Source: Streptomyces pseudovenezuelae (GTDB lineage: Bacteria; Actinomycetota; Actinomycetes; Streptomycetales; Streptomycetaceae). Taken from it: 64,000 nt of DNA. Shown piece after piece: positions 1 through 64,000 of this stretch. Numbering within the stretch: the stretch's first letter is position 1; every line of letters begins with the position of its first letter. Position numbers and translations under genes: made by a program. The stretch is taken from positions 276,212 to 340,211 of the forward strand of contig NZ_KQ948145.1 of NCBI RefSeq assembly GCF_001513955.1, in the 5' to 3' direction. The notes under the pieces were generated by a model. It was given only the letters and a program-made list of their open reading frames with translations. It was not told the origin of the DNA and ran no database searches.

Positions 1-52
1 TCAGGTCACGGAAAAATGCGGGATTCGCGACGCGCGCGCCTGGGGGCGGGCG

Positions 53-148
53 TCAGCGACAGAGGATGTCGGCCACGCAGAGCGGGGTCACGCCGATGAG
101 CGCCAGCTGAATCGCGGCGCTGCTCTCGACGGCATGACTGGACCACAT
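53..148 (-). CDS. 31-aa candidate cysteine-responsive leader peptide
   Basis: A short ORF starting MWSSHAVESS and ending CVADILCR. It has no Shine-Dalgarno sequence. A TTGACA/CATATT promoter with 17-bp spacing ends 7 nt before its ATG, so the mRNA is probably leaderless. Leaderless, Cys-containing small ORFs act as cysteine-responsive attenuators before sulfur-metabolism genes in mycobacteria (the Ms4533A-type leaders). This peptide resembles that class in its Cys residues near the C-terminus. The mycobacterial neighbour of a DUF3152 gene on this side is moeB/moeZ (Rv3206c), a sulfurtransferase-adenylyltransferase, so I infer a moeZ-like gene lies just off the left edge. That gene is not visible. 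The longer frame reaching 313 overlaps the DUF3152 gene and is not credible. Confidence 0.6.
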   Translation of the reverse strand: MWSSHAVESSAAIQLALIGVTPLCVADILCR

Positions 149-155
149 GGGCAGA

Positions 156-184
156 AATATGTACGACCGATCAACACATGTCAA
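156..184 (-). promoter_or_regulatory. Promoter for the leader peptide (leaderless)
   Basis: Read on the minus strand: TTGACA (179-184), a 17-bp spacer, then CATATT (156-161), then 7 nt to the ATG at 148. The -35 is a perfect consensus. The distance puts the transcription start at or next to the start codon. Confidence 0.6.
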
Positions 185-204
185 TGTGACATCTGCACCT
201 TGTG

Positions 205-2094
205 TCAACTCCCCGGATAGGCCCAGGGGTTGGGTCGGCAGTGGATCCCGTCGTGGTCGAGGAACTTGGTCTGCTGCTGCATGACCGGCGCGAGCTCGCC
301 GTTCTTGTCGCACGTCACATGGGAGTAGCCGAGGCGGTGGCCGACTTCATGGTTGATCAACATCTGCCGGTACGCATGGATCCGATCACCGTAGGTGGTT
401 GATCCCTGCGCCCATCGATACGCATTGATCATCACGCGTTCGGTGGCGGCCGAGTCGCACGAGACGTTGTCCTCCGTCGTGTCGAGGCCGGACTTGGCAC
501 ACCAGTCGGCCGTGGTGCCGGGGCTGGCGAGGGTGATCACGAAGTCGGGCTTTCCGGAGTAGATGCGCTCGAAGGTCCGGGCGCCGGCGTGGGCCCAGCT
601 GCGGTCGTCGTTGAGCGTCTTCTGCACGGCCTCGGCGAAGAGCCCGCCGTCGAGTCCGAGCCCCTGTTCCACGTCCACGCGGTAGGTGTACTTCTGTCCC
701 TTGCCGGGCGCCTTGTCGACGCCCGGGACCGCGTCGAACTTCCCGGAGCCGTCGAGCTTCGCGCTGAGCGGGTACTTCGTGGCCATCTTCTGCTCATAAG
801 TCAGCGGCGCCACGGCGACCGAGGACGACGGCGAGGGCTGTCCGGCCGCGCCGGTGGCCGGGTCCCGGGCATCTCGCGCCTGGTCGGTGGCGGACCACGC
901 GCCCGAGGCGGTGTCCCGGGTGTCGGTGACCTGTCCGGCCACGACGACGGCGAGCACGGTGACGACGGCGGCGGCCGCGATGCCGGTGAACGCCCGGCCC
1001 TTGCCGCCCTTGGCCGCCGGCGGCTGGTCGTCCGGCGGCCCGGTGTCGTCGCCGCCACCGTCGGGGTACGTGTCCGCGTCGGTGTGCTCGGTGCGGAGGT
1101 CGGTGTCGTCGGACCGGTCGGTGACGCGGCCGTACGAGTCGGAGGGGTGTGCGGCGGTGGACGTTCCGGCGCCTCTGACGGGACCGTTCCCGGGCACCGG
1201 GCCGGGGCCGCCTGGACGACGAGGACCGCCGGGGGCGAAGACCTCGACGTCGTCGTCGAACGCGTCGACGTAGTCCTGTCGCGGCCCCGACCTCGATCCC
1301 GGAGGACCCTGCCGCTGCCGCGGCGGAGCGCCCCCGGGTCCGGCGGTGCGACCGCCCGGCCCCTGACCGCTCAAGTCCCCCCAGCCACCCCCGGATTCAC
1401 GCTGCTCGGGATGCCCCCCGCGAACCCGTGGCACGCCCTGGGCGGGCGTGCCGTCGGAAAGCCGGGGAACTCCTCGCGCGGGCGTGCCGTCCGGCAGCCG
1501 CGGAACTCCACGCGCCGGTGTGCCCTCCGGCAGCCGAGCGGAGCCACGCGGAGGCGTACCGTCCGGGGACCGCCGCGCACCCTGACCGGCCTGCCCGTCC
1601 GGCACCCGCGGAACTCCACGCGCGGGCGTGCCGTCGGAAAGCCGCGGAAAGCCATGAGCGGGCGTGCCGTCCGGCAGCCGCGGAAACCCGTGCGCGGGTG
1701 TGCCGTCCGGCAGCCGAGGCAGGCCGTGCGCAGGGGTACCCCCCGGAACGCGAGCGGAACCGGGGCCGGAGCCGGGCGTCATGCCGTCCGGGATCCGGGG
1801 GAAGCCGTGCGCGGGCGTCCCGTCAGGCAGCCTCGGGCCGCCCTGCGCCGGAACTCGGCGCCCGGCGGTGTCGCCGCCCGGGCCGGTCCCCGGGGGGCCG
1901 TACTCAGGCCCCCGGCCCCCCGGCATCCCCTGCCGAGCAGCCTGGGGTGCCGAAGCGGGGGAAGCCTGTGTCCGCTCCCAACCCGTCGTGCTCCGGGCCG
2001 CCTCTGCGGCCGTCTGGCCGGTACCGCCCTTGCCCGAACTGCCTTTGTCGGGCCCCTTCTTGGGAGCGGGCCCGCGTCGACTGTGGCGTCCCAC
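205..2094 (-). CDS. DUF3152 membrane protein with a metzincin-like zinc motif and a repeat-rich N-terminus
   Basis: A 629-aa protein starting at GTG 2094, 8 bp after the hydrolase stop. Residues 1-360 are Gly/Pro/Arg-rich and include about a dozen 13-residue repeats (residues about 85-232). One membrane segment lies near residues 365-387, so the C-terminal DUF3152 domain is probably extracytoplasmic. That domain contains HEVGHRLGYSH (residues 582-592), which fits the metzincin zinc consensus HExxHxxGxxH, and several Cys that could form disulfides. M. tuberculosis Rv3207c is the family neighbour in the same gene order. Peptidase activity is an inference from the motif; no substrate is known. 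The hydrolase upstream is probably co-transcribed. Confidence 0.85.
   Translation of the reverse strand: MGRHSRRGPAPKKGPDKGSSGKGGTGQTAAEAARSTTGWERTQASPASAPQAARQGMPGGRGPEYGPPGTGPGGDTAGRRVPAQGGPRLPDGTPAHGFPRIPDGMTPGSGPGSARVPGGTPAHGLPRLPDGTPAHGFPRLPDGTPAHGFPRLSDGTPARGVPRVPDGQAGQGARRSPDGTPPRGSARLPEGTPARGVPRLPDGTPARGVPRLSDGTPAQGVPRVRGGHPEQRESGGGWGDLSGQGPGGRTAGPGGAPPRQRQGPPGSRSGPRQDYVDAFDDDVEVFAPGGPRRPGGPGPVPGNGPVRGAGTSTAAHPSDSYGRVTDRSDDTDLRTEHTDADTYPDGGGDDTGPPDDQPPAAKGGKGRAFTGIAAAAVVTVLAVVVAGQVTDTRDTASGAWSATDQARDARDPATGAAGQPSPSSSVAVAPLTYEQKMATKYPLSAKLDGSGKFDAVPGVDKAPGKGQKYTYRVDVEQGLGLDGGLFAEAVQKTLNDDRSWAHAGARTFERIYSGKPDFVITLASPGTTADWCAKSGLDTTEDNVSCDSAATERVMINAYRWAQGSTTYGDRIHAYRQMLINHEVGHRLGYSHVTCDKNGELAPVMQQQTKFLDHDGIHCRPNPWAYPGS
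1398..1840 (-). repeat. Tandem 39-bp coding repeat in the DUF3152 gene
   Basis: Units of about 39 bp encode variants of G(F/V/L)PRLPDGTPA(H/R), roughly a dozen copies with scattered substitutions. The unit is Pro/Gly-rich and predicted to be disordered. Copy number probably varies between strains, as is usual for in-frame tandem repeats. Confidence 0.8.
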
Positions 2095-2102
2095 GCCGCG
2101 CC

Positions 2103-3191
2103 TCAGCTCCCCATGATGGTGGTGTCGGCCCCGTCGCCGGAAGCCGTGGCGGCGCCCGCCCCGTCACCCGGGTTCCCCTCACCGGAGGCACCCGCGGAGC
2201 CGTCACGCCGCTCAGAGCCTCCCACGGAACCGTCGGAAGCTCCCTTGTCCGCGGCGAACTCCCGAAATGCGCCCGCCACCGTCTCCGGGTACTCCATCAT
2301 CGCCACATGCCCCGCCTCCGGCAGGGTCAGCAGGCGGGAGTCGCGGAAGGTACGGGCCGCCTTCTGCGCCATCCGGAAGCCGACGAGCTGGTCACGGCCG
2401 CCGTAGACGAGCAGCGTGGGTGCGAGGACCCGCTCGGCCTGGCGCCACAGCGCGTGCTGGCCGCCCAGCGTGTACGCGTTCACCAGCCCGCGCGCGGAAC
2501 GTGTCATCGCGTCCCAGAAGTACGGCAGTTGCAGCCGCCGTTCCATCTCCTCCACCGCGTGCTGGAAGCCCTCAGGACTGACCCGGCCGGGGTCGCCGTA
2601 GCACAGGGCCGTGACCCCCCGGACGCGCTGCTCGGCCGTCCAGCCCCTGCTGTACCGGGTGAACAGGCCGGCCACGCCGGGCAGCGCCAGCAGCCCCGTG
2701 GGCACGGCGGTGCGCTGGACGCGGAGCTCCGGGAGGGCCGGCGAGACGAGGGTGAGGGTGCGCACCAGGTCGGGCCGCACCGCAGCGACGCGCGTGGACA
2801 CCGCGCCGCCGAGGGAGTTCCCGAAGAGATGGACGGCCCCGCGCCCGGAGGCGTCGAGGAGGCGGATGACCGCGCGCGCGTGAGCGGTGATCGAGTAGTT
2901 GCCGTCGTCCGGCGGCGGGGAGTCGCCGAAGCCGGGCAGGTCGACGGCCTCACCGTCGAGGTCGCCCTCCAACTGCTCCATCAGCGCCGACCAGTTCTGC
3001 GAGGAACCGCCGAGGCCGTGGACGAACAACGCGGGCGGCAGCCCCTCGCGCGCGGGCGGCCTCGAACGCACCGTCAGCGTGATCCCCGGCAGCCCCACCG
3101 ACCTCAGCCGCTCGCCCTCACCGACCCTGACAGGTGCCACTTTTGGAAGAACGGTGGCGGGCGGCACGAAGGGCAGCTCGGTCGAAGACAT
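2103..3191 (-). CDS. Alpha/beta hydrolase fold protein
   Basis: 362 aa, starting at ATG 3191. An oxyanion-hole HGLGG near residue 58, the nucleophile elbow GNSLGG, a late acid in YGGRDQLV and a catalytic His in GHVAMMEYPE give the complete triad of the family. The last 45 residues are a Gly/Ser/Asp-rich tail not seen in standard hydrolases and probably disordered. The substrate cannot be deduced. It lies 8 bp before the DUF3152 gene on the same strand, so the two probably form an operon. A TAACAT hexamer 6 nt before the ATG suggests a leaderless message. Confidence 0.85.
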   Translation of the reverse strand: MSSTELPFVPPATVLPKVAPVRVGEGERLRSVGLPGITLTVRSRPPAREGLPPALFVHGLGGSSQNWSALMEQLEGDLDGEAVDLPGFGDSPPPDDGNYSITAHARAVIRLLDASGRGAVHLFGNSLGGAVSTRVAAVRPDLVRTLTLVSPALPELRVQRTAVPTGLLALPGVAGLFTRYSRGWTAEQRVRGVTALCYGDPGRVSPEGFQHAVEEMERRLQLPYFWDAMTRSARGLVNAYTLGGQHALWRQAERVLAPTLLVYGGRDQLVGFRMAQKAARTFRDSRLLTLPEAGHVAMMEYPETVAGAFREFAADKGASDGSVGGSERRDGSAGASGEGNPGDGAGAATASGDGADTTIMGS

Positions 3192-3197
3192 GCGGCA

Positions 3198-3203
3198 ATG
3201 TTA
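3198..3203 (-). promoter_or_regulatory. Candidate -10 of a leaderless promoter (hydrolase)
   Basis: TAACAT on the minus strand, 6 nt upstream of the ATG at 3191, with an ATGAAC-like -35 about 18 bp further up. No ribosome-binding site is present. Confidence 0.45.
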
Positions 3204-3395
3204 CGAGACGATCACGCAGTGGTTCATGTGTTCGCCATCACAGAGCACCTGTACGAGGCGGGAGGGGGCGCGAAGGGCCCGGCGCGGCACGTACATCGCA
3301 TGGCGTCCAGATCGTGTGTCTCCTAGGCTCGTACGCAGGGCACCCGAATGTGGCCCCCTGTGCACATCAGGGACGTTCTAGGAAGGGAGCCCACC

Positions 3396-3629
3396 ATGGC
3401 CTACGACCCGACCGACCCCGAGACCTTCACCGACCCGGAGGCCTTCGAGGGGGACGACGCCGTCGAGATCGCCGTCGAGGCCCCCGAGGTCGACGCAGCC
3501 GAACAGCACACCGACCTCACCCCCGACCGCGACGACCCGCTGACCGGCGTCGACCCCGACCGGGCCAACGAGGCCGACCTCGTCGAACAGGCCAGGGTCG
3601 TCTCGATCGACGAGGACGACTATCGCTGA
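3396..3629 (+). CDS. Small, very acidic hypothetical protein
   Basis: 77 aa starting MAYDPTDPETF. I chose the ATG at 3396 because GGAAGGGAG lies 6-8 nt before it; the in-frame start at 3348 has no such site. About a third of the residues are Asp or Glu, there is no hydrophobic segment and no Cys, so it is probably a soluble, partly disordered cytoplasmic protein. I do not recognise the family. It stands alone between a divergent hydrolase and the TetR gene. Confidence 0.65.
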   Translation: MAYDPTDPETFTDPEAFEGDDAVEIAVEAPEVDAAEQHTDLTPDRDDPLTGVDPDRANEADLVEQARVVSIDEDDYR

Positions 3630-3851
3630 CGGACGGCCATCGGTGACGTCGGCGGCGACGCTGCTCATCAGGGCATTCCCGAGCGGGAGGAGGATCACCC
3701 CTGCCCGCTAGATGCCGACTTGAAACCTTTGTGTGGTTTTCGTCACCGTCCGGTCCGTGAAATTCTGCGTTCGCACCGCGCACAGCAGGGTTACCGAAAA
3801 GTACGATGGCGGCGCGGCGCACACCGCATGTGGACGACATTGGGAGGCGGC

Positions 3852-4493
3852 GTGACAGCCATCGAGCAGACAGAGGCGGCACGCCCGAGGGGGACGCGCC
3901 TGCCGCGCCGTGCCCGACGGAACCAGCTGCTGGGTGCCGCGCAGGAAGTCTTCGTGGCACAGGGCTACCACGCGGCCGCGATGGACGACATCGCCGAGCG
4001 GGCCGGCGTCAGCAAGCCGGTGCTCTACCAGCACTTCCCGGGCAAGCTCGACCTCTATCTCGCACTGCTGGACCAGCACTGCGAGTCCCTGATCCAGGCG
4101 GTGCGCACCGCGCTCGCGTCGACGAGCGACAACAAGCAGCGCGTACGGGCGACCATGGACGCCTATTTCGCGTACGTCGAGGACGACGGCGGTGCCTTCC
4201 GCCTGGTCTTCGAGTCGGACCTGACGAACGAGCCGGCGGTGCGCGAGCGCGTCGACAAGGTCACGAACGAGTGCGCCGAGGCGATCTGTGACGTGATCGC
4301 CGAGGACACCGGTCTCTCGCGCGCGGAGTCGATGCTGCTCGCGTCGGGCCTCGGCGGGCTCGCCCAGGTGGTGGCCCGGTCCTGGCTGCACAGCGACCGC
4401 AGCGTCCCGCGCGATCAGGCGGTCCAGCTGCTGACGTCGCTGGCGTGGCGGGGCATCGCCGGATTCCCGCTGCACGGCACGGAGCACCACTGA
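3852..4493 (+). CDS. TetR-family transcriptional regulator (Rv3208-like)
   Basis: 213 aa. The start is GTG 3852, preceded by GGGAGGCGG; the in-frame ATG at 3720 would add 44 residues unlike the family. The N-terminal helix-turn-helix (residues about 18-65) has the typical signature: GYHAAAMDDIAERAGVSK, then LYQHFPGKLDLY. The C-terminal ligand domain is of normal length. The next gene is DUF3107, as in M. tuberculosis Rv3208-Rv3208A. Rv3208 is described as the fatty-acid-synthesis regulator FasR, but orthology of function in this organism is an inference. Upstream (3770-3812) is a low-GC stretch that may hold its promoter and operator. Confidence 0.85.
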   Translation: MTAIEQTEAARPRGTRLPRRARRNQLLGAAQEVFVAQGYHAAAMDDIAERAGVSKPVLYQHFPGKLDLYLALLDQHCESLIQAVRTALASTSDNKQRVRATMDAYFAYVEDDGGAFRLVFESDLTNEPAVRERVDKVTNECAEAICDVIAEDTGLSRAESMLLASGLGGLAQVVARSWLHSDRSVPRDQAVQLLTSLAWRGIAGFPLHGTEHH

Positions 4494-4511
4494 CGGGCAG
4501 GGAACCTCACG

Positions 4512-4541
4512 AACGACCCGCACGCGCGCGTGCGGGTCGTT
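4512..4541 (+). terminator. Intrinsic terminator after the TetR gene
   Basis: A perfect inverted repeat of 14-15 bp (half-site ACGACCCGCACGCG), followed by TTGTT, 19 bp after the TetR stop. Confidence 0.8.
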
Positions 4542-4667
4542 TGTTCCCGCCCGATGTTCGCTGTTGGCGTTCTTGGGCGGAGCGTGTACGTCCCCTCACC
4601 GGGCTAATGTGTGCTGGGTACGGCGCGGAAGGTCGCGCACTTCACTGACCGTCGGAGGGACATAGCC

Positions 4668-4895
4668 GTGGAGGTCAAGATCGGCGTGCAGCACGCGCCC
4701 CGCGAGATCGTTCTGGAGAGCGGTCAGAGCGCCGAGGAGGTCGAGCGGGCGGTGGCGGAGGCCCTGGCCGGCAAGACTCAGCTGCTGAGCCTGGTGGACG
4801 AGCACGGCCGCAAGGTCCTCGTCCCGGCCGACCGTCTCGCGTACGTCGAGCTCGGCGAGCCGGCTCCGCGCAAGGTGGGCTTCGGCGCGCTGTAG
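4668..4895 (+). CDS. DUF3107 family protein
   Basis: 75 aa, starting at GTG 4668 (MEVKIGVQHAPRE) with a GGAGGGA site 7-9 nt upstream. The length and the start MEVKIGVQ match the DUF3107 family of Actinobacteria (M. tuberculosis Rv3208A/TB9.4). It looks like a single small alpha/beta domain that includes LVDEHGRKVLVPADRLAYVELG. No enzymatic motif is visible and the function is unknown. Its place after the TetR regulator is conserved. Confidence 0.88.
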   Translation: MEVKIGVQHAPREIVLESGQSAEEVERAVAEALAGKTQLLSLVDEHGRKVLVPADRLAYVELGEPAPRKVGFGAL

Positions 4896-4904
4896 GCAGA
4901 CAGA

Positions 4905-4947
4905 CGAAGAGGGGCCCGGCGACCGGAAGTCGCCGGGCCCCTCTTCG
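4905..4947 (+). terminator. Intrinsic terminator after the DUF3107 gene
   Basis: An 18-bp perfect stem (4905-4922 with 4930-4947) and a 7-nt loop, starting 10 bp after the stop codon. Confidence 0.85.
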
Positions 4948-5100
4948 TGCGATGTGCAGGTGGGCAGGTGCCCGTGAGAGGGATTTTTTTCCTCCCCGGA
5001 CGGAGCACGAACGGCCCCCGCGGGAGGATTGCATTCCGCAGGTCACGGGTATGACGGGCTACGACCGTAATGCGCAGTGTGGCCGTGTGGGAGGGACCCC

Positions 5101-5370
5101 ATGATGTTGATCGAAGCGCTCGGCTCCGCACTGCTCGGTCTCGTGCTGGCTGGAGTGGCGGCGCACCGCCTCTCCCACCGGCTGCCGACCCGTTCCCTGG
5201 TCCTCGCGACGGGAACCGCGGGAGCCCTCTTCGGCGCCTTCGTGACGCACACCGCGCTGGACCCGGGCAACATCCTGCTGATCCTCCTGGGCGCGGCCGT
5301 CGTCTCGGTCGCCTCCCTGTCGCTCCTCCTGCGCCCGTCGGGAAGACTCCGCCGCTCGGCGACGGCGTGA
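5101..5370 (+). CDS. Small hydrophobic membrane protein
   Basis: 89 aa starting at ATG 5101 after GGGAGGGACCCC. About three transmembrane helices (residues 5-22, 33-55, 58-78) separated by short Arg/His-bearing loops, with a basic C-terminus. I do not recognise a family. It is isolated between the DUF3107 terminator and a long noncoding stretch. Confidence 0.6.
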   Translation: MMLIEALGSALLGLVLAGVAAHRLSHRLPTRSLVLATGTAGALFGAFVTHTALDPGNILLILLGAAVVSVASLSLLLRPSGRLRRSATA

Positions 5371-5990
5371 GCGGGAAGCGCCCGTAGCCTCCCCGGGCGG
5401 CTACGCCAGAAGGATCAACCACGGGGCGGGGCGCCGCGCAACACCACCGCCTTGCAGACCCATCAGCTCAGCGGCTCACGTGAGCGAAAAGCACCCGTCG
5501 ACTCCGCTGAGCGGTACACCAAGGCCCCAACCCCGTCCCGGGACACACCGGCCAGCCGTGGTCGAAGCCCCGCAGCACCAGCGCCTTGCTCGTAGCCAGC
5601 GCGCCGCCTCACCGGAGCGATACGACAAGGGACCCACCACGTCCGGAACAGAACGACACGGCCGTCCCGCCACGCAGCCGCGACCAGCGGCCCCGCAACA
5701 CCGCCACCTGGCGGCCCCATCCGCCCGCCGGCTCAGCGGCGGCATGAGCGGAAAGCGCCGCCACCAGTACCCAGGGCTCCACCGTGCCCCCGCGACCAGT
5801 CGACCGATGGCTCGCAGACCAGTGCCCGTAGCACTGTCGCCCCACGGCACCCGCCGCACGCCCCCGCCGCACCCCAGTGCACCATCCGCAGCCGCGTCCA
5901 CAGCCCCGCACCTCCAGCGGCCGCAGCGAAACAACGGACCGGCACCGAACGGCACCGGTCGGTCACCGCGGCCGCAGGGGCCGTAGGACG
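5368..5990. repeat. 650-bp gap with a degenerate repeat of about 132 bp
   Basis: No gene can be supported between 5371 and 6021. The stretch carries diverged copies of one unit. Its GCAACACC(A/G)CC core is at 5438, 5571 and 5695. Its TGAGCGGAAAGCGCC core is at 5368, 5481, 5614 (weak) and 5745, giving spacings of 113, 133 and 131 bp. The open frames that cross it have poor codon bias and no homology that I recognise. It may be a decayed tandem duplication. Confidence 0.5.
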
Positions 5991-6021
5991 GCCCCCGAGC
6001 CGAACCCCTGCGCGCTATGCG

Positions 6022-6780
6022 CTACGCCGCCAACCCGAGCGCAGCCATCCGCTTGGTGTGTGCCTCCGTGATCCGGGAGAACATCCGCCCCACCTCGGCG
6101 AGGTCGAACCCGTCCGCGACGCCCCCGACGAGCATCGTCGACAGCGCGTCCCGGTCCGCGACGACCCGCTGCGACTGCGAGAGTGCCTCCCCCATCAACC
6201 GCCGTGCCCACAGGGCGAGTCGCCCGCCCACGCGCGGCTCCGCGTCGATCGCCGCCCGCACCTTCTCGACGGCGAACCCGGCGTGCCCGGTGTCGTCGAG
6301 GACGGCCAGCACCAGCTCGCGCGAGTCCGTGTCGAGCCGCGCGGCGACCTCCCGGTAGAAGTCACTGGCGATCGAGTCGCCGACGTACGCCTTGACGAGC
6401 CCCTCCAGCCAGTCCGAGGGCGCCGTCTGCCGGTGGAAGCCGTCGAGTGCCGCGACGAAGGGCTCCATCGCCAGCGTCGGCTCCTCGCCGATCTCCGTCA
6501 GCCGGTCGCGCAGCTTCTCGTAGTGGTGGAACTCCGCCGACGCCATCTTCGCCAGCTCCGCCTTGTCCGACAGCGTCGGCGCCAGCTTGGCGTCCTCCGC
6601 GAGCCGCTCGAAGGCCGCCAGCTCGCCGTACGCGAGCGCGCCGAGCAGGTCGACGACCGCGGCTCGGTACTGCGGGTCGGCGGCGGCCTTCGTCCAGTCC
6701 TGGGCGGCGACACCGGTGCGCTCGACGGTGGCTTCGGCAGGGGTCTCGGAGGCGTTGTCGGGCTTGTCAGAGGTCGTCAT
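6022..6780 (-). CDS. Ferritin-like domain protein (MiaE-like fold)
   Basis: 252 aa starting at ATG 6780 (MTTSDKPDNASE). The first 25 residues are low-complexity. The rest is a helical bundle with carboxylate/His pairs typical of diiron ferritin-like proteins, for example FERLAEDAK followed by EFHHYEKL, where EFHHYE gives an ExxHxE-like ligand set. It resembles the tRNA-hydroxylase-like ferritin family found next to the DEAD-box helicase in Actinobacteria (Rv3210c beside Rv3211). The substrate is unproven. It is divergent from the helicase and probably leaderless. Confidence 0.8.
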   Translation of the reverse strand: MTTSDKPDNASETPAEATVERTGVAAQDWTKAAADPQYRAAVVDLLGALAYGELAAFERLAEDAKLAPTLSDKAELAKMASAEFHHYEKLRDRLTEIGEEPTLAMEPFVAALDGFHRQTAPSDWLEGLVKAYVGDSIASDFYREVAARLDTDSRELVLAVLDDTGHAGFAVEKVRAAIDAEPRVGGRLALWARRLMGEALSQSQRVVADRDALSTMLVGGVADGFDLAEVGRMFSRITEAHTKRMAALGLAA

Positions 6781-6787
6781 GAAGCGC

Positions 6788-6793
6788 ACAATA
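6788..6793 (-). promoter_or_regulatory. Candidate -10 of a leaderless promoter (ferritin-like gene)
   Basis: TATTGT on the minus strand, 7 nt before the ATG, with TTACAC 16 bp upstream as a possible -35. Confidence 0.5.
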
Positions 6794-6889
6794 GCCCGCT
6801 CTCCGAACGGTGTAAGGCCCTGGTCAATCACTGTGACGACGACTACGTGACCAAATCGGCCATCACATGTGCACGATTCCGGGGTATGG

Positions 6890-7181
6890 TGGTAATGCGC
6901 CTGCTGGTACGACGGCACTTCGTGAGTGTGCCGTACCTCGACAGGCCGCACGTATGAGGATGCCCGGTCGGTGGCCCGATCGGCTCCGACCCGACAGCCC
7001 TCCTCGCCCGTACGGCACAGTGCGTACGGAGTTCGGAGGGGGACCCTCAGCGGTACGAGCGCTAGAGCGTCGGCAGTGGTCCCGTGCCATTACGGCTTAG
7101 CCCGTAAGGCAGCCGACGTCCCCAGCACGGTAGACGACCCCCGCGCTCGCCTCGCACCGCGCACACAGAAGAGGCAGCACC
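6890..7181 (+). promoter_or_regulatory. Long, hairpin-rich leader of the helicase gene
   Basis: About 300 nt with no supported ORF. It contains a 7-bp perfect stem (CCGTACG at 7008-7014 with 7023-7029), a GCC-TTACGG/CCGTAA-GGC hairpin (7086-7110) and a GTAC/GGCAC hairpin near 6908-6936. A TATGGT near 6892 could be the -10. Long structured leaders often control cold-shock helicases in bacteria; that role is an inference here. AGAAGAGG at 7167-7174 serves as the ribosome-binding site. Confidence 0.45.
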
Positions 7182-9881
7182 CTGACTACGACCTTCCGCG
7201 ATCTCGGGATTCTGACCGAGACGGCCGAGGCCCTCGAAGCCGTCGGCATCATCAACCCCTTCCCCATCCAGGAGATGACGCTCCCGGTGGCCCTCTCGGG
7301 CTCCGACGTCATCGGCCAGGCCAAGACCGGCACCGGCAAGACGCTGGGCTTCGGCCTCCCGCTCCTTGAGCGCGTCACCGTCCCCGCCGACGTCGAGGCC
7401 GGCCGCGCCGTGCCCGAGGCGCTGACCGACGCCCCGCAGGCGCTCGTCGTCGTCCCCACGCGCGAGCTGTGCACCCAGGTCACCAACGACCTGCAGACCG
7501 CGGGCAAGGTACGCAACGTCCGCGTTCTCGCGATCTACGGCGGCCGCGCCTACGAGCCCCAGGTCGAGGCCCTCAAGAAGGGCGTCGACGTCGTCGTCGG
7601 CACCCCGGGCCGGCTCCTGGACCTCGCGGGCCAGAAGAAGCTCAACCTCGGCCACATCAAGGCGCTCGTCCTCGACGAGGCCGACGAGATGCTCGATCTG
7701 GGCTTCCTGCCCGACGTCGAGAAGATCATCAACATGCTGCCGGTCCGCCGCCAGACGATGCTGTTCTCGGCGACCATGCCGGGCGCCGTCATCAGCCTCG
7801 CGCGCCGCTACATGTCGCAGCCCACGCACATCAACGCCACGTCGCCCGACGACGCGGGCCGCACGGTCGCGAACACCAAGCAGCACGTGTACCGGGCGCA
7901 CAACATGGACAAGCCCGAGATGGTCGCGCGCATCCTGCAGGCCGACGGCCGGGGGCTGGTCATGGTCTTCTGCCGCACCAAGCGCACCGCGGCAGACCTG
8001 GCCGATCAGCTCCAGCAGCGCGGCTTCGCCGCCGGCGCGGTCCACGGCGACCTGGGCCAGGGCGCCCGCGAACAGGCGCTGCGCGCCTTCCGCAACGGCA
8101 AGGTGGACGTCCTCGTCTGCACCGACGTCGCCGCCCGCGGTATCGACGTCGAGGGCGTCACGCACGTCATCAACTACCAGTCCCCCGAAGAGGAGAAGAC
8201 GTACCTGCACCGCATCGGCCGTACCGGTCGCGCGGGTGCCAAGGGCATCGCCATCACCCTCGTCGACTGGGACGACATCCCGCGCTGGCAGCTGATCAAC
8301 AAGGCGCTGGAGCTCAACTTCAACGATCCGCCGGAGACGTACTCCACCTCCCCGCACTTCTACGAGGAGCTGGGGATCCCGGCGGGCACCAAGGGTGTCC
8401 TGCCGCGGGCCGAGCGCACCCGCGCCGGGCTCGACGCGGAGGAGCTCGAGGACCTGGGCGAGCCGGGCGGACGCGGTGCACGCGGCCGCGGCGACCGCGA
8501 CCGAGGTGACCGTGACCGGGGTCGCGGACGGGGTGGCCGGGACGAGTCCCGCTCCGCCGACCGCGAGCGCTCGGACCGTACGCCCCGCCGTCGCCGCCGT
8601 ACCCGTGGCGGAACCCCGCTGGACGCGAACGCCCCCGCCGAGGCGGTCGCCCCGTCGGAGACCACCGCGGTCGAGGACGCCACCGCCACCCGCACCCCGC
8701 GCCGCCGTCGCCGCACCCGCGGCGCAGCGTCCGACGCGGCGCCGGCCGCGGTGACCACGGCAGCGCCGGCGGTCGAGCCGACCGTGTCCGAGCCCGCGGA
8801 GTCGGCCGTCACGACGGCGGAGGGCCCGTCCCTCGGCGCCGAGACCCCGGCCAAGCCGCGCCGCCGCCGGACCCGCAAGTCCGCGGAGACGCCGGCCGCG
8901 GTGGAGACGGTCGTCGAGACCGCCCCGGTCGTGGAGGCCGCCCCGGTCGCCGAGACCGCACCGGTGGAGGCGGCCCCGGCCACCAAGCCGCGCCGCACCC
9001 GCAAGACGGCTGCGGCGGCCCCCGCCGAGGCCGCCGTGGACACGGCCGAGGCCACCGAGACCAAGCCGCGCCGGACGCGGAAGGCCCCGGTCACCGCTCC
9101 CGCCGCCGAAGCGGCCGAGGCGGCAGTGGACACCGCGGAAGGCACGGTCACCAAGCCGCGCCGCACCCGCAAGACCACGACCGCGACCGAGGCGACGGAG
9201 GCGGTCGCCGAGACCGCTGACGCCGTGGCGACCAAGCCGCGCCGCACCCGCAAGACCGCGACCGCCGCCACGACCGCCGCCGAGACCGCGGTGGACACGG
9301 CCGAGGCCACCGAGGCCAAGCCGCGCCGCACCCGCAAGGCGGCTGCCGCGGCCCCCGCCGCCGAAGCCGCCCAGACGGCGGTGGACACGGCCGAGGCCAC
9401 GGAAGCCAAGCCGCGCCGCCGCACCCGCAAGGCCGCCGAGCCCGCGGTGACCGCCGAGATCCCGGTGCAGGCGGCTCCGGAGCCGGAGACCGCCGAGGTG
9501 GCCAAGCCCCGGCGGACCCGCAAGGCGGCGACCACCGCGAAGACGGCCGAGGCGGCGGTAGCCGCAGTGGACACCGCGGAAGGCACGGTCACCAAGCCGC
9601 GCCGCACCCGCAAGACCACGGTCGCCCCGGCGGAGGCCGTGGCCGACGCCACGGAGACCGCGGAGGTCAAGCCGCGCCGCACCCGCAAGACGGCGGCCGC
9701 GCCGGCTGCCGAGGCCGCCACGGACACGGCGGAGGCCAAGCCCCGTCGGCGTACCACCCGCAAGGCCGCCGAGCCCGCGGTGACCGCCGAGATCCCGGCC
9801 CAGGCGGACCAGGAGCCGAAGGCCGCCGCCCCGCGCCGACGGACCCGCAAGACGGCCGCCGCGGAGCCCGCGGACAGCTGA
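7182..9881 (+). CDS. DEAD-box RNA helicase with a long basic repeat tail, CTG start
   Basis: 899 aa read from CTG 7182. In-frame stops at 7098 and 7131 exclude earlier starts. No ATG, GTG or TTG precedes the ATG at 7275, which would delete the Q-motif (GIINPFPIQEMT). Motifs: AKTGTGKT (47-54), PTREL (92-96), TPGRLLDL, DEAD (165-168), SAT (196-198), ARGID and HRIGRTGR (343-350). The core ends near residue 420, followed by an RGG-like RGRGDRDRGD stretch. The last 450 residues are Ala/Glu-rich with about 14 basic KPRRTRK boxes. Likely an RhlE/CsdA-type helicase for ribosome assembly or RNA turnover at low temperature. It ends at a strong terminator. Confidence 0.92.
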   Translation: MTTTFRDLGILTETAEALEAVGIINPFPIQEMTLPVALSGSDVIGQAKTGTGKTLGFGLPLLERVTVPADVEAGRAVPEALTDAPQALVVVPTRELCTQVTNDLQTAGKVRNVRVLAIYGGRAYEPQVEALKKGVDVVVGTPGRLLDLAGQKKLNLGHIKALVLDEADEMLDLGFLPDVEKIINMLPVRRQTMLFSATMPGAVISLARRYMSQPTHINATSPDDAGRTVANTKQHVYRAHNMDKPEMVARILQADGRGLVMVFCRTKRTAADLADQLQQRGFAAGAVHGDLGQGAREQALRAFRNGKVDVLVCTDVAARGIDVEGVTHVINYQSPEEEKTYLHRIGRTGRAGAKGIAITLVDWDDIPRWQLINKALELNFNDPPETYSTSPHFYEELGIPAGTKGVLPRAERTRAGLDAEELEDLGEPGGRGARGRGDRDRGDRDRGRGRGGRDESRSADRERSDRTPRRRRRTRGGTPLDANAPAEAVAPSETTAVEDATATRTPRRRRRTRGAASDAAPAAVTTAAPAVEPTVSEPAESAVTTAEGPSLGAETPAKPRRRRTRKSAETPAAVETVVETAPVVEAAPVAETAPVEAAPATKPRRTRKTAAAAPAEAAVDTAEATETKPRRTRKAPVTAPAAEAAEAAVDTAEGTVTKPRRTRKTTTATEATEAVAETADAVATKPRRTRKTATAATTAAETAVDTAEATEAKPRRTRKAAAAAPAAEAAQTAVDTAEATEAKPRRRTRKAAEPAVTAEIPVQAAPEPETAEVAKPRRTRKAATTAKTAEAAVAAVDTAEGTVTKPRRTRKTTVAPAEAVADATETAEVKPRRTRKTAAAPAAEAATDTAEAKPRRRTTRKAAEPAVTAEIPAQADQEPKAAAPRRRTRKTAAAEPADS
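8640..9860 (+). repeat. Imperfect repeats encoding KPRRTRK boxes in the helicase tail
   Basis: A unit of about 60-75 bp encodes an Ala/Glu/Thr-rich spacer such as AAVDTAEATEA followed by KPRRTRK or KPRRRTRK. About 14 copies are spaced irregularly. The alternating acidic-hydrophobic and basic blocks suggest a disordered nucleic-acid-binding tail. Some segments, for example the VDTAEGTVTKPRRTRK region near 9130 and 9570, are nearly identical at the DNA level and could recombine. Confidence 0.8.
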
Positions 9882-9888
9882 TCCGACA

Positions 9889-9929
9889 CCGACGGCCCGG
9901 TCCCTTCACCGAAGGGGCCGGGCCGTCGG
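9889..9929 (+). terminator. Intrinsic terminator after the helicase gene
   Basis: A 16-bp stem with one G-U pair (9889-9904 with 9914-9929), 8 bp after the stop codon. There is no long T-run, as usual in Streptomyces. Confidence 0.8.
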
Positions 9930-10075
9930 CGTATCCGGAACCAGCCCTTGGCAGCGGGCGCCGACGACACCCACCCACAACTGCGCGACGAGCCACGACG
10001 ATCCCGCAGCCGTCCCGTCCCCGGGGGCACCCCGCACGGCACCCCCTACGACGCCGCCCCGCCACCCCCGCCGGA

Positions 10076-10081
10076 TACCCT
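10076..10081 (+). promoter_or_regulatory. Candidate -10 of a leaderless promoter
   Basis: TACCCT lies 6 nt before the GTG start at 10088, with no ribosome-binding site. Confidence 0.45.
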
Positions 10082-10087
10082 CACCCG

Positions 10088-10957
10088 GTGAGCACCCGAG
10101 CCGTCTTCACCCCGCCGCCCGGCGCCCGCGCCTACCCCCTGCGCACCGCACGCGGTGAGTTCGCGGTGGTGGAATCGGCCGTGGCCCCCGGTGTCGCGCC
10201 CCGGGGCACCGCGCTGCTGCTGCCCGGCTTCACGGGGAGCAAGGAGGACTTCACGCTGCTCCACGAGCCGCTCACCGCGCGCGGTTACCGGGTCGTGGCC
10301 GTGGACGGGCGGGGGCAGTTCGAGTCGGACGGGCCACAGAGCGACGAATCCGCTTACGCACGGGCCGAGTTGGCGCGTGACGTGCTCGCCCAGGCCGCCG
10401 CTCTCGGCACCCGGGTGCACCTGGTCGGGCATTCGCTGGGCGGCCAGATCGCACGCGCCGCCGTCCTGCTCGACCACTCGCCCTTCCTCTCCTTCACGCT
10501 CGTCTCCTCCGGCCCCGCGCAGATCTCCGACTCCCAGCAGCAGCGTGTGAAACTGCTGCGGGACGCGCTCGGTGTGATGACGATGGCCGAGGTGTGGGAC
10601 GCGATCCTGGCCATGGGCCCGCCCGAGGAGGTCGGCGGCCCCGCCAAGGGCATCGGGGACGTCGTACAGCTGCGCCGCCGCTGGCTCGGCAACAAGCCCG
10701 CCCAACTCCTCGCGACGGGCCGCCAGTTGTGCACGGAGCCGGACCTGGTCGGCGAACTGGCCGCCGTCCCGCTGCCGTTCCACGTCCTGTCCGGCTCACA
10801 GGACGACACCTGGCCGGTTCAGCTCCTGGACGACATGGCCGTACGACTGCGCGCGCGCCGCACGGTGATCCCCGGAGCCGACCACTCCCCCAACGCCGAC
10901 GAGCCCCTGCCCACGGCCCACGCCCTGGCCGGCTTCTGGGACGCGCTCGACCGGTAG
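10088..10957 (+). CDS. Alpha/beta hydrolase
   Basis: 289 aa starting at GTG 10088. Nucleophile elbow GHSLGG (near residues 117-122), an earlier LLPGFTGSKED oxyanion region, and a late GADHSPN His complete the fold. LSGSQDDTWPV carries the acid. No substrate can be assigned; it is similar in size to esterases and C-C hydrolases. It converges on the NYN gene with 4 bp between stops, and no terminator hairpin separates them. Confidence 0.88.
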   Translation: MSTRAVFTPPPGARAYPLRTARGEFAVVESAVAPGVAPRGTALLLPGFTGSKEDFTLLHEPLTARGYRVVAVDGRGQFESDGPQSDESAYARAELARDVLAQAAALGTRVHLVGHSLGGQIARAAVLLDHSPFLSFTLVSSGPAQISDSQQQRVKLLRDALGVMTMAEVWDAILAMGPPEEVGGPAKGIGDVVQLRRRWLGNKPAQLLATGRQLCTEPDLVGELAAVPLPFHVLSGSQDDTWPVQLLDDMAVRLRARRTVIPGADHSPNADEPLPTAHALAGFWDALDR

Positions 10958-10961
10958 GCGG

Positions 10962-11855
10962 TCAGTACTGTCCCTGCAGGTGCTCCCAGAACCCGTCCCG
11001 CAGCGCCCGCCGCAGGTCCGCCTGTCCCCGCAGGGAGTACTGGAGCAGCCCCTCCGCCTCCACCAGCAGGTCCTGGTCCACCGAGCCCGGCAGATAGGGG
11101 TGCCCGGGCAGGAGCTCCTGCAGCGCCGCCCGCCCCCGCTCCCCGAGCCACTTCGCGGCGATCCGCGCGCCCACGAACCGGACGTCCTCGCGGGTGGGCC
11201 GGGTGGCCGACGCCTCGTAGGGGACGGCGGCCCGCCGTGAGACGTAGGGCTTGAAGAAGTCGAGGTCGAGGGTGCGCTGACTGTCGACCTCCCACAGAAG
11301 CGGTTCCGCCTGGTTGCGGCCCTCCGGTGCCTCGATGCCCCACAGGTGGACGCGGGCGCCGTACCCCTGGGCCGCCTCGACGGCCGAGACCAGGTCCTCG
11401 TCCCCGCCCAGGAGTGCCGCGTCGCTGATCGCGCGGTGCCGGGCCAGGGACTCCAGGTCGGAGCGGATCAGCGAGTCGACGCCCTTCTGCTGGTTGTTGG
11501 CGTTGAGGTTGCCCAACCGGACCTTCACGTCCGGGAGTTCGGCGATGGTCTGCTGCTCCGCCGTGTGGATACGGCGTCTCGCTCCGTCGTACCAGTAGAC
11601 CCTCAGCAGTCTGCTGTCCGCGAAGATGGTCCGCGCCCGGTCGATGAGGGCCTCGATCAGGCCCTCGGCGTCGAGGTCGAAGGCGCGACGGTCCTCGGTG
11701 CCGGCGACGAGACGTCCCGCGGCCGCGTAGAGGTATCCCGCGTCGACGAAGATCGCGTGCGTCGAGGGCGTCTTCGCCACCTCGGCGAGCATGCGCGTGA
11801 GCAGCTCGTTGGTGCGGTCGATGCGGGCGCTCAGGGACGCCGGGTCGTCGTTCAT
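10962..11855 (-). CDS. NYN-domain (PIN-like) nuclease family protein
   Basis: 297 aa. I chose the ATG at 11855 because GGGAG lies at good distance; ATG 11864 is possible. The NYN/PIN-like core shows conserved acidic residues: FVDAGYLYAAAGR, then YWYDGA, then a KGVDSLIRSDLE segment, and GGDEDLVSAVEAAQGYG. These match metal-binding Asp positions of the family, which includes RNases acting on RNA or tRNA. A C-terminal extension of about 120 residues follows. The actual substrate is unknown. Confidence 0.85.
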   Translation of the reverse strand: MNDDPASLSARIDRTNELLTRMLAEVAKTPSTHAIFVDAGYLYAAAGRLVAGTEDRRAFDLDAEGLIEALIDRARTIFADSRLLRVYWYDGARRRIHTAEQQTIAELPDVKVRLGNLNANNQQKGVDSLIRSDLESLARHRAISDAALLGGDEDLVSAVEAAQGYGARVHLWGIEAPEGRNQAEPLLWEVDSQRTLDLDFFKPYVSRRAAVPYEASATRPTREDVRFVGARIAAKWLGERGRAALQELLPGHPYLPGSVDQDLLVEAEGLLQYSLRGQADLRRALRDGFWEHLQGQY

Positions 11856-12049
11856 CGACTCCATTCTCCCGGCGGTCACGCTGCGAACACAACCGGTCCC
11901 AAGGAGTCCCAGAAGACTCGCTTACCGGTCAGTAGTTAGCTGTTCGAAAAATTTCTTTAGCGTAGGGAATGTTTGTAACACGCACCCCGTTGACTACCTG
12001 TGTACGCAGTAATTCTCCGCAGGAGGATGACCAGACGAAGGGAGAAGCC
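11856..12049. promoter_or_regulatory. Low-GC divergent promoter region
   Basis: Between the NYN gene (minus) and the 50-aa gene (plus). The 11920-12020 part is unusually AT-rich. TTGACT (11990-11995) is followed by TAATTC (12010-12015) with only 14 bp between, so it is a weak promoter candidate. A GGGAGAAG ribosome-binding site precedes the ATG at 12050. Confidence 0.4.
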
Positions 12050-12202
12050 ATGCGCTTCGAAATCATGCGACTCGACGACGTCGACGGCACGCCCGTGGAC
12101 AGCACTGTCGTGGACGCCGCCTCCGTCAACCGGATCGTTCAGCAGGCCGCCGCCATAGGACAGCGCCTCTGGATCCGTCCGGCCGACACTTCGGCCTCGT
12201 AA
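12050..12202 (+). CDS. Conserved 50-aa protein
   Basis: 50 aa starting MRFEIMRLDDVDG, with a strong GAAGGGAGAAG site 4-6 nt before the ATG. It is predicted to form two beta strands and a helix (VNRIVQQAAAIGQRLWI). Single-copy proteins of this type occur across Streptomyces; I know no function. It is monocistronic with its own AT-rich promoter and a perfect terminator, which suggests a strongly expressed small protein. Confidence 0.72.
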   Translation: MRFEIMRLDDVDGTPVDSTVVDAASVNRIVQQAAAIGQRLWIRPADTSAS

Positions 12203-12229
12203 CAGACGCGGATCACCGCAGAAGCTTCA

Positions 12230-12265
12230 GAGCCCCCGCCCGGCATCGACGCCGGGCGGGGGCTC
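12230..12265 (+). terminator. Bidirectional intrinsic terminator
   Basis: A 15-bp perfect stem (12230-12244 with 12251-12265) and a 6-nt loop, between two convergent genes. Confidence 0.88.
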
Positions 12266-12286
12266 TGCGCATGTCCCGCGGTCCGC

Positions 12287-12892
12287 TCAGCTCGCCCGGA
12301 TCACCTGGGTGATCCCGTTGATGATCTGCTGCACGGCGATCGCGGAGAGCATCATGCCCGCGAGCCGGGTCACCAGCACGACCCCGCCGTCCTTGATGAC
12401 CCTGATGATCAGCAGGGAGTACCGCATCACCAGCCACAGCACGACATGGATGGCGAGGATCGCCGCCCACACCGAGACCTGGGTGGCGACGCTGTGGGCC
12501 TTCTGCACGGCGAGGATGACGGAGACGATCGCACCCGGCCCCGCCAGCAACGGCATGCCCAGGGGTACGAGCGCCACGTTGACGTCCTTGGTCTGCTTCG
12601 GCTCGTCGGTCTTGCCGGTGAGCAGGTCGAGCGCGATCAGCAGGAGCAGCAGCCCGCCCGCGATCATCAGCGCGGGCACGGAGACATGCAGGTAGTCCAG
12701 GATCTGGTGGCCCAGGACCCCGAAGACGGCGATGACACCGCCCGCCACGCAGACGGCCTGGAAGGCCATCCGCTTCTGCACCTTGCCGGGCCGGCCGGCG
12801 GTCAGCGCGAGGAAGATCGGGGTGATCCCGGGGGGATCCATGATGACGAACAGGGTGAGGAAGAGCGAGCCGAAGACGGCGACGTCGAACAT
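12287..12892 (-). CDS. MarC-family integral membrane protein
   Basis: 201 aa, six predicted membrane helices. MDPPGITPIFLALT near the N-terminus and GPGAIVSVI in the middle are signature stretches of MarC (UPF0056). MarC was once linked to multiple antibiotic resistance, but its substrate is unsettled. It lies upstream of a convergent terminator and downstream of the PHP gene on the same strand, about 100 bp away. Confidence 0.88.
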   Translation of the reverse strand: MFDVAVFGSLFLTLFVIMDPPGITPIFLALTAGRPGKVQKRMAFQAVCVAGGVIAVFGVLGHQILDYLHVSVPALMIAGGLLLLLIALDLLTGKTDEPKQTKDVNVALVPLGMPLLAGPGAIVSVILAVQKAHSVATQVSVWAAILAIHVVLWLVMRYSLLIIRVIKDGGVVLVTRLAGMMLSAIAVQQIINGITQVIRAS

Positions 12893-12988
12893 GACGGAAC
12901 TGGCCTTACAGAATGGGGTGGAACACGGAGCCGGGCAGGGGCACAGGCACGGCCTGCGACGCCGGGTGATGGAGGGCGGGGTCGGGCC

Positions 12989-13846
12989 TCAGATTCCGCC
13001 GGTACCGGGGACGGGGAACGCGCCCGTCGCCCGTCGCGTGATCTCGCCGTAGACCTCGGGGTCCGTCGTGTACTCGCCGAGGGCGACCGTCTTGCGGCTG
13101 CCGTGGTAGTCGCTGGAGCCGGTGACGAGCAGTCCCAGGTCGGCGGCGAGCCCGCGCAGCCGTACGCGGGTGTCCGCGTCGTGGTCCATGTGGTCGACCT
13201 CGATGCCGTCGAGGCCGGCGGCCGCCATCTCGGCGATCGCGGACTCCGGGACGGTGCGGCCTCGCTTGCTGGCGCCGGGATGGGCGAAGACGGTGACCCC
13301 GCCCGCGCCCTTGACGAGCCTGATCGCCTCGAAGGGGTCGGTCTCGTGCTTCTCCACGTAGGCCCGGCCGCCGTCGGCCAGCCAGTCACCCGTGAAGGCG
13401 TCGTCCACGCTCGCCACGACCCCGAGCTCGACGAGCGCGGTGGCCACGTGCGGCCGTCCGACCGAGCCGTCTCCGGCGATCCGCGCCACCTGCTCCCAGG
13501 TGACCGGCACACCCAGCTCCTGGAGCCTGGCCACCATCCCGCGCGCCCGCGGCACCCGGTCGTCCCGCACGAGCTCCCGCTCGGCGAGCAGCTCCGGCTC
13601 CTCGGGGTCGAACAGGTAGGCCAGCATGTGCAGGGAGACCCCGTCGATCCGGCAGGACAGCTCGGCCCCGGTGACGAGGGTCAGCCCGGCGGGCAGCGCG
13701 GCCATGGCCTCGCCGTACCCGCGGGTCGTGTCGTGATCGGTGAGGGCGACGACGTCCAGCCCGGCAGCGGCGGCGTTACGCACCAGCTCGGCGGGCGTGT
13801 CGGTGCCGTCGGACGCGGTGGAGTGGCAGTGCAGATCGACACGCAC
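12989..13846 (-). CDS. PHP-domain phosphoesterase
   Basis: 285 aa. I chose GTG 13846 (MRVDLHCHSTASDG) because GGAG lies 8 nt upstream and the motif DLHCHS normally sits at the very N-terminus. The metal ligands are in order: HCH (6-8), TDHD, GAELSC, FAHPG and SSDYHGSRK. This set is typical of 3',5'-nucleoside bisphosphate phosphatase/RNase AM (YciV/TrpH) proteins. The substrate in this organism is inferred. Confidence 0.88.
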   Translation of the reverse strand: MRVDLHCHSTASDGTDTPAELVRNAAAAGLDVVALTDHDTTRGYGEAMAALPAGLTLVTGAELSCRIDGVSLHMLAYLFDPEEPELLAERELVRDDRVPRARGMVARLQELGVPVTWEQVARIAGDGSVGRPHVATALVELGVVASVDDAFTGDWLADGGRAYVEKHETDPFEAIRLVKGAGGVTVFAHPGASKRGRTVPESAIAEMAAAGLDGIEVDHMDHDADTRVRLRGLAADLGLLVTGSSDYHGSRKTVALGEYTTDPEVYGEITRRATGAFPVPGTGGI

Positions 13847-13972
13847 GACACGGACTCCAGACGCTGACGGAACAGATACGGAACAGGGGAGGACGCTCAA
13901 GGATAACCGGATTTTCCGACTCCCCTGTCACACCCGCAGCGGGGGTACAACCCCTACAGTCAGGCCCTGCAG

Positions 13973-14614
13973 TCAGGGCTTCAGCAGGCGCGGCGACAAC
14001 GCCCCGCAGGGCACCAGTTCCACTTCGGCCCCGGCGTCCCGCAGATCCGTCAGCACCAGTTCGTCGTACATCAGCAACCCGGACTGCTCGGGCCACACCA
14101 CGGCCCAGAGCCACAGCCCCAGCGCCTCCCCCGCGAACACCGCCCGGTCCTCCGGCGCCCCGGAGACATGCCACAGCGGAGTCGGCCGGCCGGCGGCGAG
14201 CACCTTCGCCTGCGGCGGCTTCTCCACGCTCATGTACGGCCCCGGATCCGGCCCGTCGATCCCCGCGTAGCGCGCCCCGAGCCCGACACCGAGCTCCTCG
14301 GCCACGAGGATCAGCTCGCCGACCCCGCCGAGCGGCCCGGGCCCCGTGCACGCCACGGCGGTGGCGCGACCACCGCTGCGGTCGTCACCGGCGCAGACCA
14401 CTCCCGTGAACAGCCAGCCCACCGGCAGCGGCCACGGCATCCAGACCGGCACCTGCGTGCGGTGCACCACGACATCGAGGGCCTCGACGCTGGGCGGGAT
14501 CGCGGGCTGCAGCGGATGCACCGTCCCGTGCACGTCGCACTGCCAGGAATCGGCGAAGAGTCCGGGAGCCCTGACCCGGCCACCACACTTCGGGCAACTG
14601 GGTTCGCCCCTCAT
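13973..14614 (-). CDS. DUF6758 family protein with an N-terminal zinc ribbon
   Basis: 213 aa. Starts MRGEPSCPKCGGRVRAPG; CPKC (7-10) with a later WQCDVH would make a zinc-ribbon-like knuckle. The rest is a globular domain with no catalytic motif that I recognise. The protein is common in Streptomyces next to PHP/MarC genes. Function unknown. Confidence 0.78.
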   Translation of the reverse strand: MRGEPSCPKCGGRVRAPGLFADSWQCDVHGTVHPLQPAIPPSVEALDVVVHRTQVPVWMPWPLPVGWLFTGVVCAGDDRSGGRATAVACTGPGPLGGVGELILVAEELGVGLGARYAGIDGPDPGPYMSVEKPPQAKVLAAGRPTPLWHVSGAPEDRAVFAGEALGLWLWAVVWPEQSGLLMYDELVLTDLRDAGAEVELVPCGALSPRLLKP

Positions 14615-14724
14615 AGGGCCCCACGGTCCTACCCTCGCTCCGCCACGTCAAGGACGATCACCCGTCCGGACCGAACGGGTTCGCCCCGGCTTCACCAGGC
14701 AGAACTAGATGTAGCTTGCATTTA

Positions 14725-14752
14725 TTAGCCGCCCTAACTTACTATGTGCATA
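14725..14752 (+). promoter_or_regulatory. AT-rich promoter with candidate operator half-sites
   Basis: The region before the MFS gene is low in GC. TTAG-N5-CTAA (14725-14737) and TATGTGCATA (14743-14752) are short palindromes where a repressor could bind. No regulator gene is adjacent, so the partner is unknown. Confidence 0.35.
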
Positions 14753-14787
14753 TACCAACTATCTCCGTGACGAGTGGAGGAACGACC

Positions 14788-16011
14788 ATGGACCCCTTCG
14801 ATGCGGGAGCCGGCGGCATCCTGCGCCAGCCGAAGGCCGTGTGGGCGACGGCGGGCGCATCCGTCGTCGCCTTCATGGGCATCGGACTCGTGGACCCGAT
14901 CCTGCCGTCGATCGCGAAGGGCCTGGACGCCACGGCGAGCCAGGTCTCCCTCCTGTTCACCTCGTACTTCCTGATCACCGCGATCGCGATGCTGGTCACC
15001 GGCTTCGTCTCCAGCCGCATCGGCGGCAAGAAGACCCTCCTGCTCGGCCTCGCCCTCGTCGTGGTCTTCGCGGGGCTCGCGGGCACCTCGGGCTCGGTCC
15101 AGGAACTGGTCGGCTTCCGGGCCGGCTGGGGCCTGGGCAATGCCCTGTTCGTCTCCACGGCCCTCGCCGTCATCGTCGGCGCGGCGGCCGGCGGCAGCGC
15201 GGCGGCGATCCTGCTGTACGAGTCCGCTCTCGGCCTCGGCATGGCGTGCGGCCCGCTGCTCGGCGCCCTGCTCGGCGACGCCAGCTGGCGCTACCCGTTC
15301 TTCGGTACGGCCTTCCTGATGGCGATCGGCTTCCTGTGCATCACGGTGTTCCTGAAGGAGCAGCCGAAGCCGGCCCGCAAGACATCGCTGCTCGACCCGA
15401 TCAAGGCACTCGGCCACGGCGGGCTCGCCTCGGCCGCGATCTCGTCCTTCTTCTACAACTACACGTTCTTCACCGTGCTGGCCTTCACCCCGTTCGTGCT
15501 GGACATGACCCCGTACAAGTCGGGTGCCGTGTTCTTCGCCTGGGGTGTGCTGCTCGCCGTCTTCTCGGTGTTCGCCGCGCCGCGTCTGCAGGAGCGGTTC
15601 GGCTCGCTGAAGGTGCTCGGCGGTTCGCTGGTCCTGCTCGCGCTGGACGTGCTCGTCCTCGGCTACGGCAACCACACCGCGGCCATCGTCTGCACGATCC
15701 TGTCGGGTGCCTTCATCGGCGTGAACAACACGGTCTACACGGAGCTGGCGCTCGGCGTGTCGGACGCCCCGCGGCCCGTGGCGAGCGCGGGATACAACTT
15801 CGTGCGCTGGTTCGCGGCCGCCGCGGCGCCGTTCTTCGCGCCGAAGATCGAGGAGTGGAGCAACATCCACATCCCGTTCGTGGTGGCGGCGGTGACCGCG
15901 GCGCTGGGCGCGCTCGTGGTCGTCGTACGGCGCAAGGCGCTCACGCACGAGGCACAGGAGCTGGAGCCGAGGCACGCGACCGAGGACAGCGTGGCCGTCT
16001 TCGCCAACTGA
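14788..16011 (+). CDS. MFS transporter (drug exporter type)
   Basis: 407 aa from ATG 14788 (MDPFDAGAGG) after GTGGAGGAACG. Twelve predicted helices. Helix 1 ends with GLVDPILPSIA and the loop 2-3 signature is SSRIGGKKTLLLGLA, as in the major facilitator superfamily. Upstream in-frame starts are in the AT-rich promoter and are not used. Substrate unknown; proteins of this type usually export small toxic compounds under control of a MarR or TetR regulator. Confidence 0.88.
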   Translation: MDPFDAGAGGILRQPKAVWATAGASVVAFMGIGLVDPILPSIAKGLDATASQVSLLFTSYFLITAIAMLVTGFVSSRIGGKKTLLLGLALVVVFAGLAGTSGSVQELVGFRAGWGLGNALFVSTALAVIVGAAAGGSAAAILLYESALGLGMACGPLLGALLGDASWRYPFFGTAFLMAIGFLCITVFLKEQPKPARKTSLLDPIKALGHGGLASAAISSFFYNYTFFTVLAFTPFVLDMTPYKSGAVFFAWGVLLAVFSVFAAPRLQERFGSLKVLGGSLVLLALDVLVLGYGNHTAAIVCTILSGAFIGVNNTVYTELALGVSDAPRPVASAGYNFVRWFAAAAAPFFAPKIEEWSNIHIPFVVAAVTAALGALVVVVRRKALTHEAQELEPRHATEDSVAVFAN

Positions 16012-16052
16012 CGCCTTCCGGCCACCACTTGGTGACCTTGCTCACGCGAGGC

Positions 16053-16637
16053 TCACTCCAGCGGGACGGACTTCCGGGACGGATCCCGGAGGTCCGTCCC
16101 GTTCGTGAGCCAGCGCTCCTGGAGAGCCTGGGCGCCGTGCACGCGCTTCCAGGCGGCCTCGTTCGGCGTCATGGGGAGCAACGGCAGGAAGTGGACCGGG
16201 TCGAAGGGCTCGTCGAGCTCCAGGTCCTCGACCAGGCCGCCCGGCTCGGCGACCAGGACCGAGGTGAACGGAGCGCCCGGCCACAGGGGTTCACCCACGT
16301 CGAGGGACGCGCCCGGCGCCACGACCACGCCCTCGACCTGCGGGGAAGCGGCGAGCACGGCGAGCGGGCGGAGCACCTTGTCGGTCTCGGCGAGCCCTGC
16401 CCGTACGGAGAGGAACAGCTCGGCGCGCGGGCCCTTGACGGGGTCGGCGAGCATCGCGGTGGGGTCGCCCATCGGCTGGGCGGACATGCCGAGGGTGGCG
16501 TAGCGGACGACGTCCCCGTCGGTGAAGCGGAGCACCTCGATGCGGTCCGTGCCGAGGAAGGTGACCGCCGCGCGCGCGTCCGGCTCGCCCAGCGCGCTGC
16601 GCAACCGGGCCTCGACCAGAGGAAGAACATCTGCCAT
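16053..16637 (-). CDS. SUFU-domain (suppressor of fused) protein
   Basis: 194 aa from ATG 16637 (MADVLPLVEARL). It resembles bacterial suppressor-of-fused domain proteins: an alpha/beta domain with LRFTDGDVVRYATLGMS and a C-terminal LPMTPNEAAWKR stretch. Bacterial members are stand-alone proteins of unknown role, sometimes linked to immunity or toxin systems. Nothing in the neighbourhood supports such a role here. Confidence 0.75.
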   Translation of the reverse strand: MADVLPLVEARLRSALGEPDARAAVTFLGTDRIEVLRFTDGDVVRYATLGMSAQPMGDPTAMLADPVKGPRAELFLSVRAGLAETDKVLRPLAVLAASPQVEGVVVAPGASLDVGEPLWPGAPFTSVLVAEPGGLVEDLELDEPFDPVHFLPLLPMTPNEAAWKRVHGAQALQERWLTNGTDLRDPSRKSVPLE

Positions 16638-16643
16638 GCGGCG

Positions 16644-16649
16644 AGCATA
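16644..16649 (-). promoter_or_regulatory. Candidate -10 of a leaderless promoter
   Basis: TATGCT on the minus strand, 6 nt before the ATG at 16637, without a ribosome-binding site. Confidence 0.45.
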
Positions 16650-16824
16650 GAACTCGTCAGTACCGGGCAAAGCAGCGCCTTGACACTTCGGCCTGCTGGT
16701 ACTCTGGCCGGGTCGTCGGGGCAGCACGCAGAAGCGTCGCGATCGAGCCCCGACGCCTTGTGAGACTCCCTTGCGGGAATGGATCGTCCCTTACGAGGGA
16801 CCGGCCGGAGGAGGTGGGGCTGTC

Positions 16825-16872
16825 ATGGATCGAAGTCGACCTGGTAGTACCACTCGTTCTTCCGGCCGCTGA
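16825..16872 (+). CDS. 15-aa small ORF in the corA leader (uORF1)
   Basis: ATG 16825 to TGA 16870-16872, encoding MDRSRPGSTTRSSGR. A strong GGAGGAGG ribosome-binding site lies 9 nt upstream. Only 5 of 15 codons end in G or C, including CGA twice, AGT twice, CCT, GGT and ACT, against over 90 percent in neighbouring genes. This pattern fits a regulatory leader rather than an ordinary protein. The stop overlaps the ATG of the next small ORF. Confidence 0.5.
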   Translation: MDRSRPGSTTRSSGR

Positions 16873-16952
16873 TGCAGCTCTGTGACTTTCGGCAACCGCC
16901 GCCTTTCACGTTCGCGTCTTCGTGCGGAAGAGCACTTCGTCGTTTTGCCTGA
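16872..16952 (+). CDS. 26-aa small ORF with a Pro-Pro-Pro run (uORF2)
   Basis: ATG 16872 overlaps the uORF1 stop as TGATG, so translation is probably coupled. The peptide begins MQLCDFRQPPPF. GC3 is about 54 percent, far below the local genes. Pro-rich leader peptides control Mg2+ transporter genes in enteric bacteria and mycobacteria, where low Mg2+ slows or destabilises ribosomes at Pro codons. The stop lies 176 bp before corA. Translation is not shown by sequence alone. Confidence 0.45.
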   Translation: MQLCDFRQPPPFTFASSCGRALRRFA

Positions 16953-17128
16953 TCTGTCTGATCTGTAGCAGTAGCTGAATCAGTACTTCAGCAACGAAGT
17001 CCGCCACCGCGATGGTGCGGTGCTCCCCGCTTTGTGGACGTGCCAAACACCCACAGCAGGACGTCCTCATTCCGGGTAGTTCCACCCGTCGCCGGGGCCC
17101 TTTGTTGCCCGTCACGAAGGAGCCTGCC

Positions 17129-18247
17129 ATGTCGATGATCCGTGACCTGCGTGCCGCCGTGCGCCCGTCGCGTCCCTCGCTGCGCAAGGACACCGGCGCG
17201 TACGACGCGACGCGCGACCCCTCGACGCCCTCGGCCGTCGTCGACTGCGCCGTCTACCGCGACGGCCGGCGCGTGGCGACCGACTGCCAGCTGGGCCCGC
17301 ACGAGGCGATGCGCCAGGTGCGCCGAGACGGCGGCTTCGTGTGGATCGGTCTGCACGAGCCGAGCGAGGCCGAATTCTCCGGCATCGCCAGTGAGTTCGG
17401 GCTGCACCCGCTCGCCGTCGAGGACGCCGTGCAGGCCCACCAGCGCCCCAAGCTGGAGCGCTACGACGACTCCCTGTTCACCGTCTTCAAGACCATCCAC
17501 TACGTCGAGCACGACGAACTCACCGCCAACAGCGAGATCGTCGAGACCGGCGAGGTCATGTGCTTCACCGGCCGGGACTTCTTCATCACCGTCCGGCACG
17601 GCGGCCAGGGCTCGCTCAGGGCGCTGCGCCACCGCCTCCAGGACGACCCCGAGCTGCTCGCCAAGGGCCCCTCGGCGGTGCTGCACTCGATCGCCGACCA
17701 CGTCGTCGACGGCTATGTCGCGGTCGCCGACGCGGTGCAGGACGATATCGACGAGGTGGAGACCGAGGTGTTCACGCCGGGGCGCGGCGGCAAGGTTTCG
17801 CGCGGTGTCGACTCGGCGCGGATCTACCAGCTCAAGCGTGAGGTGCTGGAGTTCAAGCGGGCCGTCGCCCCGCTGCTGCGGCCCATGCAGCTGCTCAGCG
17901 AGCGCCCGATGCGGCTCGTGGACCCCGACATCCAGAAGTACTTCCGGGACGTCGCCGACCACCTCGCCCGCGTCCAGGAGCAGGTCCTCGGCTTCGACGA
18001 ACTGCTCAACTCGATCCTCCAGGCCAACCTCGCGCAGGCGTCCGTCGCGCAGAACGAGGACATGCGCAAGATCACGTCCTGGGCCGCGATCATCGCCGTG
18101 CCGACGATGGTGTGCGGGGTCTACGGCATGAACTTCGACTACATGCCGGAGACGCACTGGAAGCTCGGCTATCCGGTGATCATGGCGATCACCGGAGTCA
18201 TCTGTCTGGGGATCCACCGCACCCTCAAGCGCAACGGCTGGCTCTAG
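17129..18247 (+). CDS. corA: CorA-family magnesium/divalent cation transporter
   Basis: 372 aa from ATG 17129, with GAAGGAG 7 nt upstream. An N-terminal cytoplasmic domain (1-310) with a long coiled-coil stalk is followed by two C-terminal membrane helices. The family signature GMN is at 333-335 (YGMNFDYMPE), and the protein ends in a basic RTLKRNGWL. CorA forms a pentameric Mg2+ channel gated by cytoplasmic Mg2+. The long leader and small ORFs suggest post-initiation control. Synteny matches Rv1239c. Confidence 0.93.
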   Translation: MSMIRDLRAAVRPSRPSLRKDTGAYDATRDPSTPSAVVDCAVYRDGRRVATDCQLGPHEAMRQVRRDGGFVWIGLHEPSEAEFSGIASEFGLHPLAVEDAVQAHQRPKLERYDDSLFTVFKTIHYVEHDELTANSEIVETGEVMCFTGRDFFITVRHGGQGSLRALRHRLQDDPELLAKGPSAVLHSIADHVVDGYVAVADAVQDDIDEVETEVFTPGRGGKVSRGVDSARIYQLKREVLEFKRAVAPLLRPMQLLSERPMRLVDPDIQKYFRDVADHLARVQEQVLGFDELLNSILQANLAQASVAQNEDMRKITSWAAIIAVPTMVCGVYGMNFDYMPETHWKLGYPVIMAITGVICLGIHRTLKRNGWL

Positions 18248-18250
18248 GGT
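18245..18250 (+). promoter_or_regulatory. Candidate -10 overlapping the corA stop
   Basis: TAGGGT, whose TAG is the corA stop codon, lies 7 nt before the ATG at 18258. It could drive a leaderless transcript of the next gene. Confidence 0.4.
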
Positions 18251-18257
18251 GGGCCGC

Positions 18258-18767
18258 ATGACAAGTGAGCTGCTCGACCGGGCCCTCGTCGAGGAGGCCA
18301 CGAAGAAGTCCGGCCTCGTCTGGGTCGAAGGACCCGGCGGCCCGGCCCGCGCCCTGTGGCACGTGTGGCACGAAGGCGCCGCGTGCCTGGTCGGCGACGG
18401 CCCCGGGGAACAGCCGCTGCCGGGGCTGACCGACGGGGGCACCGCCGAGGTGACCGTCCGCAGCAAGGACAAGGGGGGCCGGCTGGTCTCCTGGACCGCG
18501 ACGGTCGTCGAGCTGCCGCCCGGGTCCGAGGCATGGCAGGCGGCGGTCGGCGAGCTCAAGGGAAAGCGGCTGAACGCCCCCGACGGCGAGGCGATGACGG
18601 ACCGTTGGTCCCGCGAGTGCCGGGTGCTCCGGCTCGAACCAACCGGGGTCACCGCGGGCCTCCCCGACGGCGACCTCGCCGCACCACCGCTGCCGACACC
18701 TGCGACCACGCGCGAGCCGATCCCCGCGGGCCTTCCGCGCCTGCTGATGAAGCGCCGCAAACGCTAG
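18258..18767 (+). CDS. Hypothetical protein, possible split-barrel fold
   Basis: 169 aa from ATG 18258 (MTSELLDRALVEEATKKSG). An in-frame GTG at 18249 is possible but lacks a site. The pattern of strands (GLVWVEGPGGPARALWHVWH, CLVGDGPGEQPL, VTVRSKDKGGRLVSWTATV) is compatible with a pyridoxamine-oxidase-like barrel. I cannot confirm the family. It probably acts in the cytoplasm. Its stop overlaps by 3-4 bp the stop of the convergent lipoprotein gene. Confidence 0.6.
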   Translation: MTSELLDRALVEEATKKSGLVWVEGPGGPARALWHVWHEGAACLVGDGPGEQPLPGLTDGGTAEVTVRSKDKGGRLVSWTATVVELPPGSEAWQAAVGELKGKRLNAPDGEAMTDRWSRECRVLRLEPTGVTAGLPDGDLAAPPLPTPATTREPIPAGLPRLLMKRRKR

Positions 18768-19510
18768 GACGGCGGCAGCTGCTTGCCGTAGTCCACCGTC
18801 TCGTCCTTCTTCGGCTCGGTCAGGGGGAAGTTCTTGCCCCAGGCCGAGAAGGTCAGAGTGCCCGCGCCGCCCGCCCGGGCCAGGCGCAGGGGGTACGGCT
18901 GACCCTCCAGGGAGACATCCAGCGTGCCGCCGTCTCCCTTGTCACCCGTGATGCGGATCGTGCGGGTACCCGCCTGCTCGTGGTGGCCGTCGGTGTCCAG
19001 GCTGCCGTGCAGCGTCAGAAGTCCGTCGAGGAGAACGTCCTTGTCCGTGAAACCGCTGAACTTCTTGTACGCCGGGTCGCCCGACGGCACTTTCACGTAC
19101 TTGCCGTCGAGCTTGTCGGCGGCCGCGTCCGAGTCCTCGCCCTTGCCGTCGGCCTGGGTCCAGAAGTCCGCGCCGGCCTTCAGATACAGCTCCTCGCCGA
19201 TCCGCAGCAACTGGAAGGTGGTCCCCTCCGCGGTGACCGAGCCCGAACCGCCCTCGGAGTTCAGGCGCATGTCGAGTCTGTACGTGCGCCCGCTGGTGAC
19301 CACGTTCCCCGACAGGCGCAGCGCGTGGGCGGACCCGGCGGCCGCTCGCGTCTTCGACTGGATCTGGGCGGCGGACAGTTTGCCGACCCCGTTGGTGCCC
19401 GCGTCGGGGTCCTCGCTGCAGCCCGTCAGGCCCGTTCCCGTCACGACCAGGGCGCACATCGCGCCCACCACAACGGTCCTGCGGGCTCGGCCCTGGGGAA
19501 TCGCGGTCAC
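18764..19510 (-). CDS. LppX/LprG-like lipoprotein
   Basis: 248 aa. The signal peptide has a lipobox LTGC (Cys near residue 31), so it is anchored in the outer leaflet of the membrane. The mature domain, with FQLLRIGEELYLKAGADFW and YVKVPSGDPAYKKFSGF, is like the LppX_LprAFG family, whose mycobacterial members carry lipids. No lipid cargo can be deduced here. Convergent overlap with the previous gene. Confidence 0.75.
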   Translation of the reverse strand: MTAIPQGRARRTVVVGAMCALVVTGTGLTGCSEDPDAGTNGVGKLSAAQIQSKTRAAAGSAHALRLSGNVVTSGRTYRLDMRLNSEGGSGSVTAEGTTFQLLRIGEELYLKAGADFWTQADGKGEDSDAAADKLDGKYVKVPSGDPAYKKFSGFTDKDVLLDGLLTLHGSLDTDGHHEQAGTRTIRITGDKGDGGTLDVSLEGQPYPLRLARAGGAGTLTFSAWGKNFPLTEPKKDETVDYGKQLPPS

Positions 19511-19748
19511 AGGTGGGGCTGCCTTTCCGACGAGGGTCCTTCAGCGGCGTACGGCAGCGTACCGGGGCCCGGGGTCCCGGACGGAGCCAGATCGTCCGGA
19601 CCCCTCACCAGGGCGTATCCGATCGGTACGGGCTAGCCTTAAGCCCTCCCGAGCGGGCAATCCGGACAACGAACGACGAACGCAACACCTCGTACGCAGC
19701 CCCGTGCGCGGCCTCGTACCCAGCCTCGTATGCAAAGGAAGCACAGCC

Positions 19749-21035
19749 ATGGCAGCGGGAGCCCCCCGGATCTTCGTCTCGCATCTCGCCGGCGTCGCCG
19801 TCTTCGATCCCAACGGCGACCAGGTGGGCCGTGTGCGCGATCTGGTCGTCGTGCTGCGCGTGGGGCGCAGGCCGCCACGGGTGCTCGGGCTGGTCGTCGA
19901 ACTGTCCACCCGGCGCCGCATCTTCCTGCCCATGACCCGGGTGACGAGCATCGAGTCCGGACAGGTCATCACCACCGGCGTGCTCAACGTCCGCCGCTTC
20001 GAGCAACGGCCCACCGAACGCCTGGTCTTCGGCGAGCTCCTCGACCGGCGCGTCACGCTCGTGGAGAGCGACGAACAGGTCACCGTCCTCGACGCGTCGG
20101 TGCACCATCTGCCGGCCCGCCGGGACTGGGAGATCGACCGCGTCTTCGTCCGCAAGGGCGGCAAGGGCGGGGCGTTCCGGCGCAAGGGCGAGGCCCTGAC
20201 CGTCGAGTGGTCCGCCGTCACCGGCTTCACGCTGGAGGAGCACGGACAGGGCGCGGAGAGCCTGCTGGCCACCTTCGAGCAGCTGCGCGCGGCCGACCTC
20301 GCCAACGTCCTGCACCACCTCTCCCCCAAGCGGCGCGCCGAGGTGGCCGCGGCTCTGGACGACGACCGGCTGGCCGACGTACTGGAAGAGCTCCCCGAGG
20401 ACGACCAGATCGAGATCCTCGGCAAGCTGAAGGAGGAACGGGCCGCCGACGTCCTGGAGGCCATGGACCCGGACGACGCGGCCGACCTGCTCTCCGAGCT
20501 CCCCACCGAGGAGCAGGAGCGGCTGCTGAGCCTGATGCAGCCGGGCGACGCGGCCGACATGCGGCGCCTGATGGCGTACGAGGAGCACACGGCCGGCGGC
20601 CTCATGACCACGGAGCCGATCGTCCTGCGGCCGGACGCGACCGTCGCCGACGCGCTCGCCCGCGTCCGCAACCCCGACCTCTCCCCCGCCCTCGCCGCCC
20701 AGGTCTACGTGTGCCGCGCCCCCGACGAGACCCCGACCGGCAAGTACCTCGGCACGGTCCACTTCCAGCGGCTGCTGCGCGACCCGCCGTACACCCTCGT
20801 CAGCTCCATGGTCGACGACGACCTGCAGGCCCTCGACCCGGACGCGACCCTGCCGGTCATCGCCGGGTTCTTCGCCACGTACGACATGGTCGCGGCGCCC
20901 GTGGTCGACGACTCGGGCTCGCTGCTCGGCGCGGTGACCGTGGACGACGTGCTCGACCACATGCTGCCGGAGGACTGGCGGGAGACGGAGTTCGACGCGG
21001 AGGGAGCGGAGGGGGTGGCCGGCCATGACGCCTGA
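19749..21035 (+). CDS. Soluble MgtE N-terminal/CBS domain protein
   Basis: 428 aa from ATG 19749, with AAGGAAG upstream. Residues 1-150 form a PRC-barrel-like part (FVSHLAGVAVFDPNGDQVGRV). Residues 175-290 form the MgtE_N superhelix with repeated DVLEELPEDDQIEILG and DLLSELPTEEQERLL units. A CBS pair follows (residues 290-415; LMTTEPIVLRPDATVADAL is typical). The transmembrane MgtE channel domain is absent. The 3' end overlaps the DUF1003 gene by 11 bp, so the two are coupled. Synteny matches Rv1232c. Mg2+ sensing by the N-CBS part is known for MgtE; here it is an inference. Confidence 0.9.
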   Translation: MAAGAPRIFVSHLAGVAVFDPNGDQVGRVRDLVVVLRVGRRPPRVLGLVVELSTRRRIFLPMTRVTSIESGQVITTGVLNVRRFEQRPTERLVFGELLDRRVTLVESDEQVTVLDASVHHLPARRDWEIDRVFVRKGGKGGAFRRKGEALTVEWSAVTGFTLEEHGQGAESLLATFEQLRAADLANVLHHLSPKRRAEVAAALDDDRLADVLEELPEDDQIEILGKLKEERAADVLEAMDPDDAADLLSELPTEEQERLLSLMQPGDAADMRRLMAYEEHTAGGLMTTEPIVLRPDATVADALARVRNPDLSPALAAQVYVCRAPDETPTGKYLGTVHFQRLLRDPPYTLVSSMVDDDLQALDPDATLPVIAGFFATYDMVAAPVVDDSGSLLGAVTVDDVLDHMLPEDWRETEFDAEGAEGVAGHDA

Positions 21036-21639
21036 GCGCGAGACCTCGAACCGCGAGCGGGTGCCGTCCGGCGCCCGCGAGCGCACCCCGGCCGGCGCCA
21101 CGGCGACCGGTCGTCCCCGCACCCGCCTGGACCAGCCGCGCTCACCGCGGCGCAGGCTGCTCCCCGAGTGGGACCCGGAGGCCTTCGGACGGCTCTCCGA
21201 GCGGATCGCGCGCTTCCTGGGCACCGGGCGGTTCATCGTCTGGATGACGGTCGTCATCATCGCCTGGGTGCTGTGGAACATCTTCGCGCCCGTCGACCTG
21301 CGCTTCGACAACTATCCGTTCATCTTCCTCACCCTGATGCTGTCCCTCCAGGCCTCCTACGCCGCCCCGCTGATCCTGCTCGCGCAGAACCGGCAGGACG
21401 ACCGGGACCGGGTCAACCTCGAACAGGACCGCAAGCAGAACGAGCGGTCGATCGCGGACACCGAGTACCTGACCCGCGAGATCGCCGCGCTCAGGATCGG
21501 CCTCGGGGAGGTGGCGACCCGCGACTGGATCCGCTCCGAGCTCCAGGACCTGATGAAGGAGCTGGAGTCACGGCAGCACGACGGGCATGTCGTATTCCCG
21601 GCAGAACGGCCGCACGGGCGTGACGTAGACGACCACTGA
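21025..21639 (+). CDS. DUF1003 membrane protein
   Basis: 204 aa from ATG 21025. A basic N-terminus precedes two close membrane helices (residues about 70-90 and 97-125) with the conserved WxxxN and FPFIFLTLMLSLQASYAAPLI-type core. The C-terminal cytoplasmic helix, NLEQDRKQNERSIADTEYL, looks coiled-coil. Function unknown in the family. The overlap with the MgtE-N/CBS gene suggests the two proteins work as a pair, the soluble sensor supplying the domain that this protein lacks. Confidence 0.85.
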   Translation: MTPERETSNRERVPSGARERTPAGATATGRPRTRLDQPRSPRRRLLPEWDPEAFGRLSERIARFLGTGRFIVWMTVVIIAWVLWNIFAPVDLRFDNYPFIFLTLMLSLQASYAAPLILLAQNRQDDRDRVNLEQDRKQNERSIADTEYLTREIAALRIGLGEVATRDWIRSELQDLMKELESRQHDGHVVFPAERPHGRDVDDH

Positions 21640-21669
21640 CGGGGGTGCGGGGGGTGCCCGTGGCCGCCG

Positions 21670-21675
21670 TACCAT
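21670..21675 (+). promoter_or_regulatory. Candidate -10 of a leaderless promoter (mrp)
   Basis: TACCAT is 7 nt before the ATG at 21683. No ribosome-binding site is seen. Confidence 0.45.
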
Positions 21676-21682
21676 CGTCTGT

Positions 21683-22816
21683 ATGGCTAGCGAAGACGCG
21701 GTGCGCGAGGCACTGGCGACGGTGAACGACCCCGAGATCAACCGCCCCATCACGGAGCTCGGGATGGTCAAGTCGGTCGACATCGGCGCGGACGGGGCGG
21801 TCGCGGTCACCGTGTACCTGACGGTCTCCGGCTGCCCGATGCGCGAGACGATCACGCAGCGGGTGACGGACGCGGTCTCCGCGGTCGAGGGCGTCACCCG
21901 CGTCGACGTCACGCTGGACGTGATGAGCGACGAGCAGCGCAAGGAGCTGGCGACGGCCCTGCGGGGCGGTCAGACCGAGCGCGAGGTCCCCTTCGCGAAG
22001 CCGGGGTCCCTGACCCGCGTGTACGCGGTCGCCTCCGGCAAGGGTGGCGTCGGCAAGTCCTCGGTCACCGTGAACCTGGCGGCGGCGATGGCGGCCGACG
22101 GGCTCAAGGTGGGCGTCGTCGACGCCGACATCTACGGCCACTCGGTGCCGCGCATGCTGGGCGCCGACGGCCGCCCGACCCAGGTCGAGAACATGATCAT
22201 GCCGCCCTCGGCGCACGGCGTGAAGGTCATCTCGATCGGCATGTTCACCCCGGGCAACGCCCCGGTGGTCTGGCGCGGTCCCATGCTCCACCGCGCCCTC
22301 CAGCAGTTCCTGGCGGACGTGTACTGGGGCGACCTGGACGTGCTGCTCCTGGACCTGCCCCCCGGCACGGGCGACATCGCGATCTCGGTGGCCCAGCTGG
22401 TCCCGAACGCGGAGATCCTCGTGGTCACCACGCCTCAGCAGGCGGCGGCTGAGGTCGCCGAGCGCGCCGGTTCCATCGCCGTCCAGACCCACCAGAAGAT
22501 CGTCGGCGTGGTCGAGAACATGTCCGGCCTGCCCTGCCCGCACTGCGGCGAGATGGTCGACGTCTTCGGCACGGGCGGCGGCCAGACGGTCGCGGACGGC
22601 CTCACCCGCACGACGGGTGCGACGGTCCCGGTCCTCGGCTCCATCCCGATCGACGTACGTCTGCGCGAGGGCGGCGACGAGGGCAAGCCGGTCGTCCTGA
22701 GCGACCCGGACTCCCCGGCGGGGGCCGCGCTGCGGGGGATCGCGGGGAAGCTGGGAGGACGGCAGCGGGGGCTTTCGGGGCTGTCTCTGGGGATCACTCC
22801 CCGGAACAAGTTCTGA
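21683..22816 (+). CDS. mrp: Mrp/NBP35-family iron-sulfur carrier ATPase
   Basis: 377 aa. N-terminal MIP18/DUF59 domain (1-95) with the SGCPMRE motif (Cys51). Deviant Walker A SGKGGVGKSS at 118-127. Later LDLPPGTGD, and a conserved CxxC in GLPCPHCGE (Cys285 and Cys288) that would bind a 4Fe-4S cluster across a dimer. Mrp/ApbC proteins deliver clusters to apoproteins. In M. tuberculosis (Rv1229c) the gene is likewise near the MgtE-N gene. Confidence 0.93.
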   Translation: MASEDAVREALATVNDPEINRPITELGMVKSVDIGADGAVAVTVYLTVSGCPMRETITQRVTDAVSAVEGVTRVDVTLDVMSDEQRKELATALRGGQTEREVPFAKPGSLTRVYAVASGKGGVGKSSVTVNLAAAMAADGLKVGVVDADIYGHSVPRMLGADGRPTQVENMIMPPSAHGVKVISIGMFTPGNAPVVWRGPMLHRALQQFLADVYWGDLDVLLLDLPPGTGDIAISVAQLVPNAEILVVTTPQQAAAEVAERAGSIAVQTHQKIVGVVENMSGLPCPHCGEMVDVFGTGGGQTVADGLTRTTGATVPVLGSIPIDVRLREGGDEGKPVVLSDPDSPAGAALRGIAGKLGGRQRGLSGLSLGITPRNKF

Positions 22817-22851
22817 GGCACAGGCGAGGAAGCGGGGTTCCACGGGCCAGG

Positions 22852-22857
22852 TAGGGT
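22852..22857 (+). promoter_or_regulatory. Candidate -10 of a leaderless promoter
   Basis: TAGGGT, 7 nt before the ATG of the glycosyltransferase gene, with no other clear translation signal. Confidence 0.4.
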
Positions 22858-22864
22858 CCGTGGA

Positions 22865-24796
22865 ATGCCGAGAGTCAAAGTCAGCGTCATCGTCCCCGTC
22901 TACAACACCGGGAAGTACGTCGACGAGTGCGCGCCGTCGCTGCTCGGGCAGAGCCTGCCCGCCGACGCGTACGAGGTCATCTACGTCGACGACGGCTCGA
23001 CGGACGACACGCTGACCCGGCTGGAGAAGATCGCCGCCGCGCATCCGAACGTCCAGGTGCACACCCGGCCGAACTCCGGTTGGCCGGGCGCACCGCGCAA
23101 CCTCGGTATGGCGCACGCCAAGGGCGAGTACATCCAGTTCGTCGACCATGACGACACGCTCGGGCCCGAGGCCCTGGAGCGGCTGTACGAGCACGCGAAG
23201 CGGAACGACGCCGATGTGGTCCTCGGCAAGATGTCCAGCACGATGGTGCGGCCCCGGCGGCTGTTCCGGCACACCGTGGACGCCTGCACGATCGAGAACG
23301 ACGAGCTCATGCAGAGCATGTCCCCGCACAAGATGTTCCGGCGCGCCTTCGTCGAGAAGCACGGTCTCCGGTTCCCCGAGGGCCCCTGGATCCTGGAGGA
23401 CCTGGCCTTCGTCAGCGCCGCCTATCTGAAGGCCGAGCGGATCTCGGTGCTCGCCGACTACCCCTGCTACTACTGGATGAAGCGGGACGACGGCGGCAAC
23501 AACACCCAGCACCGCTTCAACCCGCGCCACGGCTTCTGGGACAACTGCCGCACCATCGTGCGCCGGATCAAGGACGGCACGGACGCGTCCGGGGACGTCG
23601 ACGCGCTGCAGAACCGCCTCCTGCACCGCCTCTACCACGTGGAGATCCTCTCCCGCACCCGCGAACCCGAGATCCTCCGCGAGGACCCCGCCGAGCAGCG
23701 CGAGCGCTTCGAGGCGGCCCGACAGCTTGCCGTCGAGGAGTTCCCGGCCGCCGTGCGCGAGGGCCTGCCCGCCGTCTCCCGCCTGCGCGCCGAGCTCCTC
23801 GAACGCGGGGACTTCGACGGGGCGGTGGCCCTCGCCGAGCGGGTGCGGGAGGTCAAGGCGCGCAGCACCGTCGGCGGACCGCGGTGGGAGGGCGGCCGGC
23901 TGGTCGCCGACGTCACGCTGGAGCTGCTGCGCGGGGACGGCCGGCCGCTGGTGCTCGTCGAGCGGGACGGGAAGCGGTGGCTGGACCCGGAGCTGCTTGC
24001 CGGGGTGCCGGGGACCGAGGACGGCTGGGAGGTGCGCGATCCCTTCCGGCTGGCGTACGCCGAACTGGTCGTCAAGGACCGCGACCGCGAGGACTGGTGG
24101 TACCCGGAGGGTGACCTGGAGGTGCGGCTCGAACCGTGCGGCGAGGGGCGCTCACGGCTCGTCGCGTCCGGGCGGCTGCTCCTCGACCCGGAGCGGCTCG
24201 CGGGCGGGCGGCCGCTGGAGCGCGGGGTGCACGACGTGTGGGCGTTCGTCCAGCTGCTGGGCGTCGACCGGATGGTCCGGCTCACCGGCGACGGCACCCC
24301 GGGTGCCCCGGCCGCGGGCCCCGCGCTGACCGGCGGCCGGCTCGCGCTGCCGTACTGGACCGGCAGCGGTCAGCTCGCCCTCGACGTGGACCAGCGCCAG
24401 CGCAGACTCGGTCCCGACACGGCCGCTGACGCCGCGGCGAACTCCGGGCGCGGCGAGCGGTCGCTGCCGCTGCCCTATGTGGCGTCCACGGCCTCCAGCG
24501 GCCCGGCTCGCCTCAAGGTCACCGTGTCCGCCCTGACGGTGGACGCCGAGCTGGTCCCCGGCGAGGGCACGACGACGGCCGTGCTGCGGCTGCCGGCGCG
24601 TCTCGGACTCCCGGCCGGACGCCACCCGGTCCGCCTGCCGAAGACCGACGCCCCCGTCGCCCACGCCGTCGTCCGCGACGGCACCCTGCTGCGGCTGGAG
24701 GGCCCGGCCCACGAGGCCGGCACCGGCCGCCGGCTGCTCGACGCGGTCGCCGACAACCGCCAGGTCCGGCGGGTACGGCGACGACTGGGCCGCTAG
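22865..24796 (+). CDS. Family 2 glycosyltransferase, teichoic-acid type
   Basis: 643 aa. Residues 1-230 form a GT-A domain: VSVIVPVYNTGKYVDECAPS, DDGSTDDT (42-49) and a metal-binding DHD (94-96), then WILEDLAF as the acid region. The middle (230-320) is helical. The C-terminal half (320-643) is beta-rich with LRGDGRPLVLVERDGKRW. This arrangement resembles TarP/TarS-like wall-teichoic-acid glycosyltransferases that carry extra C-terminal domains. No membrane helix, so it acts on the inner face. Acceptor not proven. Confidence 0.85.
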   Translation: MPRVKVSVIVPVYNTGKYVDECAPSLLGQSLPADAYEVIYVDDGSTDDTLTRLEKIAAAHPNVQVHTRPNSGWPGAPRNLGMAHAKGEYIQFVDHDDTLGPEALERLYEHAKRNDADVVLGKMSSTMVRPRRLFRHTVDACTIENDELMQSMSPHKMFRRAFVEKHGLRFPEGPWILEDLAFVSAAYLKAERISVLADYPCYYWMKRDDGGNNTQHRFNPRHGFWDNCRTIVRRIKDGTDASGDVDALQNRLLHRLYHVEILSRTREPEILREDPAEQRERFEAARQLAVEEFPAAVREGLPAVSRLRAELLERGDFDGAVALAERVREVKARSTVGGPRWEGGRLVADVTLELLRGDGRPLVLVERDGKRWLDPELLAGVPGTEDGWEVRDPFRLAYAELVVKDRDREDWWYPEGDLEVRLEPCGEGRSRLVASGRLLLDPERLAGGRPLERGVHDVWAFVQLLGVDRMVRLTGDGTPGAPAAGPALTGGRLALPYWTGSGQLALDVDQRQRRLGPDTAADAAANSGRGERSLPLPYVASTASSGPARLKVTVSALTVDAELVPGEGTTTAVLRLPARLGLPAGRHPVRLPKTDAPVAHAVVRDGTLLRLEGPAHEAGTGRRLLDAVADNRQVRRVRRRLGR

Positions 24797-24805
24797 GACG
24801 GTCGT

Positions 24806-24833
24806 GGGGCACCGCGCGGACCCTCGGTGCCCC
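24806..24833. terminator. Terminator between the glycosyltransferase and the minus-strand gene
   Basis: A 9-bp stem (GGGGCACCG with CGGTGCCCC) with a 10-nt loop, located between two convergent stops. Confidence 0.65.
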
Positions 24834-24841
24834 GTCGCGCG

Positions 24842-25507
24842 TTAGGCGTACTCCGCGATGTCCTTGATCATCGCGAAGCCGAGTCCGTACGCGCTCATGC
24901 CTCTCCCGTACGCCCCCACGTGCACCCCCTCCTGCGTGGAGCCCGCGAGCACCCAGCCGAACTCCGACTCCCGGTAGTGGAACGGCGTGGGCACGCCGTC
25001 CACCGGGAGGGACAGGGTGGACCAGTCGGGTCCTTCCAGGTCGTCCGCCAGGACCCAGGCCGTCTCGGTCTGCTGGTCCAGCCAGTCGTCGCGCAGGGAG
25101 TGGTCCATCTGCCCGGGCCAGGTGAACGACAGCAGTCCCACCCCGGCCAGCCAGGCGGCGGAGGAGACCGACGTGGCCTCCAGCAGCCCCGTGCCGTCCG
25201 CGCTCCTGCGGGACGGGTTCGCGGCGACGGTCACCACGACCGCGAACTTCTCCTTCGGCTCCCCCGTGGAGCCCGCCTCGTTCTTCACCGAGGGCTCGTC
25301 CCCGTGGCCGATCGACCCGTGCTCGACGGCCCCGTCGGCCGACGTGCCGACCTGCATCAGCCAGCGCGGCCCCGTGAATGCCTCGTCGAGGCCGTACCAG
25401 GGGAAGGGCGCCTGAAGGTAGCCGTCGACCGTGCGCCGGGCGGAGGGAACCTGCTGGCCACCCTCCGCGGCCGGCGCCTGCGCGACTGCCCCACTCGTCG
25501 TCTCCAT
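24842..25507 (-). CDS. Hypothetical protein conserved in Streptomyces-type genomes
   Basis: 221 aa from ATG 25507 (METTSGAVAQAPAAEG). A disordered N-terminal 30 residues precede a compact alpha/beta domain: FPWYGLDEAFTGPRWLMQVG, LLSFTWPGQMDHSLR and GLGFAMIKDIAEYA at the end. No Cys pair or membrane segment. I do not recognise the family. It sits alone between terminators, so it is monocistronic. Confidence 0.65.
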   Translation of the reverse strand: METTSGAVAQAPAAEGGQQVPSARRTVDGYLQAPFPWYGLDEAFTGPRWLMQVGTSADGAVEHGSIGHGDEPSVKNEAGSTGEPKEKFAVVVTVAANPSRRSADGTGLLEATSVSSAAWLAGVGLLSFTWPGQMDHSLRDDWLDQQTETAWVLADDLEGPDWSTLSLPVDGVPTPFHYRESEFGWVLAGSTQEGVHVGAYGRGMSAYGLGFAMIKDIAEYA

Positions 25508-25734
25508 GTGCCGGACGCCTCCTACTAGCTCTCGTCGGACCGGACCGGCCCGCCCCCCTTCGGGCGGCGTCGCTGGTACGCGTACGGCCCGCACAACAAC
25601 TCGGCAGCATAGCCACACCGCTCCGAGCTGCGGGGAAACCGCCCGGCGTGCGGGGCGCACGGGGGGTGGCTTCAGGCCGTACGGGGGCCGTACGGGGCGA
25701 GAGCGGAGTATGAAACGCGTCACGTGCAACGGGA

Positions 25735-25773
25735 AAAGGCGCCCCCGAGCTCAACTGCCCGGCAGGCGCCTTT
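25735..25773 (-). terminator. Intrinsic terminator after tatB
   Basis: A 9-bp stem AAAGGCGCC (25735-25743) with GGCGCCTTT (25765-25773). Read on the minus strand it follows the tatB stop by about 17 bp and ends in TTTT. Confidence 0.75.
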
Positions 25774-25789
25774 CGGTGGGGCGTACGGC

Positions 25790-26218
25790 TCAGGTGGCGT
25801 CCGCGTCGAAGGGCGGGCGGTCGTCCTTGCCCAGCTCCTCGGGCTTCTTGGTCATGTCGATCCGGCCACCGGAGGAGGACGAGGACGACGAGGTGTCCGA
25901 GCTGTGCACCGCGTCCGTGACCTCGGCCATCTCCTTCTTCAGGTCGAAGCCGTTGCGGATCTCCTTGAGCCCCAGCTCGTCGTTGTCCAGCTGCTTGCGG
26001 ATGAACGTCTTGGGGTTGAGGTCCTCGAACTCGAAGTCCTTGAACTCCGGGCCCAGCTCCGAGCGGATGTCCTGCTTGGCGCTCTCCGAGAACTCCCGGA
26101 TCTTGCGCACGGTCCGCATGACGTCCTGGATGACCTTCGGGAGCTTGTCCGGACCGAAGACGAGCACGGCGAGGACAACGAGCGTGATCAGCTCGAGCGG
26201 TCCTATGTCATTGAACAC
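25790..26218 (-). CDS. tatB: TatB, twin-arginine translocase subunit
   Basis: 142 aa from GTG 26218, with AAGGAGCTTCAG before it. One N-terminal membrane helix (residues 6-23: PLELITLVVLAVLVFGP) followed by the FGPDKLPKVI hinge and an amphipathic helix. This is the TatA/TatB design; the longer helical tail and the neighbours favour TatB. It is preceded by the HtrA gene as in Rv1224-Rv1223, which links folded-protein export to envelope quality control. Confidence 0.9.
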   Translation of the reverse strand: MFNDIGPLELITLVVLAVLVFGPDKLPKVIQDVMRTVRKIREFSESAKQDIRSELGPEFKDFEFEDLNPKTFIRKQLDNDELGLKEIRNGFDLKKEMAEVTDAVHSSDTSSSSSSSGGRIDMTKKPEELGKDDRPPFDADAT

Positions 26219-26376
26219 CTGAAGCTCCTTGGGGTCCGGGCCAGGACCACGGTACCTGCCTCTCCCCCGCGACCGGTACCGCCCTGAGGGCTCCGCGCGC
26301 GGATAGGTGAACGGTTTTCCCGGTTGTTTGCCTTGGGAAGCGAGGTTCGCAAACGCACCTGTGAGAGGGGTGTCCG

Positions 26377-27969
26377 TCAGTCACCGGACGCGGATCCGAG
26401 GGTCAGCGAGACCGTGAGCTCCTTGCCCGCGCGCTCCAGGGTGAGCCGGAGCCGGTCGCCGGGGCGGTGGGCGCGGGTCCTGACGATCAGCTCGTCGCCG
26501 GAGTGGACCCGGCGGCCGTCGACCTCGGTGACGACATCACCGGCCCGCAGCCCGGCCCGGTACCCCGGACCGCCCACGGTCACGGCGGGTCCGCCGCCGC
26601 TGCCCTTCGTGCCCACGCGGGCGCCGTCGCCGGTGTAGGCCATGTCGAGGGTGACGCCGATGACGGGGTGGGTCGCCCTGCCGGTGTTGATCAGTTCTTC
26701 CGCGACCCGCTTGGCCTGGTTGACGGGAATGGCGAAGCCGAGACCTATCGAACCGGCCTGTCCGCTTCCGGACCCGACGCCGTCGTCGGCGGAGCGGATG
26801 GCGGAGTTGATGCCGATGACCCGGGCCCGGGAGTCGAGGAGGGGGCCGCCGGAGTTGCCGGGGTTGATGGGGGCGTCGGTCTGCAGGGCGTCGACGTACG
26901 ACACGTCGCTGCCGTCCCCGCTCTGGCCTCCGGCGGTGATGGGCCGTTCCTTCGCGCTGATGATCCCGGAGGTGACGGTGCCCTCCAGGTCGAAGGGGGC
27001 GCCGATGGCGACGACGGGGTCGCCGACCTGCACGCTGTCGGAGTTGCCGAGGGGCATCGGCCGCAGCCCGCCCACACCCTTCACCTCGACGACGGCGAGG
27101 TCGTAGCCGCTGTCCCGCCCCACGACGGTGGCCTCGGCGGTGTCCCCGCTGTGAAAGGTCACCGATATCCCGCCGTCGGCGCCGGCCGGCTCCACGACGT
27201 GGTTGTTGGTGAGGATGTGGCCGCGCTCGTCCAGCACGAAGCCGGTGCCGGTCCCGGACTCCTCGGCCCCCCTGACATGCAGGGTCACGACGCTGGGCAG
27301 GGCGCGCGCGGCGATCCCGGCGACGGTGCCGGGATCGCGCCCGGCGGGCTCCTCCTCGGCCTGCGGCAACTCCACGACGTCGCCTCCCACGCCGTTGCGC
27401 TCCAGATACGCCCCTACGACCCCGCCGGTCCCGCCCGCCACGAGCGCGAGCAGGAGAGCGCCGACGAGCAGCGTCCGCCGGGTCCGGCGACGCCGGGTGT
27501 CCTCGGTGTCCACCGCGGCACCCGTGTGCTGGAGGGGGGCGGGGACGGGCGCCCAGGGGTCGTAGTTCCGCCAGGGGTCGGGGACGGCCGACGCCGGCGA
27601 CGGCACGGAGGTGGGTGGTGCCGGGTGCTGGACCGGTGGGGCGGGGGCCCAGGGGCCCGGTACGCCGTAGGGCGGGGTGCTGGAGGAGTCGTGGTCGGCC
27701 AGCGGCTCGGGGCGGTCCGGCGGGACCTGCCCGTCACGGAGCGGGACTTCGGGGTGGGGCACCTCAGGAGCCCTCGGCGCGAAGTCGGCCCCGGCCGCCG
27801 GTCCGTCCGGCTCCGCACCGGAGGTCGGATCCCGTGGTGGGCCGAGCAGGTAGTCGCCGTCGGACCCCGTCGGGCCGGTGCTCGGCGCAGCCCCCTCCTT
27901 CGGCCCGGGAACCCCCCGCGGCCTGGGGCGGTTCCACCACTTCGGCCTTGTGGGCCTGCCTTCGTCCAT
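26377..27969 (-). CDS. HtrA/DegP-like serine protease with PDZ domain
   Basis: 530 aa. Cytoplasmic Pro-rich N-terminus (1-160), a membrane helix at 166-188, then an extracytoplasmic trypsin-like domain: His257 (TNNHVVEP), Asp290 (GYDLAVVEV) and Ser373 (PGNSGGPLLD). One PDZ domain occupies roughly 430-525 (GDVVTEVDGRRV). The GGGGGAG site sits before ATG 27969. In the order tatB-htrA-rseA-sigE it likely degrades damaged envelope proteins under control of the sigma factor. Confidence 0.93.
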   Translation of the reverse strand: MDEGRPTRPKWWNRPRPRGVPGPKEGAAPSTGPTGSDGDYLLGPPRDPTSGAEPDGPAAGADFAPRAPEVPHPEVPLRDGQVPPDRPEPLADHDSSSTPPYGVPGPWAPAPPVQHPAPPTSVPSPASAVPDPWRNYDPWAPVPAPLQHTGAAVDTEDTRRRRTRRTLLVGALLLALVAGGTGGVVGAYLERNGVGGDVVELPQAEEEPAGRDPGTVAGIAARALPSVVTLHVRGAEESGTGTGFVLDERGHILTNNHVVEPAGADGGISVTFHSGDTAEATVVGRDSGYDLAVVEVKGVGGLRPMPLGNSDSVQVGDPVVAIGAPFDLEGTVTSGIISAKERPITAGGQSGDGSDVSYVDALQTDAPINPGNSGGPLLDSRARVIGINSAIRSADDGVGSGSGQAGSIGLGFAIPVNQAKRVAEELINTGRATHPVIGVTLDMAYTGDGARVGTKGSGGGPAVTVGGPGYRAGLRAGDVVTEVDGRRVHSGDELIVRTRAHRPGDRLRLTLERAGKELTVSLTLGSASGD

Positions 27970-28060
27970 GCTCCCCCCACAGCTGACCGGCCGCGGCGCG
28001 TGGCACGTCGACCTGTCTGTGGATTCAACCAGGTTCGGGCGCCGCGGAGCAGGGCGCCGG

Positions 28061-29023
28061 TCAGCGGGCGGTGCTGGGGGGCGTGGGCGCTGCCGTGGTG
28101 GGGGGGACGGGTGCGGCGAGGAAGCCGGCGGTGGTGAGGTCCGGGGTCGCGGACAGGGAGGTCAGGGTGAGCGGCGGGGTGGCGCTGAGCGGACGTATGA
28201 GAGGGGACATGGCGGCGGCTCCGGCGACCACGGGCGCCGTGAGGGTGTGCAGGGCCGCCTCCTGCACCTGGGCGGGGATGCCCGGGAGCAGCGGGGCGGA
28301 CGCGGTGGTCGGGGCGACCGGTGTGTCACCCGTGGTCCGCTGTCCCTGGTCCTGCGCGAGCAGCGGGCCCACGCCACGGCGGCGCTGGTTCTCCGGCAGC
28401 GCGGCACCCGTGCCTGGCGTGCGCGCCGGTGTCACATTGCTGCCGGCCCCGCGGGCGTCGGTGTCGCCCGGCACCCCGGCGGTGACGCCGCCCAGCGCGA
28501 TCGCGGCCAGCGACACGGCCCCGGCGGCGACGACCGCGAACCGCATGCCGCGCGAGGCCGAGCGGTCGGTCTCGTGGCGGCTGACGTCATGGATGCGGAA
28601 GCCCCGGCCCGCGGCGGGCGGGAGCACCGCCTCGTGCGGGCGGACGGGGACGTAGTCGAACGCGAAGCGCTCGCCACGTCTTACGCCGAAGGCTCCGGTG
28701 GTACCGGGTCGTCCCGACAGTCCACCGAATCCTCCCCCGTCGAACGGCGAGCCGTCGCCGTCCTCGGGATCACCTCCGGGCAGCCCTTGGAGGCGGGCCA
28801 GGAAGCTCTCGGAGGGCGGGGGCGGGGCGGCCTCCGCGAAGACGTTCTTCAGGCGGCGCTGGGCGTCCGCCTCCGCCTTGCACTTCGAACAGGTGGCGAG
28901 ATGCGCGAGGACGCGCTCCCGCGTGGCGTGACCGAGCTCGCCGTCCACCAGGGCGGCGAGTCGGTCTCCCAGATGCTGTTCCGCGAGGCTCCCCTCGCCG
29001 GGTTTGGGCAGTGATCCACTCAC
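28061..29023 (-). CDS. Zinc anti-sigma factor (RseA type)
   Basis: 320 aa from GTG 29023; this GTG overlaps the sigma-factor TGA (GTGA at 29020-29023), so they are translationally coupled. The N-terminal ZAS/zf-HC2 domain shows His41, Cys45 and Cys48 in HLATCSKC. A membrane helix lies near residues 160-182 and the C-terminal 135 residues are Pro/Thr/Ala-rich and extracytoplasmic. The neighbour is the ECF sigma factor, the likely target. Longer upstream frames from 29218 would overlap the sigma gene and are rejected. Confidence 0.9.
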
Positions 29024-29790
29024 GCGGACGCGCCCCCTCCCCCCAGCGCGGGGACCCGGGCCATGAAGGAGCGGCGCTCGGCACGGGCCTCGGGTGAGCG
29101 GTGGGCAAGGGCTTTGCGCAGCTGGGAACGGCCGCGGTGGATCCGCGAACGGACGGTGCCGAGCTTGACGCCCAGGGTCGCGGCGATCTCCTCGTACGAC
29201 AGTCCCTCGATGTCGCACAGGACGACCGCGGCACGGAACTCCGGCGCGAGGGTGTCGAGGGCCTGCTGGACGTCCGCGTCGAAGTGGGCGTCGTTGAAGA
29301 CCTGCTGGGGTGACGGCTCGCGGCTGGGCAGTCGCTCGGCCGCGTCCTCGCCGAGGGCGTCGAAACGGATGCGCTGCTTGCGGCGGACCATGTCCAGGAA
29401 GAGGTTGGTGGTGATGCGGTGCAGCCAGCCCTCGAACGTGCCCGGTGTGTACGTGGACAGCGAGCGGAAGACGCGGACGAAGACCTCCTGCGTGAGGTCC
29501 TCGGCGTCGTGCTGGTTACCGGTGAGGCGGTACGCGAGGCGGTAGACGCGGCCGCTGTGCGTGCTGACGATCTCCTCCCAGGTGGGCGGAGTCCACGCCT
29601 GCCCGTCCGCGTCGGTGGCGAAGGTCGCGGTCTGGGCGTAGTCGCCGGCGTGGCTGTGGTCAGCGGTGTCGTTCACGGATCTCGGCCTGCCCGCCGATCC
29701 GAGGAAGCGCCGCAGCACTCCCCCACGATCCCCAGGCGCGGCCGCACCTCCCCTGTCGGCTCTGGTTGTCTCCAGTGGAGCCCCTACCAT
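29020..29790 (-). CDS. ECF sigma factor, M. tuberculosis SigE-like
   Basis: 256 aa from ATG 29790, with GAGGTG nearby; an ATG at 29907 is a possible alternative. Sigma-2 region: [26 protein letters not shown]. Sigma-4 region: [41 protein letters not shown]. An N-terminal extension of about 60 residues precedes sigma-2. Four gene families in order (tatB, htrA, rseA, sigE) match M. tuberculosis, so I call it the SigE ortholog of that species. It is not named after S. coelicolor SigE, which is a different protein. It should respond to envelope stress. Confidence 0.9.
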
Positions 29791-30019
29791 AGCCACCTCG
29801 CCCGTTAGCTCCGGATAAGCGGTTTTACGAGAATTTGATCTGGGCTGATACCACTCGGTCCCCTGCGTCAGCAGTTGCTCGAGGGCACGCTCGGTTTCGT
29901 GATCCAACTGTGTCCCCCCGGGTGCGTCTCCACCCCTCTAAACGCCCGGTCCCATCTGCGGGTTCCCGACGGCAACGGATACAGTCACGCCCAGGCAACC
30001 ACGGGGCAAGGAGAGGGTC

Positions 30020-30652
30020 ATTACCGGCAACCGGCAGACGAACTGGGCGTTCGCCGACGCCTACGTCGCCGAGGACGAAGTCCTGAGCTGGGCCCGGGAC
30101 CGGGCCCGTGACGCGGGGCTGCGCTCGGTGTCGCCCGGCGCGGGCGCGGCGCTGCGGTTGCTGGCCGCCTCCGTGGACGCCAAGGCGGTCGCCGAGATCG
30201 GCACCGGCACCGGCGTGTCCGGCATCCATCTGCTGTACGGCATGCGCCCGGACGGCGTGCTGACCACCGTCGACCCCGAGCCGGAGCACCAGCAGTTCGC
30301 CCGCCAGGCGTTCCGTGCCTGCGGCTTCGCCAGCAACCGGGCCCGCTTCATCCCGGGCCGCGCCCTGGACGTCCTGCCCCGCCTCGCCGACGCCGGCTAC
30401 GACCTCGTCTTCTGCGACGGTGACCGGCAGGAGGTCATGGACTATCTCGCTGAATCGTTGCGCCTGCTGCGCCCCGGTGGCCTGGTGGTCTTCGAGGGCG
30501 TCTTCGCCAACGGCCGCACGGTGGACTCGGGGCCGCAGCCGACCGAGGTACTGCGTCTCAGGGAGCTGCTGCGGGCCGTCCGCGAGAGCCAGGATCTGGT
30601 GCCCTCGCTGCTGCCGGTGGGCGACGGGATGCTCTGCGCGGTCAAGCGCTGA
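30020..30652 (+). CDS. SAM-dependent O-methyltransferase, ATT start
   Basis: 210 aa read from ATT 30020. No ATG, GTG or TTG exists in frame before GTG 30128, and starting at 30128 would remove conserved N-terminal sequence (ITGNRQTNWAFADAYVAEDE). AAGGAG at 30008-30013 lies exactly 6 nt upstream of the ATT. Motif I (VAEIGTGTGVSGI), the DRQEVMDYL region and the typical O-methyltransferase_3 layout follow. It is divergent from the sigma gene, as Rv1220c is from Rv1221. Substrate unknown. Confidence 0.88.
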   Translation: MTGNRQTNWAFADAYVAEDEVLSWARDRARDAGLRSVSPGAGAALRLLAASVDAKAVAEIGTGTGVSGIHLLYGMRPDGVLTTVDPEPEHQQFARQAFRACGFASNRARFIPGRALDVLPRLADAGYDLVFCDGDRQEVMDYLAESLRLLRPGGLVVFEGVFANGRTVDSGPQPTEVLRLRELLRAVRESQDLVPSLLPVGDGMLCAVKR

Positions 30653-30700
30653 GCCGGTGAACGGCCGTACGGCCATTCGGGGGATCGCCCGGGCAGACCA

Positions 30701-30732
30701 CTGCCCCGGCGTCTCGAAAGATGCCGGGGCAG
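30701..30732. terminator. Terminator between O-methyltransferase and DUF3117 genes
   Basis: A 14-bp stem including one G-U pair (CTGCCCCGGCGTCT with AGATGCCGGGGCAG) closed by a CGAA loop, between convergent genes. Confidence 0.88.
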
Positions 30733-30757
30733 CCGAAAGGGTATGGTCGCTTCCGCG

Positions 30758-30925
30758 TCAGCCGACGACCTTCTTGAGGGCGTCGCCGAGCGCGTCGGCC
30801 TCGTCAGGCGTCAGCTCGACGACGAGCCGACCGCCGCCTTCGAGCGGAACGCGCATGACGATGCCCCGCCCCTCCTTTGTCACCTCGAGCGGGCCATCGC
30901 CCGTCCGCGGCTTCATGGCCGCCAT
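30758..30925 (-). CDS. DUF3117 family small protein
   Basis: 55 aa from ATG 30925 (MAAMKPRTGDGPLEVTKEG). It matches the actinobacterial DUF3117 family (M. tuberculosis Rv1211) in its N-terminus and in VMRVPLEGGGRLVVELTPDEA. GGAAGGGGAACG is upstream. Function unknown. The neighbouring Tag gene is in the same relation as in M. tuberculosis. Confidence 0.88.
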   Translation of the reverse strand: MAAMKPRTGDGPLEVTKEGRGIVMRVPLEGGGRLVVELTPDEADALGDALKKVVG

Positions 30926-31284
30926 GCTCGTTCCCCTTCCTGAAACCAGCTCATCGTCAAAGCCGACAGCCCTGGGAGGGCACGCGCATCCAAGAAGGGA
31001 CACACGCCACCGGCATCGAACACATTGCTTCCCAGCCATTATCCCGCATCGCAGGACCCGATGACCAACATCAGTCGGCATCGCTTGGGCAACGCGCGCG
31101 AGCAAAACCACTCAATTCGGCGATGTGGCTGCGATACTCCGCCGCCGCGCGGATGCCGGCCGGCCACGAGCGCTCCGGAATTCTTTGACGCAGGTCACAC
31201 GTCCGCTGCGGTTCCCTGACGACGATCTCCGCCATGCTGTCCTTCGGACATCGGATGCAGCGGACACACCGGAGGGGATACGCC
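30926..31284. other. Intergenic region between DUF3117 and enoyl-CoA hydratase
   Basis: 359 bp with no supported gene. Moderate GC. TTGACG at about 31185 in ATTCTTTGACGCAGG is a possible -35 for the enoyl-CoA hydratase gene. No strong hairpin or repeat is seen. Confidence 0.4.
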
Positions 31285-32076
31285 ATGGCCGACACCGTGC
31301 TCTACGAGGTGCACGACGGGCTCGCGACGATCACGCTGAACCGGCCGGAGGCGATGAACGCGCTGAACATCGCCACCAAGGTCGCGCTGCGGGAGGCCGT
31401 GGAGTCGGCGGCCTCGGACGACGCCGTACGGGCCGTGCTGCTGACCGCCGCCGGGGAGCGGGCGTTCTGCGTGGGGCAGGACCTCAAGGAGCACATCGGG
31501 CTGCTCGCCGAGGGCTCCACGGAGGTCATGAGCACGGTCAGGGAGCACTACAACCCGGTCGTGCGGGCCCTGACGGAGATGCCGAAGCCGGTGGTGGCCG
31601 GGGTGAACGGGGTCGCGGCGGGTGCCGGTTTCGGGCTCGCGCTCGCGGCGGACTACCGGGTGGCGGCGGACACGTCCGCGTTCAACACCTCCTTCGCGGG
31701 GGTGGCGCTGACCGCGGACTCCGGGATCTCGTGGACGCTGCCGCGGGTGGTGGGACCGGGCCGCGCCGCCGACCTGCTGCTCTTCCCGCGGACCATGTCG
31801 GCCCGGGACGCCCATGATCTGGGGATCGTGAACCGCCTGGTGCCGTCCACCGAGCTGCCCGCGGAGGCCGAGAAGGTGGCGCGGGCCCTGGCCGAGGGGC
31901 CGACGGTGGCGTACGGCGCGATCAAGGAGTCCCTCGCCTACGCCCTGTCGCACAGCCTGGCGCAGACGCTGGAGAAGGAGGACGAGCTGCAGACGCGGGC
32001 CGGCGCCTCCGAGGACCACGCGATCGCCGTGCGGGCCTTCGTGAACAAGGAGACGCCCAAGTACCTGGGCCGGTAG
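31285..32076 (+). CDS. Enoyl-CoA hydratase/isomerase family protein
   Basis: 263 aa from ATG 31285, with GGAGGGGAT upstream. Crotonase fold: ALNIATKVALREAVESA, AFCVGQDLKEH as the oxyanion-hole region, and GVAAGAGFGLALAAD with the second hydrogen-bond donor. The Asp in SGISWTLPR is at the usual acid position. It probably hydrates or isomerises an acyl-CoA in fatty acid or aromatic acid breakdown. The substrate cannot be assigned. Confidence 0.88.
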   Translation: MADTVLYEVHDGLATITLNRPEAMNALNIATKVALREAVESAASDDAVRAVLLTAAGERAFCVGQDLKEHIGLLAEGSTEVMSTVREHYNPVVRALTEMPKPVVAGVNGVAAGAGFGLALAADYRVAADTSAFNTSFAGVALTADSGISWTLPRVVGPGRAADLLLFPRTMSARDAHDLGIVNRLVPSTELPAEAEKVARALAEGPTVAYGAIKESLAYALSHSLAQTLEKEDELQTRAGASEDHAIAVRAFVNKETPKYLGR

Positions 32077-32079
32077 GGC

Positions 32080-32658
32080 TCAGCGGCCCCTCGCGACGCA
32101 GGTCTCCAGGTGGTCGTCCACCAGTCCGCACGCCTGCATCAGCGCGTACGCCGTGGTCGGGCCCACGAACCGCAGGCCGCGCTTCTTCAGGGCCTTGGAC
32201 AGGGCGGTCGACTCCGGGGTGACCGCGGGTACGTCCGCCAGGGTCCTGGGGACCGCGTGCGAGGCCGGGGCGTGGGACCAGATCAGCTCGTCCAGCTCGC
32301 CCGGGGACCATGCGGCCAGCACGCGCGCGTTGGCCATCGTCGCGTCGATCTTGGCGCGGTTGCGGATGATTCCCGGGTCGAGGAGCAGGCGGTCGCGGTC
32401 GGCCTCGCCGAATGTGGCCACCTTGGCGATCTCGAAGCCCGCGAAGGCGGCGCGGAAGCCCTCGCGGCGGCGGAGGATGGTGATCCAGGACAGGCCGGAC
32501 TGGAAGGCCTCCAGGCTCAGCCGTTCGTAGAGGGCGTCGTCGCCGTGGACCGGGCGGCCCCACTCCTCGTCGTGGTACGCCACGTAGTCCGGGGTCGACA
32601 GGGCCCAGGGGCAGCGCGGGGCGCCGTCCGGGCCGGTCAGGGCGGTGCCGTCGCTCAC
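32080..32658 (-). CDS. tag: DNA-3-methyladenine glycosylase I
   Basis: 192 aa from GTG 32658. Starts with RCPWAL and YVAYHDEEWGRPVHGDD, the zinc and adenine-recognising part of Tag. WSHAPAS and VGPTTAYALMQACGLVDDH follow near the C-terminus. It removes 3-methyladenine from alkylated DNA. The start overlaps the stop of the DivIVA-like gene as GTGA, so the two are coupled. Order matches Rv1210. Confidence 0.9.
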   Translation of the reverse strand: MSDGTALTGPDGAPRCPWALSTPDYVAYHDEEWGRPVHGDDALYERLSLEAFQSGLSWITILRRREGFRAAFAGFEIAKVATFGEADRDRLLLDPGIIRNRAKIDATMANARVLAAWSPGELDELIWSHAPASHAVPRTLADVPAVTPESTALSKALKKRGLRFVGPTTAYALMQACGLVDDHLETCVARGR

Positions 32659-33014
32659 TGGTGCTCCCCGTGGCCGTGCTCCGGCTTGTGCAGGGCGACG
32701 TGGGCCGCGGCCTGGGCGCCGGCCAGCGCGGACTCCAGGTCGGCGATCCGGGCGTCCCGCTCGGCGAGCTCGGCACCGAGACGGCTGAGCGCGTCGTCGA
32801 CGTCCGCCATGCGGTAGCCGCGGGCGGTCAGCGGGAAGCGCAGGCCCTCGATGTCGGCCCGGTTCACCGGTCGGTGCAGCGGCAACGGGTCCTGGAGCCG
32901 CTCGGGAGCCACGTCCGGCAGCGGGCCGTCGCTCTCCCCGCCGCCCACCACGGCGAGCGTCACCGCGGCGACCACGACCGCGAGCGCGATGACCAGGAAC
33001 AAGAACATAACCAT
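32655..33014 (-). CDS. Small membrane protein with DivIVA-like domain
   Basis: 119 aa from ATG 33014. One N-terminal membrane helix (residues 2-22) then RFPLTARGYRMADVDDALSRLGAELAERDARI, a DivIVA-type motif (GY-DVD-AL) followed by a coiled coil and a His-rich C-terminus (HKPEHGHGEH). It resembles Rv1209. Placement near division/cell-wall genes is known for DivIVA proteins in Actinobacteria, but a role for this small member is not shown. Confidence 0.8.
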   Translation of the reverse strand: MVMFLFLVIALAVVVAAVTLAVVGGGESDGPLPDVAPERLQDPLPLHRPVNRADIEGLRFPLTARGYRMADVDDALSRLGAELAERDARIADLESALAGAQAAAHVALHKPEHGHGEHQ

Positions 33015-33160
33015 CGCTGAGGTCCCCAGGGTCCCTGCCGGCGGCCGGCCACCGGCGTCGAATGTGTCAGGGTCCGATCGTGCCATGCGAGTCTGACAGT
33101 TAGGGTCGCAGGCGGCCGCAGAGGTCGAACACACAGACGTGGGAAGTGAGGTCACAGGGG

Positions 33161-34021
33161 ATGCTCAGGCTGGGCAGGCGTGAATTCGACGCGCACGAGC
33201 CGGTGATCATGGCGATCGTGAACCGGACCCCCGACTCCTTCTACGACCAGGGAGCCACCTTCCTCGACGAGCCCGCCCTCGCGCGCGTGGAGCAGGCCGT
33301 GGCCGAGGGGGCCGCCATCATCGACGTCGGCGGGGTCAAGGCCGGGCCGGGCGAAGAGGTGTCCGCGGCCGAGGAGGCCCGGCGGACCGTCGGGTTCGTG
33401 GCGGAGGTGCGGCGGCGGTTCCCCGACGTGGTCATCAGCGTCGACACCTGGCGGGCGTCCGTCGGCGAGGCGGTGTGCGAGGCGGGGGCGGACCTGCTGA
33501 ACGACGCCTGGGGCGGGGTCGACCCGGGGCTGGCCGAGGTCGCCGCGCGCTTCGGGGTCGGGCTCGTGTGCACGCACGCCGGGGGCGCCGAGCCGCGTAC
33601 CCGGCCGCACCGGGTGGCGTACGAGGACGTCATGGCCGACATCCTGCGGGTGACCGTGGGTCTGGCCGAGCGGGCGGTCGCGCTGGGGGTGCCCCGGGAG
33701 TCCGTGATGATCGATCCAGGGCACGACTTCGGGAAGAACACGCGGCACAGTCTTGAGGCGACCCGGCGACTGGGCGAGATGGTCGGGACGGGGTGGCCGG
33801 TGCTGGTCTCCCTGTCCAACAAGGACTTCGTGGGCGAGACCCTGGACAAGCCGGTGAAGGAGCGGGTGGTGGGGACGCTGGCGACGACCGCGGTCTCCGC
33901 CTGGCTGGGGGCGCAGGTGTACCGGGTGCACGAGGTGGCGGAGACCCGGCAGGTGCTGGACATGGTGGCGTCGATCGCGGGGCACCGGCCGCCGGCGGTC
34001 GCGCGGCGGGGGCTGGCGTAG
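33161..34021 (+). CDS. folP: Dihydropteroate synthase (FolP2-like)
   Basis: 286 aa from ATG 33161. Motifs: MAIVNRTPDSFYDQG, IIDVGGVKAGPGEEV and ISVDTWR, then a DPGHDFGKNTRH pterin-binding segment. In M. tuberculosis the second copy FolP2 (Rv1207) sits in this gene order, and some FolP2 proteins lack normal dihydropteroate synthase activity, so activity should be considered open. Divergent from the DivIVA-like gene. Confidence 0.85.
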   Translation: MLRLGRREFDAHEPVIMAIVNRTPDSFYDQGATFLDEPALARVEQAVAEGAAIIDVGGVKAGPGEEVSAAEEARRTVGFVAEVRRRFPDVVISVDTWRASVGEAVCEAGADLLNDAWGGVDPGLAEVAARFGVGLVCTHAGGAEPRTRPHRVAYEDVMADILRVTVGLAERAVALGVPRESVMIDPGHDFGKNTRHSLEATRRLGEMVGTGWPVLVSLSNKDFVGETLDKPVKERVVGTLATTAVSAWLGAQVYRVHEVAETRQVLDMVASIAGHRPPAVARRGLA

Positions 34022-34058
34022 GGAGTTCTTCGCCCCCGGGCCCCCGCTCCACGCATGT

Positions 34059-34138
34059 CAGCCCGTCCGGCGTTTGCGGACGAGGCCGAAGGCCGACGGG
34101 GGTCCGGGGGCGCAGCCCCCGGCAACGGCGCCGCACCA
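34059..34138. repeat. Dispersed Streptomyces intergenic repeat / hairpin
   Basis: The sequence around CCGTCCGGCGTTTGCGGACGAGG and GGGGGCGCAGCCCCCGG is of a type that I know as a common intergenic repeat in Streptomyces chromosomes. It contains a 7-bp CCGGGGG/CCCCCGG hairpin that probably ends transcription of both convergent genes. Confidence 0.6.
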
Positions 34139-34160
34139 GACCCCCGGTTCAAGCCCAGCG

Positions 34161-34919
34161 CTAGCGCCCCGCCTCCTTGGACACCAGTGCCACCGCCTCG
34201 TCCACGTCGTCCGTGACGTGGAACAGCAGCAGGTCCTTCTCCGACGCCTTGCCCTGGGCGATCAGGGTGTTCGTGAGCCAGTCGACCAGTCCGCCCCAGT
34301 ACTCGCTGCCGAAGAGGACGATCGGGAAGCGGGTGACCTTCTGGGTCTGGACGAGGGTCAGGGCCTCGAAGAGTTCGTCGAGGGTGCCGAGGCCGCCCGG
34401 CAGGACGACGAACCCCTGCGCGTACTTCACGAACATCATCTTGCGGACGAAGAAGTAGCGGAAGTTGAGACCGATGTCGACGTAGGGGTTGAGCCCCTGC
34501 TCGAAGGGGAGCTCGATGCCGAGGCCGACCGAGGTGCCGCCCGCCTCGCAGGCGCCCTTGTTGGCCGCCTCCATGGCGCCGGGGCCGCCGCCGGTGATGA
34601 CGGCGAAGCCCGCCTCCACCAGGCCCCGGCCGAGCCGCACGCCCGCCTCGTACTCGGGAGAGTCCGCCGGTGTCCGCGCCGAGCCGAACACGCTGATCGC
34701 GGGCGGGAGTTCGGCGAGCGTGCCGAAGCCCTCGATGAACTCCGACTGGATGCGCAGGACGCGCCAGGGGTCGGTGTGGACCCAGTCCGAGGGGCCGCCC
34801 GCGTCCAGCAGGCGCTGGTCGGTGGTGCTCGCCGTGACCTGTCCCCGCCTGCGGAGAACCGGTCCCAGGCGCTGCTCCTCCGGCGGCTGCTTCTTGCCCT
34901 CGGGGTTCCCGGTAGCCAT
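34161..34919 (-). CDS. LOG-family Rossmann fold protein (TIGR00730 type)
   Basis: 252 aa. GGAGGGAGCG is before ATG 34919. ISVFGSARTP, VITGGGPGAMEAANKGA, then the signature PGGLGTLDELFE. Proteins of this family are lysine-decarboxylase-fold phosphoribohydrolases; LOG removes the ribose phosphate from cytokinin nucleotides in plants and some bacteria. The substrate here is unknown. Matches Rv1205. Confidence 0.88.
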   Translation of the reverse strand: MATGNPEGKKQPPEEQRLGPVLRRRGQVTASTTDQRLLDAGGPSDWVHTDPWRVLRIQSEFIEGFGTLAELPPAISVFGSARTPADSPEYEAGVRLGRGLVEAGFAVITGGGPGAMEAANKGACEAGGTSVGLGIELPFEQGLNPYVDIGLNFRYFFVRKMMFVKYAQGFVVLPGGLGTLDELFEALTLVQTQKVTRFPIVLFGSEYWGGLVDWLTNTLIAQGKASEKDLLLFHVTDDVDEAVALVSKEAGR

Positions 34920-35030
34920 GTGCGCTCCCTCCGCTTGCCTGGTCTTTCCATCTCAGCGTAGATCTACGCGGGTTACGGAGGGGGGACGTCCGCGTGTCCG
35001 CCATGAAGCGCCCACCGGCACTCCGTCTCC

Positions 35031-36110
35031 TCAGGAGGTCAGCCAGGCCCGCAGCTTCGCCTCCGCCTCCGGGATCAGCGACGCCTTCACCCGCTCGTCG
35101 ACCTTGTGCGCGAGCAGCGGCTGACCTGGGCTGTAGTTCACCGCGGGCACGCCGAGCGCGCTGAACCGGGACACGTCCGTCCAGCCGAACTTGGGGCGGG
35201 CGACACCGCCGACCGCGGCCATGAATGCCTGGGCCACGGGATGGGTGAGGCCGGGGCGCGCGCCGCCGGTGTGGTCGTCGACGGTGAACTCGTCGACCCC
35301 GCAGTCCGCGAAGAAGTCCCGCACGAAGGCCTCCGCCTCGGCCTCGCTGCGGTCCGGCGCGTAACGGAAGTTGACCGTCAGGGTGCAGGAGTCGGGGATG
35401 ACGTTCGTGGCCACGCCGCCCTCCACCCGCACGGCGTTGAGCCCCTCGTGGAACTCCAGCCCGTCCACCACCGGCTTGCGCGGCTGGTAGGCCGCCAGCT
35501 TCGCGAGGGCGGGGGCCGCCTTGTGGATCGCGTTGGACCCCATCCACGCGCGCGCGGAGTGGGCCCGCTCTCCCTTGAACGTCAGCAGGACCCGCAGCGT
35601 TCCCTGGCAGCCGCCCTCGACCTGGTTGTCCGTGGGCTCCAGGAGGACCGCGAAGTCGCCCTCCAGCCACTCGGGGTGGGCATCGGCCACATGTCCCAGG
35701 CCGTTGAGGTGGGCCGCGACCTCTTCGTTGTCGTAGAAGATGAAGGTGAGGTCGCGGTTGGGCTCGGGGAGTGTCGCCGCGATCCGCAGCTGGACCGCCA
35801 CCCCGGACTTCATGTCGCAGGTGCCGCAGCCCCACAGGTAACCCTCGTCGTCGAGCCGGGAGGGGACGTTGCCCGCGATGGGGACCGTGTCGATGTGGCC
35901 GGTGAGGATGACGCGTTCCGGACGGCCGAGGTCCGTGCGGGCGACGACGTTGTTGCCGTGCCGGTCGACCGTCAGGTGGGGCAGGGCGCGCAGGGCGGTC
36001 TCGATCGCGTCGGCGAGGGGCTTCTCGGTGCCGCTCTCGGAGGGGAAGTCGACGAGCTGCGCGGTGAGCCGGGCTGCGTCCAGCGAAAGGTCAAGAGGGG
36101 TGTCGGCCAT
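35031..36110 (-). CDS. dapE: Succinyl-diaminopimelate desuccinylase
   Basis: 359 aa. Zinc ligands: VILTGHIDTVP, then GCGTCDMKSG as the second ligand, and FYDNEEV as the catalytic Glu; the dimerisation domain lies between (SARAWMGSNAIHKAAP). DapE converts N-succinyl-LL-diaminopimelate to diaminopimelate for peptidoglycan and lysine. DapC lies 1.8 kb downstream and completes the next step in the succinylase route; DapD is not in the window. TAGGGT is 7 nt before the ATG and GGGAG 3 nt before it, so either a leaderless or a short-leader start is possible. Confidence 0.93.
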   Translation of the reverse strand: MADTPLDLSLDAARLTAQLVDFPSESGTEKPLADAIETALRALPHLTVDRHGNNVVARTDLGRPERVILTGHIDTVPIAGNVPSRLDDEGYLWGCGTCDMKSGVAVQLRIAATLPEPNRDLTFIFYDNEEVAAHLNGLGHVADAHPEWLEGDFAVLLEPTDNQVEGGCQGTLRVLLTFKGERAHSARAWMGSNAIHKAAPALAKLAAYQPRKPVVDGLEFHEGLNAVRVEGGVATNVIPDSCTLTVNFRYAPDRSEAEAEAFVRDFFADCGVDEFTVDDHTGGARPGLTHPVAQAFMAAVGGVARPKFGWTDVSRFSALGVPAVNYSPGQPLLAHKVDERVKASLIPEAEAKLRAWLTS

Positions 36111-36117
36111 GCTCCCG

Positions 36118-36123
36118 ACCCTA
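36118..36123 (-). promoter_or_regulatory. Candidate -10 for dapE
   Basis: TAGGGT on the minus strand, 7 nt before the dapE ATG. It faces the candidate -10 of the next plus-strand gene 58 bp away. Confidence 0.4.
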
Positions 36124-36181
36124 ACGCCCCGCTCCGAGCGCTCACTGTCCCCTCCGGCGCAGACGCCTCAGTACTCTCCAG

Positions 36182-36187
36182 TATCTT
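36182..36187 (+). promoter_or_regulatory. Candidate -10 of a leaderless promoter
   Basis: TATCTT, 6 nt before the ATG at 36194. The two divergent leaderless signals share an 80-bp region. Confidence 0.45.
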
Positions 36188-36193
36188 GTCCGG

Positions 36194-37162
36194 ATGCCAG
36201 AGCCGTTGCCCCCTACTCGCAAGCGTCGTGGCCGTCTCCTCCGCTTCGGGGCGGCCCTTGTGGTCCTGTGCGCGGTCGCCGGTTATCTCGTGGTGCAGTA
36301 CGTCACCGGAGGCCCCGGCGGCCCGAGCTGCAGAGTCGTCTCCGACGGCGCGGGCGGGCCGTCGTACGAGTTCACGCCCGAGCAGGCGGTGAACGCGGCG
36401 ACGATCACCGCCGTCGCCACCGACCGCGGGCTGCCGGAGCGGGCCGTGGCCATCGCGCTCGCCACCGCGCTCCAGGAGTCGGGGCTGCGCAACATCTCGC
36501 ACGGCGACCGCGACTCCCTCGGGCTGTTCCAGCAGCGGCCCTCACAGGGCTGGGGCACCCCGAAGGAGATCCTGGACCCGACGTACGCGGCGGCCGAGTT
36601 CTACAAGCACCTGGTCAAGGTGCGCGGCTATCAGGAGCTCCCGCTGACCGTCGCCGCCCAGCGCGTGCAGCGCAGCGGCTATCCGGAGGCGTACGCCAAG
36701 CACGAGCCGGACGCCGAGCTGCTGGCCGCCGCCCTCACCGGGGCCTCGGCGGCCACCCTGACCTGTGACGGCCGCCAGGAGGCCACCCGGGCCGCCCAGG
36801 CCGCCGCCACGGGCCCGGACGCGGTGCGGTCGGCTCTCGTACGGGACTTCGGGCGCGACGCGCTGGAGACGACCGCCGCGGAGGTGGGCGGCAGGGCCGA
36901 ACCGAGCGCGGCACCCAAGGCGGACGACGCGCGCACGGTGACGGTTCCCGTGCGCAAGGAGACCCGCCCGGGTTCCGGCCGCAGCCTGCGGGAACGCGGC
37001 TGGCAGCTCGCCCACTGGGCCGTCGCCAACTCCTCGGCGCTGCGCATCGAGCGGGTCTCTTACGCCGGGCGGCAGTGGACGGCCGGGAGCACCGCCAGCG
37101 AGTGGCGTACGGCGGGCGGGGAGGGCGGCACGGGGTCGGTGCGGATACTGACGGCACGCTAG
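36194..37162 (+). CDS. Exported lysozyme-like protein
   Basis: 322 aa. Membrane-anchoring helix at 15-35 after an RKRRGRLLRF start, then an extracytoplasmic domain. AIALATALQESGLRNISHGDRDSLGLFQQRPSQGWGT places a Glu before a GLFQQRP motif, as in lytic transglycosylase/goose-lysozyme-type folds. The C-terminal 100 residues are Ala/Arg-rich. It may cleave or bind peptidoglycan. Similar genes are sometimes mislabelled heavy-metal transporters; nothing here supports transport. Confidence 0.7.
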   Translation: MPEPLPPTRKRRGRLLRFGAALVVLCAVAGYLVVQYVTGGPGGPSCRVVSDGAGGPSYEFTPEQAVNAATITAVATDRGLPERAVAIALATALQESGLRNISHGDRDSLGLFQQRPSQGWGTPKEILDPTYAAAEFYKHLVKVRGYQELPLTVAAQRVQRSGYPEAYAKHEPDAELLAAALTGASAATLTCDGRQEATRAAQAAATGPDAVRSALVRDFGRDALETTAAEVGGRAEPSAAPKADDARTVTVPVRKETRPGSGRSLRERGWQLAHWAVANSSALRIERVSYAGRQWTAGSTASEWRTAGGEGGTGSVRILTAR

Positions 37163-37436
37163 TTCGGAAGATCGCCCGGAGGGGTCGCGTCCGGCCACCG
37201 TCGGAGCGGGTGTGCGCAGGTTTTCGTCACCTCACCCCCGTATCCGCGAAATCCCTTGAGAACACAGGGCGACATGGATTCGGCGGACTTTCAGACCGGA
37301 AGCTTTTTGCCCGTTTTTATCCGCAGGTGATAATGCGACGCATTGCCAACTCTTTACATTGCGCGTCCGCAACCTTCGTCGGCTTCGAGCGGTAGTCACG
37401 GCGTCCTAGCAACGTTTCCTCCGTCGAAGGAGCAAC
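37163..37436 (+). other. Upstream region of the secreted 151-aa protein
   Basis: 274 bp of lower GC with several T-rich stretches near 37300-37370. A TTTACA near 37353 could be part of its promoter. No gene or repeat is apparent. The GAAGGAG site is 5 nt before the ATG. Confidence 0.4.
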
Positions 37437-37892
37437 ATGTCCCTCCCCCTGACCCGCAGGATCGCCCGTGCCGCGCTGCTCGTCGCTGCCGGAGCGGCCG
37501 CCGGGGTCGGTGCGGCCGGCTCCGCCAGTGCGGCCCCCGCCGCACTGCCCGCCACTCCGAACCTCGGCGGGCTGACCGCTCTGGACGGGGCGCACGTCGG
37601 CAACACGGTGGACGGCACGACGCAGAACCTGACCGGGACCGCGGGCAAGACCGGTGGCAAGGCCGTCGAGAAGGCGGTGCCGTCCGCGGGCAAGGCCGGT
37701 GGCAAGGCCGTGAAGAAGGCGGCGCCGGTCGCGCAGAAGACGGCGGGCGAGGCCGCGGGCTCCGCGGGCGGCGTCCTCGGCGACACCACCTCCACGGCGG
37801 CGAAGGGCGGCCTGCCGACCGACTCCCTCGCCAAGGGCGGCGGCCTGCCGTCGGCGGACACCCTGCCGGTGAAGAGCCTCCCGCTCGGCTAG
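37437..37892 (+). CDS. Secreted Ala/Gly/Lys-rich protein with GKAGGKAVKK repeats
   Basis: 151 aa. Cleavable signal peptide (1-33: basic MSLPLTRRIARAALLV, then SASA). The mature part has a repeated GKTGGKAVEKAVPSA / GKAGGKAVKKAAPVA block near residues 60-105 and a PLG-rich end. No enzyme motif. It ends with a 21-bp terminator and is probably abundant. Function unknown; resembles small secreted or cell-surface proteins of Streptomyces. Confidence 0.7.
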   Translation: MSLPLTRRIARAALLVAAGAAAGVGAAGSASAAPAALPATPNLGGLTALDGAHVGNTVDGTTQNLTGTAGKTGGKAVEKAVPSAGKAGGKAVKKAAPVAQKTAGEAAGSAGGVLGDTTSTAAKGGLPTDSLAKGGGLPSADTLPVKSLPLG

Positions 37893-37901
37893 TACCCGCG
37901 C

Positions 37902-37947
37902 ACACGGCGAAGGGGCCCGGGGAGTTCCCCGGGCCCCTTCGCCGTGT
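37902..37947. terminator. Strong bidirectional terminator
   Basis: A 21-bp perfect stem (37902-37922 with 37927-37947) and an AGTT loop, between two convergent genes. Confidence 0.92.
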
Positions 37948-37957
37948 CCGGAGCAGG

Positions 37958-39067
37958 TCACGCCAGCCGCTCGACCGCCGCCCGCACCCGCTCGTCCGTC
38001 GCCGTCAGCGCGACCCGTACGAACTGCTCGCCCGCCGCGCCGTAGAAGTCGCCCGGGGCCACCAGGATGCCCAGGTCGGCCAGGTGCGCGACCGTCGCCC
38101 AGCAGGACTCGTCCCGCGTGGCCCACAGGTACAGGCTGGCCTCGCTGTGCTCGATGCGGAAGCCGTGGCTCAGCAGGGCCTCGCGCAGCAGAGCCCTGCG
38201 GGCCGCGTACCGCTCGCGCTGCTCACGCACGTGCGTGTCGTCGCCCAGGGCCGCCACCACCGCGGCCTGCGTCGGCGCCGGGGTCATCATGCCGCCGTGC
38301 TTGCGGATCTCCAGGAGGGGCGCCAGGACGGCCGGGTCACCCGCGAGGAAGGCCGCGCGGTAGCCCGCGAGGTTCGACCGCTTGGACAGCGAGTGGACGG
38401 CCACGATGCCGTCGTAGGAGCCGCCGTTGACGTCCGGGTGCAGGACCGAGACCGGGTCGGCCTCCCAGCCCAGCTCCAGGTAGCACTCGTCGGAGAAGAC
38501 CAGGATGCCGTGGGACCTGGCCCAGGCGACGATCCTCGTCAGCTCGTCCTTGGCCAGCACCTCGCCGGTCGGGTTCGACGGGGAGTTGAGCCACAGGAGC
38601 TTCAGGCCCGCCGGGTCCAGCTCGGTCGGGTCGTCGTAGACCTCGTGGTCGGCGCGGGCCAGGCGCGCGCCGACCTCGTAGGTCGGGTAGGCCAGGCGCG
38701 GGTACGCGACCCGGTCGCCGGGGCCGAGGCCCAGCTGGGTGGGGAGCCAGGCGACGAGTTCCTTGGAGCCGACGATCGGCAGGACGTGGCGGTGGGTGAC
38801 CGCGCGGGCGCCCAGGCGCCGCTCGACCCAGCCCGTGATCGCGTCACGCAGGGCCGGGGTGCCCCAGACCGTCGGGTAGCCCGGGGAGTCCGCCGCGTCG
38901 ATCAGGGCCTTCTGGACGAGATCGGGGACCGGGTCGACCGGGGTGCCGACCGACAGGTCGACGATGCCTCCGGGGTGCGCGGCCGCCGTCTTCTTGTACG
39001 GCTCCAGCTTGTCCCAGGGGAAGGTGGGAAGGCGGTCGGAGACTGCGGACACGGCGTTCGCGCTCAC
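37958..39067 (-). CDS. dapC: Succinyldiaminopimelate aminotransferase
   Basis: 369 aa from GTG 39067. Fold-type I aminotransferase. The PLP lysine is in SLSKRSNLAGYR, the phosphate-binding and Asn-Pro parts are in WLNSPSNPTGEV and FSDECYLELGW, and the C-terminal FVRVALTATDERV is typical. It transfers the amino group to N-succinyl-2-amino-6-ketopimelate in lysine/peptidoglycan synthesis. The DapE gene 1.8 kb away supports the call. Matches Rv1178 followed by ferredoxin Rv1177. Confidence 0.9.
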   Translation of the reverse strand: MSANAVSAVSDRLPTFPWDKLEPYKKTAAAHPGGIVDLSVGTPVDPVPDLVQKALIDAADSPGYPTVWGTPALRDAITGWVERRLGARAVTHRHVLPIVGSKELVAWLPTQLGLGPGDRVAYPRLAYPTYEVGARLARADHEVYDDPTELDPAGLKLLWLNSPSNPTGEVLAKDELTRIVAWARSHGILVFSDECYLELGWEADPVSVLHPDVNGGSYDGIVAVHSLSKRSNLAGYRAAFLAGDPAVLAPLLEIRKHGGMMTPAPTQAAVVAALGDDTHVREQRERYAARRALLREALLSHGFRIEHSEASLYLWATRDESCWATVAHLADLGILVAPGDFYGAAGEQFVRVALTATDERVRAAVERLA

Positions 39068-39165
39068 TTTCGGGTCGGACGGGGGAACACTTCGGTCCCG
39101 CAGGCCACGATCGGGGGGCGATCAGGCCGTACGGGACCGAGGCGGCACGGAAAGGTGCCGGCTGA

Positions 39166-39483
39166 TCAGGCCTGCGGCGGCAGCGCGGCGATGAACGGGT
39201 GGTCCCGCTCGATCAGACCCAGCTTGCTGGCGCCGCCGGGCGAGCCGAGCTCGTCGAAGAACTCGACGTTCGCCTTGTAGTAGTCCTTCCACTCGTCCGG
39301 AGTGTCGTCCTCGTAGAAGATCGCCTCGACCGGGCAGACCGGCTCACAGGCACCACAGTCGACGCATTCGTCCGGGTGGATGTACAAGGACCGGGAGCCC
39401 TCGTAGATGCAGTCGACCGGGCACTCCTCGATGCAGGCCTTGTCCTTCACGTCGACACAAGGCTGCGCGATGACGTAGGTCAC
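39166..39483 (-). CDS. fdxA: 7Fe ferredoxin (FdxA/FdxC)
   Basis: 105 aa from GTG 39483, with GGAGGAGGAACG upstream. The N-terminal Cys at 9, 17, 21 and 25, and CVDCGACEPVCP with Cys40, 43, 46 and 50, give one 3Fe-4S and one 4Fe-4S cluster. It carries electrons in the cytoplasm. Order with DapC is the same as Rv1177-Rv1178. Confidence 0.93.
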   Translation of the reverse strand: MTYVIAQPCVDVKDKACIEECPVDCIYEGSRSLYIHPDECVDCGACEPVCPVEAIFYEDDTPDEWKDYYKANVEFFDELGSPGGASKLGLIERDHPFIAALPPQA

Positions 39484-39623
39484 GCTGTCGTTCCTCCTCC
39501 ATAGGGCGCTGGCGGGCCTCCTCAGGCTCCGCCGCCTCGCGCGCGGGAGCGCGGCGTCGTCGATGCCCGCCCCTAGTATCTCCGTTCCTGGGCATGATCC
39601 GAACAGGAGGGGTGAACTGACCT

Positions 39624-40631
39624 GTGGAAATCTCCGCCGCGGGGCGTCTCGTCGTCCGTATCTCCGCAGCTGACGTGGGCAAACGGGTATCCGTACGGTG
39701 TCTGGACGAAACCGGCGGCACCGGCGAGAAGTTCACCGACACGGTGGGTGTTCTCACATCATGGGACGACGGTGTGCTGAGGGTCACGCGCCGGGACGGT
39801 CACAGCGTCCGCATCGCGGAATCCACGCTGGTCGCGGGCAAGGTCGTGCCCGCCGAGCCGGCCCGCCGCCGGGGGCCGGCCGCCTCGTACGCGGAGCTGG
39901 CCCGGATCGCCGCGCGCGGCTGGCGGCCCGTCGAGAGCGAGTGGCTCGGCGAGTGGGAGCTGCGCGCCGCCTCCGGGTTCACCCGCCGAGCCAACTCCGT
40001 CCTCCCGCTCGGCGACCCCGGCCTGCCCCTCGACGAGGCCCTGGCCGCCGTACGCCGGTGGTACGGCGAGCGCGGGCTGCCGGCGTACGTGCAGACCGCG
40101 ACCGGCGCCGCGGGCACCCAGGAGGTGCTGTGCGCGGAGCTGGAGGCGCGCGGGTGGGTGCGGGAGGTGACGGCGGAGCTGTGGACCGGGGCGCTGGCGC
40201 CGGTCGCGGACAGCCCGGGTGAGGGCGTGGTCCTGTCCCGGGAGGCCGACGCGGACTGGCTGGCGCGCTACCAGCGCAAGGGGGTGAGCGAGGTGGCGCT
40301 GCGGGTGCTCGGGAGCGGGCCGTCGGTGTGGTTCGCCACCGTCCCCGGCGAGGACGCCCCGGCCGCGATCGGGCGGTGTGTCGTCGACGGGCGGTGGGCC
40401 GGGTTCGCCGCGGTCGAGGTGGATCCCGCGCTACGGCGACGGGGGCTGGCCTCGACCGTGATGGCGGCCCTCGCACAGCGCGCCCTTGCCGAGGGGGCGT
40501 CTGCCGCCTGGCTGCAGGTCGAGTCGGACAACGCCGGTGCGCGGGCCCTGTACGAACGGCTGGGGTTCGCCGCGCACCACGCCTACCACCACTACCGCGA
40601 GCCGGACGTCTCCGGCGGGGCCCGGTGGTAG
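39624..40631 (+). CDS. GNAT acetyltransferase (Rv0428c/cg3035 type)
   Basis: 335 aa from GTG 39624. The N-terminal 80 residues form a small beta domain (SAADVGKRVSVRCLD and GVLTSWDDGVLRVTRRDGHSV). A GNAT domain follows: the acetyl-CoA loop is VDPALRRRGLASTVM, then LQVESDNAGARALYERLGF. Substrate unknown. In many Actinobacteria the gene lies next to the 7Fe ferredoxin. Confidence 0.85.
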   Translation: MEISAAGRLVVRISAADVGKRVSVRCLDETGGTGEKFTDTVGVLTSWDDGVLRVTRRDGHSVRIAESTLVAGKVVPAEPARRRGPAASYAELARIAARGWRPVESEWLGEWELRAASGFTRRANSVLPLGDPGLPLDEALAAVRRWYGERGLPAYVQTATGAAGTQEVLCAELEARGWVREVTAELWTGALAPVADSPGEGVVLSREADADWLARYQRKGVSEVALRVLGSGPSVWFATVPGEDAPAAIGRCVVDGRWAGFAAVEVDPALRRRGLASTVMAALAQRALAEGASAAWLQVESDNAGARALYERLGFAAHHAYHHYREPDVSGGARW

Positions 40632-40660
40632 CGATCGCCGCGAAAGGGCACGAGCCTGCT

Positions 40661-41512
40661 ATGCGTCCCCCGTTTCCTCCCTCGCCCGAACGTTCCGCCG
40701 AGCTGCGGAGGCGGTTCGCCGAAGAGGCGCGGTCCGAGCGGCCCGATCTGTCCGCGCTGTGTCTGCTCGTGGGCGCGCAGGCCGACGGGGCGCTCGACGA
40801 GGCCGGCATCGACGCGGCCCAGATCGAACTCGACACGCTGGCCGGCCAGTTGCCGTTCCGGCCGGGCGGGCCGCGGTCGTGGGCGGTGTCGTTGCGGGAA
40901 CTGCTCGGCGACCGGTGCGGGTTTCGCGGCTCCGCCGCGGACTATCAGCGACTGGAGTCCTCGCTGCTGCACGAGGTGCTGGTGCGGCGGCGTGGGTTGC
41001 CGATCCTGTTGTCGGTGGTGTGGATGGAGGTGGCCCGGCGGGCGGGAGCCCCGGTGTACGGGGTGGCGCTGCCGGGACACTTCGTGGTCGGGTTCGGGCC
41101 GCCGGAGGAGCAGGTGCTGGCCGATCCCTTCGACGGGGGGCGGGTCCTGGCGGGGGCCGACGCCGAGGTGTTGGTCGCGGGGGCGACGGGAGGCTCGCTG
41201 GAGCCGTCGATGCTGGTTCCCGCGCGGACCCTGGACGTCGTGCAGCGGATCCTCAACAACGTCCGGGCGTGGGCCGCGACGCGTCCGGAGCGGTCGGATG
41301 TGGGGCTGTGGGCGGTGGAGTTGGCCCTGTTGCTTCCCTCGCACCCGGCGCGACTGCGGTACGAGCGGGCGCAGTTGCTCGTGCAGCGGGGTGACTTCGT
41401 CGAGGGGGCCGGGGAGTTGGAGGCGTATGCGGGGGTGGTGGCGGCGGTGGACGAGGCGGCGGCGGATCGTCTGCGGCAGCAGGCTCAGGCCGCGCGAGCG
41501 AGGTTGAACTGA
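40661..41512 (+). CDS. SirB1/transglutaminase-like protein
   Basis: 283 aa from ATG 40661; GTG 40625 in the same frame, overlapping the GNAT stop, is an alternative. SSLLHEVLVRRRGLPILLSVVW and GAPVYGVALPGHFVVGF are signature stretches of the SirB1 N-terminal, transglutaminase-like family. The usual catalytic Cys region is not visible, as GLPILLS replaces it. Its C-terminal half has TPR-like helices (LRYERAQLLVQRGDFVEGAGEL). Function unknown. Confidence 0.8.
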   Translation: MRPPFPPSPERSAELRRRFAEEARSERPDLSALCLLVGAQADGALDEAGIDAAQIELDTLAGQLPFRPGGPRSWAVSLRELLGDRCGFRGSAADYQRLESSLLHEVLVRRRGLPILLSVVWMEVARRAGAPVYGVALPGHFVVGFGPPEEQVLADPFDGGRVLAGADAEVLVAGATGGSLEPSMLVPARTLDVVQRILNNVRAWAATRPERSDVGLWAVELALLLPSHPARLRYERAQLLVQRGDFVEGAGELEAYAGVVAAVDEAAADRLRQQAQAARARLN

Positions 41513-41535
41513 GGGTTGTGTGGCGTGTGCGGCTC

Positions 41536-41575
41536 GGTGGGGGCTTGTCGCGCAGTTCCCCGCGCCCCTAAAAGC
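41536..41575. repeat. Dispersed Streptomyces intergenic element
   Basis: CTTGTCGCGCAGTTCCCCGC followed by GCCCCTAAAAGC is of a type that I recognise as a frequent intergenic element in Streptomyces chromosomes. It sits between the convergent SirB1-like and response-regulator genes. Confidence 0.6.
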
Positions 41576-41584
41576 AAAAGGCCC

Positions 41585-42202
41585 TCACAGCCAGCCTTTC
41601 TCTCTCGCGATCCGGACTGCCTCTGCCCTGTTCCGTACCGCCAGTTTTTGGATCGCCGTGGAGAGGTAGTTGCGGACTGTGCCCTGCGAGAGATGCAGGG
41701 TGGTCGCCAGTTCCGCGTTCGTGGAGCCGTCCGCCGCCGCGCGCAGGACCTCGCGCTCGCGGTCCGTCAGGGGGTTCGCGCCCTCCGCCAGGGCCGCCGC
41801 CGCCAGCGTGGGGTCGATGACCCGCTCGCCCGCGAGCACCTTGCGTACCGCTTCGGCCAGTTGGGCCGCCGGGGCGTCCTTGACCAGGAAGGCGTCGGCG
41901 CCCGACTCCATCGCGCTGCGGAGGTAGCCGGGGCGGCCGAAGGTCGTGAGGATGACCAGCTTGACCGCCGGGAGTTCCTTGTGGAGCCGGGCCGCCGCCT
42001 CTATGCCCGTCGCGCCCGGCATCTCGATGTCCATGAGGGCCACGTCGATGTCGTGGGCGCGGGCCGCCGCCAGGACCTCGTCGCCGCGGGCCACTTGGGC
42101 GACGACCTCGATGTCGTCCTCCAGGCCGAGCAGCGCGGCCAGGGCCTCGCGGACCATCGACTGGTCCTCGGCGAGCAGGACCTTGATCGTGCGGCTCGTC
42201 AT
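41585..42202 (-). CDS. NarL/LuxR-type response regulator
   Basis: 205 aa from ATG 42202, overlapping the kinase stop as ATGA. Receiver with acidic pair at residues 12-13, phospho-acceptor Asp58 (ALMDIEMPG) and Lys in VKDAPA. The LuxR HTH at 140-205 (LTDREREVLRAAADGSTNAELA, LSQGTVRNYLS) binds DNA. Last gene of an exporter-kinase-regulator operon. Confidence 0.92.
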   Translation of the reverse strand: MTSRTIKVLLAEDQSMVREALAALLGLEDDIEVVAQVARGDEVLAAARAHDIDVALMDIEMPGATGIEAAARLHKELPAVKLVILTTFGRPGYLRSAMESGADAFLVKDAPAAQLAEAVRKVLAGERVIDPTLAAAALAEGANPLTDREREVLRAAADGSTNAELATTLHLSQGTVRNYLSTAIQKLAVRNRAEAVRIAREKGWL

Positions 42203-43365
42203 GAGGCGGATCCTACGTCGGCCGCGGAACCGGCGGGCACCCGGGCGACCAGGCGGAAGCCGCGCCGGGTGCCGGTGGCCTCCAGGGTGCCGCCGGCCTT
42301 CTCCAGACGTTCGGTGAGTCCGGTGAGACCGTTGCCGGGAGCGTCGCCCGCGCCGCCCGAACCGTCGTCCTCGACGGTGAGTTCGAGCCGCGGCCCGTCG
42401 AGGGTCTGGCGGTGCAGCAGCTCCACCGTGCAGCCGCGCGCGCCGCTGTGCCGTACGACGTTGGTGACCGCCTCGCGCAGCGCCCAGGCCAGGGCCGACT
42501 CGCTCTCCTCGGGGACGCCGGCGAGGTCGGGTTCGGGGGGCAGGGTGGCGGTGACCCCGGCGGCCGTCAACGCGACCTGGGCGCCCGCGAGTTCCGCGGC
42601 CAGGCGGGCGCGCCGGTAGCCGGAGACGGCCTCGCGGACGTCCACCAGGGCCTGCCGGCTGACCTGTTCGATGTCGGCGACCTGCTGGGCCGCCTTGTCG
42701 GGGTGGGCGGGGAGCATGCGGCCCGCCAGTTCGCTCTTCAGGGTGATGAGGGACAGCGAGTGGCCGAGGAGGTCGTGCAGGTCGCGGGCCAGGCGCAGCC
42801 GCTCCTCGTTGGCGGCGAGCTGGGCGACCCGGGCCCTGGCCTCCCGCAACTCGATGGTGGTACGGACGAGTTCGCGTACGCCGGTCATCGCGAACCCGCC
42901 GAGCAGGGCGGGGATGAGGAGGGCGCCGATGTAGTCCGTGCCGTCGGCGACGAGCAGGGCGAGGCACGCCATCAGGGCGGACGCGGCCGGGATGGTCCAG
43001 CGGGCGAGGCGCAGCGGCAGGGCCGCGCCGGACGCGATCGACACGTACACGAAGAGGACGAGCCACTCGCGGCCCAGGGTGAGGACGAGCAGGGCCGACT
43101 CGGCCGAGAGGACCGCGAGGGAGACGAGCACGAACTCCTGGGCGTTGCGGCGGCCGGTCCTGAACAGCAGGGCCAGGTACCAGGCGACGAAGCCCGCGAG
43201 ACCGAGCCAGCCGAGGACGACGGCCACGGCCCCGTGGCCGCCGTGCAGGAGGTCCGAGACGGGTGCGCTCAGATAGACCAGCCAGATGCCCGTCCACAGC
43301 ATCTTGACCATCATCTGCTTGCGGGTCTCGGGGCGCTGCCCGATCCCGACGCCGGTGCCGCTCAC
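42199..43365 (-). CDS. Sensor histidine kinase (HisKA_3 type)
   Basis: 388 aa from GTG 43365, overlapping the permease stop as GTGA. About five membrane helices occupy residues 20-150. The phosphorylation site is LARDLHDLLGHSLSLI, with a late ATP-binding domain (EAVTNVVRHSG, then DDGSGG). Partner of the response regulator. No extracellular sensor domain, so the signal is probably within or near the membrane, often the antibiotic handled by the exporter beside it. Confidence 0.9.
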   Translation of the reverse strand: MSGTGVGIGQRPETRKQMMVKMLWTGIWLVYLSAPVSDLLHGGHGAVAVVLGWLGLAGFVAWYLALLFRTGRRNAQEFVLVSLAVLSAESALLVLTLGREWLVLFVYVSIASGAALPLRLARWTIPAASALMACLALLVADGTDYIGALLIPALLGGFAMTGVRELVRTTIELREARARVAQLAANEERLRLARDLHDLLGHSLSLITLKSELAGRMLPAHPDKAAQQVADIEQVSRQALVDVREAVSGYRRARLAAELAGAQVALTAAGVTATLPPEPDLAGVPEESESALAWALREAVTNVVRHSGARGCTVELLHRQTLDGPRLELTVEDDGSGGAGDAPGNGLTGLTERLEKAGGTLEATGTRRGFRLVARVPAGSAADVGSAS

Positions 43366-44102
43366 GCCTTCAACGTGTCCTTCCGGTACAGCCAGGCCGC
43401 TCCGCCCGCGAACAGGGCGAAGGAGACGGCCAGGACGGCGATGTCCTGTGCGTGCGGGGCGCGGCTCTGTTCGATGGCCTGCCCGAGGGCAGCGTACGCG
43501 TGCGTGGGCAGCCACTTGGCGATGTCCTGGAGCCACTGCGGGAAGGTCGTCGTGGGCATCCACAGGCCGCCCAGCATCGACAGGCCGAAGTAGGTGATCA
43601 TCGTGATCGGGCGGACCGCGTCACCGGTGGCGAGGTAGCCGATGGCGACGCCGAGCGCGGCGAAGACGAGGCTTCCGGCCCAGATCGCGCCGGTGAGGGC
43701 GAGCCACTGCCAGGCGTCCAGGCGTACGTCCTTCACGGTCGCGGCGACGACGAAGACGACCACGATCGAGGGCAGGCTCACCACGGCCGCGCTCGCCGTC
43801 TTGGCGAGGACATAGCCGCGGCCGGGGAGCGTGGTCAGCCTCAGCTGCCGTACCCAGCCGCCCTCCCGTTCCTTCGCGATGCGCTCGCTGTTGCCCATCA
43901 GGACGGCGGTCAGGGCACCGAAGGAGGCCATCGAGACCATCATGTACGTCGCGACCGTCAGGCCGGTGCCGTCGACCGTGTCGGTGGTCCCGGAGCTGCC
44001 CGCGATGATCAGGAACAGCACCGACGGGTAGAGCACCGAGAAGAACAGGAACTTGCGGTTGCGCAGGGCGCGGACGAGTTCCAGCTTGATCAGGCTGTTC
44101 AT
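43362..44102 (-). CDS. ABC-2 type transporter permease
   Basis: 246 aa, six membrane helices. Starts with MNSLIKLELVRALRNRKF, typical of ABC-2 exporters, and has GNSERIAKEREGGWVRQLRLT in the first cytoplasmic loop. Overlaps the ATPase gene by 4 bp (ATGA at 44099). It should export a lipid-like compound or peptide. Confidence 0.9.
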   Translation of the reverse strand: MNSLIKLELVRALRNRKFLFFSVLYPSVLFLIIAGSSGTTDTVDGTGLTVATYMMVSMASFGALTAVLMGNSERIAKEREGGWVRQLRLTTLPGRGYVLAKTASAAVVSLPSIVVVFVVAATVKDVRLDAWQWLALTGAIWAGSLVFAALGVAIGYLATGDAVRPITMITYFGLSMLGGLWMPTTTFPQWLQDIAKWLPTHAYAALGQAIEQSRAPHAQDIAVLAVSFALFAGGAAWLYRKDTLKA

Positions 44103-45010
44103 GAGGTACGGGCCTCCTCGGCCTCGGTGATGGCGACGAAGGCCTGCTCCAGGCCGAGCCCGGCGACTTCGAGGTTGCGGGGGTAGACGCCGAGGCCGTA
44201 GAGGGCGTGGACGGTCGCGTCGGCGTCGGTGGACTGGATGCGGACGGTCTGGCCGGAGATGTCCACGGAGGTGAGGAAGGGCAGCCCGCGCAGGGGCCCT
44301 TCCTCGATCGTGCCCTCCAGGTCGAAGGCGATCCGGCGGGCGCCCGCCTTGGCCTTGATCTCGGCGGCGGTGCCGTCGGCGAGCAGGCGGCCCCGGTGCA
44401 GGACGAGCACCCGGTCGGCGATGGCGTCGGCCTCTTCGAGGTAGTGGGTGGCGAACAGGACCGTACGGCCCTGGTCGGCCTGCTCGCGCATGGTGGCCCA
44501 GAAGGCCTGGCGGGTGGTGACGTCCATGCCGGTCGTCGGCTCGTCCAGGACGATCAGGTCGCTGTCGCCGGCGGTCGCGAGGGCGAAGCGGACCCGCTGG
44601 GCCTGGCCGCCGGAGAGCTTGTTGACCTTGCGGTCGGCGATCTGGGCGACACCGGCCCGGGCGAGGACGTCGCTCACCGGGTACGGCTTCGGGTGCAGGG
44701 CGCAGGCGAGCTTCACCAGTTCGGCGACGGTGACCTCGTCCATCAGCCCGCCGCTCTGGAGCATCGCCCCCACGCGTCCGGCGATGATCGCCTCACGCGG
44801 GGTGGTGCCGAAGAGCCGGACGCTGCCGCTGTCCGGCTGCTTGAGGCCGAGCAGCAGGTCGAGGGTGGTCGACTTGCCGGCGCCGTTGGGACCGAGCAGC
44901 GCCACGGTCTCCCCCGGCCGCAGGGTCAGGGTCAGTCCGTCGACGGCGCGTACCTCGCCGTATGCCTTGCTCACCTGGTCGAAGCCGACCACCGGGGCTG
45001 TCGTTGTCAT
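44099..45010 (-). CDS. ABC transporter ATP-binding protein (exporter type)
   Basis: 303 aa. Walker A LGPNGAGKSTT, signature LSGGQAQRV, Walker B LIVLDEPTTGMD, H-loop in FATHYLEEAD. First gene of the operon ATPase-permease-kinase-regulator. The nested inverted repeat 48 bp upstream is a candidate operator. Confidence 0.92.
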   Translation of the reverse strand: MTTTAPVVGFDQVSKAYGEVRAVDGLTLTLRPGETVALLGPNGAGKSTTLDLLLGLKQPDSGSVRLFGTTPREAIIAGRVGAMLQSGGLMDEVTVAELVKLACALHPKPYPVSDVLARAGVAQIADRKVNKLSGGQAQRVRFALATAGDSDLIVLDEPTTGMDVTTRQAFWATMREQADQGRTVLFATHYLEEADAIADRVLVLHRGRLLADGTAAEIKAKAGARRIAFDLEGTIEEGPLRGLPFLTSVDISGQTVRIQSTDADATVHALYGLGVYPRNLEVAGLGLEQAFVAITEAEEARTS

Positions 45011-45057
45011 GCGGCCATGGTGGCTCCGCGGGTGCGGTGGCGGGCAGTGTCGGCCGT

Positions 45058-45099
45058 CCGGAGTGCCGCATGACAGATGTCATGTCTGCGGCACTCCGG
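45058..45099. promoter_or_regulatory. Nested inverted repeat upstream of the ABC/two-component operon
   Basis: Outer 12-bp stem (45058-45069 with 45088-45099). Inside it is a perfect ATGACA-GA-TGTCAT palindrome (45070-45083). The outer stem may end transcription of the gene at 45120 on the same strand. The inner palindrome could be the binding site of the operon's own response regulator, since such operons are often autoregulated. Confidence 0.6.
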
Positions 45100-45119
45100 T
45101 GCGCTGGCCGCCGGGCGGG

Positions 45120-47663
45120 TCAGCTCGGGTTGGTGTCGATGACCCCGATGCGCTCGGCCGCCGTCTTGCCGCGCAGGGCCTTGCGCAGGGCGGAGGCCAC
45201 GTCCTCGGGCAGGACGTCGCGCTTGCCGCTCGCGCCGTCGACCTGCACGCCGGCGAAGGTGGTGCCGTACGCCTCCTTGAGCGCCTTGAGGTCGTACGTC
45301 TCCACGAGCTTGCCGTCGACCGCCTTGAACCCGAGGATCTTCGGCAGGGACAGCGAGCCGAAGTCGATGCTGTGCGCCGCGTCGGTCCGGATCGTGACGC
45401 GCTCGGACATCGCGGGCTGCGCGAACTCCTTCATCATCCGGTCGACCTCGGCGTTCGAGATCGTCGGCTGCTTGGTGGTCGTGGGCAGCGTCACCTTGCC
45501 GGCGGTGCCGGTCTCCACCTGGGCGCGGTACGCCTCCTCGACCGCGGTGGTCGACCTGGCGACGTCGATGCCCTTGCCCGCCTTGCCGTACACGGCGACG
45601 GCCTTGCCGTTGACGAACTTGATCGTGCCGTCGGTCGCCGAGCCGGCGCCGCCCGAGGCGTCCTCCAGGGCCGCCTGGAGCTTCTCCTCGTCGACCGGCA
45701 TGACCGGGTCGACGACCCGGTGGTTGCCGAAGAGGGAGCCGATGACGGAGACCGGGTTGTAGTCGCTCTTCGCGGCCGCGGCGACCGTGCCCTGATCGTC
45801 GAGCTGGAGCCCCGCCTGGTCCGGCTTGAGCGAGACGGTGTCGCCGCCGACCGACAGCCTCAGCGCCTCGTTCACCCGGTCGCCGAGGGCGTCGTCGAGC
45901 TTCTTGACGGCGTCGTCACGGGTGCCGCCGCCGATGTCCACGCCGAGCACGGTGGTGCCCTTGGGCACGTCGGAGCGGTTCATCAGGAGACCGGCGCCGT
46001 AGGCACCGACGCCGAGGAGGACCACGGTGCCGCCGACCATCGCCAGCTTGCTGCGGCCCTTCTTCTTTTTCTTCTTCTTCGCCGCGGCGGCCGGGGCCTC
46101 CTGCGACGCGGTGTCGGGCAGCTTCGGGGGCGTGCGGCCGTCGGTGCCCGGTCCGAAGGGGGCGTTCTGGGCGCCGCCCGGTACGACCGGCATACCGCTG
46201 GTGACGGTGTGCCCGGAGACGTTGTCCGGGGCGCCGTAGCCGGGAGCGCCCGGTTCCGGGGCCGGCTTCTGCGGGGTGAGGATCGCGGTGTCGTCGCTCA
46301 GACCGCCCCCCGGGCCGAGACCGGCACCGGGAGCACCACCGGGGCCGGGGCCGCCGGGCCGACCGAGGGCGCCGGGGCCGCCTGCGGCGGGCTGGCCGGG
46401 CTGACCGGGCTGGCGAGGCTGACCGGGCCGGCCGCCTGAGACGCCCGGGGCACCGGGGCCGGCCAGGCCCCCGGAGATGCCGGGGCCGCCCGGACCGCCG
46501 AGGGTGCCGGGAGCGCCCGAACCGCCCGGACCGCGTCCGCCGCTGCCCGGGCCGGCTTGCCGGTTGAAGCCGTCGGAGCCGTTGAAGGACTCGCCGCCGA
46601 AGGACTCCGCCCTGGCGAAGGGGTCCGGTCCGGCGGGCGGCACGACCGGGCCGTCGCCGGTGACCGGGCCGCCCGTCGGGCCCGCGGGCCCCTGGGAGCC
46701 GCCCGGGCCGCCGGGACCCTGCGCTCCGCCGAAACCGCCGCCGTAGTCGATCTGGCCGCCCTGGGCGCCGTAGTCGATCTGGCCCGTCTGGCCGTTCGGA
46801 CCGGCGGGGCCGCCGTAGCCGCCCTGGCTTTCCGGTCCGCCGTAGCCGCCCTGGCCGTTCTCCTCGCCCGGGCCGCCGGAGCCGTTGCCGTTCTCGGTGA
46901 AGTACGGCAGTTCGTCGCGGCGGGGTTCGCTGCCGCGCTGGCCGCCTCCCAGCGGGCCGGCGTTCAGCGCCTCGGTGACGTCGAAGGAACCGGTGCCGCC
47001 ACCGTGGCCCGGAGCGACCGGACCGCCCGTGGCACCCGGGAGACCGGCGCCGTTCGTGGCACCGGAGCGGGAACCGCCCGGCACGCTCATGGAGCCGACC
47101 ACCCCACCGGGGCGCCCGGCACTGGGGCGCGCGCCGCCGGACGTGGCCGCACCGGCACCACCGTGACGGGGGCCGGACGCAGCGGGACCGCCGGCACCGG
47201 GCGCACCCGCGCCCGAACCGCCCGGCAGACCGGCTCCGTTGCCGGCACCCGCGCCCGGACCGCCCTTGGCGGGACCGGACTTGCGGGGCGCGAACCAGTC
47301 GCTCTGCTTCTCCTCGGCGGACGGCGGGGCGGGCTCGGCGGGCAGTTCGACGGTGCCGGTGGTCGAGGAGGGACTCGGCGTCGGGGCCTCGGCCTCCGGA
47401 CCCCTGTCACCGGAACTCTCCGACTCCCCGACGGGCTGACGCACGACGACCGGCGGAATCGGCCGCGAACCGGGGATGTTGATCCGGATCCGGGTCGTCA
47501 GCGTGGTCTCGGTCTTGCGCTCCTCCGGCTGCGTGGCCGAACGGCCCGCGTCCGGACCGCCGTCGGACGCCATGGGCGTCCCGTACGGCGGCGTGCCCGA
47601 GGGGTAGGCGGCTCCGCCGCGCCCGTTGGGCCCGGAGGACGGACTGTCAGTTTCACGACTCAA
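45120..47663 (-). CDS. Large cell-surface protein with YoaR/VanW-type domain and Gly/Pro-rich region
   Basis: 847 aa. Residues about 1-520 are collagen-like: Gly/Pro/Asn-rich GGPG, GGYGGP and GPGGP runs. A Lys cluster near residue 530 precedes one membrane helix (540-562). The C-terminal 280 residues contain two peptidoglycan-binding_4-like units, TVLGVDIGGGTRDDAVKKLDDAL and a later relative (SNAEVDRMMKEFAQPA). The C-terminal part is probably outside the membrane. Homology to YoaR-like proteins suggests interaction with the cell wall. The operon partner upstream is the DUF6113-like protein and MshB. Confidence 0.75.
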   Translation of the reverse strand: MSRETDSPSSGPNGRGGAAYPSGTPPYGTPMASDGGPDAGRSATQPEERKTETTLTTRIRINIPGSRPIPPVVVRQPVGESESSGDRGPEAEAPTPSPSSTTGTVELPAEPAPPSAEEKQSDWFAPRKSGPAKGGPGAGAGNGAGLPGGSGAGAPGAGGPAASGPRHGGAGAATSGGARPSAGRPGGVVGSMSVPGGSRSGATNGAGLPGATGGPVAPGHGGGTGSFDVTEALNAGPLGGGQRGSEPRRDELPYFTENGNGSGGPGEENGQGGYGGPESQGGYGGPAGPNGQTGQIDYGAQGGQIDYGGGFGGAQGPGGPGGSQGPAGPTGGPVTGDGPVVPPAGPDPFARAESFGGESFNGSDGFNRQAGPGSGGRGPGGSGAPGTLGGPGGPGISGGLAGPGAPGVSGGRPGQPRQPGQPGQPAAGGPGALGRPGGPGPGGAPGAGLGPGGGLSDDTAILTPQKPAPEPGAPGYGAPDNVSGHTVTSGMPVVPGGAQNAPFGPGTDGRTPPKLPDTASQEAPAAAAKKKKKKKGRSKLAMVGGTVVLLGVGAYGAGLLMNRSDVPKGTTVLGVDIGGGTRDDAVKKLDDALGDRVNEALRLSVGGDTVSLKPDQAGLQLDDQGTVAAAAKSDYNPVSVIGSLFGNHRVVDPVMPVDEEKLQAALEDASGGAGSATDGTIKFVNGKAVAVYGKAGKGIDVARSTTAVEEAYRAQVETGTAGKVTLPTTTKQPTISNAEVDRMMKEFAQPAMSERVTIRTDAAHSIDFGSLSLPKILGFKAVDGKLVETYDLKALKEAYGTTFAGVQVDGASGKRDVLPEDVASALRKALRGKTAAERIGVIDTNPS

Positions 47664-47821
47664 GGCAGGTTCTCCCGGTTGGCTCCGCCGCCCGTTTCGA
47701 CCTCACTGCTTCGGGCGCCGGCGGCGCGCACCACCATACTGGCCACTTCTGGCCTGTATCCCACGACCGCTGGGGAAACCCACACGGGACTCGCACGCGC
47801 GCGATGCGGAGAAGTGGTACG

Positions 47822-48232
47822 TCACTTGCCAAGTCGGACGGCGTCGCCGCCCGGTTGCCGCCCTTGCCCAAGGGTGGCGCAGATCACAGCCACGGCCATG
47901 CCACCGAGCAGGAAGAGATAGGAGCCACTTCCTGCGGCGAAGACGAAGTCGCCCTCCGGGCGGCTGGTGGTGAGAAAGATGACGGCGAGCATCCAGCCGC
48001 CGGCGGGCGCGACGGCTCCGGCGCGGCTGCCGGTGGCGCGTGCCCCGCCGAGCAGCAGTCCGGCCTCACCGAGCAGCGCGAGCAGCAGTCCGCCCGGGAA
48101 CCAGCCGCCCTGCACCAGCGCTCCGGCGAGCCCCACCACCGCCCCGAGCACGAAAAGGCCGAGGTATGCGGCGACCCGTCCGACGGAGGGGCGCTGCAGG
48201 GGCTGGGCGAGCATCGACGTACGGTCGTTCAT
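47822..48232 (-). CDS. DUF6113-like membrane protein
   Basis: 136 aa from ATG 48232, overlapping the mshB stop as ATGA. Four membrane helices: [49 protein letters not shown] and [12 protein letters not shown]. It resembles a Streptomyces family found after MshB. Function unknown; co-translation with mshB suggests a link to mycothiol or the envelope. Confidence 0.7.
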
Positions 48233-49086
48233 GACGCGCCCTCGATCCCGGAGAACAGGTCGGTCTCCCTGATGTCCCCGGGTTCCCCTCTCACCAATTC
48301 GTAGTACTCCGTGGTGAAGAGGGGTTGTGCGAGTTCGTTGGAGAGCGCGAAGTACGCCCCGGACACGTCGATCTGGGTCGCGTGGGCGGCCATCGCGGCG
48401 CTCTTGGCGGTGGCGTGGGCGGTGCCGTCGATCTCGGTGGTGATCCGCTCGTCGTCCACCACACCGGGTACGTCGTCCAGGACGGCGGCCTTGGTGAAGG
48501 GCAGACCGGGCAGGTCGGCGTGGAGCCGGGCGAAGGCCTGCTCGCCGATCGTGCGCGGTACGCGGTTCCAGTAGACCTTGGGGATCGGCCATCCGGCGTC
48601 GGCGGCGAGCTCGACGGCGCGCATGGCGACGCGGTGGGCCTGGATGTGGTCGGGGTGGCCGTACCCGCCGTGGTCGTCGTAGGTGACGAGGACCTGGGGG
48701 CGCACCTCCAGGATCACCTCGACGAGATACCCGGCCGCCTGGTCGACGTCGGCCTGCCAGAAGCAGGCGGGGTCGTCGTTGTCCGGGAGGCCCGTCATTC
48801 CGGAGTCCTGGTAGCGCCCCGCGCCGCCGAGCAGGCGGAAGTCCGCGACGCCGAGCTCACGCATGGCCGCGGTGAGCTCGCCCCGCCGGTGTTCGCCGAG
48901 GGCTGCGCCGGTCAGGTGCCGCAGCCCGGGCGGGATGACCTCGCCGAGCTCGCCGAGGGTGCAGGTGACCAGGGTCACCCGGGCCCCCTCGGCCGCGTAC
49001 CTGGCCATGGTCGCGCCATTGTTGATCGACTCGTCGTCCGGGTGCGCGTGCACCAGGAGAAGGCGCCGAGCGGGCTGTTCCGTCAT
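48229..49086 (-). CDS. mshB: Mycothiol biosynthesis deacetylase MshB
   Basis: 285 aa. Zinc-binding AHPDDE motif (His15, Asp18) and a late His in [10 protein letters not shown] (His144-His147), the LmbE/MshB pattern. It removes the acetyl group of N-acetyl-glucosaminyl-inositol in mycothiol synthesis. Mycothiol is the main small thiol of Actinobacteria. The M. tuberculosis ortholog is Rv1170. TAGGCT is 6 nt before the ATG. Confidence 0.93.
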
Positions 49087-49092
49087 GGCCCC

Positions 49093-49098
49093 AGCCTA
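49093..49098 (-). promoter_or_regulatory. Candidate -10 of a leaderless promoter (mshB)
   Basis: TAGGCT on the minus strand, 6 nt before the ATG at 49086. No ribosome-binding site. Confidence 0.45.
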
Positions 49099-49131
49099 CG
49101 AGGAGCCACCGACAGTCCCGCTCAGCCGGTG

Positions 49132-49326
49132 TCAGAACTTGATACTGCCGATCATGCCCGCGATGTTCGTCGTCAGCTCACTGATCGTCGGGGCGATCGA
49201 GGAAGCGGCGAGATAGAAGCCGAGCAAGATGCACACGACCGCGTGACCGCCCTTCAAACCCGACTTCTTGATCAGCAAGAAGACGATGATCGCCAGCAGC
49301 ACCACCGCCGAAATCGAGAGTGCCAC
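49132..49326 (-). CDS. 64-aa membrane protein
   Basis: Starts at GTG 49326 with GGAGGTGA 6 nt upstream, a perfect ribosome-binding site. Two membrane helices (residues 5-18 and 28-45; KKSGLKGGH in between). Nearly identical proteins occur in Streptomyces, where many copies sit on conjugative elements. I see no element around this copy. Function unknown. Confidence 0.7.
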   Translation of the reverse strand: MALSISAVVLLAIIVFLLIKKSGLKGGHAVVCILLGFYLAASSIAPTISELTTNIAGMIGSIKF

Positions 49327-49502
49327 GGCGGCTCACCTCCAAAGAACCCAGGGACGTGGGGGGTCGGACGGGAACGGAACTATGGGGGCAGATAAATCCA
49401 TACAGCAGCCAGCGGATTCATACCCACTATGCGGTAGTGATCATAACTATCCGGGCCTGCGCATCCGTCGGCGCACGGCCGCACAAGGGGGCGCATGGCC
49501 AA

Positions 49503-49508
49503 TATGGT
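49503..49508 (+). promoter_or_regulatory. Candidate -10 of a leaderless promoter (S9 peptidase)
   Basis: TATGGT, 6 nt before the ATG at 49515. The region upstream is AT-richer than average. Confidence 0.45.
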
Positions 49509-49514
49509 CGGGGC

Positions 49515-51635
49515 ATGACGACCGAGCCTGACTCCTTTCCCCGCCGGCACGCCCGCACCCAGCGCTTCACCGTCGGCGCGCCACGCGCGTTCACCGTGGC
49601 GCCCGACGGATCGCGGGTCGTGTTCCTGCGCTCTAACTCGGGCACGAACCGGGCCAATTCACTGTGGGTGCTCGACGCGGTGGAGGGCGGGGAGCGCGTG
49701 GCGGCGGACCCGCGCGCCCTTCTGGGCGGCGCCGAGGAGCGCCTGTCACCCACGGAGCGGGCGCGCCGCGAGCGCAGCCGCGAGGGCGGAGCCGGCATCG
49801 TCGGCTATGCCACCGACGCAGCCGTCGAGTTGGCCTCTTTCGCCTTGTCAGGGCGGCTTTTCACGGCGGAGCTGCGGGCCGGGACGGCACGTGAACTGCC
49901 CGTCCGGGGACCGGTGATCGACCCCCGCCCGGCCCCGGACGGACGCCACATCGCGTACGTCGCCCAGGGCTCGCTGCGGGTCGTGGGCGCCGAGGGCGAG
50001 GACGACCGGGCGCTCGCCACCGCGGAGTCGGATCACGTCACCTACGGCCTCGCGGAGTTCATCGCGGCCGAGGAGATGGGCCGGTCACGGGGCTTCTGGT
50101 GGTCGCCGCAGTCCGACCGGCTGCTGGTCGCGCGCGTGGACGACACGCCGGTGCGGCGCTGGTGGATCTCCGATCCGGCCCACCCGGAGCGTGATCCACA
50201 CCACGTCCCGTACCCGGCCGCGGGCACCCCCAACGCGGATGTACGGCTGTTCGTGGTCGCTCTGGACGGGGCGCGCACGGAGGTCTCCTGGGACCGGAAG
50301 CGCTATCCGTATCTGGCCCATGTGCACTGGTCAGCCGCGGGTGCTCCGCTGCTGCTCGTACAGGCGCGCGACCAGCGCAGTCAGCTGTATCTGGCGGCGG
50401 ACCCGGAGTCCGGCGCGACCCGGATGGTGCACGCGGACGAAGATCCAACTTGGCTGGATCTTTTCCCCGGGGTGCCCTGCTGGAGCCCTTCGGGACAGCT
50501 CGTGCGGATCGCCGACGAGGGGGGCGCGCGCGTCCTCGCGGTCGGAGAACGGCCGCTGACCGGACCGCAGTTGCACATCCGCGCGGTGTTGGACGTCACC
50601 CGGGACGACGTGCTGGTCTCGGCATCGGCCGGCACCGAGGCCGAGGCCCCGGAGCTGGGCGAGGTGCACGTCTACCGGGTGAACGAGCTCGGAGTGGAGC
50701 GCTTGTCGCAGGAACCCGGCGTGCACTCGGCGGTGCGCGCCGGGGGCGTGACCGTACTGGTGTCGGCGACCCTCGACCGGCCGGGCTCACGGGCGCGGGT
50801 ACTGCGCGACGGCAAGGAGACGGCGACCGTCACGTCATATGCGGAAGATCCCGGTTTGACCCCGCGCGTGACCTTGACCGAGGGGGGCGCACGCAGGATC
50901 CCGTGCGCCGTGCTTATGCCGCAGGACTACGCCGGTGACAGCCCTCTTCCGGTTTTGCTGGACCCGTACGGGGGTCCGCACGGGCAGCGGGTGGTCGCCG
51001 CGCACAACCCGCACCTCACCTCGCAGTGGTTCGCCGACCAGGGCTTCGCGGTGGTCGTGGCCGACGGCCGGGGCACTCCCGGCCGCTCCCCCGCCTGGGA
51101 GAAGGCGGTCCGGGACGACCTCGCGGCGGTCGTCCTCCAGGACCAGGTCGACGCGCTCCAGGCGCTCGCGGAGGACTTCCCGCTCGACCTCACCCGGGTC
51201 GCGATCCGCGGCTGGTCCTTCGGCGGCTACCTGGCCGCCCTCGCGGCCCTGCGCCGCCCGGACGTCTTCCACGCGGCGGTCGTGGGTGCCCCGGTCACCG
51301 ATCTGCGCCTGTACGACACCCACTACCAGGAGCGCTACCTCGGCCACCCGGACGAGCAGCCCGCGGTTTACCGCCGCAACTCGCTGGTGGACGACGATGG
51401 CCTGGTCGACGCGGTCGGGCCGCACCGCCCGATGATGATCATCCACGGCCTCGCGGACGACAACGTGGTGGTCGCCCACTCGCTGCGGCTGTCCTCGGCC
51501 CTGCTGGCCGCGGGCCGACCGCACGAGGTGCTGCCGCTGTCCGGCGTGACCCACATGACCCCGCAGGAGACGGTCGCGGAGAACCTGCTGCGGCTTCAGC
51601 TGGACTTCCTGAAGCGGTCGTTGGGGATGGCGTAG
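49515..51635 (+). CDS. S9-family (DPP IV-like) prolyl oligopeptidase
   Basis: 706 aa from ATG 49515 (MTTEPDSFPRRHART). N-terminal beta-propeller (1-460) and C-terminal alpha/beta hydrolase: Ser568 in GWSFGGY, Asp648/649 in HGLADDN and His680 in GVTHMTPQ. It lacks a signal peptide, so it should act on short peptides in the cytoplasm. The two peptide transporters next door suggest it degrades imported oligopeptides. It ends at a 14-bp stem terminator. Confidence 0.9.
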   Translation: MTTEPDSFPRRHARTQRFTVGAPRAFTVAPDGSRVVFLRSNSGTNRANSLWVLDAVEGGERVAADPRALLGGAEERLSPTERARRERSREGGAGIVGYATDAAVELASFALSGRLFTAELRAGTARELPVRGPVIDPRPAPDGRHIAYVAQGSLRVVGAEGEDDRALATAESDHVTYGLAEFIAAEEMGRSRGFWWSPQSDRLLVARVDDTPVRRWWISDPAHPERDPHHVPYPAAGTPNADVRLFVVALDGARTEVSWDRKRYPYLAHVHWSAAGAPLLLVQARDQRSQLYLAADPESGATRMVHADEDPTWLDLFPGVPCWSPSGQLVRIADEGGARVLAVGERPLTGPQLHIRAVLDVTRDDVLVSASAGTEAEAPELGEVHVYRVNELGVERLSQEPGVHSAVRAGGVTVLVSATLDRPGSRARVLRDGKETATVTSYAEDPGLTPRVTLTEGGARRIPCAVLMPQDYAGDSPLPVLLDPYGGPHGQRVVAAHNPHLTSQWFADQGFAVVVADGRGTPGRSPAWEKAVRDDLAAVVLQDQVDALQALAEDFPLDLTRVAIRGWSFGGYLAALAALRRPDVFHAAVVGAPVTDLRLYDTHYQERYLGHPDEQPAVYRRNSLVDDDGLVDAVGPHRPMMIIHGLADDNVVVAHSLRLSSALLAAGRPHEVLPLSGVTHMTPQETVAENLLRLQLDFLKRSLGMA

Positions 51636-51642
51636 GCACGGC

Positions 51643-51678
51643 AGCGGGCCGGGACGACATGGCGCGTCCCGGCCCGCT
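51643..51678. terminator. Terminator between the S9 peptidase and the oligopeptide operon
   Basis: A 14-bp stem (51643-51656 with 51665-51678) with an 8-nt loop, between convergent genes. Confidence 0.85.
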
Positions 51679-51757
51679 TACGGCACCCGCACGGCCGTAC
51701 GTCGTAGAGCCTGACGCGTTCGTATATCGGAACCGGGTCGGCCGAGTTGCCTCCGTG

Positions 51758-52795
51758 TTACCGCGTCGCCTCCGGCGGTACGACCTGCTTCTCCTCCGCG
51801 AAGTGGCAGGCCGAGTCGTGCGCGGCCGGTCCGCTCACGAGCCGGAACTCCGCCGGCACAGCGAGCTCCGGGACCTCCAGGGCACAGCGCTCCTGGGCCT
51901 TCCAGCAGCGGGTGCGAAAGCGGCACCCGGACGGGACGTTCGTCGGGGACGGGACGTCGCCGGCGAGGATGATCCGCTCGCGGTGCTCGCGGGCCTCGGG
52001 GTCGGGCACCGGCACGGCGGACAGCAGCGCCTGGGTGTAGGGGTGCGTCGGATGGTCGTAGATCTCGGCGTCCCGGCCGATCTCCACGATCCGTCCGAGG
52101 TACATCACCCCGACCCGGTCGGAGATGTGCCGGACGATCGACAGGTCGTGCGCGATGAAGAGGTACGACAGCTCGAACTCGCTCTGGAGCCGGTCGAGGA
52201 GGTTGATCACCTGGGCCTGCACGGACACGTCGAGGGCGGAGACCGGTTCGTCGGCGACGATGACCTCCGGGCGCAGGGCCAGCCCGCGCGCGATGCCGAT
52301 GCGCTGGCGCTGGCCGCCGGAGAACTGGTGCGGATAGCGGTTGATGTACTCCGGGTTGAGGCCCACGACGTCCAGCAGGTCCTGGACCTTCTTGCGCCGG
52401 TCGCCCTTGGGGGCCACCTCGGGATGGATGTCGTACGGCTCCCCGATGATGTCGCCGACCGTCATACGGGGGTTGAGCGAGGTGTACGGGTCCTGGAAGA
52501 CCATCTGGATGTTGCGGCGGACCGACTTGAGCGCCTTGCCGGAGAGCTTGGTGATGTCCTCGCCCTTGTACTTGATCGACCCTTCCGTCGGCCGCTCCAG
52601 GTTGACGAGCATCTTGGCGACGGTCGACTTGCCGCAGCCGGACTCCCCGACGATCCCGAGGGTCTCTCCCTTGTGCAGCGTGAAGTCCACGCCGTCCACG
52701 GCCTTGACGGCACCGACCTGTTTCTTGAACAGGATGCCCCGGGTCAACGGGTAGTGCTTGACCAGTCTACCCACTTCGAGGATCGGCTCAACCAT
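51758..52795 (-). CDS. Oligopeptide ABC transporter ATPase (OppF/DppF type)
   Basis: 345 aa from ATG 52795. Walker [12 protein letters not shown], signature FSGGQRQRI, Walker [13 protein letters not shown] and a C-terminal oligopeptide-specific Cys-rich region: [18 protein letters not shown]. Overlaps the OppD-like gene by 8 bp. Last gene of the minus-strand operon. Confidence 0.92.
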
Positions 52796-53762
52796 TAAGG
52801 CACTCCGTCCAGAAGTGGCAGGCACTGGACCGGCCGTCGGCGACGTCGTACAGGGGCGGTACGTCCGTCCGGCACAAGTCCCGGGCCATCGGGCAGCGGG
52901 GGTTGAACGCGCAACCCGGCGGGATGTGCATCAAGTTGGGCGGCAGTCCCTTGATCGCGTACAGCTCCTGTCCCTTCTGGTCGAGTCGGGGGATGGAGTC
53001 GAGGAGTCCGCGGGTGTAGGGGTGGGCGGGCGCCTTGTAGATGTCGTGCACGGGGGCCTGCTCGACGATCCGGCCGGCGTACATGACGGCGATCCGGTCG
53101 GCCACGTCCGCGACGACGCCGAGGTCGTGGGTGATGAGGATGAGCCCCATGTTGTACTCGCGCTGGAGCTCGGCGAGCAGCTCCATCACCTGGGCCTGGA
53201 CCGTCACGTCGAGCGCGGTGGTCGGTTCGTCGGCGATGATCAGCGCGGGTTCCAGGGCGAGTGCCATCGCGATCATGATGCGTTGGCGCATGCCGCCGGA
53301 GAACTGGTGCGGGTAGTCCTTCACGCGCTCCCCGGCGGCGGGGATGCGCACCCGGTCCATCAGCTCGACCGCCTTGGCCCGGGCGTCCTTCTTCGACATG
53401 CCCCGGTGCACGACGAACATCTCGCCGAGCTGGTCGCCGACGGAGAGCACGGGGTTGAGGGAGGACAACGCGTCCTGGAAGATCATCGCCATCTCGGCGC
53501 CGCGGACCCTGCGCCGCTCGTCCTCCTTCAGTTTCAGCAGGTCCCGGCCCTGGAAGAGGATCTCGCCGCCGGTGATTTTCCCGGGGGGCATGTCGAGGAT
53601 CCCCATGATCGCCTGCGCGGTCACCGACTTCCCCGACCCGGACTCCCCGAGCACCGCGAGGGTCTCCCCCGCGTCCACCCCGTAGTCGACCCCGTTGACC
53701 GCCTTGGCCACCCCGTCCCTGGTCCTGAACTCCACCTGCAGATCACGCACTTCGAGCAGCAC
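52788..53762 (-). CDS. Oligopeptide ABC transporter ATPase (OppD/DppD type)
   Basis: 324 aa from GTG 53762. Walker [34 protein letters not shown], and C-terminal [17 protein letters not shown]. The Cys-rich end is typical of OppD/DppD, some of which bind a cluster. The promoter-proximal neighbour DppC is 458 bp away instead of a few bases, which is unusual. Confidence 0.92.
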
Positions 53763-54220
53763 GGAGACTCACCTCAGCTTCCGGTCGGGGCGTCGCGGGT
53801 CAGGAGGAACGTCGGCATGGAAAAACTGGTCCGGCGGGCGCCGACATCCCCGACGACCGCACCGGCACACCACCGCGCCCGCCGGGCCCCGCCCTCCTGG
53901 CACACACGAACTCCCCCGCACCGCCCGAACCCGACGGCGGTGATCCCACCCCCACACCACGCCCTCCCGGCTTCCGGCCCGCTGCCCCGGGCAGCACACA
54001 GCCGGGCGGCCGGGAACGGGCCCGACACCCCGCACTGACGGAACGCCCCCGCAGCACCCCGCACCCGCCGCGCCACAACCCCCCGGCGCCGCGCCAGGAC
54101 GAACACCCCGCGCCCAGCGCCGGCCGCCTCGGGTGCCGCCTCGCCGGCCGGTACGGGCCGGGTCGTCCGGACGGCCATGAGGTCTCCCGTGCCGCGGGGG
54201 CTCCCCGTCGTCACGTCCGT
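53763..54220. other. 458-bp insertion in the opp operon between 30-bp direct repeats
   Basis: Operon genes normally touch here. The 30 bases at 53769-53798 repeat the last codons of the permease gene at 54221-54251 with one mismatch and one indel (TCACCTCAGCTTC(C/G)GGTCG, then GGCGTCGCGG). The 422 bp between them are G-rich on the coding strand. An open frame of 146 codons (53774-54214) has no recognisable domain. The direct repeats fit an insertion or tandem-duplication event inside the permease 3' end. Confidence 0.7.
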
Positions 54221-55189
54221 TCACCTCAGCTTCGGGTCGAGGGCGTCGCGGACCGCGTCGCCGAGCATGATGAAGGCGAGGACCGTGATCGCGAGGGCTC
54301 CGGCGGGCCAGAGGAGCATGTGCGGGGCGTTGCGGATGTAGGCGGAGGCCGCGGAGATGTCGATGCCCCAGCTGACCGTGGGGGGCTTGAGGCCCACGCC
54401 GAGGTACGACAGGGTCGCCTCCAGCGAGATGTACGTGCCGAGGGCGATGGTCGCCACGACGATCACCGGGGCGACCGCGTTCGGGGCGATGTGGCGCAGC
54501 AGCAGACGGGAGTTGGAGGCACCCAGCGCCCTGGCCGCCTGGACGTAGTCGTTGTGTTTGGCGGTGATGACCGAGCCGCGCGCGATGCGGGAGATCTGCG
54601 GCCAGCCCAGCAGCACCATGAACCCGATCACCGGCCACACCGTGCTGCTCGTGACGACCGACAGGAGCACCAGGCCGCCGAGGACCACGGGGATCGCGAA
54701 GAAGATGTCGGTGGTGCGGGACAGGATCGAGTCCGAGAAGCCTCCGAAGAACCCTGCGAGGCCGCCGAGGATCGACCCGAGGATCGCGACGCCCAGCGTG
54801 GCGCAGACGCCGACCGTCACGGACGTACGGGCGCCGTACACCGTGCGCGTGTAGACGTCGCAGCCCTGGCCGTCGTAGCCGAAGGGATGTCCCGGCTGCG
54901 AGCCTTCCTGGGCCTTCGACAGGTCGCACTTCAGCGGGTTCCCGGAGGTGATCAGCGACGGCCACAGGGAGATGACGACCAGGAAGACGATCACCAGGGC
55001 GGAGATGATGAAGACGGGGTTGCGGCGCAGGTCGCGCCAGGCGTCGGACCACAGGGAGCGGGGCTTGTCCTGAGGGCCCGTACCGTCGGGGCCCTTCTCC
55101 AGGGTGGTGGCCTCGCTCACCGCGAGATCCATCGCACCGCCCGCTCCGGTCCCGGCGATTGCGCCCTCTGGTTCCTGGTATTCAGGCAT
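54221..55189 (-). CDS. Oligopeptide ABC permease (DppC type)
   Basis: 322 aa. N-terminal 70 residues cytoplasmic, then six membrane helices. The EAA-like loop is in LGASNSRLLLRHIAPNAV, followed by LSYLGVGLKPPTVSWG. Ends ALDPKLR. Overlaps the DppB-type gene by 8 bp. This is the second permease of the minus-strand oligopeptide system. Confidence 0.92.
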   Translation of the reverse strand: MPEYQEPEGAIAGTGAGGAMDLAVSEATTLEKGPDGTGPQDKPRSLWSDAWRDLRRNPVFIISALVIVFLVVISLWPSLITSGNPLKCDLSKAQEGSQPGHPFGYDGQGCDVYTRTVYGARTSVTVGVCATLGVAILGSILGGLAGFFGGFSDSILSRTTDIFFAIPVVLGGLVLLSVVTSSTVWPVIGFMVLLGWPQISRIARGSVITAKHNDYVQAARALGASNSRLLLRHIAPNAVAPVIVVATIALGTYISLEATLSYLGVGLKPPTVSWGIDISAASAYIRNAPHMLLWPAGALAITVLAFIMLGDAVRDALDPKLR

Positions 55190-56105
55190 AGCGGATCCTG
55201 GGGTCGAGAACGGCGTACAGGAGGTCGACGAGCAGGTTGGCCACCAGGAACACCAGGACGAGCACGGTCACGAAGCCGACCACGGTCTGGGTGTTCTGGC
55301 GCAGGATGCCCTGGTAGAGCTGGTAGCCGACGCCGTGGATGTTGAAGATGCGCTCGGTGACGATCGCCCCTCCCATCAGCGCGCCGATGTCCGTGCCGAT
55401 GAAGGTGACGACGGGGATGAGCGAGTTGCGCAGCAGGTGCCGCACGATGACCCGCTGTCTCGGCAGCCCCTTCGCCACCGCCGTGCGGACGTAGTCGGAG
55501 CGCCTGTTCTCCGCGATGGACGTGCGGGTCAGCCGGGTCACGTAGGCCAGGGACACGGACGCGAGGACCAGGCCCGGCACGATCAGCTCGCCGAAGGTGG
55601 CGTCCGTGGACACCGACGGTTTGATCCAGCCCCACTCGACGCCGAGCAGCAGCTGGAGCAGCAGGCCGGTGACGAAGGTGGGGACGGAGATCACGACGAG
55701 GGTGAGCAGGAGGACCGAGGTGTCGACGGGCCGGCCGCGCTTGAGGCCGGTGACGACACCGAGGGTGATGCCGATGACGATCTCGAAGAGGATCGCGACG
55801 ATCGTCAGCCGGATGGTCACGGGGAACGCCGTCGCCATCAGCTCGGTGACCTTCTGGCCGTTGAACGCGGTGCCGAAGTCGCCGGTGAAGACGTGCCCCA
55901 TGTAGGTCAGGTATTGCTGCCAGACCGGCTTGTCGAGGCCGAACTCCTTCTTGAGCTGGGCGGACGTCGCCGCGTCGCACTGCTTGTCGCCGCACAGGCC
56001 CGCGATGGGGTCGCCCATCACGTTCACCATGAGGAAGATCAGCAGGGTCGACCCGATGAACACCGGGATCATCTGCAGCAGACGCCGGACGACGTACCGT
56101 CCCAT
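55182..56105 (-). CDS. Oligopeptide ABC permease (DppB type)
   Basis: 307 aa, six membrane helices. Starts MGRYVVRRLLQMIPVFIGSTLLIF, the standard DppB start. EAA loop: AKGLPRQRVIVRHLLRNSLIPV. Residues around GLCGDKQCDAATS, with two Cys, are in an extracellular loop and unusual for the family. Confidence 0.92.
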   Translation of the reverse strand: MGRYVVRRLLQMIPVFIGSTLLIFLMVNVMGDPIAGLCGDKQCDAATSAQLKKEFGLDKPVWQQYLTYMGHVFTGDFGTAFNGQKVTELMATAFPVTIRLTIVAILFEIVIGITLGVVTGLKRGRPVDTSVLLLTLVVISVPTFVTGLLLQLLLGVEWGWIKPSVSTDATFGELIVPGLVLASVSLAYVTRLTRTSIAENRRSDYVRTAVAKGLPRQRVIVRHLLRNSLIPVVTFIGTDIGALMGGAIVTERIFNIHGVGYQLYQGILRQNTQTVVGFVTVLVLVFLVANLLVDLLYAVLDPRIRYA

Positions 56106-56112
56106 GGCGGGC

Positions 56113-57756
56113 TCAGCCGACCTTGATCTCGTTGTAGACGGGGACGCTGAACGGGTTGAGCTTCACGTTGGAGAGCCGCTCCGAGTAGCCCGCGCTGCCG
56201 TTCTGGTACCAGAGCGGGATGGCGGCCATGTTGTCCCGTACGACCTTCTCGGCCTCCTGGAACTTCGCCACCGCCTTGGTGGTGTCGGTCTCGGCGTTGG
56301 CCTCGTTCACGAGCTTGTCGAAGTCCTTGTTGGACCACTTGCCGTCGTTGGAGGAGGCGTTGGTGTAGTAGAGCGGCTGCAGGAAGTTCTGGATGAGCGG
56401 GTAGTCCATCTGCCAGCCCGCCCGGAAGGGGCCGCTCATCTTCTTCGCGGTGATCTGGCTGCGGAAGTCGGCGAAGGTGCCCACCGGGTTGCCGACGCAG
56501 GCCTTGTCGTTGTCGAGCGCGTTGTTGATGGAGTTGCAGACCGCGTCGATCCACTGCTTGTGGGAGCCGGTGTCCGCGTTGTACGTGATCTTGATCTGGC
56601 CGCCGGGGAGGCCGCCGCCCTCCTGAATGAGCTTCTTGGCCGCGGCCGGGTCGTAGTCGCAGGCGTCCCCGCACAGGCCGTCCTGGAAGCCGCCCTCCTT
56701 GCCGAGGACCGGGGAGGTCCAGTCGGTGGCGGGGGTGCGGGTCTTCTGGAAGATCGTCTCGGTGATCTGGGCGCGGTTGATCGCGCGGGACAGGCCCGTG
56801 CGGACCTTCTCCGAACCGGCCTTGTTCCAGTTCTTGTCGTAGAACGGGAAGGCGAGGGTCTGGATGATGCCGGCCGGGGTGTTGATGTAGCGGCCGCCGA
56901 GGTCGCTCTTGACGTTCTTGAGCTGGGCGGCCGGGACGTCGTCGACGAGGTCGAGGTTGCCGGCCATGAGGTCGGTGTAGGCGGTGTTGTTGTCGGTGTA
57001 GACCTTGAGGGTCACGCCGCCGTTCTGCGCCTTGTCCGTGCCGGGGTAGCCGCTCCACTTCTTCAGGGCCATCTGGGAGCCCTTGGTGTACGAGTCGATG
57101 GTGTACGGCCCGTTGCCGACCGGCTTCTTCAGCCAGGCGGCGTGGTCGGTGAAGAACGCCTGCGGGAGCGGGGCGTAGGCGGGGTAGCCGAGGGTGTCGG
57201 GGAAGGTCGAGAACTTCTGGTTGAGCTTGACGGTGAAGGTGTTGGTGCCGGTGACCTTCAGGCCGGAGAGGGTGTCGGCGGTCTGCTGGCTGCCGTCGTC
57301 CGGGTGCGTCTTGTCGTAACCGTCGATGTAGCCGAAGAAGTAGGCGTTCTTCTGGTTGTTCTTGAGGCTGGCCCCGTAGTTCCAGGCGTCCACGAACGAC
57401 TTGGCGGTGACCTTCTCGCCGTTGCTGAAGGTCCAGCCGTCCTTCACGGTGATGGTGAAGTTCTGCGAGTCGGTCGTGTCGATCTTCTCGGCGAGCATGT
57501 CCTCGGCCTTGCCGGTCTCCGGGTTGTACTTCTTCAGGCTGCGGAAGATCATGTCGAGGACCTTGCCGCCCTGCACCTCGTTGGTGTTGGCCGGCTCCAG
57601 CGGGTTCTGCGGGTCGCCCCAGGAGGAGCTCAGCACCGCGCTGCCGTCACTGCTGCCGCCGCTGTCGCTGCCGCTGTCCCCACCGCCGCAGGCCGTCGCC
57701 GCGAGCGCTACCGCCGCCGCGCATGCGGCCCATTTGGCGTGCGTGGCTCCACGCAT
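56113..57756 (-). CDS. Oligopeptide-binding lipoprotein
   Basis: 547 aa from ATG 57756, with GAGGAGG 9 nt upstream. Lipobox AATAC (Cys24), then a Gly/Ser/Asp linker (GGGDSGSDSGGSS). SBP_bac_5 domain: WTFSNGEKVTAKSFVDAWNYGASL, then FPVGNGPYTIDSY-like and VRTGLSRAINRAQI. Extra paired Cys in LCGDACDYDPAAAKK. First gene of the operon; provides specificity. The BldK system of S. coelicolor has the same gene types, but the different order makes it a paralog at most. Confidence 0.93.
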   Translation of the reverse strand: MRGATHAKWAACAAAVALAATACGGGDSGSDSGGSSDGSAVLSSSWGDPQNPLEPANTNEVQGGKVLDMIFRSLKKYNPETGKAEDMLAEKIDTTDSQNFTITVKDGWTFSNGEKVTAKSFVDAWNYGASLKNNQKNAYFFGYIDGYDKTHPDDGSQQTADTLSGLKVTGTNTFTVKLNQKFSTFPDTLGYPAYAPLPQAFFTDHAAWLKKPVGNGPYTIDSYTKGSQMALKKWSGYPGTDKAQNGGVTLKVYTDNNTAYTDLMAGNLDLVDDVPAAQLKNVKSDLGGRYINTPAGIIQTLAFPFYDKNWNKAGSEKVRTGLSRAINRAQITETIFQKTRTPATDWTSPVLGKEGGFQDGLCGDACDYDPAAAKKLIQEGGGLPGGQIKITYNADTGSHKQWIDAVCNSINNALDNDKACVGNPVGTFADFRSQITAKKMSGPFRAGWQMDYPLIQNFLQPLYYTNASSNDGKWSNKDFDKLVNEANAETDTTKAVAKFQEAEKVVRDNMAAIPLWYQNGSAGYSERLSNVKLNPFSVPVYNEIKVG

Positions 57757-58085
57757 GGAGTGCCTCCTCAAGAGTGCCCCGTGCACTGCCCTTGGCAGCC
57801 GACGCCGGGATATTGATCCATTACACGCCAATATCGCCATATATCGCTTACATCGCATACGAGTGCGGGCCGTACGGGTCATCAGAAGGGGTGACACGCA
57901 TCGTCAGGGCCTCACCTGCACGGCTTCACAGGTATGGACCGATGAGCGGCGCCCGTACTGCTCCGAGGTCTATTTCCGCAGGCCACAGGCCGTTCATGCG
58001 CCGTTGACGGACGCAGACCGGCGCTGATAGACACACTCATCAATTCCGCGGTCCCTGTGCGAGCGATGACGTGAGGTCACGACCC
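57757..58085. promoter_or_regulatory. Divergent control region between the two peptide transporters
   Basis: 329 bp. The left part (57810-57865) is AT-rich with several TAT/ATA stretches likely to hold the minus-strand promoter. The plus-strand promoter is the TTGACG/TAGACA pair listed separately. No small gene can be supported. Confidence 0.5.
58004..58033 (+). promoter_or_regulatory. Candidate promoter of the plus-strand peptide transporter
   Basis: TTGACG (58004-58009), an 18-bp spacer, TAGACA (58028-58033). The ATG is 52 bp downstream, so this operon has a normal leader. Confidence 0.5.
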
Positions 58086-59951
58086 ATGAGCACACAAGTC
58101 CACGGCAGGGGGCTCTCGGGCCCCACGAGATCACGACGTCGTATGCCGGCGACGGTCGCCGTCGGAGCCGCCCTGGTCCTGTCGGCCGCGACGGCGACGC
58201 CACTCGATCCGGCCCCCCGGCAGGCGGCCGCCGCGGACGGCGCCAAAGTCCTCACCGTCGCCGTGGCGCAGAGCGTGGACTCGCTGAGCCCGTTCCTGGC
58301 GAGCCGACTGCTCAGCACCAGCGTCCACCGGCTGATGTACGAGTACCTGACCAACTACGACCCCAAGGACAGCCGGGCCATCCCGGGCCTGGCCACCAAG
58401 TGGGAGTCGTCCCCGGACAAGCTGACCTGGGCCTACACGATCCGCTCGAACTCCAAGTGGTCCGACGGGCAGCAGGCCACCGCCGAGGACGCGGCCTGGA
58501 CGTTCAACAAGATGATGACCGACGAGGGCGCCGCCACCGCCAACGGCAGCTTCGTCTCCAACTTCGAGAAGGTCACCGCGCCCAGCCCCACCGAACTGGT
58601 CGTCAGGCTGAAGAAGCCGCAGGCCACGATGACCGCCCTCGATGTACCGATCGTGCCCAAGCATGTCTGGGAGAAGGTCCGTGACTTCTCCAAGTTCAAC
58701 AACGACAAGAGCTTCCCCGTCGTCGGGAACGGCCCGTTCGTCCTCACCGGGTACAAGGCCGACAGCTATGTCCGCCTGAAGGCCAACAAGAGCTTCTGGC
58801 GCGGGTCCCCCAAGTTCGACGAGCTGGTCTTCCGCTACTACAAGGACCAGGACGCGGCCGTCGCCGCCCTGCGCAAGGGCGAAGTCTCCTTCGTCGCCGG
58901 CTCGCCCTCGCTGACGCCCGCTCAGGCCTCCGCGCTGAAGAACGCGGACGACATCAAGGTCAACGACGCCCCCGGGCGCCGTTTCTACGCCCTCGCCACC
59001 AACCCCGGCGCGCGGGCGAGGAACGGCCAGAAATTCGGTGACGGCGACCCCTCCCTGCTGGACGAGCGGGTCCGGCACGCGCTGTTCATGGCGGTCGACC
59101 GCGAAACCATCATCGACAAGGTGTTCCAGGGCCACGCCGTCCAGGGCGAGGGCTACATCCCGCCGCGCTTCTCCCCGTACTTCTGGAAGCCGTCGGCAGG
59201 CCAGGAACTCGCCTACGACCCGGCGAAGGCCGCCCAGCTGCTCGATCAGGCCGGCTACCGGACGAACAGCGCGGGCAAGCGGCTCGGCAAGGACGGCAAG
59301 CCGATCTCCTACCGCGTCCTGTGCCACGCCACCGACCCCAACGACAAGGCGGTCGGCCAGTACCTCCAGGAGTGGTGGAGCAAGCTGGGCATCGGCGTGA
59401 CCCTGGACTGCCTGGACAACGTCTCCGACCCGTGGCTCGCCGGCACCTACGACCTCGCCTTCGACGGCTGGTCCGTCAACCCCGACCCGGACTTCGTCCT
59501 GTCGATCCACACCTGCGCGGCCCTGCCCGCCACCCCGAAGGACGTCGGCGCCACCGACAACTTCATCTGCGACAAGCGGTACGACGAGCTGTACGCCCGC
59601 CAGCTCGCCGAATACGACCCGGTCAAGCGGGCAGCGATCGTCAAGCAGGCGGAGTCGCGGCTCTACGACCTCGGGTACATGAACGTCATGGCCTACCCCA
59701 ACGCCGTCGAGGCCTACCGCACCGACCAGATCAAGTCGATCCAGACCATGCCCAGCGCCGCGGGCAACATCTACGGCCAGGACGGCTACTGGAGCTGGTG
59801 GTCGGCGGTACCGGCGGACTCGGGCGGTTCCTCCGACAGCTCCTCCTCGACCGGTGTCGTCATCGGCGGGATCGTGGCGGCGGTGGTCCTGGTGGGTGCC
59901 GGGGTGTTCTTCGTGATGCGGCGCCGGGCCGGCGCCGACGACCGTGAGTAG
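58086..59951 (+). CDS. Oligopeptide-binding protein with C-terminal membrane anchor
   Basis: 621 aa from ATG 58086. A Sec-type signal (16-50: RSRRRMPATVAVGAALVLSA) without a lipobox, then an SBP_bac_5 domain: SNSKWSDGQQATAEDAAWTF, VVGNGPFVLTGYK, RVRHALFMAVDRETII. The C-terminus has a Ser-rich linker (GGSSDSSSSTG), a membrane helix (VVIGGIVAAVVLVGAGVFFVM) and a basic RRRAG tail. So it is anchored by its C-terminus instead of by a lipid. It overlaps the permease gene by 8 bp. Confidence 0.92.
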   Translation: MSTQVHGRGLSGPTRSRRRMPATVAVGAALVLSAATATPLDPAPRQAAAADGAKVLTVAVAQSVDSLSPFLASRLLSTSVHRLMYEYLTNYDPKDSRAIPGLATKWESSPDKLTWAYTIRSNSKWSDGQQATAEDAAWTFNKMMTDEGAATANGSFVSNFEKVTAPSPTELVVRLKKPQATMTALDVPIVPKHVWEKVRDFSKFNNDKSFPVVGNGPFVLTGYKADSYVRLKANKSFWRGSPKFDELVFRYYKDQDAAVAALRKGEVSFVAGSPSLTPAQASALKNADDIKVNDAPGRRFYALATNPGARARNGQKFGDGDPSLLDERVRHALFMAVDRETIIDKVFQGHAVQGEGYIPPRFSPYFWKPSAGQELAYDPAKAAQLLDQAGYRTNSAGKRLGKDGKPISYRVLCHATDPNDKAVGQYLQEWWSKLGIGVTLDCLDNVSDPWLAGTYDLAFDGWSVNPDPDFVLSIHTCAALPATPKDVGATDNFICDKRYDELYARQLAEYDPVKRAAIVKQAESRLYDLGYMNVMAYPNAVEAYRTDQIKSIQTMPSAAGNIYGQDGYWSWWSAVPADSGGSSDSSSSTGVVIGGIVAAVVLVGAGVFFVMRRRAGADDRE

Positions 59952-60987
59952 CGTCCAGCAGGCGGTCGTCCCGGCCCCCGCCGCAGCGGCACCCCGCCGT
60001 ACGGCCAAGGGGTGGGCCTATCTGCGCTACGGCGCGGGCAAGGTGGGCGGTGCCGTGATCTCGCTGCTCGCCGTGCTCGTGACCGGCTTCTTCCTGTTCC
60101 GGCTGATCCCCGGCGACCCGGTCAAGACCATGACCGGCGGACGTCCGGTGTCCGCCGGGCAACTGGCCGCCTACCGGCGGGAGTTCGGGCTCGACCTGCC
60201 GATGTGGCAGCAGTTCACCGACTACTGCGGCAAAGCGCTCACGGGAGACCTCGGCACCTCGTACCAGTTCCGCGCCCCGGTTCTCGACAAGATCGCCGAG
60301 GCGCTGCCGAACACGCTGCTGCTGACCGGCACGGCGTTCGTCCTCTACACCGCACTGGGCATCGTCCTCGGTACCCGCGCGGCCTGGCGTCACGACCGGC
60401 TCGGGGACCGGCTCAGCACCGGCCTGGCCCTGACCCTCTACTCCGTCCCGTCCTTCTGGCTGGGCCTGCTGCTCATCATCGTGTTCTCGGTGGGGGTCGG
60501 CCCGATCCCCGGGCTGTTCCCGACCGGCGGCATGGAGTCCGGCGGCGAGGAGGGATTCGCCTACGTCCTCGACGTCGCCCACCATCTGGTCCTGCCGGTG
60601 ATCACCCTGGTCGCCGTCGAGTACGGCCAGACCCTGCTGGTCACCCGTTCGGCGCTGCTCGACGAGATGGCGAGCGACTACCTGACGACCGCCCGTGCCA
60701 AGGGGCTCAGGGACGACCTGGTCCGGCGTCGGCACGCCGTGCCGAACGCACTGCTGCCCACCGTGACCCTGATCTTCGTCAACCTCGGGCGGACGGTCGC
60801 CGGCGTCATCCTCGTCGAGACCGTGTTCTCCTGGCCGGGTCTGGGCGGACTGTTCTACCAGGCGCTCAGCGTGCCCGACCTGCCGCTGGTGCAGGGACTG
60901 TTCTTCGTCTTCGCCACGGCGGTGATCGTGATGAACACGCTGGCCGACCTGGTCTACCCGCTGCTCGACCCGAGGGTGGGCCGATGA
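59944..60987 (+). CDS. Oligopeptide ABC permease (DppB type)
   Basis: 347 aa from GTG 59944. After a 45-residue cytoplasmic part come six helices. RLIPGDPVKTMTGGRPVSAGQL is the typical DppB periplasmic start, and the EAA loop is AKGLRDDLVRRRHAVPNAL. Overlap ATGA with the next gene (60984-60987). Confidence 0.9.
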   Translation: MSSVQQAVVPAPAAAAPRRTAKGWAYLRYGAGKVGGAVISLLAVLVTGFFLFRLIPGDPVKTMTGGRPVSAGQLAAYRREFGLDLPMWQQFTDYCGKALTGDLGTSYQFRAPVLDKIAEALPNTLLLTGTAFVLYTALGIVLGTRAAWRHDRLGDRLSTGLALTLYSVPSFWLGLLLIIVFSVGVGPIPGLFPTGGMESGGEEGFAYVLDVAHHLVLPVITLVAVEYGQTLLVTRSALLDEMASDYLTTARAKGLRDDLVRRRHAVPNALLPTVTLIFVNLGRTVAGVILVETVFSWPGLGGLFYQALSVPDLPLVQGLFFVFATAVIVMNTLADLVYPLLDPRVGR

Positions 60988-61888
60988 CGACCACCACGCC
61001 TCCCGGCCCGCGCGCGCTCGCCTGGCGGCGCCGGGGACACTCGGCCGCCCGCTTCTGGAAGCAGTACCGCACCCGTCGCGCGGGAGTCCTCGGCCTGGCC
61101 GTGCTCGTCCTGTTCGGGTTGATCGCGCTCACCGCGCCGCTGACCGTCGGATCCGACGTGCAGAGCGTGACCGAGGCGCCGGGACAGCCGCTGGAGAGCC
61201 CGAGCGGACAGTTCCCGCTGGGCACCGACCGGTTCGGGCGCGGTCTGCTCGGCCTGCTGATCTGGGGGGCGCGGGTCTCGCTGCTCGTCGGGCTCCTCGC
61301 GGCCGTGCTGTCGGTGTCGATCGGGGCCGTCATCGGCATCACGGCCGGACACTTCCGGGGCCGGTACGCCACGGTGATGATGCGCGTCACGGACTGGTTC
61401 CTGGTCATGCCGACGCTGGTGCTCGCGATCGCCCTCGCCACCGTGATGTCCCGTTCCCTCGGCACGATCATTCTGGCCATCGGTGTCACCACCTGGCCGA
61501 CCACGGCCCGGCTGGTGCGGGCGCAGACGCTGGCCGTGGAGTCACGGCCGTACATCGAACGGGCGAAGGCGCTCGGCGGCGGCCACTGGCACATCATGAG
61601 CCGCCATGTGCTGCCGAACGTGATGCCGCTGGTGCTGGCGCAGACCACCCTGGTGATCTCCTCCGCGATCCTCGCCGAGGCGACACTGGCCTTCCTCGGG
61701 CTGGGCGATCCGACGGTCATCTCCTGGGGCGGGCTGCTTCAGGATGCCCGGGAGGCGGGTGCGGTGAGCTCGGGGGACTGGTGGTACCTGGTGCCGCCGG
61801 GCATCGCGATCGCGGTCGTGGCGCTGGCGTTCACGCTGTGCGGGCGTGCGGTGGAAGCTGTCCTCAACCCGAGGCTGGGAGTGGCGCG

Positions 61889-61892
<4 letters not shown>
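60984..61892 (+). CDS. Oligopeptide ABC permease (DppC type)
   Basis: 302 aa from ATG 60984. Six helices, PLGTDRFGRGLLGLLIWGARVSL near the start of the membrane domain, EAA loop AKALGGGHWHIMSRHVLPNV, and LGLGDPTVISWG. Overlaps the ATPase gene by 4 bp (TTGA). Confidence 0.9.
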
Positions 61893-63985
<2,093 letters not shown>

Positions 63986-64000
63986 GCCGCGTAGTGGTCC

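Follow-up and report, generated by a model that had tools for sequence, protein, structure and literature searches.

The gene corA, encoding a CorA-like Mg2+ transporter, lies on the forward strand of a stretch of 64,000 nucleotides of Streptomyces pseudovenezuelae that was analysed as a whole (hereafter, the window). It is preceded by a leader of roughly 417 nt, the features of which are collected in Table 1. According to the original prediction, made from this DNA, the leader contains a 9-bp stem, a strong Shine-Dalgarno (SD) sequence within a hairpin, an ORF of 15 codons (ORF1) and an overlapping ORF of 26 codons with three Pro codons (ORF2), coupled to ORF1 by the sequence TGATG, and these elements would control the transporter gene. 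Such elements are indeed present in the window. The two arms of the stem, CGTCGGGGC (16714-16722) and GCCCCGACG (16747-16755), are predicted to pair with each other, the SD sequence is found inside a predicted hairpin, and the proportion of GC at third codon positions is low in ORF1 (0.33) and ORF2 (0.54) as compared with corA (0.95). The identity proposed for the downstream gene is borne out by its Pfam family and its GMN motif.

The leader folds more stably than its shuffled versions (z = -4.1). On its 5′ side, a TTGAC-N-CTGNTANNNT-like pattern is found in 67 of the 130 Streptomyces loci compared below. A generic sigma-70 scan returned no promoter, the spacer of the candidate TTGACA/TACTCT pair being short. 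The 5′ hairpin P0 is kept in at least 51/130 Streptomyces loci, as judged with a strict pattern. Its AGAA loop is conserved in many Streptomyces, together with an inner stem that shows compensatory variants (ACGC/GCGT, TCTC/GAGA, ATGC/GCAT, ACAC/GTGT and AGGC/GCCT). No Rfam family reached its gathering score anywhere in the window; with E values up to 10, only a microRNA hairpin model and a viral xrRNA model appeared, far under their thresholds. The Rfam covariance model of the M-box (ykoK) riboswitch found no match, so that the leader is not assigned to this class. On the 3′ side of corA, a Mg2+-linked cluster extends from 19749 to 22816. It comprises the genes of an MgtE-like protein with a CBS domain (19749-21035), of a DUF1003-like membrane protein (21025-21639) and of an Mrp-type ATPase (21683-22816), the names DUF1003 and Mrp denoting sequence resemblance rather than the outcome of a family scan.

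Table 1. Features of the corA leader region (positions refer to the window).
Feature	Position	Strand	Remarks
Promoter-like pair, TTGACA (16680-16685) and TACTCT (16700-16705)	16680..16705	+	Putative; presumed transcript start
P0, 5′ hairpin, 9-bp stem and AGAA loop	16714..16755	+	Predicted fold
P1, small hairpin GTCCCTTACGAGGGAC	16786..16801	+	RNAalifold stem with compensatory C-G/U-A pairs, 49 representatives
Segment A, SD of ORF1, GGAGGAGGT	16807..16815	+	Invariant in 130 Streptomyces loci
ORF1 (uORF), 15 codons, MDRSRPGSTTRSSGR, stop TGA	16825..16872	+	ATG or GTG start in 130/130 Streptomyces loci and 24/24 further loci
Codon 8 of ORF1, AGT (Ser)	16846..16848	+	AGT in 134/134 indel-free ORF1 sequences
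Segment B, GTTCTTCCG, codons 11-13 of ORF1	16856..16864	+	Complementary to A and C
ORF2, 26 codons, Pro-Pro-Pro	16872..16952	+	Judged outside the conserved system
Segment C, CGGAAGAGC, partner of B	16925..16933	+	GGAAGA in 112/127 loci
Segment D, GTGCTC	17020..17025	+	Could alternatively pair with GAGCAC in the 3′ part of C; predicted pairing
SD of corA, GAAGGAG	17116..17122	+	Conserved among aligned 3′ leader sequences
corA, CorA-like Mg2+ transporter, GMN motif	17129..18247	+	Pfam CorA PF01544, 187.8 bits, 3.5e-55

The distribution of the leader was studied by comparison of genomes. Of 150 Streptomyces genomes, 143 were hit by a DNA search with the leader, and 130 Streptomyces loci were retrieved and aligned. 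In every one of these loci, the element stands 5′ of corA, on the same strand (130/130). A covariance model of the core was matched in 16 of the 17 genera of the family that were sampled, some of the matches being weak. Outside Streptomyces, 24 further loci with corA downstream were obtained, 23 of which come from the same family (Streptomycetaceae), and ORF1 is found before corA, again on the same strand, in all of them. For 15 genomes of the family without a strong match to the model, the weak matches tested had no corA nearby, and the element may have been lost or may have diverged there. Conservation in related genomes had been proposed as a check on the two ORFs of the leader. ORF1 is kept in 130/130 aligned loci, beyond what chance would give, and in its conservation at the sequence level it recalls the short ORFs of other Mg2+-transporter leaders. 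ORF2 is considered further below.

Several features suggest that ORF1 is read as an ORF. In Streptomyces, it starts 8-10 nt past the SD with either ATG (98 loci) or GTG (32 loci) and comprises 14-31 codons in all 130 loci; outside the genus, the SD reads GGAGGTG in the 24 loci. In a frame test, a stop was always reached in the ORF1 frame no more than 18 codons beyond codon 13, as against medians of 37 and 30 for the other frames. Codons 4, 5, 6 and 9 show synonymous changes, the second codon position is the least variable one, and indels within the first ten codons are mostly multiples of three. Codons 1-9 mostly encode [MV]-[DH]-x-S-[RH]-[PS]-[CGA]-S-T. All through the family, the N-terminal core S-x-P-[CGS]-S-T is maintained, and the peptide is variable past codon 9. 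Acidic and proline residues are limited to Asp at position 2 and Pro at position 6, sometimes also at position 3, that is fewer than described for mgtL. Most codons of ORF1, and of codons 2-8 in particular, are rare in the neighbouring genes, where GAT represents 6/166 and CGA 4/208, and where AGT and TCT account for two and one of 116 Ser codons, respectively. The spacing between codon 8 and segment B is nearly constant, and that between the start codon and codon 8 is subject to in-frame indels.

The end of ORF1 shows a second type of conservation, at the level of the RNA. Every 9-nt window around ORF1 was scanned for pairing with the downstream leader, and a unique maximum was obtained at start +31, which corresponds to segment B. 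In 49 Streptomyces representatives, this peak lies at a mean of -5.7 kcal/mol relative to shuffles, as compared with about -0.6 for non-overlapping windows, and it recurs independently (-2.6) in the 24 loci outside the genus. The downstream partner, segment C, is marked by GGAAGA, found at a variable distance 3′ of ORF1 and about 60-150 nt downstream of B. The two partners change jointly: beside GCUCUUCCG:CGGAAGAGC, compensatory pairs are GCUCUCCCG:CGGGAGAGC in locus L171, GCUCUUCCCG:CGGGAAGAGC in L163 and UCGCUCUUC:GAAGAGCGA in the L071 clade, and GCUCU(A/G/U)CCCGGCC pairs with GGCCGGGAGAGC in L174, L196 and L197. Over 55 distinct variants, cognate partners were found to pair better than swapped ones (0/20000 permutations). 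The same holds for the other genera alone (7/20000), and three control windows were not significant. Among 75 distinct B/C combinations, standard pairs occur in at least 92% of cases at eight of the nine positions. Since B:C is mostly invariant within Streptomyces, most of the covariation comes from the other genera. RNAalifold run on the 85-nt core alone, a stretch outside which C lies, returned neither A:B nor B:C. In one clade (L030, L034, L036 and L038), a +1 frame change occurs after codon 9, yet the RNA sequence of codons 11-13 is kept, which argues that the RNA sequence of B is selected. Segment C may itself have another partner downstream, since, among the close Streptomyces group, windows of the C region find their best pairing downstream, a tendency that is weaker elsewhere. 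From comparison of the sequences, the element that carries the signal, overlooked in the original prediction, is the stretch of codons 11-13, contested between the SD of ORF1 and the conserved downstream site. What comparison of genomes shows is the conservation of ORF1 and of the core of its N-terminal peptide, the pairing of B with C and a gene order that does not change.

B is also the window that, in Streptomyces, pairs best with the region before the start codon (-2.2), and no signal of A:B complementarity was obtained in the other genera of the family. The A:B pairing is supported in part, by this Streptomyces signal together with a long complementarity found in Streptosporangiaceae (see below). 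Because B is complementary to both A and C, the two pairings are mutually exclusive at the level of the sequence. When the longest transcript of the window was folded, the two states were predicted within 1.5 kcal/mol of each other, in an order that depends on the chosen ends. The effect of a ribosome was modelled by holding unpaired the positions lying under it. With a ribosome on the start codon, the downstream pairing of B increased from 0.36 to 0.65 and the opening of the ORF1 SD (SD1) from 0.17 to 0.71. With a ribosome at codon 8, B paired with neither partner; as deduced from the size of the footprint, B would be hidden under a ribosome whose P site holds codon 8. In the same Streptomyces model, access to the corA SD was unchanged, at 0.32-0.35 in all states. 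Sequestration of the corA SD was rejected as the Streptomyces readout, as neither the scan nor the ribosome simulation gave a clear signal for it. No intrinsic terminator is predicted in the leader. Its base composition (C 0.33-0.41 versus G 0.27-0.28) gives no clear rut signal and is indecisive with regard to Rho.

A similar layout is encountered in a second family. Among the corA upstream regions L201-L220 of other families, examined with a simple SD-plus-ORF pattern, a uORF was recognised only in L210, L212 and L215, where it is of the Streptosporangiaceae type, and a search pattern built on these three sequences led to 38 named genomes. These are mostly Nonomuraea, with Streptosporangium, Planomonospora and Planobispora, genera that we take to be Streptosporangiaceae. 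In 36 of the 38 genomes, a uORF encoding M[NKST][PS]GDPSSTCS... (e.g. MNPGDPSSTCS) is followed by corA, the nucleotides included in the search pattern being conserved by construction and the rest of the peptide not. This uORF has 26-38 codons (L221-L258). The SD1 region GATTGGAGGTGGTC is complementary to GACCACTCCAATC (codons 19-23 of the uORF), and CCCGACC (codons 18-20) is complementary to GGTCGGG beside the SD of corA, with joint changes in L225 and L257. As the counterpart of C adjoins the corA SD in these genomes, translational control is suggested by the sequences. The cognate-partner test is weaker here (21/20000), and one control window was also low (229/20000), probably owing to relatedness. 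In many Streptosporangiaceae (L221-L258), a further hairpin, CCTCCACGC/GCGTGGAGC, is located just past the end of the uORF, after its stop codon.

Single corA loci of two further families carry a uORF with P-C-S-T (L183) or P-P-S-T (L194). At about 330-430 of L194, the uORF MQMSSDDSPPSTSNPLSTPSPLSTGTASSRRSESA before corA contains the P-x-S-T unit three times. Resembling sequences were also noticed in other contexts. A leader of similar type, containing the uORF VSPGGCSSNGRFLLVDA, occurs in another family of the class (L181, L182, L186, L187, L188, L192 and L195, at about 330 in the orientation of the match) and is located several hundred nt before a gene resembling that of the DUF1003-like protein of the window; in leaders of the L181 type, the uORF sequence GTGGACGC is complementary to the downstream sequence GCGTCCAC. 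Finally, at about 340 of L185, the sequence GGCTGTCATGGATCGAAGTCGACCGTGAAGT, which differs little from the core of the leader, lies within a sufB-like coding sequence and is read in another frame (GCHGSKSTVKC), probably a chance convergence in GC-rich codons.

The element is a real, family-wide uORF/RNA element before corA, apparently undescribed so far, and is best read as a switch. We consider it probable that the leader acts in cis and that translation of the short ORF1 decides which partner B takes, thereby setting the expression of corA. Pairing of B with the SD of ORF1 would close ORF1, and pairing of B with C would leave this SD open. A ribosome initiating on ORF1 would cover A, so that B:C would form. 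Once at the invariant codons 7-9, the ribosome would cover B, and C would become free to pair elsewhere. Expression of corA would then be set by the state of C and of the RNA 3′ of it. In such a mechanism, ribosomes would drive the switch and the signal would be Mg2+-dependent translation of ORF1. In view of the gene controlled and of the analogous systems, Mg2+ is a plausible signal. The readout in Streptomyces would be transcriptional, probably mediated by Rho, rather than a closing of the corA SD.

Other explanations have to be considered. As originally proposed, corA would be controlled by ribosomes stalling on the three successive Pro codons of ORF2, which is coupled through TGATG. ORF2 and its Pro-Pro-Pro run are present in the window. 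However, the TGATG sequence is found in about 27 of the 130 loci, where the second ORF is mostly ATG-TAG, a TAG codon usually coming directly after TGATG, and the Pro-Pro-Pro run is confined to the window and its two nearest relatives (L001-L003). The coupled ORF2 and its run are thus found no more often than chance would give. A pause at this run was discarded on the ground that it is not conserved beyond the nearest relatives, and control through it is extremely improbable. Thus, what holds of the leader-peptide control initially put forward is a conserved short ORF in a structured corA leader, and what falls is the role given to ORF2 and its Pro run. It may also be imagined that the signal is sensed directly by a riboswitch or by an RNA element that binds a protein, ORF1 being incidental or just an expression platform. 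The strong conservation of nucleotides around SD1 and CAGTAC, the structured P0 with its compensatory changes and the stability of the leader fold would fit such a sensor. The behaviour of ORF1 would not, since its start varies only between ATG and GTG, early stops are restricted to its own frame, indels mostly keep this frame and synonymous changes are present; moreover, no Rfam model is matched, that of the M-box included. We regard direct sensing as unlikely.

ORF1 might encode a small protein with a function of its own, linked to corA by nothing more than a common transcript, as its family-wide core and the relatives of this core in other families could suggest. However, the C-terminal third varies freely or is even out of frame in the L030 clade, the length ranges from 14 to 31 codons, B is preserved at the level of the RNA, and the ORF is always found in a corA leader, so that this possibility appears very improbable. 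Alternatively, an attenuation mechanism could respond to an amino acid, for instance to cysteine at codon 7, or to a scarce tRNA reading AGT. Codon 7 is TGC in 109/134 sequences, codon 8 is invariant and codons 2-8 are mostly rare, as would be expected. Nevertheless, codon 7 encodes Gly in the window itself and in 20/134 sequences, so that the Cys codons required in actinobacterial Cys-codon attenuators are absent there, and a Mg2+ channel is no obvious target of amino acid control. Attenuation of this kind is improbable.

In E. coli and Salmonella, the corA leader contains a uORF, corL, whose SD is located in a stem, and adopts two exclusive structures; termination is Rho-dependent and translation of corL is inversely related to corA (PMC11552253). 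The Streptomyces leader is similar in having a short uORF before corA, a putative stem that would sequester the SD of this uORF, two predicted exclusive structures and a uORF whose N-terminus is conserved and includes a single proline (PMC11552253). On the other hand, it belongs to another phylum, and its switching segment is inside the uORF, near the end, and pairs about 60-150 nt downstream. The likeness to corL is one of architecture. Alternative stem-loops and acidic residues are also found in mgtQ, located before mgtB (PMC8092293). As with mgtL of mgtA and mgtQ of mgtB, translation of a uORF would toggle alternative stem-loops before a Mg2+ transporter gene (PMC11552253; PMC8092293). Acidic or proline residues near the N-terminus of the uORF may be a further common point, as may MNPGDP in Streptosporangiaceae, but the beginning of ORF1 contains no more than a single Asp and one or two Pro, and CorA is the transporter concerned here. 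In M. tuberculosis, the M-box leaders contain an SD1, an anti-SD within uORF1 and rare codons (PMC12810186). The leader studied here shares these traits, its anti-SD being putative, as well as an actinobacterial origin and a presumed link with Mg2+ (PMC12810186). In contrast, no M-box was detected in it, and the gene under control differs, being corA here and pe20 or rv1535 in M. tuberculosis.

No description of a Streptomyces corA leader was found in the literature searched, the coverage of which mostly left out subscription journals. To our knowledge, little has been established about the control of Mg2+ in high-GC Gram-positive bacteria other than mycobacteria. It may tentatively be proposed that the element represents a previously undescribed class of uORF-gated RNA switches, occurring in several families of Actinomycetes and controlling magnesium import. 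In this class, the codons around P-[CSP]-S-T, with AGT at codon 8 invariant in indel-free Streptomycetaceae sequences, would set a ribosome pause, depending on which the uORF would close its own ribosome-binding site or pair nearer to corA, a layout that Streptomycetaceae and Streptosporangiaceae would have retained, each with sequences of its own. As about 95% of the sampled Streptomyces species have the leader, and as it combines a defined uORF with a defined long-range pairing, exact mutations can be tested. If it works like corL, translation-sensing control of CorA would have arisen in two phyla, or would have been maintained in both, and sensing of Mg2+ by the ribosome may be general for corA.
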